DNA from: Deltaproteobacteria bacterium RBG_16_49_23
Lineage (GTDB): Bacteria; Desulfobacterota; BSN033; UBA1163
Reading direction: 5' to 3'
Length of the DNA: 45,158 nucleotides
Assembly (NCBI GenBank): GCA_001798855.1
Contig: MGQQ01000114.1
Location: forward strand, 1 to 45,158
The position numbers and the translations under genes are program-made. The stretch's first letter is position 1. Each line of letters opens with the position of its first letter. The notes beneath the pieces are model-generated. The model searched no databases. It was not told the origin of the DNA and saw only the letters and a list, made by a program, of their open reading frames with translations. Positions 1-45,158 of this stretch are shown here, one piece after another.

Positions 1-212
1 CGGTCAAGGCGGTGGACGGGAAGAACCCCGAACCCGGGATCACAGTCGATCTTGTTCCTGAGGTCCGGGTCGGTATTGATCCGAGACTGAAATAAGGAAC
101 AGAGGTCCTGCCCCTGCCCCTCCTGGACGCTCAGCCCGGAGGGCTTCTCCACCATGAGCCAGCCCCGGCCCGCCGACAGGATTGAAATGGAAAAAGGGTC
201 CATTGTCATCAT
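1..212 (-). CDS. RluA-family pseudouridine synthase, N-terminal part (cut by window edge)
   Basis: Reading the minus strand from ATG 212 gives an open frame of 70 codons that runs off the left edge. It contains WLMVEKPSGLSVQ near residues 18-30, the usual RluA-family opening (a conserved KP-x-GL close to the N-terminus), and ends in GVLPVHRLD, the family's active-site segment in which the Asp of HRLD is catalytic. Such enzymes isomerise specific uridines of rRNA or tRNA to pseudouridine in the cytoplasm. No S4 domain precedes the catalytic part, so it resembles the short RluA/RluC-like branch rather than RluD. ATGs at 212, 209 and 203 are all possible starts and none has a strong Shine-Dalgarno sequence. 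The target uridine cannot be told from this fragment. Confidence 0.8.
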   Translation of the reverse strand, partial: MMTMDPFSISILSAGRGWLMVEKPSGLSVQEGQGQDLCSLFQSRINTDPDLRNKIDCDPGFGVLPVHRLD

Positions 213-380
213 ATAAGAAAGAGGGCCACCCAACGATATTTTTTTAAGAATAAAGCTTTGAGGGCAGACTTGCAATGACAAAAGGGGAGGGTACGTAGGT
301 TCTAAAACTACTTGCCGATTTCCTGCCGTCTGTCTTGGTATCGAACAGGAGAGATCGAATAGGTGCTATGCGACTTTGTA

Positions 381-408
381 TTGACAAAGAAATGTTAATT
401 TGTAAATG
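381..408 (+). promoter_or_regulatory. Candidate promoter of vapBC
   Basis: TTGACA (381-386) is a perfect -35 box. With a 16-base spacer the -10 would be TAAATG (403-408), which is only a fair match. It lies about 80 bases before the vapB start and reads into the palindrome at 430-472. Confidence 0.35.
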
Positions 409-429
409 TATGTGTGGATTAATGTGTGA

Positions 430-472
430 ACCCCGTTAGAAATTTTAGTGGGGGCATCGTTTCTAACGGGGT
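430..472 (+). repeat. 13-bp perfect inverted repeat upstream of vapB
   Basis: ACCCCGTTAGAAA (430-442) is exactly complementary to TTTCTAACGGGGT (460-472), with a 17-base loop. It sits between the candidate promoter and the vapB ribosome binding site, so it could serve as an operator or an mRNA hairpin. The same palindrome core is, from memory, a dispersed repeat in several uncultured bacterial lineages, so it may instead be a resident repeat unit. Reading through it in frame with vapB gives an N-terminal extension that is unlikely to be real. Confidence 0.75.
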
Positions 473-485
473 GAAGGAGAAAACA

Positions 486-686
486 ATGGCAACCAACCTG
501 GCCATAGATGAAAGGCTTTTGGAAGAGGCCATGAAAGTAGGAAAACATAAGAGCAAGAAGGATACCGTTAACGAAGCTCTTAAAGAATATGTGATGAGAA
601 GGAAACGTAAGGACATTCTGTCCCTGTTTGGGAAAGTTGAGATGGAACCCTCTTACGACTACAGGAAAGAGAGAAACGCCAGATGA
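486..686 (+). CDS. vapB: VapB-type antitoxin
   Basis: This 66-residue protein is a type II antitoxin. Its first 40 residues (ATNLAIDERLLEEA followed by a Lys-rich helix and an NEALKEYV helix) match the VapB ribbon-helix-helix style in which the N-terminal half binds operator DNA. The charged C-terminal tail (residues 45-66) would wrap the toxin. The start at ATG 486 is chosen because AAGGAG lies at 474-479 with proper spacing; a longer frame from 426 only translates the upstream palindrome. The gene overlaps the PIN-domain toxin by 4 bases (ATGA), the usual arrangement for coupled translation of antitoxin then toxin. VapBC pairs normally repress their own promoter. The family is clear; the exact VapB subgroup is not. 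Confidence 0.85.
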   Translation: MATNLAIDERLLEEAMKVGKHKSKKDTVNEALKEYVMRRKRKDILSLFGKVEMEPSYDYRKERNAR

Positions 687-1096
687 GGATCTTGGTCGAT
701 ACCTCCATATGGTCCCTTGCTCTGAGGAGACCTTCAGGGGTTGTGAATCAGGGGGCCACGTTGCTCAAAACAATCATTGAGCAAGGGGAGGATATCTATC
801 TCCTTGGCATCATCCTTCAAGAAGTACTTCAGGGGATAAGAAACTCGAACGATTTTTTTACACTGAAGGAATATCTTAAAGCTTTTCCTCTGATCGACCT
901 TACGAGGGAAGACTATACAAGGGCTGCGGAATTGAAGAACCATCTTATCCGAAAGGGGAAACAGGGAAGCGCCATTGATGTGCTTATCGCTTCGGCTGCA
1001 ATTTCACATCGTTGTCACCTCTTCACAGCAGATAAACATTTCACACACATAGCGGAGCATTCTGAATTGAAACTTTTCCCTCTTCGAGAGACCTGA
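683..1096 (+). CDS. vapC: VapC-type PIN-domain ribonuclease toxin
   Basis: The 137-residue product starts RILVDTSIWSLALR, the PIN-domain opening in which the first Asp is a metal ligand. It carries the remaining acidic positions in the expected order: a Glu in LLGIILQEVLQG (near 47), the GSAIDVLIASAA segment (near 95-106, Asp 99) and LFTADKHF (near 113-120, Asp 117). PIN toxins cleave RNA, often tRNA or 23S rRNA, using Mg2+ or Mn2+ held by these acids. Length and motif spacing are normal, so the toxin looks intact. It overlaps vapB by 4 bases, and the pair forms an isolated two-gene unit. The RNA target is unknown. Confidence 0.9.
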   Translation: MRILVDTSIWSLALRRPSGVVNQGATLLKTIIEQGEDIYLLGIILQEVLQGIRNSNDFFTLKEYLKAFPLIDLTREDYTRAAELKNHLIRKGKQGSAIDVLIASAAISHRCHLFTADKHFTHIAEHSELKLFPLRET

Positions 1097-1329
1097 AAAA
1101 CACTAACGGGGACGTTCTTAAGTTATTTAAGAAACTTCCCTCCGGATCTTTTCACTACCAAGCCTCACAATAAAAAAACCCGGTATAATTGTGTGAGGGG
1201 CCGCGAAAGTAAAGTAAAGGGAGTCACGATTTTGGGGATATTCGTGCAGAGGGTGCAAGGACGAGATGTCATTCCTAAAAAAAATAGCATATTCAATTAA
1301 ACCGAAGGCGGGGATTGGAGGGTTCTCAT

Positions 1330-1725
1330 ATGAATAAAAAGATTTTTTTGGCAGCCATCGTTGTATTCGTTCTGTGGGCAGTGCTGGCTTTCATCATCCA
1401 TGGCGTCATGTTGAAGGCCGCCTATGCTTCCACAGCCCAGCTCTGGCGCCCCATGGCCGAAATGAAAATGGGCTTGATGTACGTTTCCATTTTCATTGCC
1501 GCCCTGGCCTTTTCAGCCATTTACGGATTTCTGGTGACTAAGAAATCCCTTATGGCGGGCCTGACGTACGGGCTCCTCTACGGGATTGCCGTGGGGGTGG
1601 GGATGGGATACGGAAGTTATTCGACGATGCCCATTCCTTATTCCATGGCCCTAACGTGGTTTCTGGGCACCGTCATCGAAGCCATTCTGGGAGGGCTTGT
1701 GCTGGGTGCGATCATCAAAAACTGA
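1330..1725 (+). CDS. Small integral membrane protein of unknown function
   Basis: The predicted 131-residue protein has four hydrophobic segments, at about residues 4-26, 47-67, 74-95 and 105-128. There are few charged residues between them, and the membrane part is Gly/Ala rich (GIAVGVGMGYG). No enzymatic motif is visible. ATG 1330 is chosen because GGAGG lies at 1317-1321 with an 8-base gap; an upstream in-frame TTG at 1315 overlaps that ribosome binding site. The gene stands alone between the VapBC pair and a repeat, so context gives no function. The WRPMAEMKMGLMY segment (residues 39-51) looks conserved in similar small membrane proteins, but I cannot name the family with certainty. Confidence 0.7.
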   Translation: MNKKIFLAAIVVFVLWAVLAFIIHGVMLKAAYASTAQLWRPMAEMKMGLMYVSIFIAALAFSAIYGFLVTKKSLMAGLTYGLLYGIAVGVGMGYGSYSTMPIPYSMALTWFLGTVIEAILGGLVLGAIIKN

Positions 1726-1767
1726 ATGACTATAATTTAGAGGACATGTCATTCTGAAAATCACCCC

Positions 1768-1890
1768 CCTGCCTTCGCCGAAGCGGCTTCGCGCAGGCAG
1801 GTCGCCCCTCTTTGCCCTCCGGGCCAGAGGCTCTCCGAGCTGTAGCGCTCTCCGAGTCGGAAGCCCTATGGGCCGGCGGCCAAAGAGGGG
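1768..1890 (+). repeat. Two-hairpin intergenic repeat (long-apex copy)
   Basis: A first hairpin pairs CCTGCCT (1768-1774) with AGGCAGG (1795-1801). A second pairs CCCCTCTTTG (1805-1814) with CAAAGAGGGG (1881-1890). The apex of the second carries CCCTCCGGGCCAGAGGC and GGGCCGGCGGCC, also present at 7680-7735 and in a shorter form at 19521-19573. This copy has about 33 extra bases in the apex. No coding potential is apparent. It occupies most of the space between the small membrane protein and the small gene at 1985. Confidence 0.75.
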
Positions 1891-1984
1891 GAATTCCTCC
1901 TGTTTATAAAAGATGGAAAGGTGGATTCAAGTGGATATGACAATGGTATCAGGCTTTGAATCTTGACCAATAAGGGTTTATCAA

Positions 1985-2128
1985 ATGCCATTATCCTGCG
2001 AGGATTATCGTTATCAACAGCAACTGCTTGCCTTGAAGAAACGCCTGGCTGAGGGCAGGTTGAAGCCGGAGGAACGGGAAGAGATCGAAAAGCTGGTTCT
2101 GGAGCTGGAAAGAAAATTGAAAATGTGA
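1985..2128 (+). CDS. 47-residue helical protein of unknown function
   Basis: ATG 1985 opens a frame of 47 codons. From residue 7 it is almost entirely Gln/Glu/Lys/Arg/Leu with heptad-like leucine spacing, predicting one long amphipathic helix with a break at the GRLKPEE turn near residues 25-31. AAGGG at 1972-1976 is a modest ribosome binding site. Composition and the internal turn resemble small helical-hairpin proteins, but no family is recognised. It lies just upstream of the rplU promoter in a region otherwise made of repeats. It could be a chance ORF, although the highly biased composition argues for coding. Confidence 0.45.
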   Translation: MPLSCEDYRYQQQLLALKKRLAEGRLKPEEREEIEKLVLELERKLKM

Positions 2129-2243
2129 GTTTCCTTGTATCACTTAATCTGAAATGCTATGGATGTAACTCTTCGATAATTCAAGTATAATTGATTCAAT
2201 CCCCTCCCAATCACCCAGAAATTTACGAGAAATTTACGAGGAT

Positions 2244-2272
2244 TTGACTTTGAGCATAAAATAAATTAGTAT
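2244..2272 (+). promoter_or_regulatory. Sigma-70-type promoter of the rplU operon
   Basis: TTGACT (2244-2249), a 17-base spacer and TAGTAT (2267-2272) form a near-consensus promoter. Transcription would start near 2279, giving a very short leader before rplU. Just upstream an 11-base direct repeat, AAATTTACGAG, occurs twice around 2219-2240 and could be a regulator site. Confidence 0.7.
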
Positions 2273-2300
2273 TTTTTGATATTAATTCTGGAGGCTTATG

Positions 2301-2615
2301 ATGTTTGCCGTATTGAAAACTGGAGGAAAAGAGTACCGGGTCGCCAAAGGGGATGTGATTCGGGTGGAAAAGCTCGAAGGGAATGTAGGAGATCAGGTGA
2401 CCCTGGAGGATGTTTTAATGGTCTCCGTGGAAGGTCAGGTCCATCTTGGCGCCCCCAAGTTAAATAACGCGGTCATCGTAGGTGAGATCGTGCGCGAGCT
2501 CAAAGGGAAAAAAGTACTCACCTATAAGATGAAAAGACGGAAGAATTACCGCCGGATGAAGGGGCACCGCCAGACCTATACCTATTTGAAGGTGAATGAG
2601 ATCTCTTTGGGCTGA
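2301..2615 (+). CDS. rplU: 50S ribosomal protein bL21
   Basis: The 104-residue product begins MFAVLKTGGKEYRVAKGD, the conserved L21 N-terminus, and ends with the basic segment YKMKRRKNYRRMKGHRQ (about 77-93) that contacts 23S rRNA. Length is normal for the family. Two ATGs are adjacent, at 2298 and 2301. The second is chosen because GGAGG (2290-2294) is 6 bases from it but only 3 from the first. It is the first gene of rplU-rpmA-obgE, a widely conserved trio joining two large-subunit proteins with a ribosome-assembly GTPase. The promoter at 2244-2272 drives it. Confidence 0.97.
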   Translation: MFAVLKTGGKEYRVAKGDVIRVEKLEGNVGDQVTLEDVLMVSVEGQVHLGAPKLNNAVIVGEIVRELKGKKVLTYKMKRRKNYRRMKGHRQTYTYLKVNEISLG

Positions 2616-2625
2616 CACAGGCAGA

Positions 2626-2698
2626 TGGAATATTGGAATAATGGAATAATGGGTTAAACCAACATTCCAACTTTCCATCATTCCAGTATTCCGATTTT
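2626..2698 (+). repeat. Imperfect inverted repeat between rplU and rpmA
   Basis: The left arm (about 2629-2652) is built from GGAATA/TGGAAT/ATGGAA units. The right arm (about 2664-2695) is its reverse complement with a few changes. A related single-arm sequence appears near 31980-32014. It looks like a dispersed A/T-rich palindrome rather than a terminator, since rpmA and obgE need to be read through it. Confidence 0.6.
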
Positions 2699-2717
2699 AG
2701 ATTTTTGGGAGGTTTCT

Positions 2718-2978
2718 ATGGCACATAAGAAAGCAGGAGGAAGTTCCCGTAACGGCAGGGATAGCGGGGGACAGCGTTTAGGAGTGAAGCGATTCGGCGG
2801 GCAGTCGGTCCAGGCAGGCAGTATCCTGGTCCGTCAGAAAGGCACCCGGATCTTTCCCGGAGAGAATGTGGGCATGGGAAAGGATTACACCCTCTTTGCC
2901 AGAATCAACGGAGTCGTCAAATACGAGAAAAGGGGGAGAGATAAGAAGAAGGTAAGTGTTTACACCCAGAGCCTCTAA
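2718..2978 (+). CDS. rpmA: 50S ribosomal protein bL27
   Basis: This 86-residue protein starts [16 protein letters not shown], the diagnostic L27 N-terminus that reaches the peptidyl-transferase centre. It continues with [10 protein letters not shown] and the [10 protein letters not shown] and [14 protein letters not shown] segments typical of the family. It begins directly as MAHKKAGG, so it lacks the cleaved N-terminal extension found in Firmicutes. GGGAGG lies about 6 bases upstream of the ATG. It is the second gene of the rplU operon. Confidence 0.97.
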
Positions 2979-3002
2979 ACCTGCACCACGATGAGCCTGT
3001 GA

Positions 3003-4019
<1,017 letters not shown>

Positions 4020-4089
4020 ATTCCGCCAAGGTCAGGACTTCGGACGGCGTTCATTTGATGTTTTAAGGAAATGGGATGGCTGAAACTAA

Positions 4090-4173
4090 GGTGAACACCA
4101 GCAGGGGTCGGGGACGTGAGTGCTCATTGGACTAAAGGGTCGCCCCGAACTCCCGACCTTGCCGGGATTCACC
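4090..4173 (+). repeat. 22-23 bp imperfect inverted repeat upstream of proB
   Basis: GGTGAACACC...GGTCGGG (4090-4112) pairs with CCCGACC...GGGATTCACC (4152-4173), about 18 of 23 positions, around a 39-base loop. The 210-base gap between obgE and proB holds nothing else recognisable. It may be a leader structure for proB or a dispersed repeat. Confidence 0.6.
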
Positions 4174-4229
4174 CATGTCCGTATGGTTTTTTTTAAAATA
4201 TTAATAAATTTTTTTTGGAAAATTTATCT

Positions 4230-5372
4230 ATGCAACCGGAGAGCAAAGATATCCGAAAAAAGGTCCTGGAGAAGGCGAGAAGGATTGTCGTCAAGGTGGG
4301 CTCAAGCATCCTGGCCTCCGTGGAAAAAGGGCTTCACTATGAGGCCTTCTCCCGTCTGACCAAAGAGATTTCGGAACTGAAGCGCCAGGGCTATGAGATC
4401 GTCCTGGTCTCATCCGGAGCCATTGCAGCCGGAATGGAGAAGCTGGGTTATAAGACCCGTCCCAAAACGATCACCCAGAAACAGGCCACTGCTGCCGTGG
4501 GGCAGAGCCGGTTGATGAATATCTATGAGAAATATTTCTCCCGCTACCAGCAGATGGTCGCCCAGGTCCTCCTCACCCATGACGACCTGAGCCATCGCCG
4601 GAGGTTTCTCAATGCTCGAAATACCCTCCTCGCCCTCCTCGAGTTAGGAATCATTCCGATCATTAATGAAAATGATACGGTCGTCGTCGACGAGATCAAA
4701 GTCGGTGACAATGATAACCTCTCCGCCCTCATCACCAACCTGATCGAGGCTGACCTTCTCATCATCCTGACGGATATCGAAGGCATCTGCGATTGTGATC
4801 CGAGAAGTCACCCCGATGCCAGATGTATCTCCCTGATCGAAGATATCGATGCGGATATGGAGGGAGTGATGGGAGAAACCAAGAGCCAGATGAGTGTCGG
4901 CGGAATGGTGAGCAAAATCCAGGCCGCCAGAAAGGCATCCCGCTTTGGGATTCCCACGGTGGTTGCCTGCGGCACAAAAAAGGAAGTCCTTCGCCAAGTA
5001 TTAAAAGGAAAAGAGATCGGGACACTCATTCTCCCCAAGATGAGGACCCTGAGCAGCCGAAAACACTGGATCGCCTTCAACCTGAAACCGAAGGGCGATG
5101 TCATCGTGGATGAGGGAGCCAAGAAAGCCATTGTCCAGAAAGGGAAGAGCTTGCTTCCCTCGGGCGTGCAGGATGTGAGGGGTTTTTTCCACCGGGGAGA
5201 TCCGGTCTCCTGCGTGGGACCCCGCGGGAAAGAGTTTGCCAGGGGGCTCGTCAACTACAGCATTCAAGAGCTTGAGAAGATCAGGGGCCATCGAACCGGT
5301 GAGATCGAAAAAATCCTCGGCTATAAGTATTCGGATGAGATCATCCATCGGGATGATCTGGTTGTTTTATAA
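4230..5372 (+). CDS. proB: Glutamate 5-kinase
   Basis: ProB phosphorylates L-glutamate to gamma-glutamyl phosphate, the committed step of proline synthesis. The 380-residue protein has the amino-acid kinase domain: RIVVKVGSS near 18-26, VLVSSGAIAAG near 59-69, PIINENDTV near 143-151, and VGDNDNLSA with the Asp/Asn pair that binds substrate. A C-terminal PUA domain starts near residue 272 (GDVIVDEGAKKAI, then GVQDVRGFFHRGDPV). ATG 4230 is preferred over the in-frame TTG at 4215, which lies in a T-run without a ribosome binding site. Translation signals are weak either way (GGAA at 4217-4220). proA follows after 52 bases, so both early proline genes form one unit. Confidence 0.95.
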   Translation: MQPESKDIRKKVLEKARRIVVKVGSSILASVEKGLHYEAFSRLTKEISELKRQGYEIVLVSSGAIAAGMEKLGYKTRPKTITQKQATAAVGQSRLMNIYEKYFSRYQQMVAQVLLTHDDLSHRRRFLNARNTLLALLELGIIPIINENDTVVVDEIKVGDNDNLSALITNLIEADLLIILTDIEGICDCDPRSHPDARCISLIEDIDADMEGVMGETKSQMSVGGMVSKIQAARKASRFGIPTVVACGTKKEVLRQVLKGKEIGTLILPKMRTLSSRKHWIAFNLKPKGDVIVDEGAKKAIVQKGKSLLPSGVQDVRGFFHRGDPVSCVGPRGKEFARGLVNYSIQELEKIRGHRTGEIEKILGYKYSDEIIHRDDLVVL

Positions 5373-5424
5373 CAGACCAGTGGGGCGGGCAGGGATTTTG
5401 GGGGGAGCATTCGTGAGGAAGTAA

Positions 5425-6681
5425 ATGGATTTAAGAATGGAAGTGAGAGAGATAGCCAAACGGGCAAAAGAGGTCTCCCGCCTGCTGGCCCAGCTTTCCA
5501 CGGATACGAAGAATAAAGCCTTATTTGAAATGGCGGATGATCTGGAAAAGAATCAGGTCCTCCTGATCGAAGAGAATAGAAAGGATCTCATGGCGGGTGA
5601 GAAGGCAAACCTTTCTGCTTCAATGATGGACCGGTTGCGAATGACCCCGGCGGTGATCCAGGCAATGGCCAAGGGTCTCCGGGAAGTCTCCTGTCTTCCT
5701 GATCCCGTGGGAGAAATCGTAAAGATGTGGAGAAGACCGAACGGGTTGACCGTCGGAAGGATGAGAATTCCCATCGGTGTCATTGGAATCATCTATGAAT
5801 CGAGACCGAATGTGACCGCGGATGCGGCAGGCCTTTGCCTTAAATCGGGCAACGCCATCATCCTCAGGGGAGGTTCGGAGGCTTTTCATTCCAATCAGGC
5901 CATCGTCCGTATTCTTCAAACAGCTTTGAGCAAGGCGGGCGCTCCGAAGGAGGCGGTCCAGATCTTTTCCCGGACTGAAAGGGAAGCCATCCAGGAGATG
6001 CTCCAGCTGGAAGATGAGATCGACCTGATCATCCCCAGGGGAGGGGAAACGTTGATCCGTTTTGTGGCGACCCATTCGAAGATCCCGGTCATTAAACATT
6101 ATAAGGGGGTCTGCCATATCTTTATTGATGAGACTGCGGATCCGGAGATGTCACTGCGGGTCTGCCTCAATGCCAAGGTCCAGCGGCCCGGGGTATGCAA
6201 TGCGATGGAGACGCTCCTGGTCCATGCGAAGATAGCGGATCGTTTCCTTCCGAAGATCGCAGAAGTCCTTCAAAAAGAGGGAGTAGAGCTACGGGGATGC
6301 CCGGAGACTCGAAAGATCCTTTCCGGAATCAAAGAGGCGAAGGAGGAGGATTGGCACGAGGAGTATTCAGACCTCATCCTCTCGATCCGGGTGGTCAAGG
6401 GGATTGAGGAGGCGATGAAGCACATTGCCACCTATGGGTCTCTCCACACAGAGGCCATCCTAACCTCCAATTATCAGAACGCCCAGCGCTTTCTGAGAGA
6501 GACCGACTCCTCCTGCGTTCTGGTCAATGCCTCCACCAGGTTCAATGACGGATTTGAGCTGGGTCTGGGGGCGGAGATGGGGATCAGCACCTCCAAACTG
6601 CATGCCTTCGGACCGATGGGTCTGGAGGAGCTGACAACGACTAAATTTATCGTCTACGGAGAAGGACAGATCCGTGGGTAA
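5425..6681 (+). CDS. proA: Gamma-glutamyl phosphate reductase
   Basis: ProA reduces gamma-glutamyl phosphate to glutamate 5-semialdehyde with NADPH. The 418-residue length is normal. Family segments include [14 protein letters not shown] (118-131), the nucleotide-binding [10 protein letters not shown] (144-153), IIPRGGE (202-208) and the catalytic-cysteine segment [15 protein letters not shown], with Cys near 258. The C-terminal [17 protein letters not shown] motif is intact. A GAGGAAG ribosome binding site precedes ATG 5425. The gene follows proB, giving a compact proBA unit; proC is not in the window. Confidence 0.97.
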
Positions 6682-6790
6682 AAATCCAAATGTCAAAACC
6701 CAAATTTCAAATCAATGTCAAATTCTTAAAGAATTTTTGACCTTTGGGCTTTGGATTTGATTTGACATTTGAACTTTGTCATTTTGAAAT
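6682..6790 (+). repeat. A/T-rich inverted repeat between proA and nadD
   Basis: CAAATGTCAAAACCCAAA-like sequence on the left is mirrored by TTTGGGCTTTGGATTT...GACATTTG on the right, with several nested partial pairings. No gene is apparent. This looks like a dispersed intergenic repeat that separates proBA from nadD. Confidence 0.5.
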
Positions 6791-6841
6791 TTATGTCCCT
6801 TAAAACTATTTCGTCAGTATTGTAATGAGGAAGATGAGCCA

Positions 6842-7495
6842 ATGAGAAAGAACATTGGGTTGTTCGGGGGAACGTTCAACCCCATCCATCTGGGGCATCT
6901 CAGGGGAGCGGAGGAGATCCGGGAGGCCTTCTGTCTCGATGAAGTCGTCTTCATCCCATCCGCCATCCCCCCTCATAAAGCCATAGAGGAGATCATTGAT
7001 GCGAAACACCGGCTGGAGATAGTGAGACTGGCCATCGCCTCCAATCCCTACTTCTCCATCTCGGACATCGAACTCTCAAGAGCAGGGAAATCCTATTCGA
7101 TCGACACCCTCCGCCATTTCCGTGAGGGATGCGCCGATACCCTCTTTTTTATCCTGGGAGGGGATGCCTTTGTGGAGATAGAGACCTGGAAGGATTTTCA
7201 AAATCTCTTCACCTTATGCCATTTCATCGTGATGGCCCGGCCAGGATTCCATAAAACTCCTGCCGCCTCTCAGCTTCCGGGCGCCCTGACCTCTCCCTTT
7301 CATTATGATCTCGAAATGAGGGTCTGGATTCACTCCTCGGGACATCATCTCTCTTTCAGAGAGATCTCTTTCCTCGACATCTCCTCGACCAAGGTCCGGG
7401 AATTGATCGAGAGAGGAGAGTCGGTCAGGTATCTTATCCCTCCCGAAACAGAAGCCTATATCCATCAACACGGTCTTTACCGGAAGAGGGGGTGA
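6842..7495 (+). CDS. nadD: Nicotinate-nucleotide adenylyltransferase
   Basis: NadD joins nicotinate mononucleotide to AMP from ATP to give deamido-NAD. The 217-residue product begins NIGLFGGTFNPIHLGHL, the nucleotidyltransferase motif with (H/T)xGH. It has FIPSAIPPHK (near 38-47) and the C-terminal ISSTKVRELI motif (near 180-189) that binds ATP phosphates. Length is standard. GAGGAAG lies about 11 bases before the ATG. It precedes rsfS, as in many Proteobacteria, although here a fold-back repeat separates the two and rsfS has its own promoter. Confidence 0.95.
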   Translation: MRKNIGLFGGTFNPIHLGHLRGAEEIREAFCLDEVVFIPSAIPPHKAIEEIIDAKHRLEIVRLAIASNPYFSISDIELSRAGKSYSIDTLRHFREGCADTLFFILGGDAFVEIETWKDFQNLFTLCHFIVMARPGFHKTPAASQLPGALTSPFHYDLEMRVWIHSSGHHLSFREISFLDISSTKVRELIERGESVRYLIPPETEAYIHQHGLYRKRG

Positions 7496-7521
7496 CCGGG
7501 GAAAAATATTTGCATTTTTTT

Positions 7522-7780
7522 GTAACCACTTAGTTACGGGTATTTTTATCCCCCTTTGGTCTCCGACCCAGAGCGGTCTCTGACCCGGAGGGCAAAGGGG
7601 GATAAAGGGGGATTTTAAAATTATGCTGGGAAATCTCCCCCCTGCCTACGCCGGAGCGGCTTCGCGCAGGCAGGTTCCCCCTCTTTGCCCTCCGGGCCAG
7701 AGGCATTATGGGCCGGCGGCCAAAGAGGGGTATAATAAAGGGGACATTTGTATTACTTGAACCCATAACTGAGGGATTAC
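7522..7780 (+). mobile_element. MITE-like fold-back element with 20-bp terminal inverted repeats
   Basis: The ends are GTAACCACTTAGTTACGGGT (7522-7541) and the reverse complement of GTAATCCCTCAGTTATGGGT (7761-7780), matching at 16 of 20 positions. The 259-base interior has no gene. It is made of nested hairpins (CCCCCTTTGG..., CCTGCCT...AGGCAGG, CCCCTCTTTG...CAAAGAGGGG). Related ends occur at 33317-33548, 34933-35088 and 44037-44052. It fills the space between nadD and the rsfS promoter. No target-site duplication is obvious. Confidence 0.6.
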
Positions 7781-7799
7781 ATTTTTTTTCATTTTTTTA

Positions 7800-7827
7800 T
7801 TGCCATCATTATTTTTTCTGTTATAAT
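7800..7827 (+). promoter_or_regulatory. Promoter of rsfS, with extended -10
   Basis: TTGCCA (7800-7805), a 16-base spacer and TATAAT (7822-7827), preceded by TG (7819-7820) as in extended -10 promoters. It decides the rsfS start, because an in-frame ATG at 7826 lies inside the -10 box and could not be on this transcript. Confidence 0.65.
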
Positions 7828-7858
7828 GCTACACTCAAAATCATCATCACCGGAGGGT

Positions 7859-8224
7859 ATGGCCACCGACTCAAAGACAAAATCTCTTCTCTGCCTGAAG
7901 GCAGCGATTGAAAAGAAGGCTCTGGACCCGGTTCTTCTGGAGATGAAGGGAATCTCCTCTGTGACCGATTACTTCCTCATCTGCACCGGCAAATCGGATC
8001 GCCAGGTTCAGGCCATTGCCAGATCGATTGAGGAGACCCTTGAAAAGAAGGGAATCCGGCCCCTCGGCCAGGAAGGGGCGGCCAACGGGAAATGGATTCT
8101 GATGGATTACAACGATGTGGTGGTCCATATCTTTGTGGAACCGACCCGAACGTTCTATGATTTAGAGGGAATATGGGTCGACGCACCTCGCATCGAGCTT
8201 AAATTGGGAGCGGAGATTGGCTAA
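7859..8224 (+). CDS. rsfS: Ribosomal silencing factor RsfS
   Basis: RsfS binds L14 on the 50S subunit and blocks subunit joining when nutrients are low. The 121-residue protein has the conserved SVTDYFLICTGKSDRQVQAI segment (about 34-53), GQEGAANGKWILMDY (about 69-83), and VVVHIFVEPTRTFYDLEGIW near the end. ATG 7859 is chosen because the upstream in-frame ATG lies inside the -10 box of the promoter. GGAGGG at 7852-7857 is rather close to the start codon. It overlaps the next gene by 8 bases. It continues the ribosome theme of rplU-rpmA-obgE. Confidence 0.93.
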   Translation: MATDSKTKSLLCLKAAIEKKALDPVLLEMKGISSVTDYFLICTGKSDRQVQAIARSIEETLEKKGIRPLGQEGAANGKWILMDYNDVVVHIFVEPTRTFYDLEGIWVDAPRIELKLGAEIG

Positions 8225-8687
8225 AAAACGGGTGGTCTCGAAAAATCTCAAAAAAAAGAAGAGCCCCATAAAAAAAGAGAGGGGGAAAACGACCGATAAG
8301 AAAAGGGTCGATAAGATAGATAAGATGGATAAAATCGATAAAAAGACCCTGTCCCGGTTTAAAAAGAATCTTCTTAAGGAGAGGGAACAGATCGTGGGGG
8401 AGGTCAAACAGACCTATGTGTCTTCCCAGGAGATGGGACAGGATGGGACCCAGGACATCGGGGATGAGGCGGCCAATATCTATAACAAACAGATCCTGCT
8501 CAGCCTCAATGAGAGTGAACGGATGAGACTCCATGAGGTGGATGAGGCGCTCGATCGTATAGGGAGCGGCGCCTATGGAATCTGCGAAGAGTGCGGAGAG
8601 CCCATCAGTTTGAAAAGGCTTGAGGTCCGGCCGGTGGCAAAGTATTGTGTGGCCTGTCTGTCGAAGATGGAAAAGGGGAAACTCTAA
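8217..8687 (+). CDS. DksA/TraR-family C4 zinc-finger protein
   Basis: The 156-residue protein has a very Lys-rich first 45 residues, a helical region, a DxxDxA motif (Asp80, Asp83, Ala85) and a C-terminal C4 zinc finger (Cys123, 126, 144, 147) followed by the short final helix. DksA-type proteins enter the RNA polymerase secondary channel, and the acidic coiled-coil tip with DxxDxA is needed for activity with ppGpp. The start is TTG 8217, overlapping rsfS by 8 bases, with GGGAG six bases upstream. The basic N-terminal extension is longer than in E. coli DksA and includes a repeated KIDKMDKIDKK stretch. Whether it is the true DksA or a paralogue cannot be decided here. Confidence 0.9.
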   Translation: MAKKRVVSKNLKKKKSPIKKERGKTTDKKRVDKIDKMDKIDKKTLSRFKKNLLKEREQIVGEVKQTYVSSQEMGQDGTQDIGDEAANIYNKQILLSLNESERMRLHEVDEALDRIGSGAYGICEECGEPISLKRLEVRPVAKYCVACLSKMEKGKL

Positions 8688-8690
8688 GAG

Positions 8691-10067
8691 ATGTTGGTGA
8701 AACTGCTTTTCATTATCATTCTGAGCTTGATTTCCATCTTCTGCTGGCTTTCTTTGACCAATCACTTAGAGGTCGAATTCCACTTCTTCGGAAAGGTCCT
8801 CCCTACCGATCTCTCCACGCTCATGATCACCTCCTTTGTGCTGGGCGCCTTGCTCGTCTTCATCAGCACCCTGGCAAGGGATGCCAGGCGGGCCATTGAG
8901 GGTTATCGCCAATCGCGGAAGAGGAAGAAGGAGCAATCCATTAAGGAGGAGCTGAACAAAGGGATGGAGGATTTCCTCCGGGGAGATCTGGCCAGGGCAA
9001 AGGCTCACTTTACGGAGGTCCTGAAGAGCGACCCCTTCCAGAAGGACCTCTATTTAAAGCTCTCGGAGATCTCGGTCAAAGAAAGCAATGATGAAGAGGC
9101 GCTTCACTGGCTGGAGAGGACACGATGGATCGATAACAAAAATGTGGAGATCCCTCTCCGTCAGGCGGAAATCTATCTGCGAATGAAGCATTTTGATGAA
9201 GCCATTCGAACCTTAAAGCGCGCCATCGGTCTGGATGACACCAATCTCAAGGCATTGAAGAGTCTGAGGGAGATTTACCGGAACAGCCGGAGATGGGAGG
9301 AAGCGATCCGGATCCAGAAGTCGATTTCCAAGCTGGCCAAGGGAAAACCAACAGAAGAGGAAGAGCACTTCTTCTATCTGGGATTGAAATATGAACATGC
9401 CATGGATCTTTTAAGCCGGGGCGAAGAAGGTATTGAGGATGCCTTGAAGGTCGTCAAAGAGATTGTCCGGGAGGAGAAGACCTTTCAACCCGGGTTCGTC
9501 TTACTGGGCGACATCTATCTCCGGATGGGGAAATGGGTTTCCGCAGGAAAGGTCTGGGGAAAGAGCTTCAGACGGTTCAAATCGATTATCTTCATCCTCC
9601 GGTTGGAAGAGCTCTATCTCAACAGGGAGGACCCGAGCACCCTGCTCCGCATCTATCAAAGGACCATGAGCGACAATCCTGACAACTGGATGCTCGCCTT
9701 CTTCTATGCCAAGCTCTGTTTAAGGCTGGAGATGCTGGACGAAGCCTTTGAGGAGATCAATGCCATCAGTTTAAGACAGAAGGATTTCCCCGCCCTTCAC
9801 AGGCTTTTCGCGGAGATCTACCTCCACAAGAAAGACTTCGGCCGGGCGGCCCAGGAGTTTGAGAAGACCTTTGAATTGAGCGGGACATCCTATCTCCCCT
9901 TCGCCTGCAATGTCTGCGAAAGGGAATCGAAGGAATGGGCAGCCTACTGCCCTCAATGCCACCGGTGGAGCACCTACACGATCAAAGAGGTGGAGAGGAT
10001 CATCCCTCCGCTTCCCCCCTCTCTTCCCTTTTCCAATAGGGCCTTTTTCCCCCTCGAAGAGAGATAA
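8691..10067 (+). CDS. LapA-LapB-like fusion: two-helix membrane anchor, TPR array and C-terminal rubredoxin-type metal site
   Basis: The 458-residue protein starts with two membrane helices (about 3-22 and 43-63) separated by a short hydrophilic loop, as in LapA (DUF1049). A basic linker (64-85) and a long TPR solenoid (about 86-395, for example ALHWLERTRWIDNKNVEIPLR) follow. It ends with CNVC (406-409) and CPQC (420-423) in a context (YCPQCHRWST) very like the rubredoxin-type domain of LapB. In E. coli LapA and LapB are separate adjacent proteins; LapB scaffolds LPS assembly and, with FtsH, controls LpxC turnover. One chain here carries both sets of features. The gene sits 3 bases after the DksA-type gene. 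The LPS role is inferred from the architecture. Confidence 0.8.
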   Translation: MLVKLLFIIILSLISIFCWLSLTNHLEVEFHFFGKVLPTDLSTLMITSFVLGALLVFISTLARDARRAIEGYRQSRKRKKEQSIKEELNKGMEDFLRGDLARAKAHFTEVLKSDPFQKDLYLKLSEISVKESNDEEALHWLERTRWIDNKNVEIPLRQAEIYLRMKHFDEAIRTLKRAIGLDDTNLKALKSLREIYRNSRRWEEAIRIQKSISKLAKGKPTEEEEHFFYLGLKYEHAMDLLSRGEEGIEDALKVVKEIVREEKTFQPGFVLLGDIYLRMGKWVSAGKVWGKSFRRFKSIIFILRLEELYLNREDPSTLLRIYQRTMSDNPDNWMLAFFYAKLCLRLEMLDEAFEEINAISLRQKDFPALHRLFAEIYLHKKDFGRAAQEFEKTFELSGTSYLPFACNVCERESKEWAAYCPQCHRWSTYTIKEVERIIPPLPPSLPFSNRAFFPLEER

Positions 10068-10092
10068 AGAAAGGCCTCCAAGATCTGAATGA

Positions 10093-10821
10093 ATGCGTTC
10101 CTTTGGTGAAAAATTCCTCCGATTTTTATTGCCTTCCCAATGCCACTGCTGTGAAAAATTCTTAGAAGAAGACCGGCAGGGAATCTGCCCGGACTGTCTC
10201 TCAAAGATCCGGTGGATTGAGCCGCCGTTCTGCACCCTCTGCGGAGTCCCTTTTGCTTCCGGGGAGATCAAGAACCATCCCTGCGGCGCTTGTATGACCA
10301 GGGAAAAATATTTTACAATGGCAAGGGCTCTTGGATATTATGAAGGACCTCTTAGGGAAGCGATTCACCGATGGAAATACGAAGAGAAGAGCTGCCTAAC
10401 CTCCTTCTTCGGAGAGAAATTGGCCGAAGGATTCCACCGTTATTGGGATTCCCGGTCTTTCGACCTTCTCATTCCTGTTCCGCTCCACCTCAAACGATTA
10501 AGGGAGCGGGGGTTTAACCAGGCCCTCCTTCTCGTAAAGGAGTTAAGCCGGAGAACCCGGATTCCATACTCGAAGAGGCTGCTCCAGAAGAGAATACCCA
10601 CCACCCCACAGGTCAATCTGAGCGGTGGAGAGAGGGAAAAGAGGGTGAGAGGCTCTTTTCATGTTCAAAGAGATGAAGAGATAAAAGGGAAGTCGATCCT
10701 TCTGGTCGATGATGTTTACACGACCGGAGCAACAGTCAATGAATGTTCGAAAGTATTGCTGATGGCAGAGGCAGAGCGGGTGGATGTCCTCACTTTAGCC
10801 CACGCCATCAAGAGTCCGTAG
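10093..10821 (+). CDS. ComF-family protein with phosphoribosyltransferase domain
   Basis: The 242-residue protein has an N-terminal zinc ribbon (CHCC at 17-20, CPDC, CTLC and a CGAC pair, residues 17-67). A type I phosphoribosyltransferase domain follows, with the PRPP-loop motif ILLVDDVYTTGATVNEC (about 201-217) and LIPVPLHLKRLRERGFNQ (about 126-143), the classic ComF signature. ComF proteins are needed for DNA uptake in naturally competent bacteria, but the family is widespread in species not known to be competent and its reaction is uncertain. It follows the LapAB-like gene by 25 bases. No strong ribosome binding site precedes ATG 10093. Confidence 0.9.
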   Translation: MRSFGEKFLRFLLPSQCHCCEKFLEEDRQGICPDCLSKIRWIEPPFCTLCGVPFASGEIKNHPCGACMTREKYFTMARALGYYEGPLREAIHRWKYEEKSCLTSFFGEKLAEGFHRYWDSRSFDLLIPVPLHLKRLRERGFNQALLLVKELSRRTRIPYSKRLLQKRIPTTPQVNLSGGEREKRVRGSFHVQRDEEIKGKSILLVDDVYTTGATVNECSKVLLMAEAERVDVLTLAHAIKSP

Positions 10822-11008
10822 TTCACAGTTCGGAGTTCGGAGTCAAATAGAAAAAGGTTTTCGGGTTAGGGCTACAATGCCCGTTTGGTTACTGGTTACG
10901 GTTACGTATAAAGAATTAAGAGACGATAAACGTAGCCTTTTATTAACGATACGGGCCTCGTTACCCTTACCGTTAGGCTTTTTTTTTCTAATCACATAGG
11001 TCAATAAA
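10822..11008. other. Gene-free interval between comF and the AsmA-like gene
   Basis: It contains repeated short words (GTTCGGAGTTCGGAG near 10827, GGTTACTGGTTACGGTTACG near 10885) and scattered partial inversions of GTTACGG and GCCCGT. A T9 run ends at about 10989 after a GC-containing stretch, which could be a weak terminator. No gene was found on either strand. Confidence 0.4.
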
Positions 11009-14000
11009 ATGAGTCGTAAGAAATGGTTTCTGCTATGGATCGTGATCCCGGTCGTCGCGGTGGGAATCTTTTTCATTCTTTCGATCTATTATCTCTTCGA
11101 TCCCAATCTTTACCGTGATGCCATTCAAAAATCCCTCACCTCCCAGCTTGGCAGGGAGGTCTCCTTCGGAAAGGCAAAAATCGGTTTCTGGGGGGGAATC
11201 GGAATCGCTTTCGAAGACTTCCGGATCAGGGACCGCTCGCAATCTTTTGACCTCCTCCGTTCAAAAAGGCTGATTTTAACGGCAAAAGTCCTTCCTCTGT
11301 TGAGGAAGGAGGTGAAATGGAAGCGCATCACTCTTGAGAAGCCCGTCGGGCGGTTCTCGCGGGACAGAAACGGAAGATTCAACTTTTTCGATGCCCCTAT
11401 CACTGGAGAGGAGTTGAAAGCCTCCCAACGGAAGATGATCGAGACCCTCACCACGCTCTTCGGAGGCTCTCTCTCCGTTCGGTCCGGTGAGTTCTCCTTT
11501 TCAGACGAATCGTTTGGCGGCCCTCCTCTCCTGACAGAGATCCGATCTCTCGATCTTCGTCTCTCAAAGATCTCTTTCGGCAGGCCCTTTCCTTTTCGCG
11601 TCAGCGGGAAGATCCTCCATTCAAAAAAGGAAGGAAGGTTCTCCGTCTCCGGACAGATAGAAGACATCCCCGAAGGGATGGATCTCTCCAAAGCAAGGGT
11701 GAAGGCCGAAGTGGAGGTAAAAAGTATCGAGGTTTTCCACTTCTGGTCTTATCTCGGCCCCTTGCTTCCCATGAATAAGATTGCAGGAATCGTCGATCTG
11801 AAGGGCCGTTATCAGGGAGACCTCTCCGGACCTTTCAGCGCTTCTGCCAAGATTAAATTCAGAGAGGTGATCTACGATCACCCAAAAGTTTTCGCCTACT
11901 TGTTCACCCCCAAATGGATCAATCTCGATTTCGAGGCGAAGTATGACAGGCAGACGTTCCAGGTTCCCAGGCTTTCGATCGAGCTGCCTGAGATCAAAGT
12001 CAGGGCAAAAGGCAGGATTTATGGAATCGGGACAGAAGGGATGGGCCTGGATGCCGAGGCATCGAGCAGTGTCTTCGACATCGCCGAGGGAAGGAGATTT
12101 ATCCCCTTCCGGATCATCGCTCCAAGCGTTTCTGATCCCCTTTTCCACGCGGAGGGAAGCGGTCCGGCACAGATCCTCTCCGTAAAGCTTTCGGGAAAGA
12201 TTCCGGAGATTGATCACTGCGATGAGCTCCGCAATGCCCATACTCTCTCCGTTGAGATGAAGGTGAATGGCGCCCGCTTGAAACTCCCCTGGAATCTTCC
12301 TGCCCTCGAAGAACTAAAAGGGCGCCTTCTTTTCAAAGAGGGCCATCTCCATCTTAAAGAGGTGGAAGGCAGGGTCTTCCATTCCAGTATCGATCGGGCC
12401 AACGGAGTTTTCCATGAACTCCTTCAGGTCCCCACCCTTGCGATTCAGGGCCAAGGCCAGTTCCATGCGGCAGATCTCTCCTCCCTGCTCAAGACCGATG
12501 TCTTCGCCGATGACACGGAGTTGATAAAGGGTCTTGAATCCATCACCTCCCTATCCGGAAAGGCGCAATATCAGATCTCCGTCAAAGGGAAATTGAAGTC
12601 CCCCCTTCGTTTTCAGCATCAGGGTGGCTATCTTCTGTCGAAAGTCCACCTGACCCATTCTCAGATTCCCTTCCCGGTCTTCATCGGAGAAGGGAAAGTG
12701 GACCTCTCCAACGACGATTTTCAGTGGTCGGGAACAAAGATAGAATTTGGAAATTCATCCCTCCTCCTGGCCGGCTCATGGAAGAGAGAGGGAGCTTCTG
12801 AGTTCACAGCCAAAGGAAAGGTCGATCTGAAAAACCTTCTCGCCCTCTCCCAATCCTCTCTCTTTTCGAAAGAGACCCGTTCCAAGACAGAGGATATTAA
12901 AAGCCTATCGGGAACAGGCCAGCTTTCGTTCAAAGGAAGAAGGGCAACCCCCCTTCAATCTCTCTCCTATGAACTGGAATTCCTCCCCAGGGAAGCCTCC
13001 CTCCTTCTAAAAGGAGTTTCCCATCCGCTTCTCTTTCGAGAAGGTTCCCTCTCCATTTCGAGCATCGGGGCCAATTTTTCAAAATTAAAGATGCAGTCCT
13101 TAAACTCCTCTTTCATCCTCGATGGAACAGTAAGAGAGGGGCAGATGAATCTTTCCACCTCCGGTTCGATCGATTTGAAAAATATCTACGCCCTGCTCCA
13201 ATTGCCCCTCTTTCCTGACTCAATGCGAACTCAGGTGGACGAGATTCAGGATCTTGCCGGAGGAGCGGACCTTCGTCTGAACTGGTCCGGAAGAATGGAA
13301 CAGGGAGTGAATGCCATCCGGGAAGGGGAAATCTTACTCAAAGGAATCTCGCTCCGGCACCGAAAGATTCCCGTTCCTCTCTCCCAGATTGAAGGCAGGA
13401 TTCTCTTCTCTCCCCAACAGATGCGATGGGAGGGACTGAAAGGAAGATTGGGAGATGCTTCGCTGACCCTCTCCGGGACCTATTCCCGTCCTCTAACAGG
13501 ACCCGGGGAAACCAACCCCCGGCCCCCCGGGCGACTCTCCCTTCGTCTCTTTTCAGCCCAGCTTGACCTTGATTCCCTTCTCCCGGAGAGAGAAAAAACA
13601 ATCCCTGCCTCTTTTGAAAAGATCAGAGAATGGCTTTCTCTCTGGACGATCGAAGGTAAGATCGATGTGGAAAAAGGAAAGTATCGAAACCTCTCTTTCG
13701 AGGACTTAAAAATCGAAATGAAGACGGTAGATGGAAAGTTAAGGATCCATCCCTTTGAATTGAAAACCAGTGGAGGAACCCTCTGGGGTGAGGGATGGAT
13801 CGAACCCGCTGGAAAAGGGATCCAATTTTACATCAACCCCCGTCTCTCCCATATGGAGGCAACAGCCTTTCTCCGCACCCTTCTCAAGAAAGGGGAGATG
13901 GGGAAAATCATGATGACCGGAAGAGTCTATATCGATCAAGTGCAACTCAGGGGAGAGGGAGAGAATTCTCAGAAAGTGAAAGAAACTCTCCAGGGAGGGT

Positions 14001-14506
14001 TGAGGCTCGAACTGGAGAATGGGGTAATCGAGCGGGGCAACATCCTGGCCAAAATCTTCTCAATCCTCAATGTCTCCCAGATCTTCAAAGGAAGGCTCCC
14101 CGATCTGAAAACCAAAGGGCTTCCCTATCACCGGATCTCTGCAAACATCAAGGTCAAAGAGGGAGTCGTTTTCACAGAGGATTTTCTGCTCGATAGCGAT
14201 GCCATGCGGATCACCATCATCGGGAAAGTTGACCTGGGCAAGAACATGATCGATGCAAAGGTAGGAGTCCATCCCCTGGGTACGGTCGATATGGTATTGA
14301 GCAATATTCCCATTGCTGGATACATCCTCACAGGAAAAGATAAAGGCTTCCTCTCTTATGTCTACGAGGTGAAAGGGGACCTCGACGATCCCAAGATTGA
14401 AGCCATTCCCTTTAAAACCATGGGAGAGGGCTTGCTGGGAATTTTCAAACGTCTCCTTGAAACACCGACCAGACCCTTCCAGAAGAACAACTCTCATAAG
14501 AAGTAA
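11009..14506 (+). CDS. Large AsmA-like envelope protein
   Basis: The 1165-residue product has one N-terminal membrane helix (about 6-30, LLWIVIPVVAVGIFFIL), then YRDAIQKSLTSQLGREVSFGKAKIG, the AsmA-family opening. A very long periplasmic beta-rich region with repeated GKVDLKN/GSIDLKN motifs (near 605, 715 and elsewhere) suggests the repeated beta-strand pattern of AsmA/TamB-type proteins. The C-terminal third (FLLDSDAMRITIIGKVDLGKNMIDAKVGVHPLGTVD) matches the AsmA C-terminal region. Proteins of this superfamily span the periplasm and are implicated in phospholipid transport to the outer membrane, so the cell is almost certainly diderm. The gene follows comF after a 187-base gap and is likely its own unit. 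Confidence 0.85.
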   Translation: MSRKKWFLLWIVIPVVAVGIFFILSIYYLFDPNLYRDAIQKSLTSQLGREVSFGKAKIGFWGGIGIAFEDFRIRDRSQSFDLLRSKRLILTAKVLPLLRKEVKWKRITLEKPVGRFSRDRNGRFNFFDAPITGEELKASQRKMIETLTTLFGGSLSVRSGEFSFSDESFGGPPLLTEIRSLDLRLSKISFGRPFPFRVSGKILHSKKEGRFSVSGQIEDIPEGMDLSKARVKAEVEVKSIEVFHFWSYLGPLLPMNKIAGIVDLKGRYQGDLSGPFSASAKIKFREVIYDHPKVFAYLFTPKWINLDFEAKYDRQTFQVPRLSIELPEIKVRAKGRIYGIGTEGMGLDAEASSSVFDIAEGRRFIPFRIIAPSVSDPLFHAEGSGPAQILSVKLSGKIPEIDHCDELRNAHTLSVEMKVNGARLKLPWNLPALEELKGRLLFKEGHLHLKEVEGRVFHSSIDRANGVFHELLQVPTLAIQGQGQFHAADLSSLLKTDVFADDTELIKGLESITSLSGKAQYQISVKGKLKSPLRFQHQGGYLLSKVHLTHSQIPFPVFIGEGKVDLSNDDFQWSGTKIEFGNSSLLLAGSWKREGASEFTAKGKVDLKNLLALSQSSLFSKETRSKTEDIKSLSGTGQLSFKGRRATPLQSLSYELEFLPREASLLLKGVSHPLLFREGSLSISSIGANFSKLKMQSLNSSFILDGTVREGQMNLSTSGSIDLKNIYALLQLPLFPDSMRTQVDEIQDLAGGADLRLNWSGRMEQGVNAIREGEILLKGISLRHRKIPVPLSQIEGRILFSPQQMRWEGLKGRLGDASLTLSGTYSRPLTGPGETNPRPPGRLSLRLFSAQLDLDSLLPEREKTIPASFEKIREWLSLWTIEGKIDVEKGKYRNLSFEDLKIEMKTVDGKLRIHPFELKTSGGTLWGEGWIEPAGKGIQFYINPRLSHMEATAFLRTLLKKGEMGKIMMTGRVYIDQVQLRGEGENSQKVKETLQGGLRLELENGVIERGNILAKIFSILNVSQIFKGRLPDLKTKGLPYHRISANIKVKEGVVFTEDFLLDSDAMRITIIGKVDLGKNMIDAKVGVHPLGTVDMVLSNIPIAGYILTGKDKGFLSYVYEVKGDLDDPKIEAIPFKTMGEGLLGIFKRLLETPTRPFQKNNSHKK

Positions 14507-14552
14507 AGAAATTTAAGCAACAAATAATTATTTTCATAAATTAAGTTTCCCC

Positions 14553-14583
14553 TTGACAAATAACAAGATGTTGTTGTAGTCAA
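14553..14583. promoter_or_regulatory. Dyad-symmetric candidate operator upstream of nrdD
   Basis: TTGAC...AACAA (14553-14566) and TTGTT...GTCAA (14571-14583) are inverted copies around GATG, giving an approximately 31-base palindrome. TTGACA (14553-14558) could also be a -35 box. The dyad does not fit the NrdR box I remember, and its half-sites differ from FNR's TTGAT-ATCAA, so the regulator is unknown. Confidence 0.45.
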
Positions 14584-14655
14584 TAGAAGTCATACTAAAT
14601 ATAGCCTATCGTAAGCCCAAACCTCATCAAATTCCACAAAACAGGTGATAAGAAA

Positions 14656-16800
14656 ATGGCAAATGTCATTGAGATGAAAGAGGAACGAAAAGATTTTAAA
14701 GAAGAGTTTGAAACAACGGATATGGCCCTCTTTGTCCGAACCTCTGAAGAGTCGATGAATGACTGGAACCGCCAGAGAATCGTCGATGCCCTCATCAGAG
14801 AGACCTATATTGATGTCGATACGGCGAAAGAGATCGCCCGGGAGGTGGAAGATTTAATCGTCACCTCCAAGATCAAAATGATCACCGCCCCCCTGGTCCG
14901 TGAATTGGTCGACACCAAATTGGTTGAAAGGGGATTGGAACAGGCCCGTAAGATGCACACCCGTCTGGGTATGCCGCTTTACGATGTGGACCAGCTCATT
15001 CTCCATCCCAACAAGGAAAATGCCAATGTCCCTCACGGACCCGAGGCTACCAATCTTACCCTGGCGGAAAGGATTAAAAAGGAGTATGCCCTTCTCTCTG
15101 TCTTCTCACAGGAGACCGCCGATGCCCATATACGAGGGGATATTCATCTCCATGATCTGGGTTTTGTGGACCGGCCTTACTGCAGTGGACAGTCTCTTGA
15201 ATATATCAAGCGTTTCGGTCTGAGCCTTCCCAACTCCATTGCCATGGCCAAACCTGCCAAACATCCGGAAGTGCTCCTGGCCCATATGGTTAAATTTGCC
15301 GCCGCCCTTCAGAGCAACTTTGCCGGAGCCATTGGCTGGGATGCTGTCAATCTCTTCTTTGCTCCCTATCTGGTGGGCATGTCGGATCGGGACCTCGAAC
15401 AACTGGCGCAGATGATGATCTTCGAATTCTCTCAGCAGGCAGTCGCCCGAGGAGGCCAGGCCATCTTTACCGACCTCAATCTCTACTGGGAGATTCCAAA
15501 ACATTTCGAAAATGTCCCTGCCATCGGACCGGGTGGAGAGAGGACGGGAAAGAATTACAGCGACTATATGAAAGAATCACAGCGCTTTGCATGGGCCCTC
15601 TTCAATGTCTTCCTGGAAGGGGATGGGTCCGGAAGGCCTTTCTTCTTTCCCAAACCACTCGTCCATATCACGGAGAAGTTCTTTCAGACCCCCGGTCACA
15701 TGGACTTTCTCCATCACATCTGTGAGGTCGCTTCTGAAAAGGGCAACACCTACTTCGTCTTTGACCGCGGGGAGACAGCTAAAATCTCCGAATGCTGCCG
15801 CCTCAGCTTCAAACTCGATCAGACCGATCTCGAGGATGCAAAGGAGCCCTGGAAGATGCGTTATTGCGCCCTCCAGAATGTGACCCTCAACCTTCCGAGG
15901 ATGGCCTACCTGGCCAAAGGGGATGACACCCGGCTCTTCTCCAAACTGACGGAGTTCATAGAGGTTGCGGTCAAGGCCCATCTGGAGAAGAAAGCCTTCA
16001 TCGAAAAGCTTCTCTCCGTAGGCGAACGGGGCCCCCTTGCCCTCTTAGCCATGAACCGGGATGGCTCTCCTTATCTGAGGATGCATCGCGCCAGCTTCCT
16101 CATCGGCATGGTAGGACTCAATGAACTCGTCCAGGTTCATACCGGCCAGGAGATGCATCAGTCGAGGCAGACCTTCAAATTCGGATTGAAGGTGATCGCC
16201 CACATGAAACTGCTGGTCGATAAGTTAAGTGAACGCTATGGAATGCACTTCGTCCTCGAACAGACACCCGCTGAATCGACCGCCTACCGTTTTGCCAAAC
16301 TGGACCTCCGGTTTCATTCGCCCCGATCGGGCCACATCGTTAAGGGGGACATCTCGAAGGGAGAGGTCTATTATACGAATTCGACCTATCTGAACAACTC
16401 CGCCGTGCTCAATCCGATTGAACGGGTGAGACAGGAGGGACTCTTTCATCCCCTGATCGAGGCGGGCGCATTAACCCACATCTGGCTGGGTGAGGCAAAG
16501 CCTTCAAAGGAGTCTCTGGCCAATTTTGTGATCAAAACTTTCAGACAGACTCAAAATGACCAGATTGCCTTCTCACCGGAGTTCACCACCTGTAATGCCT
16601 GCAATCGGACCAGCCGGGGGCTCCGGTCCTCCTGCCAATATTGCGGATCACAGGAGGTGGACGGCATCACCCGGATCACCGGGTACTTCACCAAGCTCTC
16701 CAGCTGGAACAAGGGGAAGATAGGTGAATTGCGCAACCGCTACCGGAATCAGGCCTACATCGAAGAAGCGGAAAGAGGAGCAGCGCTGAAGGTAGGGTAA
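14656..16800 (+). CDS. nrdD: Anaerobic (class III) ribonucleoside-triphosphate reductase
   Basis: NrdD makes deoxynucleotides without oxygen using a glycyl radical installed by NrdG. The 714-residue protein has an N-terminal ATP-cone-like region (about 25-110) and the catalytic barrel, including ISECCRL, a likely site of the active-site cysteines. A C-terminal four-cysteine zinc site is at Cys646, 649, 660 and 663, followed by RITGYF with the probable radical Gly676. AGGTGAT precedes ATG 14656. A glutaredoxin-like gene lies between it and nrdG. Families that use a thioredoxin or NrdH-type reductant instead of formate have been described, and the neighbour suggests this one may belong there. 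That assignment is inference. Confidence 0.95.
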   Translation: MANVIEMKEERKDFKEEFETTDMALFVRTSEESMNDWNRQRIVDALIRETYIDVDTAKEIAREVEDLIVTSKIKMITAPLVRELVDTKLVERGLEQARKMHTRLGMPLYDVDQLILHPNKENANVPHGPEATNLTLAERIKKEYALLSVFSQETADAHIRGDIHLHDLGFVDRPYCSGQSLEYIKRFGLSLPNSIAMAKPAKHPEVLLAHMVKFAAALQSNFAGAIGWDAVNLFFAPYLVGMSDRDLEQLAQMMIFEFSQQAVARGGQAIFTDLNLYWEIPKHFENVPAIGPGGERTGKNYSDYMKESQRFAWALFNVFLEGDGSGRPFFFPKPLVHITEKFFQTPGHMDFLHHICEVASEKGNTYFVFDRGETAKISECCRLSFKLDQTDLEDAKEPWKMRYCALQNVTLNLPRMAYLAKGDDTRLFSKLTEFIEVAVKAHLEKKAFIEKLLSVGERGPLALLAMNRDGSPYLRMHRASFLIGMVGLNELVQVHTGQEMHQSRQTFKFGLKVIAHMKLLVDKLSERYGMHFVLEQTPAESTAYRFAKLDLRFHSPRSGHIVKGDISKGEVYYTNSTYLNNSAVLNPIERVRQEGLFHPLIEAGALTHIWLGEAKPSKESLANFVIKTFRQTQNDQIAFSPEFTTCNACNRTSRGLRSSCQYCGSQEVDGITRITGYFTKLSSWNKGKIGELRNRYRNQAYIEEAERGAALKVG

Positions 16801-16830
16801 TATAGTGTTCCCAACACTTCTTAACAAACT

Positions 16831-16945
16831 CCGTTCACCCTGAGCCTGTCGAAGGGTGAACAATAGCAAGGGGGTTCAGTTCATCGTTCGATCCTGAGTC
16901 CTGCGCTGCGCGGGATTCGCCCTTCGAGAACCTCAGGGCGAACGG
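16831..16945 (+). repeat. 26-bp inverted repeat of the GTTCACCCTGAGCCTGTCGA type
   Basis: The left arm (16831-16856) and right arm (16920-16945) are reverse complements with about five differences. The left arm also folds on itself (GTTCACCC...GGGTGAAC). From memory this word is a common dispersed repeat in many bacterial genomes. It separates nrdD from the glutaredoxin-like gene and could attenuate read-through. Confidence 0.7.
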
Positions 16946-16999
16946 TGAATAAAGAACAGTCTCTTGTGATGAAGAAATAAGTGGAGGCAAGGAGAAAAC

Positions 17000-17266
17000 A
17001 TGGAACTGATCAAAATCTTTGTTAAAGCGAAATGTCCGAAATGTCCTGCCGCAAAAGAGATTGGATTGGAGTTGAAGAGGGAGGGCCTGCCGGTTTTCCA
17101 CTACGACCTGGACACGATCGATGGTCTGGCAGAAGCCTCTTTCCACAGCATCCTCTCTACCCCCTCACTCATCATTGAGGATGAAGAGGAGAGGGAGGTG
17201 GTCAGCTGGAGAGGGATGGTCCCAACGATTCAGGAGGTGAGGCAGTACCTGTTCAGGAGTAACTGA
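17000..17266 (+). CDS. Glutaredoxin-like (NrdH-type) thiol protein
   Basis: This 88-residue protein has a thioredoxin-fold start (ELIKIFVKAKCPKCPAAK) with a CxxC active site at Cys12 and Cys15. The cis-Pro segment STPSLII is near residue 54, and a WRGMVPTIQEVRQYL C-terminal helix follows. Length fits NrdH/glutaredoxin-like proteins. It lies between nrdD and nrdG with AAGGAG 8 bases upstream, so its likely partner is the ribonucleotide reductase. It would accept electrons from thioredoxin reductase or another donor and re-reduce the NrdD active-site disulfide. The CPKC motif differs from the CPYC of typical glutaredoxins. The role is inferred from position and motif. Confidence 0.8.
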   Translation: MELIKIFVKAKCPKCPAAKEIGLELKREGLPVFHYDLDTIDGLAEASFHSILSTPSLIIEDEEEREVVSWRGMVPTIQEVRQYLFRSN

Positions 17267-17350
17267 TGAGGGTGATAGGCGCCGGTGTCAGCAATGATTC
17301 GAGGCCCCTATCACGGTCCGCCATCATTCTCCCTTTTATGAAGATGAGCC

Positions 17351-18031
17351 ATGATCGAGATCAAGGGATTTTTGGAAACCTCTTTTCTGGACTGGCCGGG
17401 GAAGATCTGTTCTGTTCTCTTCCTCCCCGGCTGCAATTTCCGCTGTCCATACTGCCATAACCATCCCCTCGTTTTTCATCCCGGGCAGTTTGCTTCGATA
17501 CCCCTGAAAAAAATTCTCCGGCGCCTCCGCTCCTTTAAGGATTGGATCGATGGGGTCTGCATCACCGGGGGAGAGCCAACCCTGCACGCCGATCTTCCTC
17601 TCCTGATTCGTGAGATAAAAGAGAGCGGATTCCCGGTCAAACTCGATACGAATGGATCCTGCCCCGGGATATTAGAGAAATTGATCGAAGAGGGAAGGCT
17701 CGATTTCGTCTCGATGGATGTGAAAGGCCCCCTGGATCCCTTCAGTTATCGGAGAGCGACCGGTCTCCCTGTGGATCTCTCTCTCATATCAAAGTCAATA
17801 GAAATCCTGAAGAGGGAGAAAGTGGAGTATCAATTCCGGGTCACCGTTGTCCCTCAACTCCACAGCCGGGAGGAGATGCGGACCCTGGCTCAGCAGCTGG
17901 GAGCCGGTCGAAGGGTGATCCTCCAGAATTTTAACCCGGAGGACCCGTTGGATCCCTCGCTTAAAAAAACGGTCCCCTACGATCCAAAAGCGCTCAAGGA
18001 GATGGAGAGGATGGTTCAGGAGATGATGTAA
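17351..18031 (+). CDS. nrdG: Anaerobic RNR-activating radical SAM protein
   Basis: The 226-residue protein has the radical SAM motif Cys28-x3-Cys32-x2-Cys35 (CNFRCPYC) after a GFLETSFLDWPGK start, with the GGEPTLH segment (about 75-81) that contacts SAM. It would carry one 4Fe-4S cluster and use reductive SAM cleavage to form the glycyl radical on NrdD. It is longer than E. coli NrdG (about 154 residues) and matches the longer type common in strict anaerobes. The start ATG 17351 has only a weak ribosome binding site. It is 84 bases downstream of the glutaredoxin-like gene in the same orientation. Confidence 0.9.
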   Translation: MIEIKGFLETSFLDWPGKICSVLFLPGCNFRCPYCHNHPLVFHPGQFASIPLKKILRRLRSFKDWIDGVCITGGEPTLHADLPLLIREIKESGFPVKLDTNGSCPGILEKLIEEGRLDFVSMDVKGPLDPFSYRRATGLPVDLSLISKSIEILKREKVEYQFRVTVVPQLHSREEMRTLAQQLGAGRRVILQNFNPEDPLDPSLKKTVPYDPKALKEMERMVQEMM

Positions 18032-18034
18032 ACT

Positions 18035-18075
18035 TAATTTCAAATCGCAAATTGAAAATTGCAAATTGAAAATTT
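18035..18075 (+). repeat. Short A/T-rich direct repeat before the GGDEF gene
   Basis: CAAATTGAAAATTG is repeated about twice with a 14-base period just ahead of ATG 18080. Similar words occur near 24590-24605 and 31912-31970. It leaves the downstream gene without a recognisable ribosome binding site. Confidence 0.45.
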
Positions 18076-18079
18076 GTTT

Positions 18080-19108
18080 ATGAAACCTCCTTCCCTTAAA
18101 GAAATCCAGATGAAAGTGGAGGCGCTGGAAAAAGAAATTCATCTCCTGAGGCCCCTCCTGGAGGCGATCCGTGATCCTTTCTTCATTCTCAATCGAAGGG
18201 GAGAATTTTTAAAGGTGAACCTGAAGGGATCGGCGTTATTGAACTACTCTCCGGAAGAGCTTCAGCAAATGGTTTTCATCGATGTGGTGGCTCTCGATGA
18301 TCTCAGTGCCGTGAGAGAAGGATTCGACGAGATGGAAAAGGGGCGCGGGATCTCCTTAAACCTCCGCGTGGTCAACCGGCTCAGGGAAGAAATCCCGGTG
18401 GAATGTTCCGGGACCTTCCAGGGAGAAACCCGCCTGATCACATTGAGAGACTTGAGGGAAAAGATTCGGCTCGAGGAGGAATGGGAAAAGTCAAAGAAGC
18501 AGTGCCTGGAGAAGACCCGGGAGAGGGATCAGTATGCCAGGGAACTGCAGGCCATGAGAGATCTTTTTAAGGAGAAGACCAAAGAGATTGAAAAGATGAA
18601 AGAGGAAGCTGTTCTGCTCTCTTATACCGACGACCTCACCGGAATCTATAACCACCGTTTTTTCATTCAACAACTGACCCTGGAGGTGGAACGTCAGAAA
18701 CGTTATCCCGCTTTCCTCTCCCTGCTCATGATCGACATCGACTATTTTAAACATTATAACGATCACAACGGGCATCTGGCCGGAGATGAGGCATTGAAGG
18801 CCATTGCCCGCCTCATCCAGCGTGGGGTACGCCAGAGCGATATCGTCGCCCGCTATGGAGGAGAGGAGTTTGCCGCCATTCTGATCAAGACCGGGAAGGA
18901 GGAAGCCGGAGAGATCGCAGAGAGGGTGAGGAGTTTCGTCTCCGAGACCCGGTTCCCCAATGAGAAGGAACAGCCCAACGAAGATCTGACGGTGAGCATC
19001 GGAGTGGCCGCCTTTTCCTCTACCTCGACCCTCACGGATCTGATCCGTGAGGCGGACCAAGCTCTCTATCGAGCCAAGAGTAAAGGCCGCAACCGCATCG
19101 AGGGATGA
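18080..19108 (+). CDS. PAS-GGDEF diguanylate cyclase
   Basis: The 342-residue protein has no membrane helix. A PAS-like sensor (about 22-125, with DPFFILNRRGEFLKVN) is followed by a coiled coil (about 126-178). A GGDEF domain (about 180-342) has the active motif GGEEF (260-264), metal-binding MIDIDYFKHYND (217-228) and an inhibitory RxxD site (RQSD, 251-254) five residues before it. It would make cyclic di-GMP from two GTP and be feedback-inhibited. The PAS ligand is unknown. ATG 18080 is chosen over an in-frame TTG at 18059 that lies inside the repeat. Confidence 0.92.
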   Translation: MKPPSLKEIQMKVEALEKEIHLLRPLLEAIRDPFFILNRRGEFLKVNLKGSALLNYSPEELQQMVFIDVVALDDLSAVREGFDEMEKGRGISLNLRVVNRLREEIPVECSGTFQGETRLITLRDLREKIRLEEEWEKSKKQCLEKTRERDQYARELQAMRDLFKEKTKEIEKMKEEAVLLSYTDDLTGIYNHRFFIQQLTLEVERQKRYPAFLSLLMIDIDYFKHYNDHNGHLAGDEALKAIARLIQRGVRQSDIVARYGGEEFAAILIKTGKEEAGEIAERVRSFVSETRFPNEKEQPNEDLTVSIGVAAFSSTSTLTDLIREADQALYRAKSKGRNRIEG

Positions 19109-19109
19109 G

Positions 19110-19499
19110 TTGAAAACCGTTACTGTCACAGCAGGGGTGATTATCGAAAAGAAGAAAGTTCTTGTAACTCAGAGAATGAAGGGGGCTTCCCGCGGCCTGC
19201 TCTGGGAATTTCCAGGAGGAAAGGTCAAGGACGGTGAAGACCCCAGGGAGGCCATGCGAAGAGAACTCAAAGAAGAATTGGATATCGATGTGGAGGTAGG
19301 GGAGATCCTCGAGGTCATCTTCCATTCCTATCCGGAATACCCTATCCTCCTTCTCGCCTATCATTGCCGCCTTAAGAGAGGGATTCCGAAACCCATCGGA
19401 TGTCACGACCTACGATGGGTCAGTTTCAAGGAGTTAAAGGGATTGGCCATGCCTCCTGCGGATGAACCCATTCGAAGTCGGATGAGTTCCTTTCTTTAA
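19110..19499 (+). CDS. MutT-like Nudix hydrolase
   Basis: Starting at TTG 19110, right after the GGDEF stop and preceded by GAGGG, the protein is 129 residues, the length of E. coli MutT. The order is the same: TVTAGVIIEKKKVLVTQR, then LWEFPGGKVKDGED, the Nudix box REL-KEEL (Gly37 to about residue 59) and the C-terminal MPPADEPI. MutT removes 8-oxo-dGTP from the nucleotide pool. The last Gly of the classic Nudix box is Asp here (EELDI), which some active Nudix enzymes tolerate. A longer frame from 19047 would overlap the GGDEF gene by 62 bases and adds a non-homologous extension, so it is rejected. Confidence 0.85.
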   Translation: MKTVTVTAGVIIEKKKVLVTQRMKGASRGLLWEFPGGKVKDGEDPREAMRRELKEELDIDVEVGEILEVIFHSYPEYPILLLAYHCRLKRGIPKPIGCHDLRWVSFKELKGLAMPPADEPIRSRMSSFL

Positions 19500-19520
19500 G
19501 GCTTCCTTTTCGTCCCCTGC

Positions 19521-19573
19521 CCCCTCTTTACCCTCCGGGCCGTAGGCTCTATGGGCAGGAGGCCAAAGAGGGG
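19521..19573 (+). repeat. Short copy of the CCCCTCTTT hairpin repeat
   Basis: CCCCTCTTT (19521-19529) pairs with AAAGAGGGG (19565-19573). The apex CCCTCCGGGCCGTAGGC matches that of the copies at 1805-1890 and near 7680-7735 but is shorter. It lies just downstream of the mutT-like gene and may terminate transcription, although no T-run follows. Confidence 0.65.
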
Positions 19574-19614
19574 GGATTTGATCTTGGATAAAGAAGAAAA
19601 TTATTATAACCTAA

Positions 19615-19793
19615 ATTGAGCGATTCTTATTGAAATAACCTGTAGTAGCTCCGGTAATACCGGAGCGTTTTAAGAACACCCATGGGGTGTTCTGTAGGAC
19701 AAGGCTTAAACCTTGCCTGCGTGCCACAGGCAGGCACATTATAAGCAACCCTAAAGGGTTGCCCTACGATTAAATTTATTTAAATCGCTCAAT
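19615..19793 (+). mobile_element. Array of five small hairpins inside terminal inverted repeats
   Basis: The outer ends are ATTGAGCGATT (19615-19625) and AATCGCTCAAT (19783-19793), perfect inverses. Inside are consecutive stem-loops: GCTCCGG/CCGGAGC, GAACACCC/GGGGTGTTC, CAAGG/CCTTG, GCCTG/CAGGC and GCAACCC/GGGTTGC. There is no coding potential. It fills most of the 325-base space between the mutT-like gene and the gene at 19825. A TATAAT at 19799-19804 lies just outside the right end and may be the -10 box of the next gene. Confidence 0.6.
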
Positions 19794-19824
19794 ATAGGTA
19801 TAATATAGTTGCTGGAGATAGCTC

Positions 19825-20709
19825 ATGTCCAAGGACCCCATGCAGAGGTATGCCGAAAGTTTAGAAAAAACGATCCAGCACAACTACAGCCATCTGAAGG
19901 AGGTGGTGGAGGATTTCAAGGGGCTCTGTCTGGTGGTGACCCCCGAAAAACATACTCCTCAGGATATCATCGTCGATATCCGCGAGCTCTATAAAGAGAT
20001 TCGGGACCGCCTGGCAGAGATCAAGGCCATTCAGCAACTCCTCCAGGGAAAATACAGGATGTATTATCGCCGGGACTCCCTGCGTGACAAAGCCATCATG
20101 GAATTCGGATTCCTCACGAAGAATCTCTATTCCAAGTTTGAATATATCCTGCTTCAAAAACAAGCCTTGACCCAAAAAAGGGAGGAAGAAACCTCCAGAG
20201 CGCAACAGAAGGGCTTCCACTTTCAATGGTTCCGCTCCAGGGAAAATCAAATCATCTTCGTCAGAAACCTGCGGATTCTAAATGAGCTGGATTATGAAGC
20301 CCCTTCGGACTTGGGAATTGAGGAGAGGCGGGAGGTCCCTCAGGAGAAAATTCGCCACCTCACCCTCTTCTGCCTCAAAGGAACGGTCAGCACGATTGAT
20401 GAAGTCTATTCCCGGATCAGATTGCGGGAACATGACATCATCGAGCAATATGCCCAGGGTGAACTGCATGGGCTGATCACCCATTTGAGGGAGGTCAGTC
20501 CTGTGGACGTGGAGAACGTGTTTCAGCGGATATTAAAGAGCGGGGACTTCTCAAAACTCAAAGGTCTCCTCATCCCGATCCGTTCTCCCAAGGATCTCGA
20601 GGGCCCCCTGTTCGATTCGGCGAAAAAGACTCTTGATGAGATGGAAGAAGGAGAGGTGAAAACACTGAGATTTCCGAAAAATCCAGAAATCTCTGATTTC
20701 ACCGATTAA
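19825..20709 (+). CDS. Conserved-looking soluble protein of unknown function
   Basis: The 294-residue protein has no signal peptide or membrane helix. It is rich in predicted helix, with a charged heptad-like stretch near residues 45-70 (DIRELYKEIRDRLAEIKAIQQLLQGK). A recognisable motif is absent. The middle holds QKGFHFQWFRSRENQIIFVRN (about 128-148) and the end is acidic (DEMEEGEVKTL). The frame is fully open with strong codon bias, so it is a real gene. CTGGAGATAG precedes ATG 19825. It is alone between the hairpin array and the MgtE-like gene, which has its own promoter. I do not recognise the family. Confidence 0.75.
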   Translation: MSKDPMQRYAESLEKTIQHNYSHLKEVVEDFKGLCLVVTPEKHTPQDIIVDIRELYKEIRDRLAEIKAIQQLLQGKYRMYYRRDSLRDKAIMEFGFLTKNLYSKFEYILLQKQALTQKREEETSRAQQKGFHFQWFRSRENQIIFVRNLRILNELDYEAPSDLGIEERREVPQEKIRHLTLFCLKGTVSTIDEVYSRIRLREHDIIEQYAQGELHGLITHLREVSPVDVENVFQRILKSGDFSKLKGLLIPIRSPKDLEGPLFDSAKKTLDEMEEGEVKTLRFPKNPEISDFTD

Positions 20710-20714
20710 GGACC

Positions 20715-20787
20715 GATTACACAGATTAGAAACGCATTGATAAATAAAGAAAAATCTGTGGAATCATTTTTTGAAATCTGTGTAATC
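20715..20787 (+). repeat. 13-bp perfect inverted repeat with a third half-site
   Basis: GATTACACAGATT (20715-20727) is exactly inverted at 20775-20787 (AATCTGTGTAATC). A partial direct copy, AAATCTGTGGAATC, lies at about 20752-20765. It follows the stop of the unknown gene and precedes the promoter at 20830. Confidence 0.65.
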
Positions 20788-20829
20788 AGAGAGCGAAAAG
20801 TAGTTATTCAGAGCTCTCACACTTAGCGT

Positions 20830-20858
20830 TTGACACCCTCGACTCAAATCGCTATAAA
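20830..20858 (+). promoter_or_regulatory. Strong promoter of the MgtE-N/CBS gene
   Basis: TTGACA (20830-20835), a 17-base spacer and TATAAA (20853-20858) give the best sigma-70 match in the window. Transcription would begin near 20865, leaving about 33 bases of leader. The downstream ATG has no clear ribosome binding site. Confidence 0.75.
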
Positions 20859-20873
20859 GTGGTTTGAGACGAG
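20838..20873. promoter_or_regulatory. Dyad operator bracketing the -10 box
   Basis: CTCGACTCAAA (20838-20848) and TTTGAGACGAG (20863-20873) are inverted repeats, 10 of 11 positions, separated by 14 bases that contain the -10 box. A dimeric repressor bound here would block RNA polymerase. The regulator is unknown; the downstream genes suggest a metal- or Mg-responsive one. Confidence 0.6.
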
Positions 20874-20897
20874 TTCAATCTTTTTAACAACAAAACT

Positions 20898-22148
20898 ATG
20901 GATCAGAACCTCAAACAATTTTACTTTTTCAGCGATTTCTTGAACCGTCAGACTTATTCTCCCTCCGGAAAGCGAGCAGGCAAGGTTGCTGATCTGGTGG
21001 CCGAGAGAGTCGAGCCCTATCCCATGATCCTCGGGATGGTTATTCAGGGAAAAGGAAGAAAGAAGTTTTTTCTCCCCTGGCAAAAGATGCTTCAGGTCGA
21101 ACCCCGGATCACCCTTGCTGAGGAAGATCTTCTCGATCTCACAACCTCCCTCGCTGTAAACGACATGGTCCTGCTTCGAGAGGAGGTCATGGATAAACAG
21201 ATCGTGGATACCTTTGGCGCTAAGGTGGTGAGGGTGAACGATCTCCACTTCTTAAAGGTCGAGTCCCGGTTGAGGCTGGTTCATGTCGATGTGGGATTTC
21301 GAGGATTGATGAGGAGGGTGGGATGGGAGAGCATGGTCGATCAGACACTCGAGTGGCTCTTCTCCTACAAACTTCCCAACCAATTTATCTCCTGGAAATA
21401 TGTTCAACTCCTCTCTGGTTCGGACCTGCTCCATCTCAGCGTCTCTCAGAAGAAGCTTTCTCACATTCATCCTGCAGACCTTGCCGATATTATTGAGGAT
21501 TTGGGAGGTCGTGAACGATCCGCTATCTTCCATGCCCTGGACCCCGAGACAGCGGCTGAAACCCTCGAGGAGATTGACCCAAAGATTCAGAAGGCCCTCA
21601 TCGAGACAACCCCGGTGGAGAGAGCCTCTGACATCGTTGAGGAGATGTCGCCCAGCGATGCGGTCGATCTCCTGGCTGACCTCCCGGAGGAGAGAGCAGA
21701 AGAGATCCTTGAAGGAATGGAGCAGGAAAAGGCAGAAGACCTGAGAGAACTCCTTGTTCATCCTGAAGAAACAGCGGGGGGATTGATGACCACCGCCTAT
21801 CTCAGTCTGACGCCCGAGATGACCGTCGAAATAGCCATTACCCGGCTGAAGGCAGAGGCGCCGAATCTGGACATCATGGATTACATCTATATCGTGGACG
21901 AAGAGGAATTCCTCCAGGGGGTGGTCAGCATTCGTGACCTTCTCACGGCCCAATCCCATCAGCCCCTCTCCGAAATCCAGTTCCCCAGGGTGGTAAGCGT
22001 CAAGCTGGACGAAGATCAGAATGAGGTGGTGGAAGCCTTCGCCAAATATGGATTTCGGGCTTTACCGGTGGTTGATGAGGAAAACCATCTGAAGGGCGTG
22101 ATTGGTTTCCGAAATGTCCTGGATGTGCTTGCCCCCGATGCAGGATAA
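20898..22148 (+). CDS. Soluble MgtE-N/CBS-pair protein with N-terminal PRC-barrel-like domain, no membrane part
   Basis: The 416-residue protein starts with PRC-barrel-like sequence (about 11-140). An MgtE intracellular N domain (about 188-290: LSHIHPADLADIIEDL, AAETLEEIDP, SPSDAVDLLADLPEERA) follows, and the MgtE hinge LVHPEETAGGLMTTAY leads into two CBS domains (about 295-412). In MgtE channels this cytosolic module senses Mg2+ and closes the pore. The five-helix MgtE membrane domain is absent; the protein ends after the second CBS. The next gene, 218 bases on, is an Nramp-type transporter, so this may be a sensor or regulator acting in trans. It is driven by a strong promoter with an operator dyad. 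Confidence 0.88.
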   Translation: MDQNLKQFYFFSDFLNRQTYSPSGKRAGKVADLVAERVEPYPMILGMVIQGKGRKKFFLPWQKMLQVEPRITLAEEDLLDLTTSLAVNDMVLLREEVMDKQIVDTFGAKVVRVNDLHFLKVESRLRLVHVDVGFRGLMRRVGWESMVDQTLEWLFSYKLPNQFISWKYVQLLSGSDLLHLSVSQKKLSHIHPADLADIIEDLGGRERSAIFHALDPETAAETLEEIDPKIQKALIETTPVERASDIVEEMSPSDAVDLLADLPEERAEEILEGMEQEKAEDLRELLVHPEETAGGLMTTAYLSLTPEMTVEIAITRLKAEAPNLDIMDYIYIVDEEEFLQGVVSIRDLLTAQSHQPLSEIQFPRVVSVKLDEDQNEVVEAFAKYGFRALPVVDEENHLKGVIGFRNVLDVLAPDAG

Positions 22149-22200
22149 TGTTGAAAGCACCAATAATCGTAACACTTTATTCTTTGAAAAAAGTTATCTA

Positions 22201-22275
22201 ATCCCCCTTTGTCAAAAGGGGGAAATGTTTCTCCTCCCTTGGGCAAAGGGAGGTGGGGAGGGATTTTAAAAAGTT
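22201..22275 (+). repeat. Double hairpin repeat between the MgtE-like and Nramp genes
   Basis: CCCCCTTT/AAAGGGGG-type and CTCCCTT/AAGGGAG-type stems are followed by GGGAGGGATTTTAAAA. It belongs to the same family as 33876-33966, 34955-35050 and 42139-42178. It need not stop transcription; there is no clear T-run after the stems. Confidence 0.6.
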
Positions 22276-22366
22276 TATTTCAAATTGCTAAATTGGTACG
22301 GTTATTGAGATATTGGGATTTGGTTATTGAGTATTCTTTGCATGATTCGTGGATAAAGAAATAACC

Positions 22367-23623
22367 ATGACTGATTACACCCATTGGATTTCAAGTTCGA
22401 AACGGTCTCTGTGGAGGACCGTTGGCCTCTTCTTCATCCTGATGGGGCCGGGCATCATTACCTCCAATGTGGATAACGATGCGGGCGGCATCACCACTTA
22501 TTCTCTGGCCGGGGCGGAATTCGGACTGAAACTGGTCTGGTCTCTCATCCCCATCATGATCGCCCTCATCGTGATCCAGGAGATGTGCGCCCGGATGGGA
22601 GTGGTGACAGGAAAGGGACTCTCGGACCTCATCCGCGAAAAATTTGGAGCCAGGATCACCTTCTATTTGATGATCGGAATGTTCCTGACCAATATGGGCA
22701 ATGCCATCTCCAACTTTGCAGGAGTGGCGGCGGGGATGGAGATCTTTGGCGTCGATAAATTCATCTCCGTCCCCATCAGCGCTTTTCTAGTCTGGTGGAT
22801 GGTCGTAAAAGGAACTTATAAATCGGTGGAGAAGGCCTTTCTGGTCGCCTGTGTCTTCTACATCTCCTACATCATCACCGGCATCATCGTAAAACCGGAT
22901 TGGGACCATGTGGTTGAACAATTTACAAATCCTCAGTTAAGCCTTCAGCCTTCGGAGATGGCCATGGTGATCGGTCTGGTGGGAACGACGATTGCTCCCT
23001 GGATGCAATTCTATCTCCAGGCCTCGATCGTTGAAAAAGGAATAAAAATTGAGGAATATAAGTTCGCCCGGTTCGATGTGGTGATGGGATCAGTCGTCGT
23101 CCACATCGTCGCCTTCTTCATCATCCTGGTCTGCGCGGAGACCCTTCATAAAAACGGAGTCCGGATCGAGACCGCCAAGGATGCGGCCCTCTCCCTGGCT
23201 CCTTTAGCCGGAAAATATTGCACCTATCTCTTTGCCTTCGGGCTCGTCAATGCCTCCCTTTTTGCGGCCTCGATTCTTCCCCTCTCTACGACCTACCTCA
23301 TCTGTGAGGGCCTGGGCTGGGAGGTGGGGATTGACAAGAAGTTTGTAGAAGCCCCTCAGTTTTACGGGATCTATTCTCTGATCATCTTTCTGGGGGCAGG
23401 CATCATTCTTTATCCGGAGCTTCCTCTCATCCCGATCATGTACTTTTCGCAGGTGATCAATGGCATGGTCCTCCCTTTCATCCTCCTCTTCATCCTCCTG
23501 CTCATCAATGACAAGAAGTTGATGATGCAGTACACCAATGGCCCCATCTTCAACATCATCGCCTGGGCGACTACGATCGTCCTGATCGGCTTCACCCTGC
23601 TGCTCTTCATCCGGATGATCTAA
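22367..23623 (+). CDS. Nramp-family transporter with atypical, NRMT-like metal site
   Basis: The 418-residue protein has about 11 membrane helices and the Nramp fold. Helix 1 carries NVDNDAGG (34-41) instead of the usual DPGN. Helix 6 carries TTIAPWMQFYLQ (208-219), with Ala210 where transition-metal Nramps have the ligand Met of MPHN. As I recall, Nramp-related magnesium transporters (NRMT, SLC11 branch) lack this Met and use a wider, more acidic site for hydrated Mg2+. I therefore infer Mg2+ (or Mn2+) rather than Fe2+ uptake; this is not proven. The upstream MgtE-type sensor supports the Mg2+ reading. ATG 22367 is chosen; a GTG at 22349 is an alternative, and both lack a good ribosome binding site. 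Confidence 0.82.
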   Translation: MTDYTHWISSSKRSLWRTVGLFFILMGPGIITSNVDNDAGGITTYSLAGAEFGLKLVWSLIPIMIALIVIQEMCARMGVVTGKGLSDLIREKFGARITFYLMIGMFLTNMGNAISNFAGVAAGMEIFGVDKFISVPISAFLVWWMVVKGTYKSVEKAFLVACVFYISYIITGIIVKPDWDHVVEQFTNPQLSLQPSEMAMVIGLVGTTIAPWMQFYLQASIVEKGIKIEEYKFARFDVVMGSVVVHIVAFFIILVCAETLHKNGVRIETAKDAALSLAPLAGKYCTYLFAFGLVNASLFAASILPLSTTYLICEGLGWEVGIDKKFVEAPQFYGIYSLIIFLGAGIILYPELPLIPIMYFSQVINGMVLPFILLFILLLINDKKLMMQYTNGPIFNIIAWATTIVLIGFTLLLFIRMI

Positions 23624-23657
23624 TGTTTCATCGGGAAACCAATTGGGCAGAATCGGA

Positions 23658-24536
23658 TTAACAGCGGGCTCTTCTCTGGAGGCGTTCCCAGGTATCGTCC
23701 ACATTTCTTTGTGTTGTCTCGATATCCTTTTCAGTGAGGTGGCTGAAACGGCCCTGGAGTTTTAAATACTCTTTGACAGGAACGACATGGGATTCTTCCT
23801 GAATCGTATAGGTCCTTCCATTTTCAATTTCATAGAGCGGGAAGATCCTTGAGCGGACGGCAAGCCTCGAAATTTTAATGGTCTGTTCGGAGGGCATCCT
23901 CCACCCCGGTGGACAGGGAGAGAAAAGATGGATAAAGCGGGTTCCCTGAATCCCTTTGGCCTTCTCCAATTTTCGGATGAGGTCCTCCGGATAGGCGATC
24001 GTTGCTGTTGCTGCATAGGGGATATGATGATCGGCCATGATGGCCATAATGTCTTTCTTGGGATTCTCTTTGGGCTGCATGACCGGAGTTGTAGTCGTCC
24101 ATGCAAGAAGCGGTGTGGCTGAACTTCGCTGTGTCCCTGTATTCATATAGCCTTCATTATCATTACAGATATAGAGCAAATCTTCATTCCTCTCTGCCGC
24201 GCCTGAGAGGGCTTGAAGACCAATATCAAAAGTCCCGCCATCCCCAGCCCATACCGCCACCAGGGTTTCATCATCACCTCGAACATCCAGGGCGGCCCTG
24301 ACCCCTGACGCCGTAGCGGCACCTGTGACAAACCCGGCATGGACAGCCGTGATCCGGTAACTTGAATAGGGCCAGAATCCCGGGACAATCGACCAGCAGG
24401 AGGCAGGAAAAACCATCACGGTCTTCTCACCGAGAGCTTTCAATGTTAGCCTCATGGCAACCGCAGCCCCACATCCGGCGCAGGCTAAATGACCATGACC
24501 CAGGTTTTCTTCCGGCGGGATTTCTATTTTTTTCAT
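23658..24536 (-). CDS. porB: 2-oxoacid:ferredoxin oxidoreductase beta subunit (pyruvate type)
   Basis: The 292-residue subunit binds thiamine diphosphate: GDGGTFDIG with NDNEGYMNTG about 30 residues later is the TPP/Mg motif. Early cysteines (CAGCG near 21) and a later one are likely ligands of a 4Fe-4S cluster. EGYMNTGTQRSSATP is closest to pyruvate-type PorB. The start at 24536 has GAGG five bases upstream; a longer frame from 24569 is unlikely. It is the last gene of the minus-strand operon, 90 bases after porA. The complex decarboxylates a 2-oxoacid to acyl-CoA, passing electrons to ferredoxin; direction and exact substrate are inferred. Confidence 0.93.
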   Translation of the reverse strand: MKKIEIPPEENLGHGHLACAGCGAAVAMRLTLKALGEKTVMVFPASCWSIVPGFWPYSSYRITAVHAGFVTGAATASGVRAALDVRGDDETLVAVWAGDGGTFDIGLQALSGAAERNEDLLYICNDNEGYMNTGTQRSSATPLLAWTTTTPVMQPKENPKKDIMAIMADHHIPYAATATIAYPEDLIRKLEKAKGIQGTRFIHLFSPCPPGWRMPSEQTIKISRLAVRSRIFPLYEIENGRTYTIQEESHVVPVKEYLKLQGRFSHLTEKDIETTQRNVDDTWERLQRRARC

Positions 24537-24626
24537 TCCATCCTCACAACAATTGACTGTGCCAATCAAAGCTTTTGAACGTCATTGATAATTGCTAATT
24601 GAAAAATGACCATTTTACATTGATAT

Positions 24627-25781
24627 CTATTTTTTCAGCCCCAGCCACAAAATATCTCCTTCGGGTTGAGGATGCTCTACCGTATATTGAACCGCCTCTT
24701 CAATCAACGCCGGAGTAATATCCCTTCCACCCAATCCAGAGACGAATCCAAAAACCTGAGGTCTCTCCTCTCGAGAATACAAAGAAGCCCTTAACTCCTG
24801 CGCAAAGATGCCGCCCACTCCGGCGGAAAGATTCCGGTCGATGACGGCGATCTTCTTTGCTCCCTGAATCACTTCACAAATCTCTTCGGAGGGAAAGGGT
24901 CGAAATCTCTTGATCTTGATTCCAGCAACGCTTAAACCTTTCTCCATCAACTTCTTAATCACGATCCTCGAAGTACTGGTCACTGTACCGGAGGTCATCA
25001 AGAGAAGCTCGGCTTCTTTCTTTCCATATCTCTCGATGGCGCCATAACTACGACCAAAACGAGAGCGGAATTCATCATCCACCTTCTTTGCAACCTCTGG
25101 AACCTCCTCCATGGCCTTCTGGACCTTGTACCGAAACTCTAAAAAATAATCAGGAGTGGTGATTACGGAATAGGATCTGGGTTCCTGGGTGTCGATGGGA
25201 TAATCCGGACAGAAAGGCGGCAAGAGGGAGTCCGCCTCCTCGATGCTTGGGATTTCAACAGGCTCAGCAGTATGGGAAAGAACAAAAGCATCGAGGACAA
25301 CCATCACAGGAAGTCTCACCGTTTCTGCGATCAGGTAAGCCTGAAGAATGGTATCCAGGACTTCCTGGTTATTTTCGCAATAGAGTTGGATCCATCCCGT
25401 ATCCCGCTGAGAGACCGAATCGCTCTGATCGCCCCATATATTCCAAGGCGGACCAATGGCCCGGTTGACATTGACCAGGACAATGGGTAGCCTTGCGCCC
25501 GAGGCCCAGTGGAGCATCTCATGCATATAGGCCAACCCGTGAGAAGAGGTGGCTGTAAAGGTTCTCACGCCTCCGGTCGAGGCTCCAATGAGGGCGGCCA
25601 TGGCAGAATGCTCCGACTCCACCTTCAGGAATCTCGTCTTGAGGCGGCCGCTTGCGATGAGCTCCGAGAGTTCTTCCACGATGGTTGTCTGCGGAGTGAT
25701 GGGATAGGCGGAGACCACATCCACACGGCTCAAAATAACCCCATAAGCCACAGCCTGATTTCCTGTGATGACCCTCCTCAT
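24627..25781 (-). CDS. porA: 2-oxoacid:ferredoxin oxidoreductase alpha subunit
   Basis: The 384-residue protein has the POR alpha N-terminal domain: GNQAVAYGVILSRVDVVSAYPITPQTTIVEEL (about 7-38), ESEHSAMAALIGAS (about 55-68) and TATSSHGLAYMHEML. A C-terminal transketolase-like domain ends in AVIDRNLSAGVGGIF and EVIQGAKK. It pairs with the beta subunit to form the TPP active site. It overlaps the upstream GltD-type gene by 4 bases (ATGA), so translation is coupled. Length is normal. Confidence 0.95.
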   Translation of the reverse strand: MRRVITGNQAVAYGVILSRVDVVSAYPITPQTTIVEELSELIASGRLKTRFLKVESEHSAMAALIGASTGGVRTFTATSSHGLAYMHEMLHWASGARLPIVLVNVNRAIGPPWNIWGDQSDSVSQRDTGWIQLYCENNQEVLDTILQAYLIAETVRLPVMVVLDAFVLSHTAEPVEIPSIEEADSLLPPFCPDYPIDTQEPRSYSVITTPDYFLEFRYKVQKAMEEVPEVAKKVDDEFRSRFGRSYGAIERYGKKEAELLLMTSGTVTSTSRIVIKKLMEKGLSVAGIKIKRFRPFPSEEICEVIQGAKKIAVIDRNLSAGVGGIFAQELRASLYSREERPQVFGFVSGLGGRDITPALIEEAVQYTVEHPQPEGDILWLGLKK

Positions 25782-27523
25782 TTAGCCTCCTCCTTTAAAG
25801 AGATGGCTCCCCGGGGACATTCGGTGAAACAGATGCCGCATCCCTTACAGTAATCGTAATCCACTTGATGGGAAAAAAGCTCTTCTCTTTTTAAAATTGA
25901 ACCATCCGGGCAGAAGACATAACAGTTCTCACACTCATTACATGTCCCGCAGCCGAAACAACGCTCCGCCTCCTCCAGGGCAACTCCTTCGGAAAGAGTC
26001 GAGGATACCTCGTTAAATCCTTTGATCCTTTCCTTAACAGCGCTCTTCGATTCTCCCTGCCTTTTCGCAGGCTCGAAGTAGTCCATATTCAATTCTTCGA
26101 AGGTGACCACATGGGGATTCCTCAATCTCTCTCCGGGATGGAGATATCCGAAGATGGAAAGGGACGGACCTTCTCCGATGAGATGTTGAATAATCACCTC
26201 CTCCGCATCTTTTCCCTGCAGAAAAGCATCGATGGCCATGGCCGCCTTTTTGCCGGAACCAATCGCGTGGGCTACGGTCCGCTGGTTAGAGGCGAGGTCT
26301 CCTCCGGCAAAGACCCCTTTGATCCCCGTGCTTCCATCTCTTCGTGTAAGAACGATCCCCTCTCTCTTCTCCGCCCCTTCCGGAAGGAAGGAAGCCCCGA
26401 TCTCCTCTCCTGCCGCGATGACCACATAATCTGCATCAATAAAGAGATTGGAATGGGGAATGGGCACCGGTCTTCTCCGACCACTCTCATCCTTCTCACT
26501 CAGTTCCATTCGTAAACATTCTAACCGTTTCGGGCCATCCTTCTGTCCAACCCGGATCGGATTGACCAGATACCTTATTTTCACTCCCTCCTCAAGAGCT
26601 TCCAGGATCTCATCTTCAAAAGCAGGCATCTCCTCCCTTGAGCGACGATAGAGAATGGTTGCCTTCTTCCCCAGCCGGATAACGGATCGGGCAACATCGA
26701 TGGCAGTATTTCCTCCGCCGATGATAGCAATCTTTTCACCCATCTTTATCCGCTTGCTCAGGTTCATCTTTTTCAGCAGATCGAGGCCGCTCAGGACACC
26801 CTTCTCTTTTTCTCCCTGGATATGGAGGCCCCTGCTCCGGTGTGCTCCTGTGCTAAGGAAGATCGCTTGATAATCCTTTAAGTCCTCTAATTTTAAATGC
26901 TCACCCAGAGAGATTCCCGTCCGGATCTCCACTCCCAATGCCTCGATATTTGAAAGTTCCCTGTCCAAAACATCCCTGGGCAATCGGTAAGACGGAATGC
27001 CCATCCTGAGCATACCGCCTGCAAGGGGGAAGGATTCAAAGACCGTCACATCATACCGGAGCCTTGCAAGATGATAGGCGGAGCTCATCCCGGCCGGCCC
27101 GGAGCCGATAATTGCAACCTTCTCCTTTCTTTTCTCTCCGGCCTTTCCTGTCTTCTTGCTCAGGCGAGGGGCAAAGTCCGCCACAAACCTCTCAAGGGCA
27201 TGAATCGCAATGGGCTCATCAAACGATCCCCGGTTGCACTTCGACTCGCAGGGATGGAAACAGACCCTGCCACAGACTCCGGGAAACGGGTTCTCCTCCC
27301 TGATCAGATTCCATGCCCCCTCCCAATCGCCCTTTGCCGTCTTCAGGATGAAGCCGCTGATATCATTTCCTGCCGGACAGGCAGCGCTGCAAGGCGGGGT
27401 CTTCTCCTCATAGAAAGGGCGTTGAGTTCTCCATGCCCCCGTTTTGTTCCATTCCATATCCCCCAGCGAAACGGAAATCATGGGCATCTCGGATTCACGC
27501 TTGAAAGTGATCTGCTTTCCCAT
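25778..27523 (-). CDS. GltD-like flavoprotein fused to a 2x[4Fe-4S] ferredoxin (POR delta-type) domain
   Basis: The 581-residue protein begins with a cysteine-rich segment (CSAAC at 45-49, CGRVC at 84-88, CESKC near 92-96), as in dihydropyrimidine dehydrogenase and glutamate synthase small subunits. An FAD site IIGSGPAGMSS (138-148) and a second dinucleotide site IIGGGNTAIDVARS (267-280) follow. The C-terminal 60 residues have two ferredoxin motifs (CFGCGTCNECENC and CKGCGICFTECP), like the POR delta subunit. It would link NAD(P)H to the POR iron-sulfur chain. It sits between gamma and alpha, in the position of porD. The GltD-like domain is not evidence of glutamate synthase here, as no large subunit is near. 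GGAGGG precedes ATG 27523. Confidence 0.88.
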   Translation of the reverse strand: MGKQITFKRESEMPMISVSLGDMEWNKTGAWRTQRPFYEEKTPPCSAACPAGNDISGFILKTAKGDWEGAWNLIREENPFPGVCGRVCFHPCESKCNRGSFDEPIAIHALERFVADFAPRLSKKTGKAGEKRKEKVAIIGSGPAGMSSAYHLARLRYDVTVFESFPLAGGMLRMGIPSYRLPRDVLDRELSNIEALGVEIRTGISLGEHLKLEDLKDYQAIFLSTGAHRSRGLHIQGEKEKGVLSGLDLLKKMNLSKRIKMGEKIAIIGGGNTAIDVARSVIRLGKKATILYRRSREEMPAFEDEILEALEEGVKIRYLVNPIRVGQKDGPKRLECLRMELSEKDESGRRRPVPIPHSNLFIDADYVVIAAGEEIGASFLPEGAEKREGIVLTRRDGSTGIKGVFAGGDLASNQRTVAHAIGSGKKAAMAIDAFLQGKDAEEVIIQHLIGEGPSLSIFGYLHPGERLRNPHVVTFEELNMDYFEPAKRQGESKSAVKERIKGFNEVSSTLSEGVALEEAERCFGCGTCNECENCYVFCPDGSILKREELFSHQVDYDYCKGCGICFTECPRGAISLKEEAK

Positions 27524-27529
27524 TTAAAA

Positions 27530-27672
27530 GTCCCTCCCCCTCACCCTTCCCCTCTCCCCCCAGGGGAGAAGGGAAAACAGATAAAAAATCCAATTAAAAA
27601 TCCCCTCCCTCTTGATGGGGGAGGGTGAGCCTGCCCGCCGAACAAGTTTTTCGGCAGGCGGGGGTGGGGGTG
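27530..27672 (+). repeat. CT-rich palindromic repeats between porG and the GltD-like gene
   Basis: Three hairpins: CCCTTCCCCTCTCCCC with its inverse, CCCCTCCCTC/GGGGGAGGG, and GCCTGCCCGCCGAA/TTCGGCAGGC. The words recur at 31317-31392. They interrupt the minus-strand operon yet leave the ribosome binding site of the next gene intact. Confidence 0.65.
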
Positions 27673-27679
27673 AAATATT

Positions 27680-28228
27680 TTAATACTTCACTTCATTATA
27701 GGCTTCTCTTGCCGCCTTGGCATTTTCATTCTTCTTCCCCGGAACTTCTTCACGGATCGACAGGGCAATGGAATCAACTCCCACCAGCCCACTCACCTTT
27801 GAGAAGGCCCCTAAGATGGCTGTATTGACGATCGGGTTTGTCCTCGATCCCAGACCATTCCGGATGGCAATGGAGGTGGCATCTATCGTGGCAATTCGAT
27901 AACCCTTCAATGTCTGAAAGGTTTTAGGAGGATGAGCTGAATTGATCAGAACCCATCCGTTCGGTTTCAGGCCGGAGGTGACATCCACTGCCGCTATCAG
28001 GGTGGGATCTAAAACGATGATGTGATCGGGTTCATAGATGTTGACCCTCAACTGAATCGGTTCGGGATCAACCCTCAGGAAAGCCATCACAGGAGCGCCC
28101 CTCCTCTCAACCCCGAAGGCCGGGAAAGACTGGACATAGAGCCCTTCATGGAAAAAGGCAACAGCAAGCACTTTGGACGCCACCACCGCTCCCTGCCCCC
28201 CCCTTCCATGAAATCGAATTTCGATCAT
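27680..28228 (-). CDS. porG: 2-oxoacid:ferredoxin oxidoreductase gamma subunit
   Basis: The 182-residue protein has the gamma-subunit opening [21 protein letters not shown] (residues 2-22), then [19 protein letters not shown] (about 34-52) and [15 protein letters not shown] (about 139-153), the conserved CoA-contacting regions. Starting at ATG 28228, with GGAGAAGG upstream, matches the family; a TTG at 28240 would put the ribosome binding site inside the gene. It is the first gene of the operon and is read from the promoter at 28254-28282. Confidence 0.93.
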
Positions 28229-28253
28229 CTCCTTCTCCAATACCTTTAATTAA

Positions 28254-28282
28254 TCTATAATATATCTGTTTTCGGGGGACAA
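28254..28282 (-). promoter_or_regulatory. Candidate promoter of the POR operon
   Basis: On the minus strand TTGTCC (28282-28277), a 17-base spacer and TATAGA (28259-28254) form a reasonable promoter about 25 bases before porG. The gene panE diverges from the same 160-base region, but no equally good plus-strand promoter was found. Confidence 0.45.
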
Positions 28283-28401
28283 GAGAAAAATTTTAAGAAA
28301 GAAGAAGTGGCCCCCAACGCATCAAATGGGTTGATTTTTGCTTTGTGCTGTGTTAGTTTTTCAATCTATTCTCGCCTGCATAGCACGGAAAATAGGAAGA
28401 A

Positions 28402-29316
28402 ATGAAGACAGTAATCATCGGTGCCGGAGCCATGGGAAGTCTTTTCGGAGGGCTCCTCACTCTATCGGGAGAGGAGGTCTGGTTGGTCGACATCTGGAAA
28501 GAACACATAGATGCCATTCGCTTAAAAGGTCTTGCCATTGAGGAGAAGGGAAAAACCCTGAACATTTCGATTAAGGCTACCACCGATGTCCGATCCATAG
28601 GAAAAGCCGACCTTGTCCTTTATTTCGTAAAGACTTATCATTCTGAAAAAGCAGTTTCAGACTCCTTGGTTCTTGAAAAAGAAGACACCCTCTTTCTCAC
28701 CCTCCAAAACGGCCTTGGAAATGAGGAGACGATTTGTAAGCAGGTGGATCGCAAAAAAGTGGCATTAGGGGTCACCGGTCATGGAGCCACTCTATTGGGA
28801 CCAGGTTATATTCGCCATGCGGGATGGGGAAAAACCTATGTGGGTGAAATAGATGGAAGAATTGCGGATCGAATGAATAAAGTCGCCCAAATGTTTATTA
28901 AATCCGGAATCGAGACAAAAGTCTCCCCTCGTATCCATGACCTTATCTGGGAGAAACTGTTCGTCAATGCGGGTCTCAATGCCCTGGCAGGCATTACCGG
29001 ATTAAGGAACGGGCAAATCCTGGATTTTCCAGAGACATTGAGATTGATGGAAGCCCTTGTCAATGAAGCCATAGAAGTTGCCGGAAAAAAAGGGATTCGG
29101 ATCGAAGGAAACCCAATCGATAGAGTGAAGGCAGTGATTGAGGCGACCCGGGAGAATCGCTGTTCCATGGGACAGGATCTCGACCGCAAACGGAGGACTG
29201 AAATCGATGCCATCAATGGGGCAGTGGTGAGAGAGGCAGAACGTCTTGGAATCCCTGTGCACTATAACCGGATGATCACGGACTTAGTCAAGGTAATAGA
29301 AAAAACTTTCATATAG
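28402..29316 (+). CDS. panE: Ketopantoate reductase
   Basis: PanE reduces 2-dehydropantoate to pantoate with NADPH in pantothenate and CoA synthesis. The 304-residue protein has the GAGAMGSLFGG nucleotide-binding loop (7-17), a segment with the Lys of VKTYHSEKA (about 75-83), LQNGLGNEE (about 103-111) and WEKLFVNAGLNALAGI (about 187-202), typical of the family. AGGAAG precedes the ATG. panB follows after 107 bases, so the two steps from ketoisovalerate to pantoate are adjacent, though in the reverse of pathway order. Confidence 0.93.
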   Translation: MKTVIIGAGAMGSLFGGLLTLSGEEVWLVDIWKEHIDAIRLKGLAIEEKGKTLNISIKATTDVRSIGKADLVLYFVKTYHSEKAVSDSLVLEKEDTLFLTLQNGLGNEETICKQVDRKKVALGVTGHGATLLGPGYIRHAGWGKTYVGEIDGRIADRMNKVAQMFIKSGIETKVSPRIHDLIWEKLFVNAGLNALAGITGLRNGQILDFPETLRLMEALVNEAIEVAGKKGIRIEGNPIDRVKAVIEATRENRCSMGQDLDRKRRTEIDAINGAVVREAERLGIPVHYNRMITDLVKVIEKTFI

Positions 29317-29410
29317 CTCATGGCTGATAGCTGATAGCTGATTGCGGATGGCACATAGCCGATACCCAGGATTTCAAACTATAAGCCATTAGCCCTAAGC
29401 TATTCGCTAA
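29317..29410 (+). repeat. Short repeats between panE and panB
   Basis: AGCTGATAGCTGAT direct repeats on the left are loosely mirrored by AGCCATTAGCCCTAAGCTA on the right. There is no gene; panB has its own strong ribosome binding site (AGGAGG near 29413-29418). Confidence 0.4.
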
Positions 29411-29423
29411 TTAGGAGGAACGA

Positions 29424-30263
29424 ATGGACCGTAAAAAAATCACACCTGTTGATATTCAGACGATGAAGAATGAGGGAAAGAAGATCACCATGCTCACCGC
29501 CTATGACTATCCCATGGCCTTGCTCGAAGACCGTGCTGGGATTGATATCATTCTGGTAGGGGATTCGGGTGGAATGACGGTCCTGGGCTATGACAACACC
29601 CTTCCGGTGACGATGGACGAGATGATCCAGCTCACCAAAGCAGTGACACGGGGGGCAAAATATGCGCTCATCATCGGCGATATGCCCTTTATGTCCTATA
29701 ATACTTCGGAACGCGACGCCATCATCAATGCCGGTCGGTTTATGAAGGAAGGGAAGGCTGATGCTGTCAAGCTCGAAGGGGGCGCCAGCGTCAAGGAGAT
29801 TGTGAGAGCCATCGTGAGGGCAGGCATTCCGGTCATGGGTCATATCGGATTGACTCCTCAGACCATCTCCATGCTCGGAGGATTCAAGGTTCAGGGGAAA
29901 GATGCACAGGCCGCCCAGAAGATTATTGACGATGCCCTGTCGCTCGAAGACGCAGGAGCCTTTGCGGTTCTCCTCGAAGCGATTCCTGCTCCGATTGCAA
30001 AGAGGATCACCGAACGCCTGAAAATCCCTACCGTTGGCATTGGCGGGGGCATCCACTGCGATGGCCAGGTGCTCGTCGTGCATGATATGCTGGGTCTCTT
30101 CGATCGGTTCACACCCAAATTTGCCAAGCGATACGTCAATCTGAGCGAACTGATGCTAAAGGCTTTTGAGGCATACCGGGAGGATGTGTTGAAGGGAGCC
30201 TTTCCAACAGACCAGCACAGTTTCCACATCGATGAGAAAGAGTTGAGTAAAATGAAAGGTTGA
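29424..30263 (+). CDS. panB: 3-methyl-2-oxobutanoate hydroxymethyltransferase
   Basis: PanB transfers a hydroxymethyl group from methylene-THF to 2-oxoisovalerate to form ketopantoate. The 279-residue protein shows ITMLTAYDYPMALLED (near 21-36), the metal-binding VGDSGGMTVLGYDNTLPVTMDE (near 46-67), GHIGLTPQ (near 137-144) and the FAVLLEAIP segment with the catalytic Glu. GIGGGIHCDGQVLVVHDMLGL (near 199-219) is intact. The ribosome binding site is strong. Its product is the substrate of the upstream panE gene product; panC and panD are absent from the window. Confidence 0.96.
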   Translation: MDRKKITPVDIQTMKNEGKKITMLTAYDYPMALLEDRAGIDIILVGDSGGMTVLGYDNTLPVTMDEMIQLTKAVTRGAKYALIIGDMPFMSYNTSERDAIINAGRFMKEGKADAVKLEGGASVKEIVRAIVRAGIPVMGHIGLTPQTISMLGGFKVQGKDAQAAQKIIDDALSLEDAGAFAVLLEAIPAPIAKRITERLKIPTVGIGGGIHCDGQVLVVHDMLGLFDRFTPKFAKRYVNLSELMLKAFEAYREDVLKGAFPTDQHSFHIDEKELSKMKG

Positions 30264-30327
30264 GGTTAAGATTCAGAATGAGATATCGAAGGATGAACAC
30301 AAACTCATTAAAAGGAGGATAAAAACA

Positions 30328-31314
30328 ATGAGACGGACATTTACGATCGCTATGTTAGCCCTTTTTGTTTTGACCATGACCTGGGCCGGTTCGGGAATAT
30401 GCCAGGATAAACCCATTTCTTTAAAACTTGGGCATGCAGTTGCCGTGGAGCATCCCTATCATCTCGGCGCTGTGAAATTCGCCGAACTGGTGGCCCAGAG
30501 AACGAAAAACAAGGTGAAGATCGATGTTTATCCCTCGACCCAACTGGGGAATGAGCGGGATATGGTCGAAGGACTTCAGCTCGGGACGATCGATCTTGTT
30601 GTCACATCGACAGGTCCCTTGGGGGGATTCGTTCCAAAAATGTTTGTTGTCGATCTTCCTTTCCTTTTCCGGGACCGCGAACATGCCTATAAGGTGCTCG
30701 ACGGCCCCAACGGTAAAGATCTTCTCGACGCTTTCTCCGGAAAGGGCATCAAAGGTCTCGCCTTCTGGGAAAATGGATTCCGCCAGATCACAAACAATGT
30801 GAGACCCATTGAAAAGCCCGAGGATCTCAAGGGGATCAAAATCCGGACTATGGAGAATAAGGTCCACCTTGCTTCCTTCAAGGCCTTCGGCGCAAGTCCC
30901 GCTCCCATGGCATGGAGCGAAGTTTACACCGCCCTCCAGCAGAAGACGATCGATGCCCAGGAGAATCCCATTGCCATCATTTATCATCAAAAGATCGCTG
31001 AGGTTCAGAAATATCTTACCCTGACAGGCCACTTCTATTCTCCGACCCCTCTTCTCATAAGCCTGAAGGCTTTCAATGGACTTCCAAAAGATTTTCAGAA
31101 AATCTTCGAAGAGACAGCCATCGAGTGCGCCACCTATGAACGAAACCTGCTCCGCGACTCTGAAGCCAAACAGATCGCAGAGCTGAAAGCCAAGGGAATG
31201 CAGGTCACCACACCCAATAAGAAACTTTTCCAGGAGGCAGCCGCTTCTGTCTATAAGGAGTTTGAAGCTCAGTTTGGCAAAGAGACCATTGATAAAATCA
31301 TAGCCACGAGATAA
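30328..31314 (+). CDS. TRAP transporter substrate-binding protein (DctP family)
   Basis: The 328-residue protein has a Sec signal peptide (about 1-25, ending SGICQ before DKPIS) and the DctP fold: LKLGHAVAVEHPYHLGAVKFAELV (near 31-54), YPSTQLGNERDMVEGLQLGTIDL (near 70-92) and GIKIRTMENKVH (near 169-180), where the Arg usually grips a substrate carboxylate. It acts in the periplasm. A strong AGGAGG site precedes ATG 30328. It is the first gene of a three-gene TRAP set. The substrate is unknown; closeness to panB does not prove a ketoacid substrate. Confidence 0.94.
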   Translation: MRRTFTIAMLALFVLTMTWAGSGICQDKPISLKLGHAVAVEHPYHLGAVKFAELVAQRTKNKVKIDVYPSTQLGNERDMVEGLQLGTIDLVVTSTGPLGGFVPKMFVVDLPFLFRDREHAYKVLDGPNGKDLLDAFSGKGIKGLAFWENGFRQITNNVRPIEKPEDLKGIKIRTMENKVHLASFKAFGASPAPMAWSEVYTALQQKTIDAQENPIAIIYHQKIAEVQKYLTLTGHFYSPTPLLISLKAFNGLPKDFQKIFEETAIECATYERNLLRDSEAKQIAELKAKGMQVTTPNKKLFQEAAASVYKEFEAQFGKETIDKIIATR

Positions 31315-31316
31315 AC

Positions 31317-31392
31317 CTCTCCCCCTCTCCCTTTGATGCCTGCCTGCACGAAGCGTTTCGGCGAAGGCAGGGGAGAGGGCAGGGGTGAGGGT
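31317..31392 (+). repeat. CT/AG-rich hairpin repeat between dctP- and dctQ-type genes
   Basis: CCCTCTCCC...GCCTGCC pairs with GGCAGG...GAGAGGG (31324-31379). The same words occur at 27530-27672. A hairpin after the binding-protein gene could lower read-through into the membrane subunits, as is common in TRAP operons. Confidence 0.6.
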
Positions 31393-31399
31393 GGGATCG

Positions 31400-31909
31400 A
31401 TGAATGCCTTCCTCCGTGTCCTGACCAAGTTCGACAACCTTCTTGCTAAGACAGAGGCGGCTCTCCTGATCGGACTCGTTTCCGTCATGACCGTCATCGT
31501 CTTCATGCAGGTGGTCTATCGCTATGTGCTGGCCCAACCTCTCCATTGGTCAGAAGAAATGGCGCGCTATCTTTTTGTATGGCTCTCTATTCTCGGAGCG
31601 ACCCTTGGTTTACAAAAACGAGGACATTTCGGCCTTGACATCTTTTACCAGATGCTTCCGGATCGGGGAAGAAGGGCCCTTGAATTCGTCATCCATCTCT
31701 TAATGGGGACCGTCATTTTTGTCATTCTCGTTCAGGGAATCCTACTGGTTCAAAAGACGATCCCTCAAGAATCTCCGGCCATGGGGATTTCAATGGGTTG
31801 GGCCTATGCCTGCCTCCCGGTCGGGGCAGGACTGATGGCCATCCACCTACTTTTGATCTTTTTAAAAGATCGGAAGAATGGAAGGATGGATCGCTTAAAT
31901 CTTCAATGA
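31400..31909 (+). CDS. TRAP transporter small membrane subunit (DctQ family)
   Basis: The 169-residue protein has four membrane helices (about 20-42, 56-72, 90-110 and 130-153) and the DctQ signature HWSEEMARYLFVWLSILGA (near 49-67). It pairs with DctM in the inner membrane. ATG 31400 is preferred to an upstream in-frame start at 31385 that lies at the edge of the repeat. Length is normal for the family. Confidence 0.9.
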   Translation: MNAFLRVLTKFDNLLAKTEAALLIGLVSVMTVIVFMQVVYRYVLAQPLHWSEEMARYLFVWLSILGATLGLQKRGHFGLDIFYQMLPDRGRRALEFVIHLLMGTVIFVILVQGILLVQKTIPQESPAMGISMGWAYACLPVGAGLMAIHLLLIFLKDRKNGRMDRLNLQ

Positions 31910-31911
31910 CC

Positions 31912-32014
31912 AATAATCAATTTTCAGTTCTCAATGACCATTGATTATTGATTATTGCCAATTGATGATTGAATAACCCAATATTCCATTGTTCCAGTAT
32001 TCCAATATTCCAAT
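31912..32014 (+). repeat. A/T-rich short repeats between dctQ- and dctM-type genes
   Basis: CCATTGATTATTGATTATTGCCA-like words and TATTCCATTGTTCCAGTATTCC-like words fill the gap. The second set matches an arm of the repeat at 2626-2698. There is no gene. Confidence 0.45.
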
Positions 32015-32032
32015 TGCAGTACGGAGTTCGAG

Positions 32033-33310
32033 ATGGGTCTCATTCTCAGTCTGGCTTTCCTCGGTTTTGTCGTCATTAATGTTCCCATTGCCTTCAGTAT
32101 GGGACTGGCCTCGATCTTTGGCCTTCTTCTAAAAGGAAATATTCCTTTCGTCATCATCCCCCAGAAGATCTTCACCGGCTCTGATTCCTTTCCCCTTCTT
32201 GCGGTCCCCTTCTTCATCCTTGCCGGGGCATTGATGGACACGGGTGGAATCTCACTCAGGCTTGTCCATTTAGCCCATTCGCTGGTCGGTCACTTCAGAA
32301 ATGGTCTGGGGATGGTATCCATTGTTTCGGAGATATTCTTCTCTGGAATCTCCGGCTCCACGGCAGCCGATACGGCGGCCATCGGTTCGATCATGATACC
32401 GGCGATGAATCAGGCAGGCTATTCGCCGGCCCGTTCCACAGCCATCGTCTGTGCCGCTTGCGGAATGGGCATCCTGGTCCCTCCCTGTATTGCCATGGTG
32501 GTCTATGGAGGTATCGCCAATGCTTCCATAGGCGCCCTCTTTGCCGGAGGATTCCTCCCGGCTCTTGTCATGGCCTCTGCGTTGATGATCCAACTTAACA
32601 TTCAGGCACGCCGAGCAGGTGTCGCACCAGGCCAATGGGCGGGAATCAAACCTCTCGGTAAGGCTTTTAAAGAATCTCTGCTTGCCCTCTTTATGCCCAT
32701 CATCATCTTCGGTGGTATTCTTGGCGGCATCTGCACGCCTACAGAAGCAGCGGTTCTTGCGGTCGCTTATGGTTTGATCATCAGCATGCTCATTTATCGA
32801 GAAATCGATCTTAAGAAGCTCGGAGAAATCCTTTTAGAATCAGGCATTGTCACGGGCAAGGTGATGATTATGGTTGGAATGGCGTCTGTCTTTGCCTGGA
32901 TTCTTACGCGGGAACAGGTCCCACAGGCCCTTGCGGCGTTCATTCACTCTCTTGGAGGGGGAAAGATTCTCTTCCTCCTCATCATCAATATTGCTTTTCT
33001 CTTTTTAGGCGCTGTTCTCGAAGGAGTTCCCGCCCTCATCATGACCGTTCCCATTCTCCTTCCCATTGCCACACAATTTGGCGTTGATCCGGTTCACTTT
33101 GGAATAGTCCTCATTGCCAATATGGGAATCGGCCTCTTTCTCCCGCCGGTTGGACTCGGAGTCTTCATCGGATGCAGTATCAGCAAGATTACCGTCTCCC
33201 AGGTGGCCAGACCGCTTCTCCCCTATCTTGCAGTCAACTTCGCCACTGTCCTTTTGATCACCTACTGGCCAGGGTTAACGATGGCTATTCCCGGTCTTCT
33301 CTTTAAATAG
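32033..33310 (+). CDS. TRAP transporter large membrane subunit (DctM family)
   Basis: The 425-residue protein has about 12 hydrophobic segments and the DctM hallmarks GISGSTAADTAAIGSIMIPAM (near 103-123) and the second-half repeat GAVLEGVPALIMTVPILLPIA (near 327-347). It is the Na+-driven transport channel. A GGAG site lies upstream of ATG 32033. It completes the DctPQM set. The order P-Q-M in separate genes is standard; no fusion is seen. Confidence 0.94.
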   Translation: MGLILSLAFLGFVVINVPIAFSMGLASIFGLLLKGNIPFVIIPQKIFTGSDSFPLLAVPFFILAGALMDTGGISLRLVHLAHSLVGHFRNGLGMVSIVSEIFFSGISGSTAADTAAIGSIMIPAMNQAGYSPARSTAIVCAACGMGILVPPCIAMVVYGGIANASIGALFAGGFLPALVMASALMIQLNIQARRAGVAPGQWAGIKPLGKAFKESLLALFMPIIIFGGILGGICTPTEAAVLAVAYGLIISMLIYREIDLKKLGEILLESGIVTGKVMIMVGMASVFAWILTREQVPQALAAFIHSLGGGKILFLLIINIAFLFLGAVLEGVPALIMTVPILLPIATQFGVDPVHFGIVLIANMGIGLFLPPVGLGVFIGCSISKITVSQVARPLLPYLAVNFATVLLITYWPGLTMAIPGLLFK

Positions 33311-33316
33311 AAAAAC

Positions 33317-33548
33317 GGCCGTAACCCCTTATGGGATAATATTTGACCCAAAAGGGTTGGGAGGTTCTCCCTGCAAAACCTTGTATAGCGGTCATATAAG
33401 TAATCCAAATTGGCCATTCCGCCTGTTGCATTGTGATTTTTGGAAGCGAACCTACGCAGTTCTACGGATAAAGGTTTCGCTTCAAGGTTTTCCCGGAAGA
33501 ACCTCCCGACCCTTTTGGTTCTCTTTAGCTGAGGGATTACAGACGGCC
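33317..33548 (+). mobile_element. Fold-back element with approximately 66-bp inverted arms
   Basis: The left arm (33317-33383) and right arm (33483-33548) are imperfect inverses: GGCCGTAACCCCTTA against ACGGCC with CTGAGGGATTAC, then AAAAGGGTTGGGAGGTTCT against AGAACCTCCCGACCCTTTT, and CAAAACCTTG against CAAGGTTTT. The 99-base loop has its own hairpin (AAGCGAACCT/AGGTTTCGCTT, near 33446-33484). The ends resemble those of the element at 7522-7780. There is no ORF inside with any family resemblance. Confidence 0.65.
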
Positions 33549-33559
33549 TTATTTTAAAC

Positions 33560-33588
33560 TTGAAATTAAACGAGGATTGGGATAATTT
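33560..33588 (+). promoter_or_regulatory. Promoter of the Lrp-ligand-domain gene
   Basis: TTGAAA (33560-33565), a 17-base spacer and TAATTT (33583-33588) lie just beyond the fold-back element and 22 bases before the start codon. A very strong AAAGGAGGT ribosome binding site follows. Confidence 0.5.
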
Positions 33589-33609
33589 ATCTTCAAAGGA
33601 GGTGGTCGT

Positions 33610-33843
33610 ATGCCGATTTCTGCTTATGTCTTCATCGAATGCACAGCAGGGACAGCCAGGGATGTGGCCAGGGAAGCCGCCAAGATCCAGGGGGTGAAGC
33701 GGGCCAATGCAACAACAGGCCCCTATGATGTGATCGCTCTGGTCGAGGCTCCGGATATCAATATCCTTGGAGACTTCATCGTCACCAAGATTCAGGGCCT
33801 CTCAGGCGTATTGAGAACACAGACGAATGTGATCGTCGATTAG
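33610..33843 (+). CDS. Stand-alone Lrp/AsnC-type ligand-binding (RAM) domain protein
   Basis: The 77-residue protein is a single alpha/beta domain like the C-terminal half of Lrp/AsnC regulators: ISAYVFIECTAGTARDVAREA (residues 3-23), VKRANATTGPYDVIALVEAPD (29-49) and VLRTQTNVIVD at the end. The helix-turn-helix half is missing and the ORF is complete. Such stand-alone domains form dimers and octamers that bind amino acids or other small ligands and may modulate partner proteins. AAAGGAGG precedes the ATG and a promoter is visible. Its partner is unknown. Confidence 0.85.
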   Translation: MPISAYVFIECTAGTARDVAREAAKIQGVKRANATTGPYDVIALVEAPDINILGDFIVTKIQGLSGVLRTQTNVIVD

Positions 33844-33875
33844 ACTATTAAGAGTCTTAAAATTGAATTGACATG

Positions 33876-33966
33876 TTCAATAAAATCTCCCCTCGCCCCT
33901 CTTTGCCAAAGAGGGGTATTTTCCCTCCCTTTGGAAAAGGGAGGTGAGGAGGGATTTTATAAAACA
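33876..33966 (+). repeat. Fold-back repeat with CCCCTCTTTG and CCTCCCTTTGG hairpins
   Basis: The outer AATAAAATCTCCCCTC...GAGGGATTTTATAA arms are inverted. The right part (33924-33963) is identical over 40 bases to 42139-42178 at the end of the AllG-type gene. Related copies occur at 22201-22275 and inside 34933-35088. Confidence 0.75.
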
Positions 33967-34009
33967 ATGTCGTTATTATTATGAGGCTGTTAATAACAGA
34001 GGAGGAATT

Positions 34010-34102
34010 ATGGGGAGCGTCGTTAAAAAGAGACGGAAGAAGATGCGAAAACACAAACACAAAAAGCAACTGGACCGGGATCGTCACAAGAAGAAGAAAT
34101 AA
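34010..34102 (+). CDS. 30-residue AURKAIP1/COX24-domain-like basic protein
   Basis: ATG 34010, preceded by GAGGAGG, opens a 30-codon frame: MGSVVKKRRKKMRKHKHKKQ, then LDRDRHKKKK. It matches the pattern (MGSV-KKRRK-M-K-KH-K and a basic tail) of AURKAIP1/COX24-domain mini-proteins, which include the small-subunit protein bS22 seen in mycobacterial ribosomes. More than half of the residues are Lys, Arg or His, so it probably binds rRNA. It ends 9 bases before the protease gene. The assignment rests on pattern memory, and the ORF is easily missed by gene callers because of its size. Confidence 0.8.
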   Translation: MGSVVKKRRKKMRKHKHKKQLDRDRHKKKK

Positions 34103-34111
34103 CCTTTTCCC

Positions 34112-34930
34112 ATGCGCCGCCATACCATCCATATTGTTCTCTTCATCCTGACGGTGGTTTCCACCTGGATGACGGGAGGACCGGGTTATTCCATCGCCAT
34201 TATGCTCATCCTTCTGGGACATGAATTGGGCCACTATTTCATGTCCCGGAGGCATGGGATGAAGGCCACGTTGCCCTTCTTTCTGCCCTTCCCCCTTTCG
34301 CCTTTCGGGACCTTGGGTGCAGTCATCCGGATGGAAGGCCCCCTCTCATCCCGGAAAGCCATCTTCGATACAGGGGTCGCAGGCCCTCTGACCAGCCTTA
34401 TTTTGAGCATTCCTGCCATTGCCGTTGGCCTGAAGCTTTCCGTATTGATTCCGACCTCCCAAATTAAGGAAGGAACGATCCGTCTGGCAGACCCATTTCT
34501 CTTCTCCCTCATCCAGCGACTGGTCCTGGGAGAGATTCCAGAAAATGTTGATGTGATGCTTCATCCCATCGGATATGCCGGATGGGTCGGCCTCTTCGTC
34601 ACCGCCCTCAACCTCTTTCCGGTGGGACAGTTGGATGGAGGACATATCGCCTATGCCCTCTTTGGAAGAAGGAGCCGCGCCATCTTCCTCATCGCCATTG
34701 CCGGCATGGGTTTCATCACGATCTTCTACAATCCGGGATGGATTCTTATGCTCATCCTCATGGTCCTCTTCGGATTCCGGCACCCCACGCCGCTCGATGA
34801 TCAAACCACCCTCGATGGAAAGAGAAAAGTCATCGGCGGGATCATGTTTCTCGTCTTTCTTCTCTCCTTTACCCCTTCTCCCTTTCCCCAGTTCGCCGAA
34901 GAGATCAAGCAGGCCCTCGGCTGGTTCTGA
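34112..34930 (+). CDS. M50-family site-2-type membrane metalloprotease
   Basis: The 272-residue protein has the zinc motif HELGH (37-41) in its second hydrophobic stretch and the third-ligand motif NLFPVGQLDGGH (167-178, Asp175), with five or six membrane segments in all. Site-2 proteases cut substrates within the membrane, often anti-sigma factors. No PDZ domain is present, so it resembles the compact branch. It starts 9 bases after the mini-protein stop. Its last codons (FAEEIKQALGWF, ending at 34930) are duplicated at 43997-44035. The substrate is unknown. Confidence 0.9.
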   Translation: MRRHTIHIVLFILTVVSTWMTGGPGYSIAIMLILLGHELGHYFMSRRHGMKATLPFFLPFPLSPFGTLGAVIRMEGPLSSRKAIFDTGVAGPLTSLILSIPAIAVGLKLSVLIPTSQIKEGTIRLADPFLFSLIQRLVLGEIPENVDVMLHPIGYAGWVGLFVTALNLFPVGQLDGGHIAYALFGRRSRAIFLIAIAGMGFITIFYNPGWILMLILMVLFGFRHPTPLDDQTTLDGKRKVIGGIMFLVFLLSFTPSPFPQFAEEIKQALGWF

Positions 34931-34950
34931 ATGTAACCCCTCGGTTATGT
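34884..34950 (+). repeat. Left copy of a 67-base direct repeat flanking the ABC/AllFGH operon
   Basis: This covers the 3' end of the protease gene and the first bases of the following fold-back element. It aligns without gaps to 43989-44055, with an identical 17-base core TTCGCCGAAGAGATCAA and roughly 80 percent identity overall. Both copies are on the same strand and 9105 bases apart. Confidence 0.75.
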
Positions 34951-35088
34951 TTTTTTTATCCCCCTTTTGGCAAAGGGGGATTAAGGGGGATTTTAAAAAT
35001 ACGTTCGGAAAATCTCCCCATACCCCTCTTTACCAAAGAGGGGTATAAAAATATGTTTGTATTACTCGAACCAGTAACTAAAGCATTG
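34933..35088 (+). mobile_element. Degenerate MITE-like element downstream of the protease gene
   Basis: The left end GTAACCCCTCGGTTATG (34933-34949) and the right end, the inverse of GCAATGCTTTAGTTACTG (35071-35088), resemble the ends of 7522-7780. The right-end flank TTTGTATTACTCGAACC matches TTTGTATTACTTGAACC at 7747-7763. The interior is two stem-loops (CCCCCTTTTGGCAAAGGGGG and CCCCTCTTTACCAAAGAGGGG-like) with no gene. Confidence 0.5.
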
Positions 35089-35180
35089 CTTCTGAATCTC
35101 TTTTCAGATTGCTTCTGAATCATCTTTGTGATAGAAAAAAGGGGAATAAAGATCCCTGTGAAACATTCTATCATCCGGAG

Positions 35181-36704
35181 ATGAATATATCCCCCCTTCT
35201 TACATTGCGGGGCATGACCAAGTCCTTCCCCGGCGTTAAAGCCAATGACCATGTCGATCTGGATATCGAAGGGGGTGAGGTCCACGCCCTTCTCGGAGAG
35301 AACGGAGCCGGCAAGAGCACCCTCATGAAGACCCTCTATGGTTTTTACCGGCCGGACTCCGGAGAGATCCGCCTGAAGGGTCAGCCCATCCAGATCGGCT
35401 CCCCTCACGACGCCCGTCAATTCCGTATTGGCATGGTCTTTCAGGATTTCATACAGATTCCTGCTTTGAGTGTTGCCGAAAATATCGGCCTCTTTTTGCC
35501 GGATCTCCCTGTGGTTCTGGATAAGGCAACATTGAACAGGCGGATCGAGGAGATCTCCAAAAGATACGATCTTCAGGTTGATCCGGAGGCTCCCCTCTGG
35601 CGTCTCTCCATTGGAGAACGACAGAAAGTGGAGGTGCTCAAGCTTCTTCTTGCGGATGCGAAGATTTTCATCCTCGATGAACCCACCCGAAGCCTTGCCC
35701 CTCATGAGGTGGAAGGGCTCTTCCGAGTCTTTGCCCATCTCCGCCTTGATGGATATGCCATCCTCTTTATCACCCACAAGCTCAAAGAGGTTCTCGCCTG
35801 TTCGGACAGGATCACGGTGATGCGCCAGGGCCGGGTGGCCGGCACACTGCCTGCGGCCGAGGCAACGGAGAAAAAACTGATCTCCCTGATGTTTGGTGAT
35901 ACGGTCATCGAATCACCCCCAAGCCGCTCTGCTTCCGACCATAAGGCCGCCCAATCCCTTCTCCAGTTAAGACAGGTCAGCGCCCGGAGCGGTCTTTCCG
36001 AAATCGATCTGGCTGTCTTTTCGGGTGAGATCGTCGGTGTCGCAGGCGTCTCTGGAAATGGACAGCGTGAGCTTGGCGATCTTATTCTCGGCCTTGAGAA
36101 ATGTTTTCGCGGCACCAAACATCTCTTCGGCCAGGAGGCTACTGACTGGTCAGTTGACCGGATTCGTTCGAGCGGGGTGGCTTTCATCCCGGAAGATCCG
36201 CTGAGGATGTTTGCATTTGGGGGATTGTCCGTTCCGGAAAATATGGCTCTTGCGGATAGGCAGAAGTACGACCTTCAGGGGGGTCTCTCCATCAACTGGA
36301 AATCGGTTCGTGAGGACCTGGAGCACTCTCTTAATCGTCTGGGTTTCCCTGTTTCGTCCTTTCATGTCCCGATGGGAGCCCTCTCAGGTGGAAACATTCA
36401 GCGGGTGATCCTGGCCCGTGAAATGGCCCGCAATCCAAGACTGATTCTCGCCTTTTACCCCACACGCGGTCTCGATGTCCAGAGCGCCATTTCAGCGCGG
36501 CGCATCCTTCTATCGTCCCGCGATGCAGGGGCAGGGGTGCTTCTCATTTCAGAGGATCTTACAGAACTGTTCTCGCTTAGCGACCGCCTGATCGTTCTGT
36601 TTCATGGCCGAATTGTGGCAGGAGGAAAACCCCAGGAGATCACCCTCGATGAGGTGGGTTATCTGATGACCGGTTCGAAGAAGGAGCGTCCCTCAAATGA
36701 TTGA
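35181..36704 (+). CDS. ABC transporter ATPase, two-domain, nucleoside/BMP type
   Basis: The 507-residue protein has two ABC cassettes, as in RbsA- and NupA-like ATPases of the BMP-dependent uptake group. Cassette 1 has Walker A GENGAGKST (39-47), signature LSIGERQKVE and Walker B IFILDEPTRSL. Cassette 2 has a degenerate loop GVSGNGQRE, signature LSGGNIQRV and LILAFYPTRGLD, which lacks the catalytic Glu; one weak site is normal for this type. ATG 35181 is chosen because homology starts there (ISPLLTLRGMTKSFPGV), though GGAG abuts it. An in-frame TTG at 35109 would add an unrelated leader. It overlaps the next gene by 8 bases. Confidence 0.93.
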   Translation: MNISPLLTLRGMTKSFPGVKANDHVDLDIEGGEVHALLGENGAGKSTLMKTLYGFYRPDSGEIRLKGQPIQIGSPHDARQFRIGMVFQDFIQIPALSVAENIGLFLPDLPVVLDKATLNRRIEEISKRYDLQVDPEAPLWRLSIGERQKVEVLKLLLADAKIFILDEPTRSLAPHEVEGLFRVFAHLRLDGYAILFITHKLKEVLACSDRITVMRQGRVAGTLPAAEATEKKLISLMFGDTVIESPPSRSASDHKAAQSLLQLRQVSARSGLSEIDLAVFSGEIVGVAGVSGNGQRELGDLILGLEKCFRGTKHLFGQEATDWSVDRIRSSGVAFIPEDPLRMFAFGGLSVPENMALADRQKYDLQGGLSINWKSVREDLEHSLNRLGFPVSSFHVPMGALSGGNIQRVILAREMARNPRLILAFYPTRGLDVQSAISARRILLSSRDAGAGVLLISEDLTELFSLSDRLIVLFHGRIVAGGKPQEITLDEVGYLMTGSKKERPSND

Positions 36705-37746
36705 GCGGACAAGCGGAGTCTTCCGTTTACGAAATAGAAGACTGCCCGGCATGGTCAGATGGTTCGGACTCGTCGGTCTGGCCTTTCTGATATTTGCCAT
36801 CGTTCTGATCATCATCGGAAAAAATCCGATCAGGGCCTATATCAATATCTTTTCCAGCACTCTCGGAAGCGCCTATGGACTTTCTGAAATCGTGGTGAAG
36901 ATGATCCCTCTCATCCTGACCGCCATTGCTGTGGCTCTGCCATCAAGAATCTGGCTCATCAATGTGGGAGGAGAAGGGCAGCTCCATATCGGCGCTCTCT
37001 TCGCCACAGGGGGGGCTCTCCACTTCAGCTATCTCCCCGCATGGATCCTTATGCCATTGATTTTCGTCCTCGGATTTCTCGGGGGCGGGCTATGGGCCAT
37101 GATCTCCGGGATTCTCAGGGCCAGAGGCTGGGCAAGTGAAACGATCTCCACCCTCCTGATGAATTATGTGGCCATTCTTCTTGTCAACTTTTTTGTTTTC
37201 GGTCCCTGGAAAGACCCGGAAAGCGCCAACTATCCTCAGACTGCGGAGTTTGTCGGCGCCGCCATCCTGCCCGCCTTGGGTGGCACGCGGGTCCATTTTG
37301 GACTGGTCTTTGCCATCGTTTCGCTTATCATCTACTATCTGCTTCTTTCGTACACGCGCTGGGGCCTTGAGATGCGCGCCATCGGTAACAATTCCGAAGC
37401 CGCTCAGCGAAATGGCATTCCCATCGCCCGATATATTATTCTCCTTATGTTTATCGGTGGAGGAATCGCAGGACTGGCTGGGATGAGCGAGGTGTCGGCC
37501 ATTCAGGGCCGCCTCCGACCGGGCATCTCTCCGGGCTATGGTTTTACGGGATTCCTCATCAGCTGGATGTCCGGAGGGAATCCATTGGGAATGGTCGCCT
37601 CTGCTTTTCTCCTGGCGATCATCATTTCTGGCGGCGATATTTTGCAGATGGCCCATGGTCTTCCGGGCTCAGCGGTCCATATTCTCATGTCTCTCATCCT
37701 CTTTGTCGTCCTTGGCCGGAGCGGGGGCAGAAGGAGCGCAAAATGA
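36697..37746 (+). CDS. ABC transporter permease 1 (BMP/nucleoside type)
   Basis: The 349-residue protein has about nine hydrophobic segments and the BPD_transp_2-type pattern (YGLSEIVVKMIPLILTAIAVALPSRIWLINVGGEGQL near 51-87, AIGNNSEAAQRNGIPI near 227-242, GYGFTGFLISWMSGGNP near 278-294). It overlaps the ATPase by 8 bases and the second permease by 4, so the subunits are coupled. It forms half of the inner-membrane channel. Confidence 0.92.
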   Translation: MIERTSGVFRLRNRRLPGMVRWFGLVGLAFLIFAIVLIIIGKNPIRAYINIFSSTLGSAYGLSEIVVKMIPLILTAIAVALPSRIWLINVGGEGQLHIGALFATGGALHFSYLPAWILMPLIFVLGFLGGGLWAMISGILRARGWASETISTLLMNYVAILLVNFFVFGPWKDPESANYPQTAEFVGAAILPALGGTRVHFGLVFAIVSLIIYYLLLSYTRWGLEMRAIGNNSEAAQRNGIPIARYIILLMFIGGGIAGLAGMSEVSAIQGRLRPGISPGYGFTGFLISWMSGGNPLGMVASAFLLAIIISGGDILQMAHGLPGSAVHILMSLILFVVLGRSGGRRSAK

Positions 37747-38660
37747 TCGGATCTATTCTTGGAGGTTTCTTATCAGGGGCGATCCATTCTGGCACACCTC
37801 TGCTCTATGCCACACTGGGAGAGGTGATCGGGGAGCGGGCAGGCATTGTGAACCTCGGTCTTGAAGGCGTGATGCTGATGGGTGCGGTCGCGGGATTCAC
37901 CACAACCGTCCTGACGGGCAGTGCAACATTGGGGGTTCTTGCAGGCGGTCTCGCAGGAGGGTTATTCAATCTCTTATTCGGTTTTTTTGTAATCACCCGG
38001 CGGGCCAATCAGTTAGCGAGCGGTCTGGCCCTGATGTTTTGCGGAGTGGGACTCAGCGCCATTCTGGGCGCTCCTTACATCGGAAGCCGTATGGAAGGTT
38101 TGAAGGAAGTCCGCATTCCATTTCTCTCAGATCTTCCTGTTATCGGCAGGGTCCTCTTCCAGCACGATCTACTGGTCTATCTGGCCGTTCCTGCGGCCAT
38201 AGCCATCGGCTGGCTCCTCTTCAATACCCGGTGGGGATTGGGCCTGCGCGCGGTCGGGGAAAACCCAACGGCAGCCTTTGCCGCCGGTAAAAACCCTTAT
38301 CGAATACAGTACCAGGCGATTTTCATCGCCGGGGTCCTCGGAGGGATTGCCGGAGTTCATCTTTCTCTATCGCTTGCAAAGACATGGGCGGAATGGATGA
38401 CAGCAGGCCGTGGGTTTGTTGCCGTTGCCCTGGTCATCTTTTCCAAATGGCATCCGGTCAGGGCGATTTCCGGAGCGCTGCTCTTCGGAGGCGCCATCGC
38501 CCTTCAGCTCCAGATGCAGGCCCTGGGTGTACCCGTATCGCCATTCCTTCTCGACATGCTTCCCTATTTATTGAGCCTCGGCGTTCTGGTCGTCTGGGGA
38601 GGAGCGGGTCGAAGGGCAGCGCCGGGCAGTTTGGGTCGGGTCTTTCAGGGCACAGAATAG
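37743..38660 (+). CDS. ABC transporter permease 2 (BMP/nucleoside type)
   Basis: The 305-residue protein has a similar set of hydrophobic segments with the motifs AGIVNLGLEGVMLMGAVAGF (near 33-52) and GLRAVGENPTAAFAAGKNPY (near 165-184). It is the shorter permease partner usual in this family. It begins with the ATGA overlap. Together with permease 1 and the ATPase it makes an importer for a binding protein of the BMP group; those known take up nucleosides or related compounds. Confidence 0.92.
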   Translation: MIGSILGGFLSGAIHSGTPLLYATLGEVIGERAGIVNLGLEGVMLMGAVAGFTTTVLTGSATLGVLAGGLAGGLFNLLFGFFVITRRANQLASGLALMFCGVGLSAILGAPYIGSRMEGLKEVRIPFLSDLPVIGRVLFQHDLLVYLAVPAAIAIGWLLFNTRWGLGLRAVGENPTAAFAAGKNPYRIQYQAIFIAGVLGGIAGVHLSLSLAKTWAEWMTAGRGFVAVALVIFSKWHPVRAISGALLFGGAIALQLQMQALGVPVSPFLLDMLPYLLSLGVLVVWGGAGRRAAPGSLGRVFQGTE

Positions 38661-38722
38661 CAATCGTTGAGTTTCAAAAATCTTTCTAAAAAAGTGCAGC
38701 AAAACCAAAGAAGGAGGAGAAG

Positions 38723-39826
38723 ATGGGAAAGAAGAATTTTAAAATGGGAATGGGATTTCTTGCGCTCCTGAGCGCGCTGATGTTTATGCTGGTGACTACC
38801 ACTTCCGCAAGGGCTTCTTCAGAGCCAAAATTGAAAGTCGGTATTCTCCATATCGGATCGATTGCGGACGCCGGTTATAATCAGGCCCACGCAGAAGGCG
38901 CGCAGATCATGAAAAAGAACCTTCCCGGCGTGGAGGTCATTGGGGTGGAAAATGTGCCTGAGGGAGCGGATGCGGAGCGGGTGATGGAAAACATGATCAA
39001 ACAAGGGGCAAAACTGATCATTCCGGCAAGTTTCGGCTATCTCGACCCTGCCCTCAGAGTGTCCAAGAAATACCCGGATATCAAGTTTGTCCATCCGGGC
39101 GGATACAAGCGCGCGCCCAATCTCGGAACATACTGGGCCAGCACACCGGAGGCCTTCTACCTGATGGGCATAGCCGCCGGCAAGACAACGAAGACGAACA
39201 AGATGGGTTATGTGGTTGCTCTTCCCATCAGTTTCTTTTTAGCCAACATCAATGCCTTTCAGATTGGCGCCCGCTCGGTCAATCCTTCGGTCGAAACCCG
39301 GGTCGTCTTCACAGGGACCTTCCTCGATCCTGGCAAAGAAGCAACAGCCGCTAACGCCCTTCTTGACCAGGGAGTGGATGTCCTCGGCGTGATCGTCGAC
39401 TCTCCCATCACCGTGGTTCAAACCGCTGAAAAGCGCAATGCCTATTCCGTGGGCTACCACTACCTCGGTGTCCAGAAGTTTGCGCCAAAGGGCTGGATCA
39501 GCGGAATCGCCTTCACCTGGGGAGAACTCTACACCCGTTTTGCCAAACAGGTGATGGACGGCACCTGGAAGAGCGAAAACTTATTAGGCAACCTGTCGAG
39601 CGATTATCTCACCATCGCGCCTTTTGGTCCTGCTGTTTCAGCGGATGCGGCGAAATTAGTGAATGCAAAAAAACAGGAATTTATCAGTGGCAAATCACAA
39701 GTCTTCCAGGGTCCGATCAAGGACAACAAAGGCGTTGAGCGATTGAAGGCCGGCGAAGTATGGCCTATGGAAAACCTGGGGAAGATGGATTTTCTGATCG
39801 AGGGTGTGATCGGTCAGGCGAGGTAA
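38723..39826 (+). CDS. BMP-family periplasmic substrate-binding protein
   Basis: The 367-residue protein has a signal peptide (about 1-31, ending SARA) and no lipobox cysteine, so it is probably a free periplasmic protein. The mature part begins KLKVGILHIGSIADAGYNQAH and has GVENVPEGADAERVMENMIKQGAKLI (near 72-97) and FVHPGGYKRAPNLGTYWA (near 116-133), BMP/PnrA family segments that bind purine nucleosides or similar ligands. A strong AAGGAGGAG site precedes it, suggesting high expression. The downstream genes hint that the true ligand is a purine-breakdown product. Confidence 0.92.
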   Translation: MGKKNFKMGMGFLALLSALMFMLVTTTSARASSEPKLKVGILHIGSIADAGYNQAHAEGAQIMKKNLPGVEVIGVENVPEGADAERVMENMIKQGAKLIIPASFGYLDPALRVSKKYPDIKFVHPGGYKRAPNLGTYWASTPEAFYLMGIAAGKTTKTNKMGYVVALPISFFLANINAFQIGARSVNPSVETRVVFTGTFLDPGKEATAANALLDQGVDVLGVIVDSPITVVQTAEKRNAYSVGYHYLGVQKFAPKGWISGIAFTWGELYTRFAKQVMDGTWKSENLLGNLSSDYLTIAPFGPAVSADAAKLVNAKKQEFISGKSQVFQGPIKDNKGVERLKAGEVWPMENLGKMDFLIEGVIGQAR

Positions 39827-39827
39827 T

Positions 39828-40829
39828 TTGCAAAACGATTTATTCATCAATAGCGCTCAAAAAATAGAGACAGACCTTCGTCCATTTCGATGGCGAGCCA
39901 CGCGAATCGGCCAAGAAGCCAATCGCCTGGTCACCTCGCCCTCATTCGGAGGAACGATCCTCGCCGTATTTTCTAAAAATATTTACCTCTCAGGAAGGGA
40001 TGGTGAGATCCTCTGGATCGCAAAAGTAGATCTGCCCATGCACAGGCGATGCATTACAGCCCCTTTCCAGCTTCACCCCCTTCGCCCCGGGCAGGGTTTT
40101 TGGATTTCAGGCTCTTCTCTGCAGATTGGCGAGGCCATGGCCATTGATCTGGATCGGGGGGAACAATGGAGGCCCTTCATCATCGGGCCAGGGCAGGCAG
40201 ATCCGGTGTTTATGGTCAATGAGCGTGTGAATTGGCTATTCTCTATCCTGCCGAGGCCACATCCGGAAGCTGGTTTAGGTCAGGCCATCCCGATGATTTC
40301 AGCCATTGTCAAGGGCAAAGACCTGAGGACAGTTCTTTCGGACTCCTTATTTAACCGGGCCATCGGTCCCATCCATGCCATAGCCAATGCCTGTCTCAGG
40401 GAAGATATCGTTCAAGCAGCAAAGATGGGAAGAGAGCTGATCGGATTGGGCCCTGGGCTCACGCCCTCTGGCGATGATTTTCTGGGAGGGTTGTTCTTTG
40501 CCCTCCATTTCCTGAAGAGGGTTTTCCCAAAAGAATTCTTTTGGGATGAGCAGCCCATCCTCGACTTGATCGATTGGTCCTTCAGCCGGACCCATCCCAT
40601 CAGCCATGCCATTCTCAGTGATCTCAGCTCTGGCCATGGTCCCGAGCCTTTATGCGATATCCTTAATTTTCTTTTATCCGGAGGGGATCGGGATGAAATG
40701 CTGCTCAACATCGATCGATTCTGCAGAATCGGGCACACGTCCGGTTGGGACATCCTCGCCGGTCTTCTGACAGGCATACTCCTGCTGACAGGCAAAGTGA
40801 AACGATTTCGAGAGGAGGCAGGAGATTGA
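39828..40829 (+). CDS. allH: Oxamate carbamoyltransferase subunit, AllH type (DUF2877)
   Basis: The 333-residue protein matches the DUF2877 (YlbF) pattern: the GLGPGLTPSGDDFLGGLFFAL motif (near 206-226), typical of the family, preceded by AKMGRELI, with SHAILSDLSSGHGPEP further on. In E. coli, AllF, AllG and AllH are reported to act together as oxamate carbamoyltransferase, converting oxalurate and phosphate to oxamate and carbamoyl phosphate. The start is TTG 39828, just after the binding-protein stop. Gene order is binding protein, AllH, AllG, AllF. The functional link to the transporter is inferred from the operon. Confidence 0.8.
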   Translation: MQNDLFINSAQKIETDLRPFRWRATRIGQEANRLVTSPSFGGTILAVFSKNIYLSGRDGEILWIAKVDLPMHRRCITAPFQLHPLRPGQGFWISGSSLQIGEAMAIDLDRGEQWRPFIIGPGQADPVFMVNERVNWLFSILPRPHPEAGLGQAIPMISAIVKGKDLRTVLSDSLFNRAIGPIHAIANACLREDIVQAAKMGRELIGLGPGLTPSGDDFLGGLFFALHFLKRVFPKEFFWDEQPILDLIDWSFSRTHPISHAILSDLSSGHGPEPLCDILNFLLSGGDRDEMLLNIDRFCRIGHTSGWDILAGLLTGILLLTGKVKRFREEAGD

Positions 40830-40845
40830 AAGGAGAGAAACTCTG

Positions 40846-42162
40846 ATGGCGACAGGGGCGCAACCATCCTCAGATATCAAGCAAAAGATCGAATCTGCCA
40901 ATGCAGAAGCAGTGAAACGCATCAATGCCGCAGAACCTGTGCTGGTGGACATTGCGCCGGCTCGAGAGGTCATCCCCGGCCTTGGAAATCGAATGATCCT
41001 CCATTCCGGTCCGCCTGTGGACTGGCAGAACATGTGCGGCGCTCAGCGGGGCGGCATGATCGGCGCTGTGCTTTTTGAAAACTGGGCTGGAAGCGTTGAT
41101 GAGGCCTCAAGGCTTCTCGAGAATGGAACCATTCAGTTTGAGCCGACCCATCATCATCAGTCGGTTGGTCCCATGGCCGGCACGATCTCGCCTTCCATGC
41201 CGGTCTGGGTTGTTGAGAACAGGACTTTCGGAAACCGCGCCTTCTGCCGTCAGGTTGAAGGCCGCCAACAGTTTGGCGATTACAGTGATTCAGCCCTGGA
41301 GGGATTACGCCAGTGGCGCGACATCTGGGCGCCTTCCCTCCGAAAAGGCCTTCTTCAGATGGGAGGCCTTGAGTTGAAACCGATCATTGCCAAGGCCCTG
41401 ACGATGGGCGACGAGCTCCATAACCGTCCTGTTGCCGCCTCAAGCCTCTTTGCCAATGCTCTGGCCTGCCCGATGATCGAAGCAGGGGTCGGGAGGGATG
41501 ATCTTCTCAGCACACTGAACTATATTACCAAACACGAACTTCTCTTCCTGGGCCTCTCCATGGCTTCGGGCAAAGCTTCAGTGGACCCGGCCGCAGGCAT
41601 CGAATACAGCACCGTTGTCGTTGCCATGGCTCGAAATGGCACGGAGTTCGGAATTCGGGTGAGCGGCCTTGGAGAAGAATGGTTTACTGCCTCTTCGCCA
41701 CGGGTCAACGGACTCTATTTCCCCGGTTATACCGAAAAGGACGCGGGCGCAGATATGGGAGATTCTGCCATCACCGAGACCGCGGGTTGGGGAGGTCTTG
41801 TCCTGGCCGGCGCTACGGGAATCCTCGGCCTCGTTGGAGGAACGCCTGAGGAGGCGCTGGCTTACAGCAAAGAGATGCGCCAGATTACAGTGACAACGAG
41901 TTCGAATTACCGCATGCCTGTCTTTGGTTTTAAGGGCGCCCCCCTGGGAATTGACATACGCAAAGTGGTCCAGACCGGGATCACACCCATCATCGATACG
42001 GCCATCGCTCACAGGAATCCAGGCTACTCCATCATCGGAGCGGGACTCGTGCGCGCTCCGCTTGAATGCTTCAAAAAAGCGCTCCTTCGCTTTGGCCGGA
42101 AATACGGGATTGCCGAACCAATTAAGGGAAGTATTTCGCCTCCCTTTGGAAAAGGGAGGTGA
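40846..42162 (+). CDS. allG: Oxamate carbamoyltransferase subunit, AllG type (DUF1116)
   Basis: The 438-residue protein is clearly YlbE/AllG-like: MILHSGPPVDWQNMCGAQRGG (near 47-67), HHHQSVGPMAGTISPSMPVWVVENRTFGNRA (near 107-137), TMGDELHNRPVAASSL (near 186-201), MARNGTEFGIRVSGLGEEWFTA (near 261-282) and MGDSAITETAGWGG (near 305-318). It belongs to the same enzyme as AllH and AllF. The last codons (SPPFGKGR and stop) come from a dispersed repeat, so the native C-terminus has been replaced or extended by a few residues. Confidence 0.88.
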   Translation: MATGAQPSSDIKQKIESANAEAVKRINAAEPVLVDIAPAREVIPGLGNRMILHSGPPVDWQNMCGAQRGGMIGAVLFENWAGSVDEASRLLENGTIQFEPTHHHQSVGPMAGTISPSMPVWVVENRTFGNRAFCRQVEGRQQFGDYSDSALEGLRQWRDIWAPSLRKGLLQMGGLELKPIIAKALTMGDELHNRPVAASSLFANALACPMIEAGVGRDDLLSTLNYITKHELLFLGLSMASGKASVDPAAGIEYSTVVVAMARNGTEFGIRVSGLGEEWFTASSPRVNGLYFPGYTEKDAGADMGDSAITETAGWGGLVLAGATGILGLVGGTPEEALAYSKEMRQITVTTSSNYRMPVFGFKGAPLGIDIRKVVQTGITPIIDTAIAHRNPGYSIIGAGLVRAPLECFKKALLRFGRKYGIAEPIKGSISPPFGKGR

Positions 42163-42178
42163 GGAGGGATTTTATAAA
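42139..42178 (+). repeat. 40-base repeat that supplies the AllG stop codon
   Basis: It is identical over 40 bases to 33924-33963. It runs from inside the AllG coding region through the TGA at 42160-42162 into the following gap. The stem is CCTCCCTTT/AAAGGGAGG. Confidence 0.85.
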
Positions 42179-42227
42179 GCCTTTTCCAAAACGTTAAATT
42201 TTGACTGAGATTCAAGGGTCAATCAAT

Positions 42228-43790
42228 ATGATCACACGCTGTATCATTCGAAAAAACGAATATTACGACTCCGTCTTTCTGATGCGGGTGGCAAAGCGAA
42301 TCTCCGGACAGAAGGGCATCCTGGAGGCGGCCGCTCTCATGGGAACGGAGAAGAATAAAGAACTGCTTTCGGACATCGGGATGGCCGGCGTGGAGACATC
42401 TTCTGTTAGACCAAATGACCTGATCATCGCCATCATGGCGGAGGATGAAGAGGCCCTTTCTGCCGTGCTTGGGAACATTGACCATTGGCTCAATGAGAGC
42501 CTGGGGCAGGCCGGAACAATCCCTTATCGAACACTCGAAGAAGCCCTAACTCACCTTCCCCATTCCAATCTTGCCGTCATATCGGTTCCGGGCCAATATG
42601 CAAGCCGTGAAGCGAGAAAGGCGCTGGAGCATGGGCTCAATGTCTTTCTCTTCAGCGATAACGTCCCTGTGGAGAGCGAATTTTCTCTTAAAGAGTTTGC
42701 CTGTGAGAAAGGCCTGATCGTCATGGGGCCGGATTGCGGAACAGCGATTATCAATGGGATCGGGATCGGCTTTGCCAATGTGGTTCGACGCGGCCCCATC
42801 GGTGTGATTGGCTCTTCGGGGACAGGACTTCAGGAATTTACCACTCTCGTTCACCGTTTCGGATCAGGCATCTCTCACGCCATTGGAACGGGAAGCCGTG
42901 ATCTTTCAGATCAGGTCGGCGGCATCACTTTCCTTTCCAGCCTCGAGGTCCTCGATTCCGACAGAGAGACCCGTGTCATAGCGCTCCTGTCTAAACCGCC
43001 CGGTCCGTTAGCCCTTCAAAACCTCATTCACAGAATCATGCAGTGTCGGAAACCGGTTGTGACCTGTTTTCTCGGCCCCAAACAGGACCCTGATGATGCC
43101 AATCTCCGTTACCGGACCGCCCGCACTCTGGACGATGCGGCATCGCTTGCCGTTCAGATAGCAACCAACAATCCGTCCCCGCACTTGGAGGACCGATCGT
43201 TCAAATTTCAGGAACTGATCAACCGAGAAAGAATCAATAAAAGTCCGGAACAGAAATATATCCGCGGGATTTTTGCCGGCGGCACCTTCTGCTATCAGGC
43301 CCAACAAATCTTCCAGGATGCCGGGATCTTAGTCCATTCCAATCTCCCTCTTGAGGGAAATTCAAAACTGCAAAACCCCCTGCTCAGTGTGGAACACACG
43401 CTGATCGACATGGGCTCAGATGAATTTACATCAGGACGGCCTCATCCCATGATCGATTCCGGTCTCCGTTATGAACGCATCCTCGCAGAGGCCAAAGATC
43501 CTCAAGTTTCCATTCTCCTCCTCGATTTCATCCTCGGCTTCAATGCCTCACCGGATCCTGCCGGTGAACTCCTTCCTGCAATCGCTGAGGCCAGAGGCCA
43601 GGCCAGGAAACAAGGTGGATCGCTCAGCGTCATTGCCTCCGTATGCGGCACTGAGAACGATTCTCAGAACATCCAACAGCAAGTTAAAATGCTTGAGGAG
43701 ACAGGAGTCATTGTCTTTTCAAGCAGTGCTCAGGCCGCTCAGTTCTGTGCGCTTCTAATGGCAAGTTCAAAGGAGAAATGTCGTGTCTGA
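42228..43790 (+). CDS. allF: Oxamate carbamoyltransferase subunit, AllF/FdrA type (C-terminally short)
   Basis: The 520-residue protein is FdrA-like, a relative of the succinyl-CoA synthetase alpha fold: MGPDCGT (166-172), GVIGSSGTGLQE (192-203), HAIGTGSRDL (217-226), and later GRPHPMIDSGLRYERI and LLLDFILGFNASPDPAGEL. E. coli FdrA is about 555 residues; here the reading frame stops about 35 residues earlier and the missing end is found in the next, overlapping ORF. ATG 42228 is chosen with AAGGG at 42215-42219; the TTG at 42201 has no such site. Its role is with AllG and AllH in carbamoyl transfer. Confidence 0.88.
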   Translation: MITRCIIRKNEYYDSVFLMRVAKRISGQKGILEAAALMGTEKNKELLSDIGMAGVETSSVRPNDLIIAIMAEDEEALSAVLGNIDHWLNESLGQAGTIPYRTLEEALTHLPHSNLAVISVPGQYASREARKALEHGLNVFLFSDNVPVESEFSLKEFACEKGLIVMGPDCGTAIINGIGIGFANVVRRGPIGVIGSSGTGLQEFTTLVHRFGSGISHAIGTGSRDLSDQVGGITFLSSLEVLDSDRETRVIALLSKPPGPLALQNLIHRIMQCRKPVVTCFLGPKQDPDDANLRYRTARTLDDAASLAVQIATNNPSPHLEDRSFKFQELINRERINKSPEQKYIRGIFAGGTFCYQAQQIFQDAGILVHSNLPLEGNSKLQNPLLSVEHTLIDMGSDEFTSGRPHPMIDSGLRYERILAEAKDPQVSILLLDFILGFNASPDPAGELLPAIAEARGQARKQGGSLSVIASVCGTENDSQNIQQQVKMLEETGVIVFSSSAQAAQFCALLMASSKEKCRV

Positions 43791-43956
43791 TAAGCTGAAG
43801 GATCTGTTGCAGAATGGGCCGGTAGCCATCAATATCGGGATCTTCGATTTTGCCGAAACCTTGAAGAGTCAGGGTGCAGAAGTGGTCCATTTGAATTGGA
43901 ATCCTCCCGCAGGCGGCGATCCAGAGCTCATCGAACTCCTCGATCAATTGCTGTGA
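43783..43956 (+). CDS. Detached FdrA C-terminal segment (57 residues)
   Basis: The GTG at 43783, with AGGAGA at 43771-43776, overlaps the AllF stop by 8 bases in a different frame. The product contains PVAINIGIFDFAETLKSQGA followed by EVVHLNWNPPAGGDPEL. From memory the E. coli FdrA C-terminus has the same shape (VINIGLRSFALEL, VVHYQWSPVAGGN), so this is the end of FdrA made as a separate protein. The overlap and ribosome binding site indicate coupled translation rather than a random frameshift, but a frameshift in the assembled sequence is not excluded. Confidence 0.8.
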   Translation: MSDKLKDLLQNGPVAINIGIFDFAETLKSQGAEVVHLNWNPPAGGDPELIELLDQLL

Positions 43957-43988
43957 TATTGGAGACGGGTTCACATGATCGTCTCCAT

Positions 43989-44055
43989 CTCCCTAATTCG
44001 CCGAAGAGATCAAACAGACCTTCGGCTGGTTTTAAAGGTAATCCCTCAGTAATTT
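43989..44055 (+). pseudogene. Orphan 3' end of the site-2 protease gene (right direct repeat)
   Basis: The frame at 43997-44035 reads FAEEIKQTFGWF and stop, against FAEEIKQALGWF and stop at the end of the intact protease gene. An in-frame TAA at 43994 precedes it, so it is a fragment. The following bases GTAATCCCTCAGTAAT match the left terminus of the MITE-like element that follows the intact gene. It is a direct repeat of 34884-34950. Confidence 0.75.
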
Positions 44056-44074
44056 TAAAAGATGATATTTCTTG

Positions 44075-44103
44075 TTGACTTCACTATACGAATTTAATAG
44101 ACT
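44075..44103 (+). promoter_or_regulatory. Candidate promoter of the cyclic-nucleotide-binding gene
   Basis: TTGACT (44075-44080), a 17-base spacer and TAGACT (44098-44103). The leader would be about 105 bases and contains the structure at 44164-44211. Confidence 0.45.
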
Positions 44104-44163
44104 CTTTCCAGAACCTCACCTCTTTCTTAAGAATTTTCGACCGATAAACCGGACACAACATCA

Positions 44164-44211
44164 GGAGGGTAAGTTTAGACTTTAGAGCCGAATGCTTACC
44201 TCCAAGGAGGG
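44164..44211 (+). promoter_or_regulatory. Leader structure overlapping the ribosome binding site
   Basis: GGAGGGTAAG (44164-44173) can pair with CTTACCTCC (44195-44203). The CCTC of that second segment can instead pair with GAGG of the true ribosome binding site (AAGGAGGG, 44204-44211). The two pairings exclude each other, so the leader could act as a translational switch. No known riboswitch consensus was recognised. Confidence 0.4.
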
Positions 44212-44217
44212 ATTAAA

Positions 44218-44652
44218 ATGTTACTCCGCCAACGTTCCCAGAAGGTAGATCTGCTTAAAAAGGTGCCAATGTTTAGCAATCTTAGTAACCGCCATCTGAA
44301 CGAGGTCGCCAAGTATGCGGATCAGTTGCCGGTGAAGGCGGGCAGGGTCTTGGCTGAGGAGGGTAATTTAGGATGGGAATTCGTTTTCATCTTAGAGGGT
44401 AAGGCCCGAGTCGAGAAAGGCGGTAAGGTGATAAACCGTCTGGCTTCAGGCGACTTTTTCGGTGAGGTCTCCCTCATTGACAGGGGACCCCGAACCGCAA
44501 CGGTCATTACTGAAACTGATATGACCCTGTTGATCGTAAACAGCAAATCCTTTGACCATTTGCTTGATACGGTTCCGGGGCTCCAGAAAAAGATCATGAT
44601 CTCCCTCTGCCAGTACTTTCGAAGAGCTGAGACAGGGTCAGCAATTCAGTAA
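44218..44652 (+). CDS. Stand-alone cyclic-nucleotide-binding domain protein
   Basis: The 144-residue protein is a single CRP-type nucleotide-binding barrel: VPMFSNLSNRHLNEVAKYA start (16-34), FILEGKARVEKGG (57-69), then the phosphate-binding cassette FGEVSLIDRGPRTATV (81-96), with Glu83 and Arg92 placed as in cAMP-binding proteins. There is no helix-turn-helix after the barrel (only about 25 residues), so it is not a complete CRP/FNR regulator and probably acts through protein partners. The next gene encodes a putative nucleotide cyclase. Confidence 0.9.
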   Translation: MLLRQRSQKVDLLKKVPMFSNLSNRHLNEVAKYADQLPVKAGRVLAEEGNLGWEFVFILEGKARVEKGGKVINRLASGDFFGEVSLIDRGPRTATVITETDMTLLIVNSKSFDHLLDTVPGLQKKIMISLCQYFRRAETGSAIQ

Positions 44653-44713
44653 TGGACACCGTTACCGCAGTATTCTAAATGAGAAAGAACCTCAAAATGT
44701 GCCTATCTGTCTC

Positions 44714-44738
44714 CTAATAGAACCTCTTGTTCTGTTAG
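44714..44738 (+). repeat. 10-bp hairpin between the cNMP-binding and cyclase genes
   Basis: CTAATAGAAC (44714-44723) pairs with GTTCTGTTAG (44729-44738), one G-U pair, loop of five. It lies 62 bases after the stop and has no T-run, so it may be a weak terminator or a processing site. Confidence 0.5.
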
Positions 44739-44794
44739 GTGGATCATCTCGATAAAGCCCAACCAAACATAAATTCATCTATAGAGTGTCAAGA

Positions 44795-45158
44795 ATGAAA
44801 TGCCTGAAATGTCAATTTGAGAATTCTGGAGAAGCCAAATTCTGCAACGAGTGTGGCAGTAAATTGGAAGTTGCTTGTTCATCATGCGGCAAGATAAATC
44901 CCCTGGGTAGTAAGTTTTGTAATGATTGTGGCCATAGTCTTATTGTCCCAATAAAACCTACCCCCAAAGAACTCTCCTTTGATGAGAAACTGACCAAAAT
45001 CCAGCGCTACCTCCCAGAGGGATTAAGTGAAAAAATCTTAGCTCAACGTAACCGAATTGAGGGTGGGCGGAAGCAGGTCACGGTGATGTTTTGCGACATG
45101 GAGGGGTATACCAGCCTAACCGAAAAGCTCGGTCCTGAGGAAGCTTACTCCCTGATGG
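44795..45158 (+). CDS. Double zinc-ribbon class III nucleotide cyclase, N-terminal part (cut by window edge)
   Basis: The 121 visible codons start with two zinc ribbons (Cys3, 6, 17, 20 and Cys28, 31, 42, 45), then a linker with KLTKIQRYLPEGLSEKILAQR. They continue into VTVMFCDMEGYTSLTEKLGPEEAYSLM, the start of a class III adenylate/guanylate cyclase domain, with Asp of FCD as a metal ligand. Proteins of this layout often continue with an AAA/NTPase module and TPR repeats; that part is outside the window. It would make cAMP (or cGMP) for the adjacent binding protein. The ribosome binding site is weak. Confidence 0.88.
   Translation, partial: MKCLKCQFENSGEAKFCNECGSKLEVACSSCGKINPLGSKFCNDCGHSLIVPIKPTPKELSFDEKLTKIQRYLPEGLSEKILAQRNRIEGGRKQVTVMFCDMEGYTSLTEKLGPEEAYSLM

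Follow-up and report, generated by a model that had tools for sequence, protein, structure and literature searches.

We consider it likely that two adjacent genes, present on a 45,158-nucleotide stretch of DNA referred to here as the window, encode one functional unit, in which an NRMT-type member of the Nramp family would act as an uncoupled importer of hydrated Mg2+ (and probably also of Mn2+) and the protein encoded upstream as its dedicated cytosolic, Mg2+-dependent brake subunit. This reading builds on the domain make-up of the two proteins, the NRMT-type metal site, the near-obligate co-occurrence of the genes, M-box control in relatives and the replacement of an entire pair. Among bacterial Mg2+ importers, NRMTs form the fourth class, and since EleNRMT is not proton-coupled, the question arises how a cell avoids overfilling through them. 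The study of Shin et al. (2014) did not settle what the MgtE-like neighbour does. The window is contig C114 from a draft genome of 3.8 Mb that is 93% complete, so that absences from this genome are provisional; the nearest named relatives of the genome are Deltaproteobacteria metagenome bins. The features of the locus are as follows:

20898..22148, + strand: gene for the soluble regulator, 416 aa, with PRC barrel 1, PRC barrel 2, MgtE_N and CBS pair
20913..21122, + strand: predicted PRC barrel 1, residues about 6-75 (Pfam, relatives, fold match)
21159..21413, + strand: predicted PRC barrel 2, residues about 88-172 (conservation, fold match)
21465..21770, + strand: MgtE_N domain of the regulator (Pfam)
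21654..21656, + strand: Ser253 of the regulator in the place of TtMgtE Asp91, Mg4 site (alignment)
21771..22133, + strand: CBS domain pair of the regulator, which stops short of where the MgtE plug helix would lie
22113..22115, + strand: Asn406 of the regulator in the place of TtMgtE Asp247, Mg4 site (alignment)
22149..22366, no strand: intergenic spacer with a repeat-like C/G-run hairpin (22202-22223)
22367..23623, + strand: gene for the NRMT-type Nramp, 418 aa if translated from ATG 22367 (GTG start at 22349 also possible)
22475..22489, + strand: TM1 metal-site motif N-D-A-G-G (D38 and G41 = EleNRMT D55 and G58)
22982..23008, + strand: TM6 metal-site motif G-T-T-I-A-P-W-M-Q (T207, A210 and W212 = EleNRMT T224, Ala and W229)

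The repeat-like hairpin stretch (22200-22265) has similar pieces near 33925 and 42140 and an inverted one near 34959; given the differing spacer lengths among relatives, it may represent an intergenic repeat or a mobile one. A 294-aa protein that matches neither Pfam nor NCBIfam is encoded directly upstream of the pair (19825-20709, + strand). The genes downstream of the transporter (23658-27523, - strand) are convergent and by reading resemble those for a GltD-like protein and for subunits of a 2-oxoacid oxidoreductase.

The NRMT-type transporter

The open reading frame 22349-23623 matches the Nramp profile PF01566 from position 1 to 356 of 357 (E 1.6e-101). As homologues begin at about residues 4-7 of this frame, translation more likely begins with the ATG at 22367. 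Among solved structures, EleNRMT (7qia) is the closest with an E value of 1e-106 compared to 1.5e-24 for the next Nramp, a distance of about 80 orders of magnitude, and every EleNRMT site residue tested is kept: D55, G58, T224, Ala, W229 and Q379 are represented by D38, G41, T207, A210, W212 and Q362. These site residues are nearly invariant across 67 relatives. Compared with canonical Nramps, the NRMT site carries Gly for Asn in TM1 and Thr for Ala, Ala for Met and Trp for His in TM6. An earlier note on this DNA had read A-P-W-M in TM6 in place of the usual MPHN and had therefore thought of an NRMT-like Nramp. Indeed, the motif reads G-T-T-I-A-P-W-M instead of the canonical G-A-T-V-M-P-H, and the phylogeny agrees: in a quick maximum likelihood tree with 76 rows, calculated like our other trees without bootstrapping and unsure in the order of its deep, partly long branches, the window protein resides within a 66-row NRMT clade (support 95), EleNRMT is found just outside, and the canonical Nramps, including the Mn/Fe transporters, are far away. 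The assignment as an NRMT-type Nramp is thus strongly supported by sequence. Identity as an Mn/Fe-transporting MntH is ruled out by tree and site residues, which leave room for Mn2+ as a co-substrate.

EleNRMT moves Mg2+ and Mn2+ without protons (PMC8806188) and, by analogy, the window transporter would import Mg2+ uncoupled from protons and probably also carries Mn2+. It is conceivable that in the lineage of the window the pair mainly serves Mn2+ (or mixed Mn2+/Mg2+) import and that the regulator answers to Mn2+ or a nucleotide and not to Mg2+. We regard this as rather unlikely, though in this organism Mn2+ may be a co-substrate or even the principal one. NrmT from A. capsulatum, also encoded next to an MgtE-like gene, acted mostly as a Mn2+ transporter in the work of Shin et al. 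and fully rescued a Mn2+ transport mutant but only partially a Mg2+ one (PMC4072509). Mn2+ transport by EleNRMT points in the same direction, and so does the inventory of the window's genome (93% complete), in which neither another Nramp nor a ZnuA/MntA-type binding protein was found and CorA is present. As the genome contains CorA, the NRMT need not be the organism's Mg2+ route. The metal site, however, argues against a mainly Mn2+-importing system: it lacks the soft methionine ligand found in Mn/Fe Nramps and retains the Mg-type threonine, the residue whose exchange in EleNRMT (T224A) left Mg2+ transport no longer detectable (PMC8806188). Furthermore, members controlled by M-box Mg2+ riboswitches are scattered over the NRMT tree. 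The TM6 motif alone was discarded as a divider between Mg2+ and Mn2+ NRMTs, since it also occurs in members of the Acidobacteriaceae, to which the A. capsulatum protein with its Mn2+ transport belongs.

In three genomes a canonical Nramp (GATVMPH) is encoded within a few kb of an NRMT-regulator pair (L114, 923-2272; L122, 1260-3230; L032 in genome G048), which looks as if genes for Mn and Mg uptake cluster.

Domains and metal sites of the MgtE-like regulator

In the protein encoded upstream, MgtE_N (E 1.7e-28, residues 190-291) and CBS (E 4e-18) are both matched above the Pfam cut-offs. Among solved structures it is closest to the cytosolic domains of MgtE (residues 185-415 align with about residues 23-256 of TtMgtE at about 36% identity), and in the alignment to solved MgtE structures no sequence matching the MgtE pore was found. 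This alignment reaches no further than about residue 256 of TtMgtE, in which I260 is already part of the plug helix (PMC5882242, from whose isoleucine positions the TtMgtE numbering was fixed), so that the regulator has neither plug helix nor pore. The description in the earlier note, an MgtE_N domain and a CBS pair without a pore, is therefore correct. The AlphaFold model of the regulator (mean pLDDT 89) matches MgtE cytosolic structures and contains no further domain past the CBS pair.

The same note had pointed out PRC-barrel-like sequence at the front. The fold stands, but the model indicates two barrels in tandem and not a single one. Residues 8-66 match the PRC profile with 22.6 bits (Pfam cut-off 21.2), and PRC is also matched by 49 of 54 relatives. 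When folded separately (pLDDT 88), residues 1-182 resemble the archaeal PRC proteins CdpB1/CdpB2 best (E 2.6e-05), and because of these best matches we interpret the front part as two PRC barrels; a weaker structure match is to the H subunit of photosynthetic (membrane) reaction centres. Barrel 2 features the motif DKQIVDxxGAKVVRVND...VDVGxRGLxRR and is the most strongly conserved domain of the regulator, with 13 of 85 columns conserved at 90% or more. At one locus (L129, 1133-2163) the regulator is divided into two overlapping reading frames, one for the PRC part and one for the MgtE_N/CBS part, which recalls the split gene of C. acetobutylicum that is reported by Shin et al.

Metal- and nucleotide-site residues of TtMgtE (PMC5882242, PMC5529423) were mapped by alignment without gaps nearby. 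Of 63 regulators, 42 have Asp at both positions of the Mg4 pair D91/D247, among them all eight rows with an M-box; the true MgtEs checked also have both, except for one without the second position. In the window regulator these positions are occupied by S253 and N406, and the acidic pair is thus lost. At least one Mg4 acid is missing throughout a 19-row clade (support 97) comprising the window's family (f1), Syntrophaceae and Desulfomonile. At the position of D95 (Mg6), 62 of 63 regulators carry Asp (D257 in the window), and the position of E59 (Mg7) is acidic in 48 of 63 (E221 in the window). D226 of the Mg5 site is mostly lost among the regulators (G385 in the window), the other Mg5 residue being kept as D409. 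The arginine or lysine of the MgtE ATP site is present in 59 of 63, and the nucleotide-site residues Y170, R187, D188 and F227 are represented by Y329, R346, D347 and F386 in the window regulator.

The protein had been called a membrane-less Mg2+ sensor. Its residues for Mg6 and Mg7 are kept, but with the Mg4 acidic pair lost, sequence alone does not establish sensing. Mg2+ sensing by the window regulator appears altered yet plausible, and the label "Mg2+ sensor" is only probable given that a known MgtE Mg2+ site is missing and that the A. capsulatum transporter mainly served Mn2+ in the study of Shin et al. Loss of the Mg4 pair also fits the Mn2+ reading outlined above. With the Mg4 pair gone but residues of other Mg sites and of the nucleotide site retained, the input of the regulator could have changed in the clade of f1, Syntrophaceae and Desulfomonile. 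In this reading, the MgtE gating cassette would be a module that can be detached and transferred and that, by way of its tandem PRC barrels, puts a brake in trans on an importer of the unrelated LeuT fold; within the clade it may respond to Mn2+ or ATP/ADP instead of Mg2+. In this specific form we hold the idea to be unlikely.

The concentration of conservation in PRC barrel 2 and not in the sensing half could also be taken to mean that the soluble protein helps the NRMT in structure or assembly (membrane anchor, trafficking, metal delivery) and does not work as a feedback gate. The partial retention of Mg2+ sites in the window's clade would agree with such a function, and metal chaperoning is an alternative that Shin et al. 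put forward (PMC4072509). All the same we find this improbable: NRMTs are active without the regulator in B. subtilis (PMC4072509) and in liposomes (PMC8806188), and a plain scaffold would need neither the almost invariant D95 nor the arginine or lysine of the ATP site.

Co-occurrence, riboswitches and joint replacement

The pairing of NRMT and regulator is near-obligate across many bacterial phyla. Among 80 NRMT loci taken from named genomes, the regulator adjoins the transporter in 70, and four more loci are cut at contig ends. The regulator precedes the transporter on the same strand in 65 of the 70 cases; the order is reversed in two, the genes are on opposite strands in two, and in one a piece of the regulator is cut by the contig end. 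The remaining six loci (L119, L123, L128, L133, L136, L140) were dropped as true exceptions, because a full-length regulator is located elsewhere in each of the six genomes. A second NRMT beside the unlinked regulator is absent in five of these genomes and present in that of L140. A set of 198 genomes from across the window's phylum provides a similar picture, with an NRMT (E 1e-116 or better) in 44, a full-length regulator in 45 and both in 44; the sole regulator without a detected NRMT stems from a genome that is 67% complete. Going by their coordinates, the two genes lie side by side in 38 of these 44 pairs, and four of the other six are at contig ends. The hypergeometric log10 P for co-occurrence is -42.7 with kinship ignored, and the pairs come from many families. 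On this point the reading of the earlier note withstood the check, as the two genes are regular neighbours outside the window (70 of 80 loci) and the partner is present in all 44 NRMT genomes among the 198. None of six canonical or more distant Nramps in the relatives has the regulator directly beside it. Natural fusions of regulator and transporter were not seen; long frames at L102, L117, L132 and L138 match the transporter only, and where they run across the regulator gene they do so in a different frame. Low-scoring Nramps without regulator occur at L027 (genome G027) and at G146:C5:119763-120986, the former with TTISPY as a TM6 motif of yet another, third type. In G072, which belongs to the same genus as G027, the regulator is present and an NRMT was not found.

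M-box Mg2+ riboswitches are situated upstream of pair operons in Bacillota, Geobacteraceae, Acidobacteriota and others. In G060 and G061, where the two genes are unlinked, an M-box precedes the transporter (L123, L128) as well as the regulator (L164, L162). Neither in the window nor elsewhere in its genome (93% complete) was an M-box found; M-box control of the window operon was thus rejected, and this absence is a further point for an orientation towards Mn2+.

Genome G012 from the window's family has kept the order of genes for radical SAM, GGDEF and NUDIX proteins, a gene of no known function and ApbA. Between the unknown gene and ApbA it contains a pair that is about 33% identical to that of the window and reversed in order, while the same place in G013, a member of the same genus, holds a pair 83/88% identical to the window's. 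Both genes were replaced together at one locus in G012. The 294-aa upstream protein is kept across the window's family, including G012 despite the replaced pair; in G013, ApbA directly follows the NRMT, unlike the convergent genes of the window. Regulator distances correlate with transporter distances (r 0.53, shuffle maximum 0.27), part of which is given by common descent alone.

One could point at the gap of about 200 bp and the repeat-like stretch between the genes in the window and suspect chance neighbourhood or operon drift of proteins that do not cooperate. We assign practically no probability to this: it is refuted in practice by the near-obligate co-occurrence in several gene arrangements and the joint replacement in G012, and separate M-boxes of unlinked genes speak against it as well. 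A functional pairing of regulator and NRMT is strongly supported. Of the earlier suggestion that an MgtE module acts on a different kind of transporter in trans, this pairing stands firm (44 of 44 genomes, unlinked M-boxes, joint replacement), while gating in trans would be the best interpretation that the sequences offer.

The proposed brake and its relation to known systems

In the unit that we favour, the NRMT would import hydrated Mg2+ driven by gradient and membrane potential alone. A brake would be needed because such an uncoupled importer is limited only by these two forces. At high cytosolic Mg2+, possibly together with an adenine nucleotide, the MgtE_N/CBS half of the regulator would compact and thereby lower transport through the NRMT, and the tandem PRC barrels might dock the regulator on the transporter or the membrane. 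Docking, Mg2+ binding, gating and the direction of the effect are the steps that we infer. A negative regulator fits, since NRMTs work without the partner and its addition did not improve rescue in B. subtilis (PMC4072509). Several observations stand against a Mg2+-dependent brake: the Mg4 pair (S253/N406) and one Mg5 residue (G385) are gone so that only D257, E221 and D409 remain, the window's genome (93% complete) has no detected M-box and contains CorA, and A. capsulatum NrmT acted mostly as a Mn2+ transporter (PMC4072509). Near-obligate pairing, split pairs with their own M-boxes and mapped site residues provide a short list of proteins and mutants. If the Mg2+ brake is real, one kind of regulatory half would serve two transporter folds that are not related to each other, fused in MgtE and in trans here.

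The pairing as such has been published. Shin et al. (2014) found a homologue of the MgtE N-terminal cytosolic domain next to most nrmT genes (PMC4072509) and proposed feedback regulation or metal chaperoning; pairing and feedback idea are thus rediscovered here. No later work on the regulator was found in the literature searched, subscription papers lying outside its scope. In the papers considered, we found no earlier mention of near-obligate co-occurrence, independent M-boxes, joint replacement, tandem PRC barrels and Mg4 loss in the 19-sequence clade.

As far as the passages of Shin et al. considered go, nrmT and its neighbour agree with the window in transporter group, kind of neighbour and usual gene order. 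M-boxes occur in part of the group but not in the window, and tandem PRC barrels, unlinked regulators elsewhere in the genome and loss of the Mg4 pair go unmentioned there. EleNRMT (PDB 7qia; Ramanadane et al., 2022, PMC8806188) has the metal-site residues D, G, T, A, W and Q in common with the window transporter, but stands apart in the tree as a remote, long-branched sister. Canonical Nramp/MntH proteins (DraNramp, ScaDMT, EcoDMT) share the PF01566 fold and form a separate clade. The cytosolic domain of MgtE (TtMgtE, 2yvy/2zy9) exhibits the same fold as the regulator, with MgtE_N superhelix and CBS pair in the same order. In contrast to MgtE, the regulator lacks plug helix and pore, is predicted to begin with two PRC barrels, a feature missing from the MgtE proteins used for comparison, and in the window features Ser/Asn at Mg4. 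While MgtE and CorA each carry a cytosolic brake within themselves, we propose that here the brake is supplied in trans.
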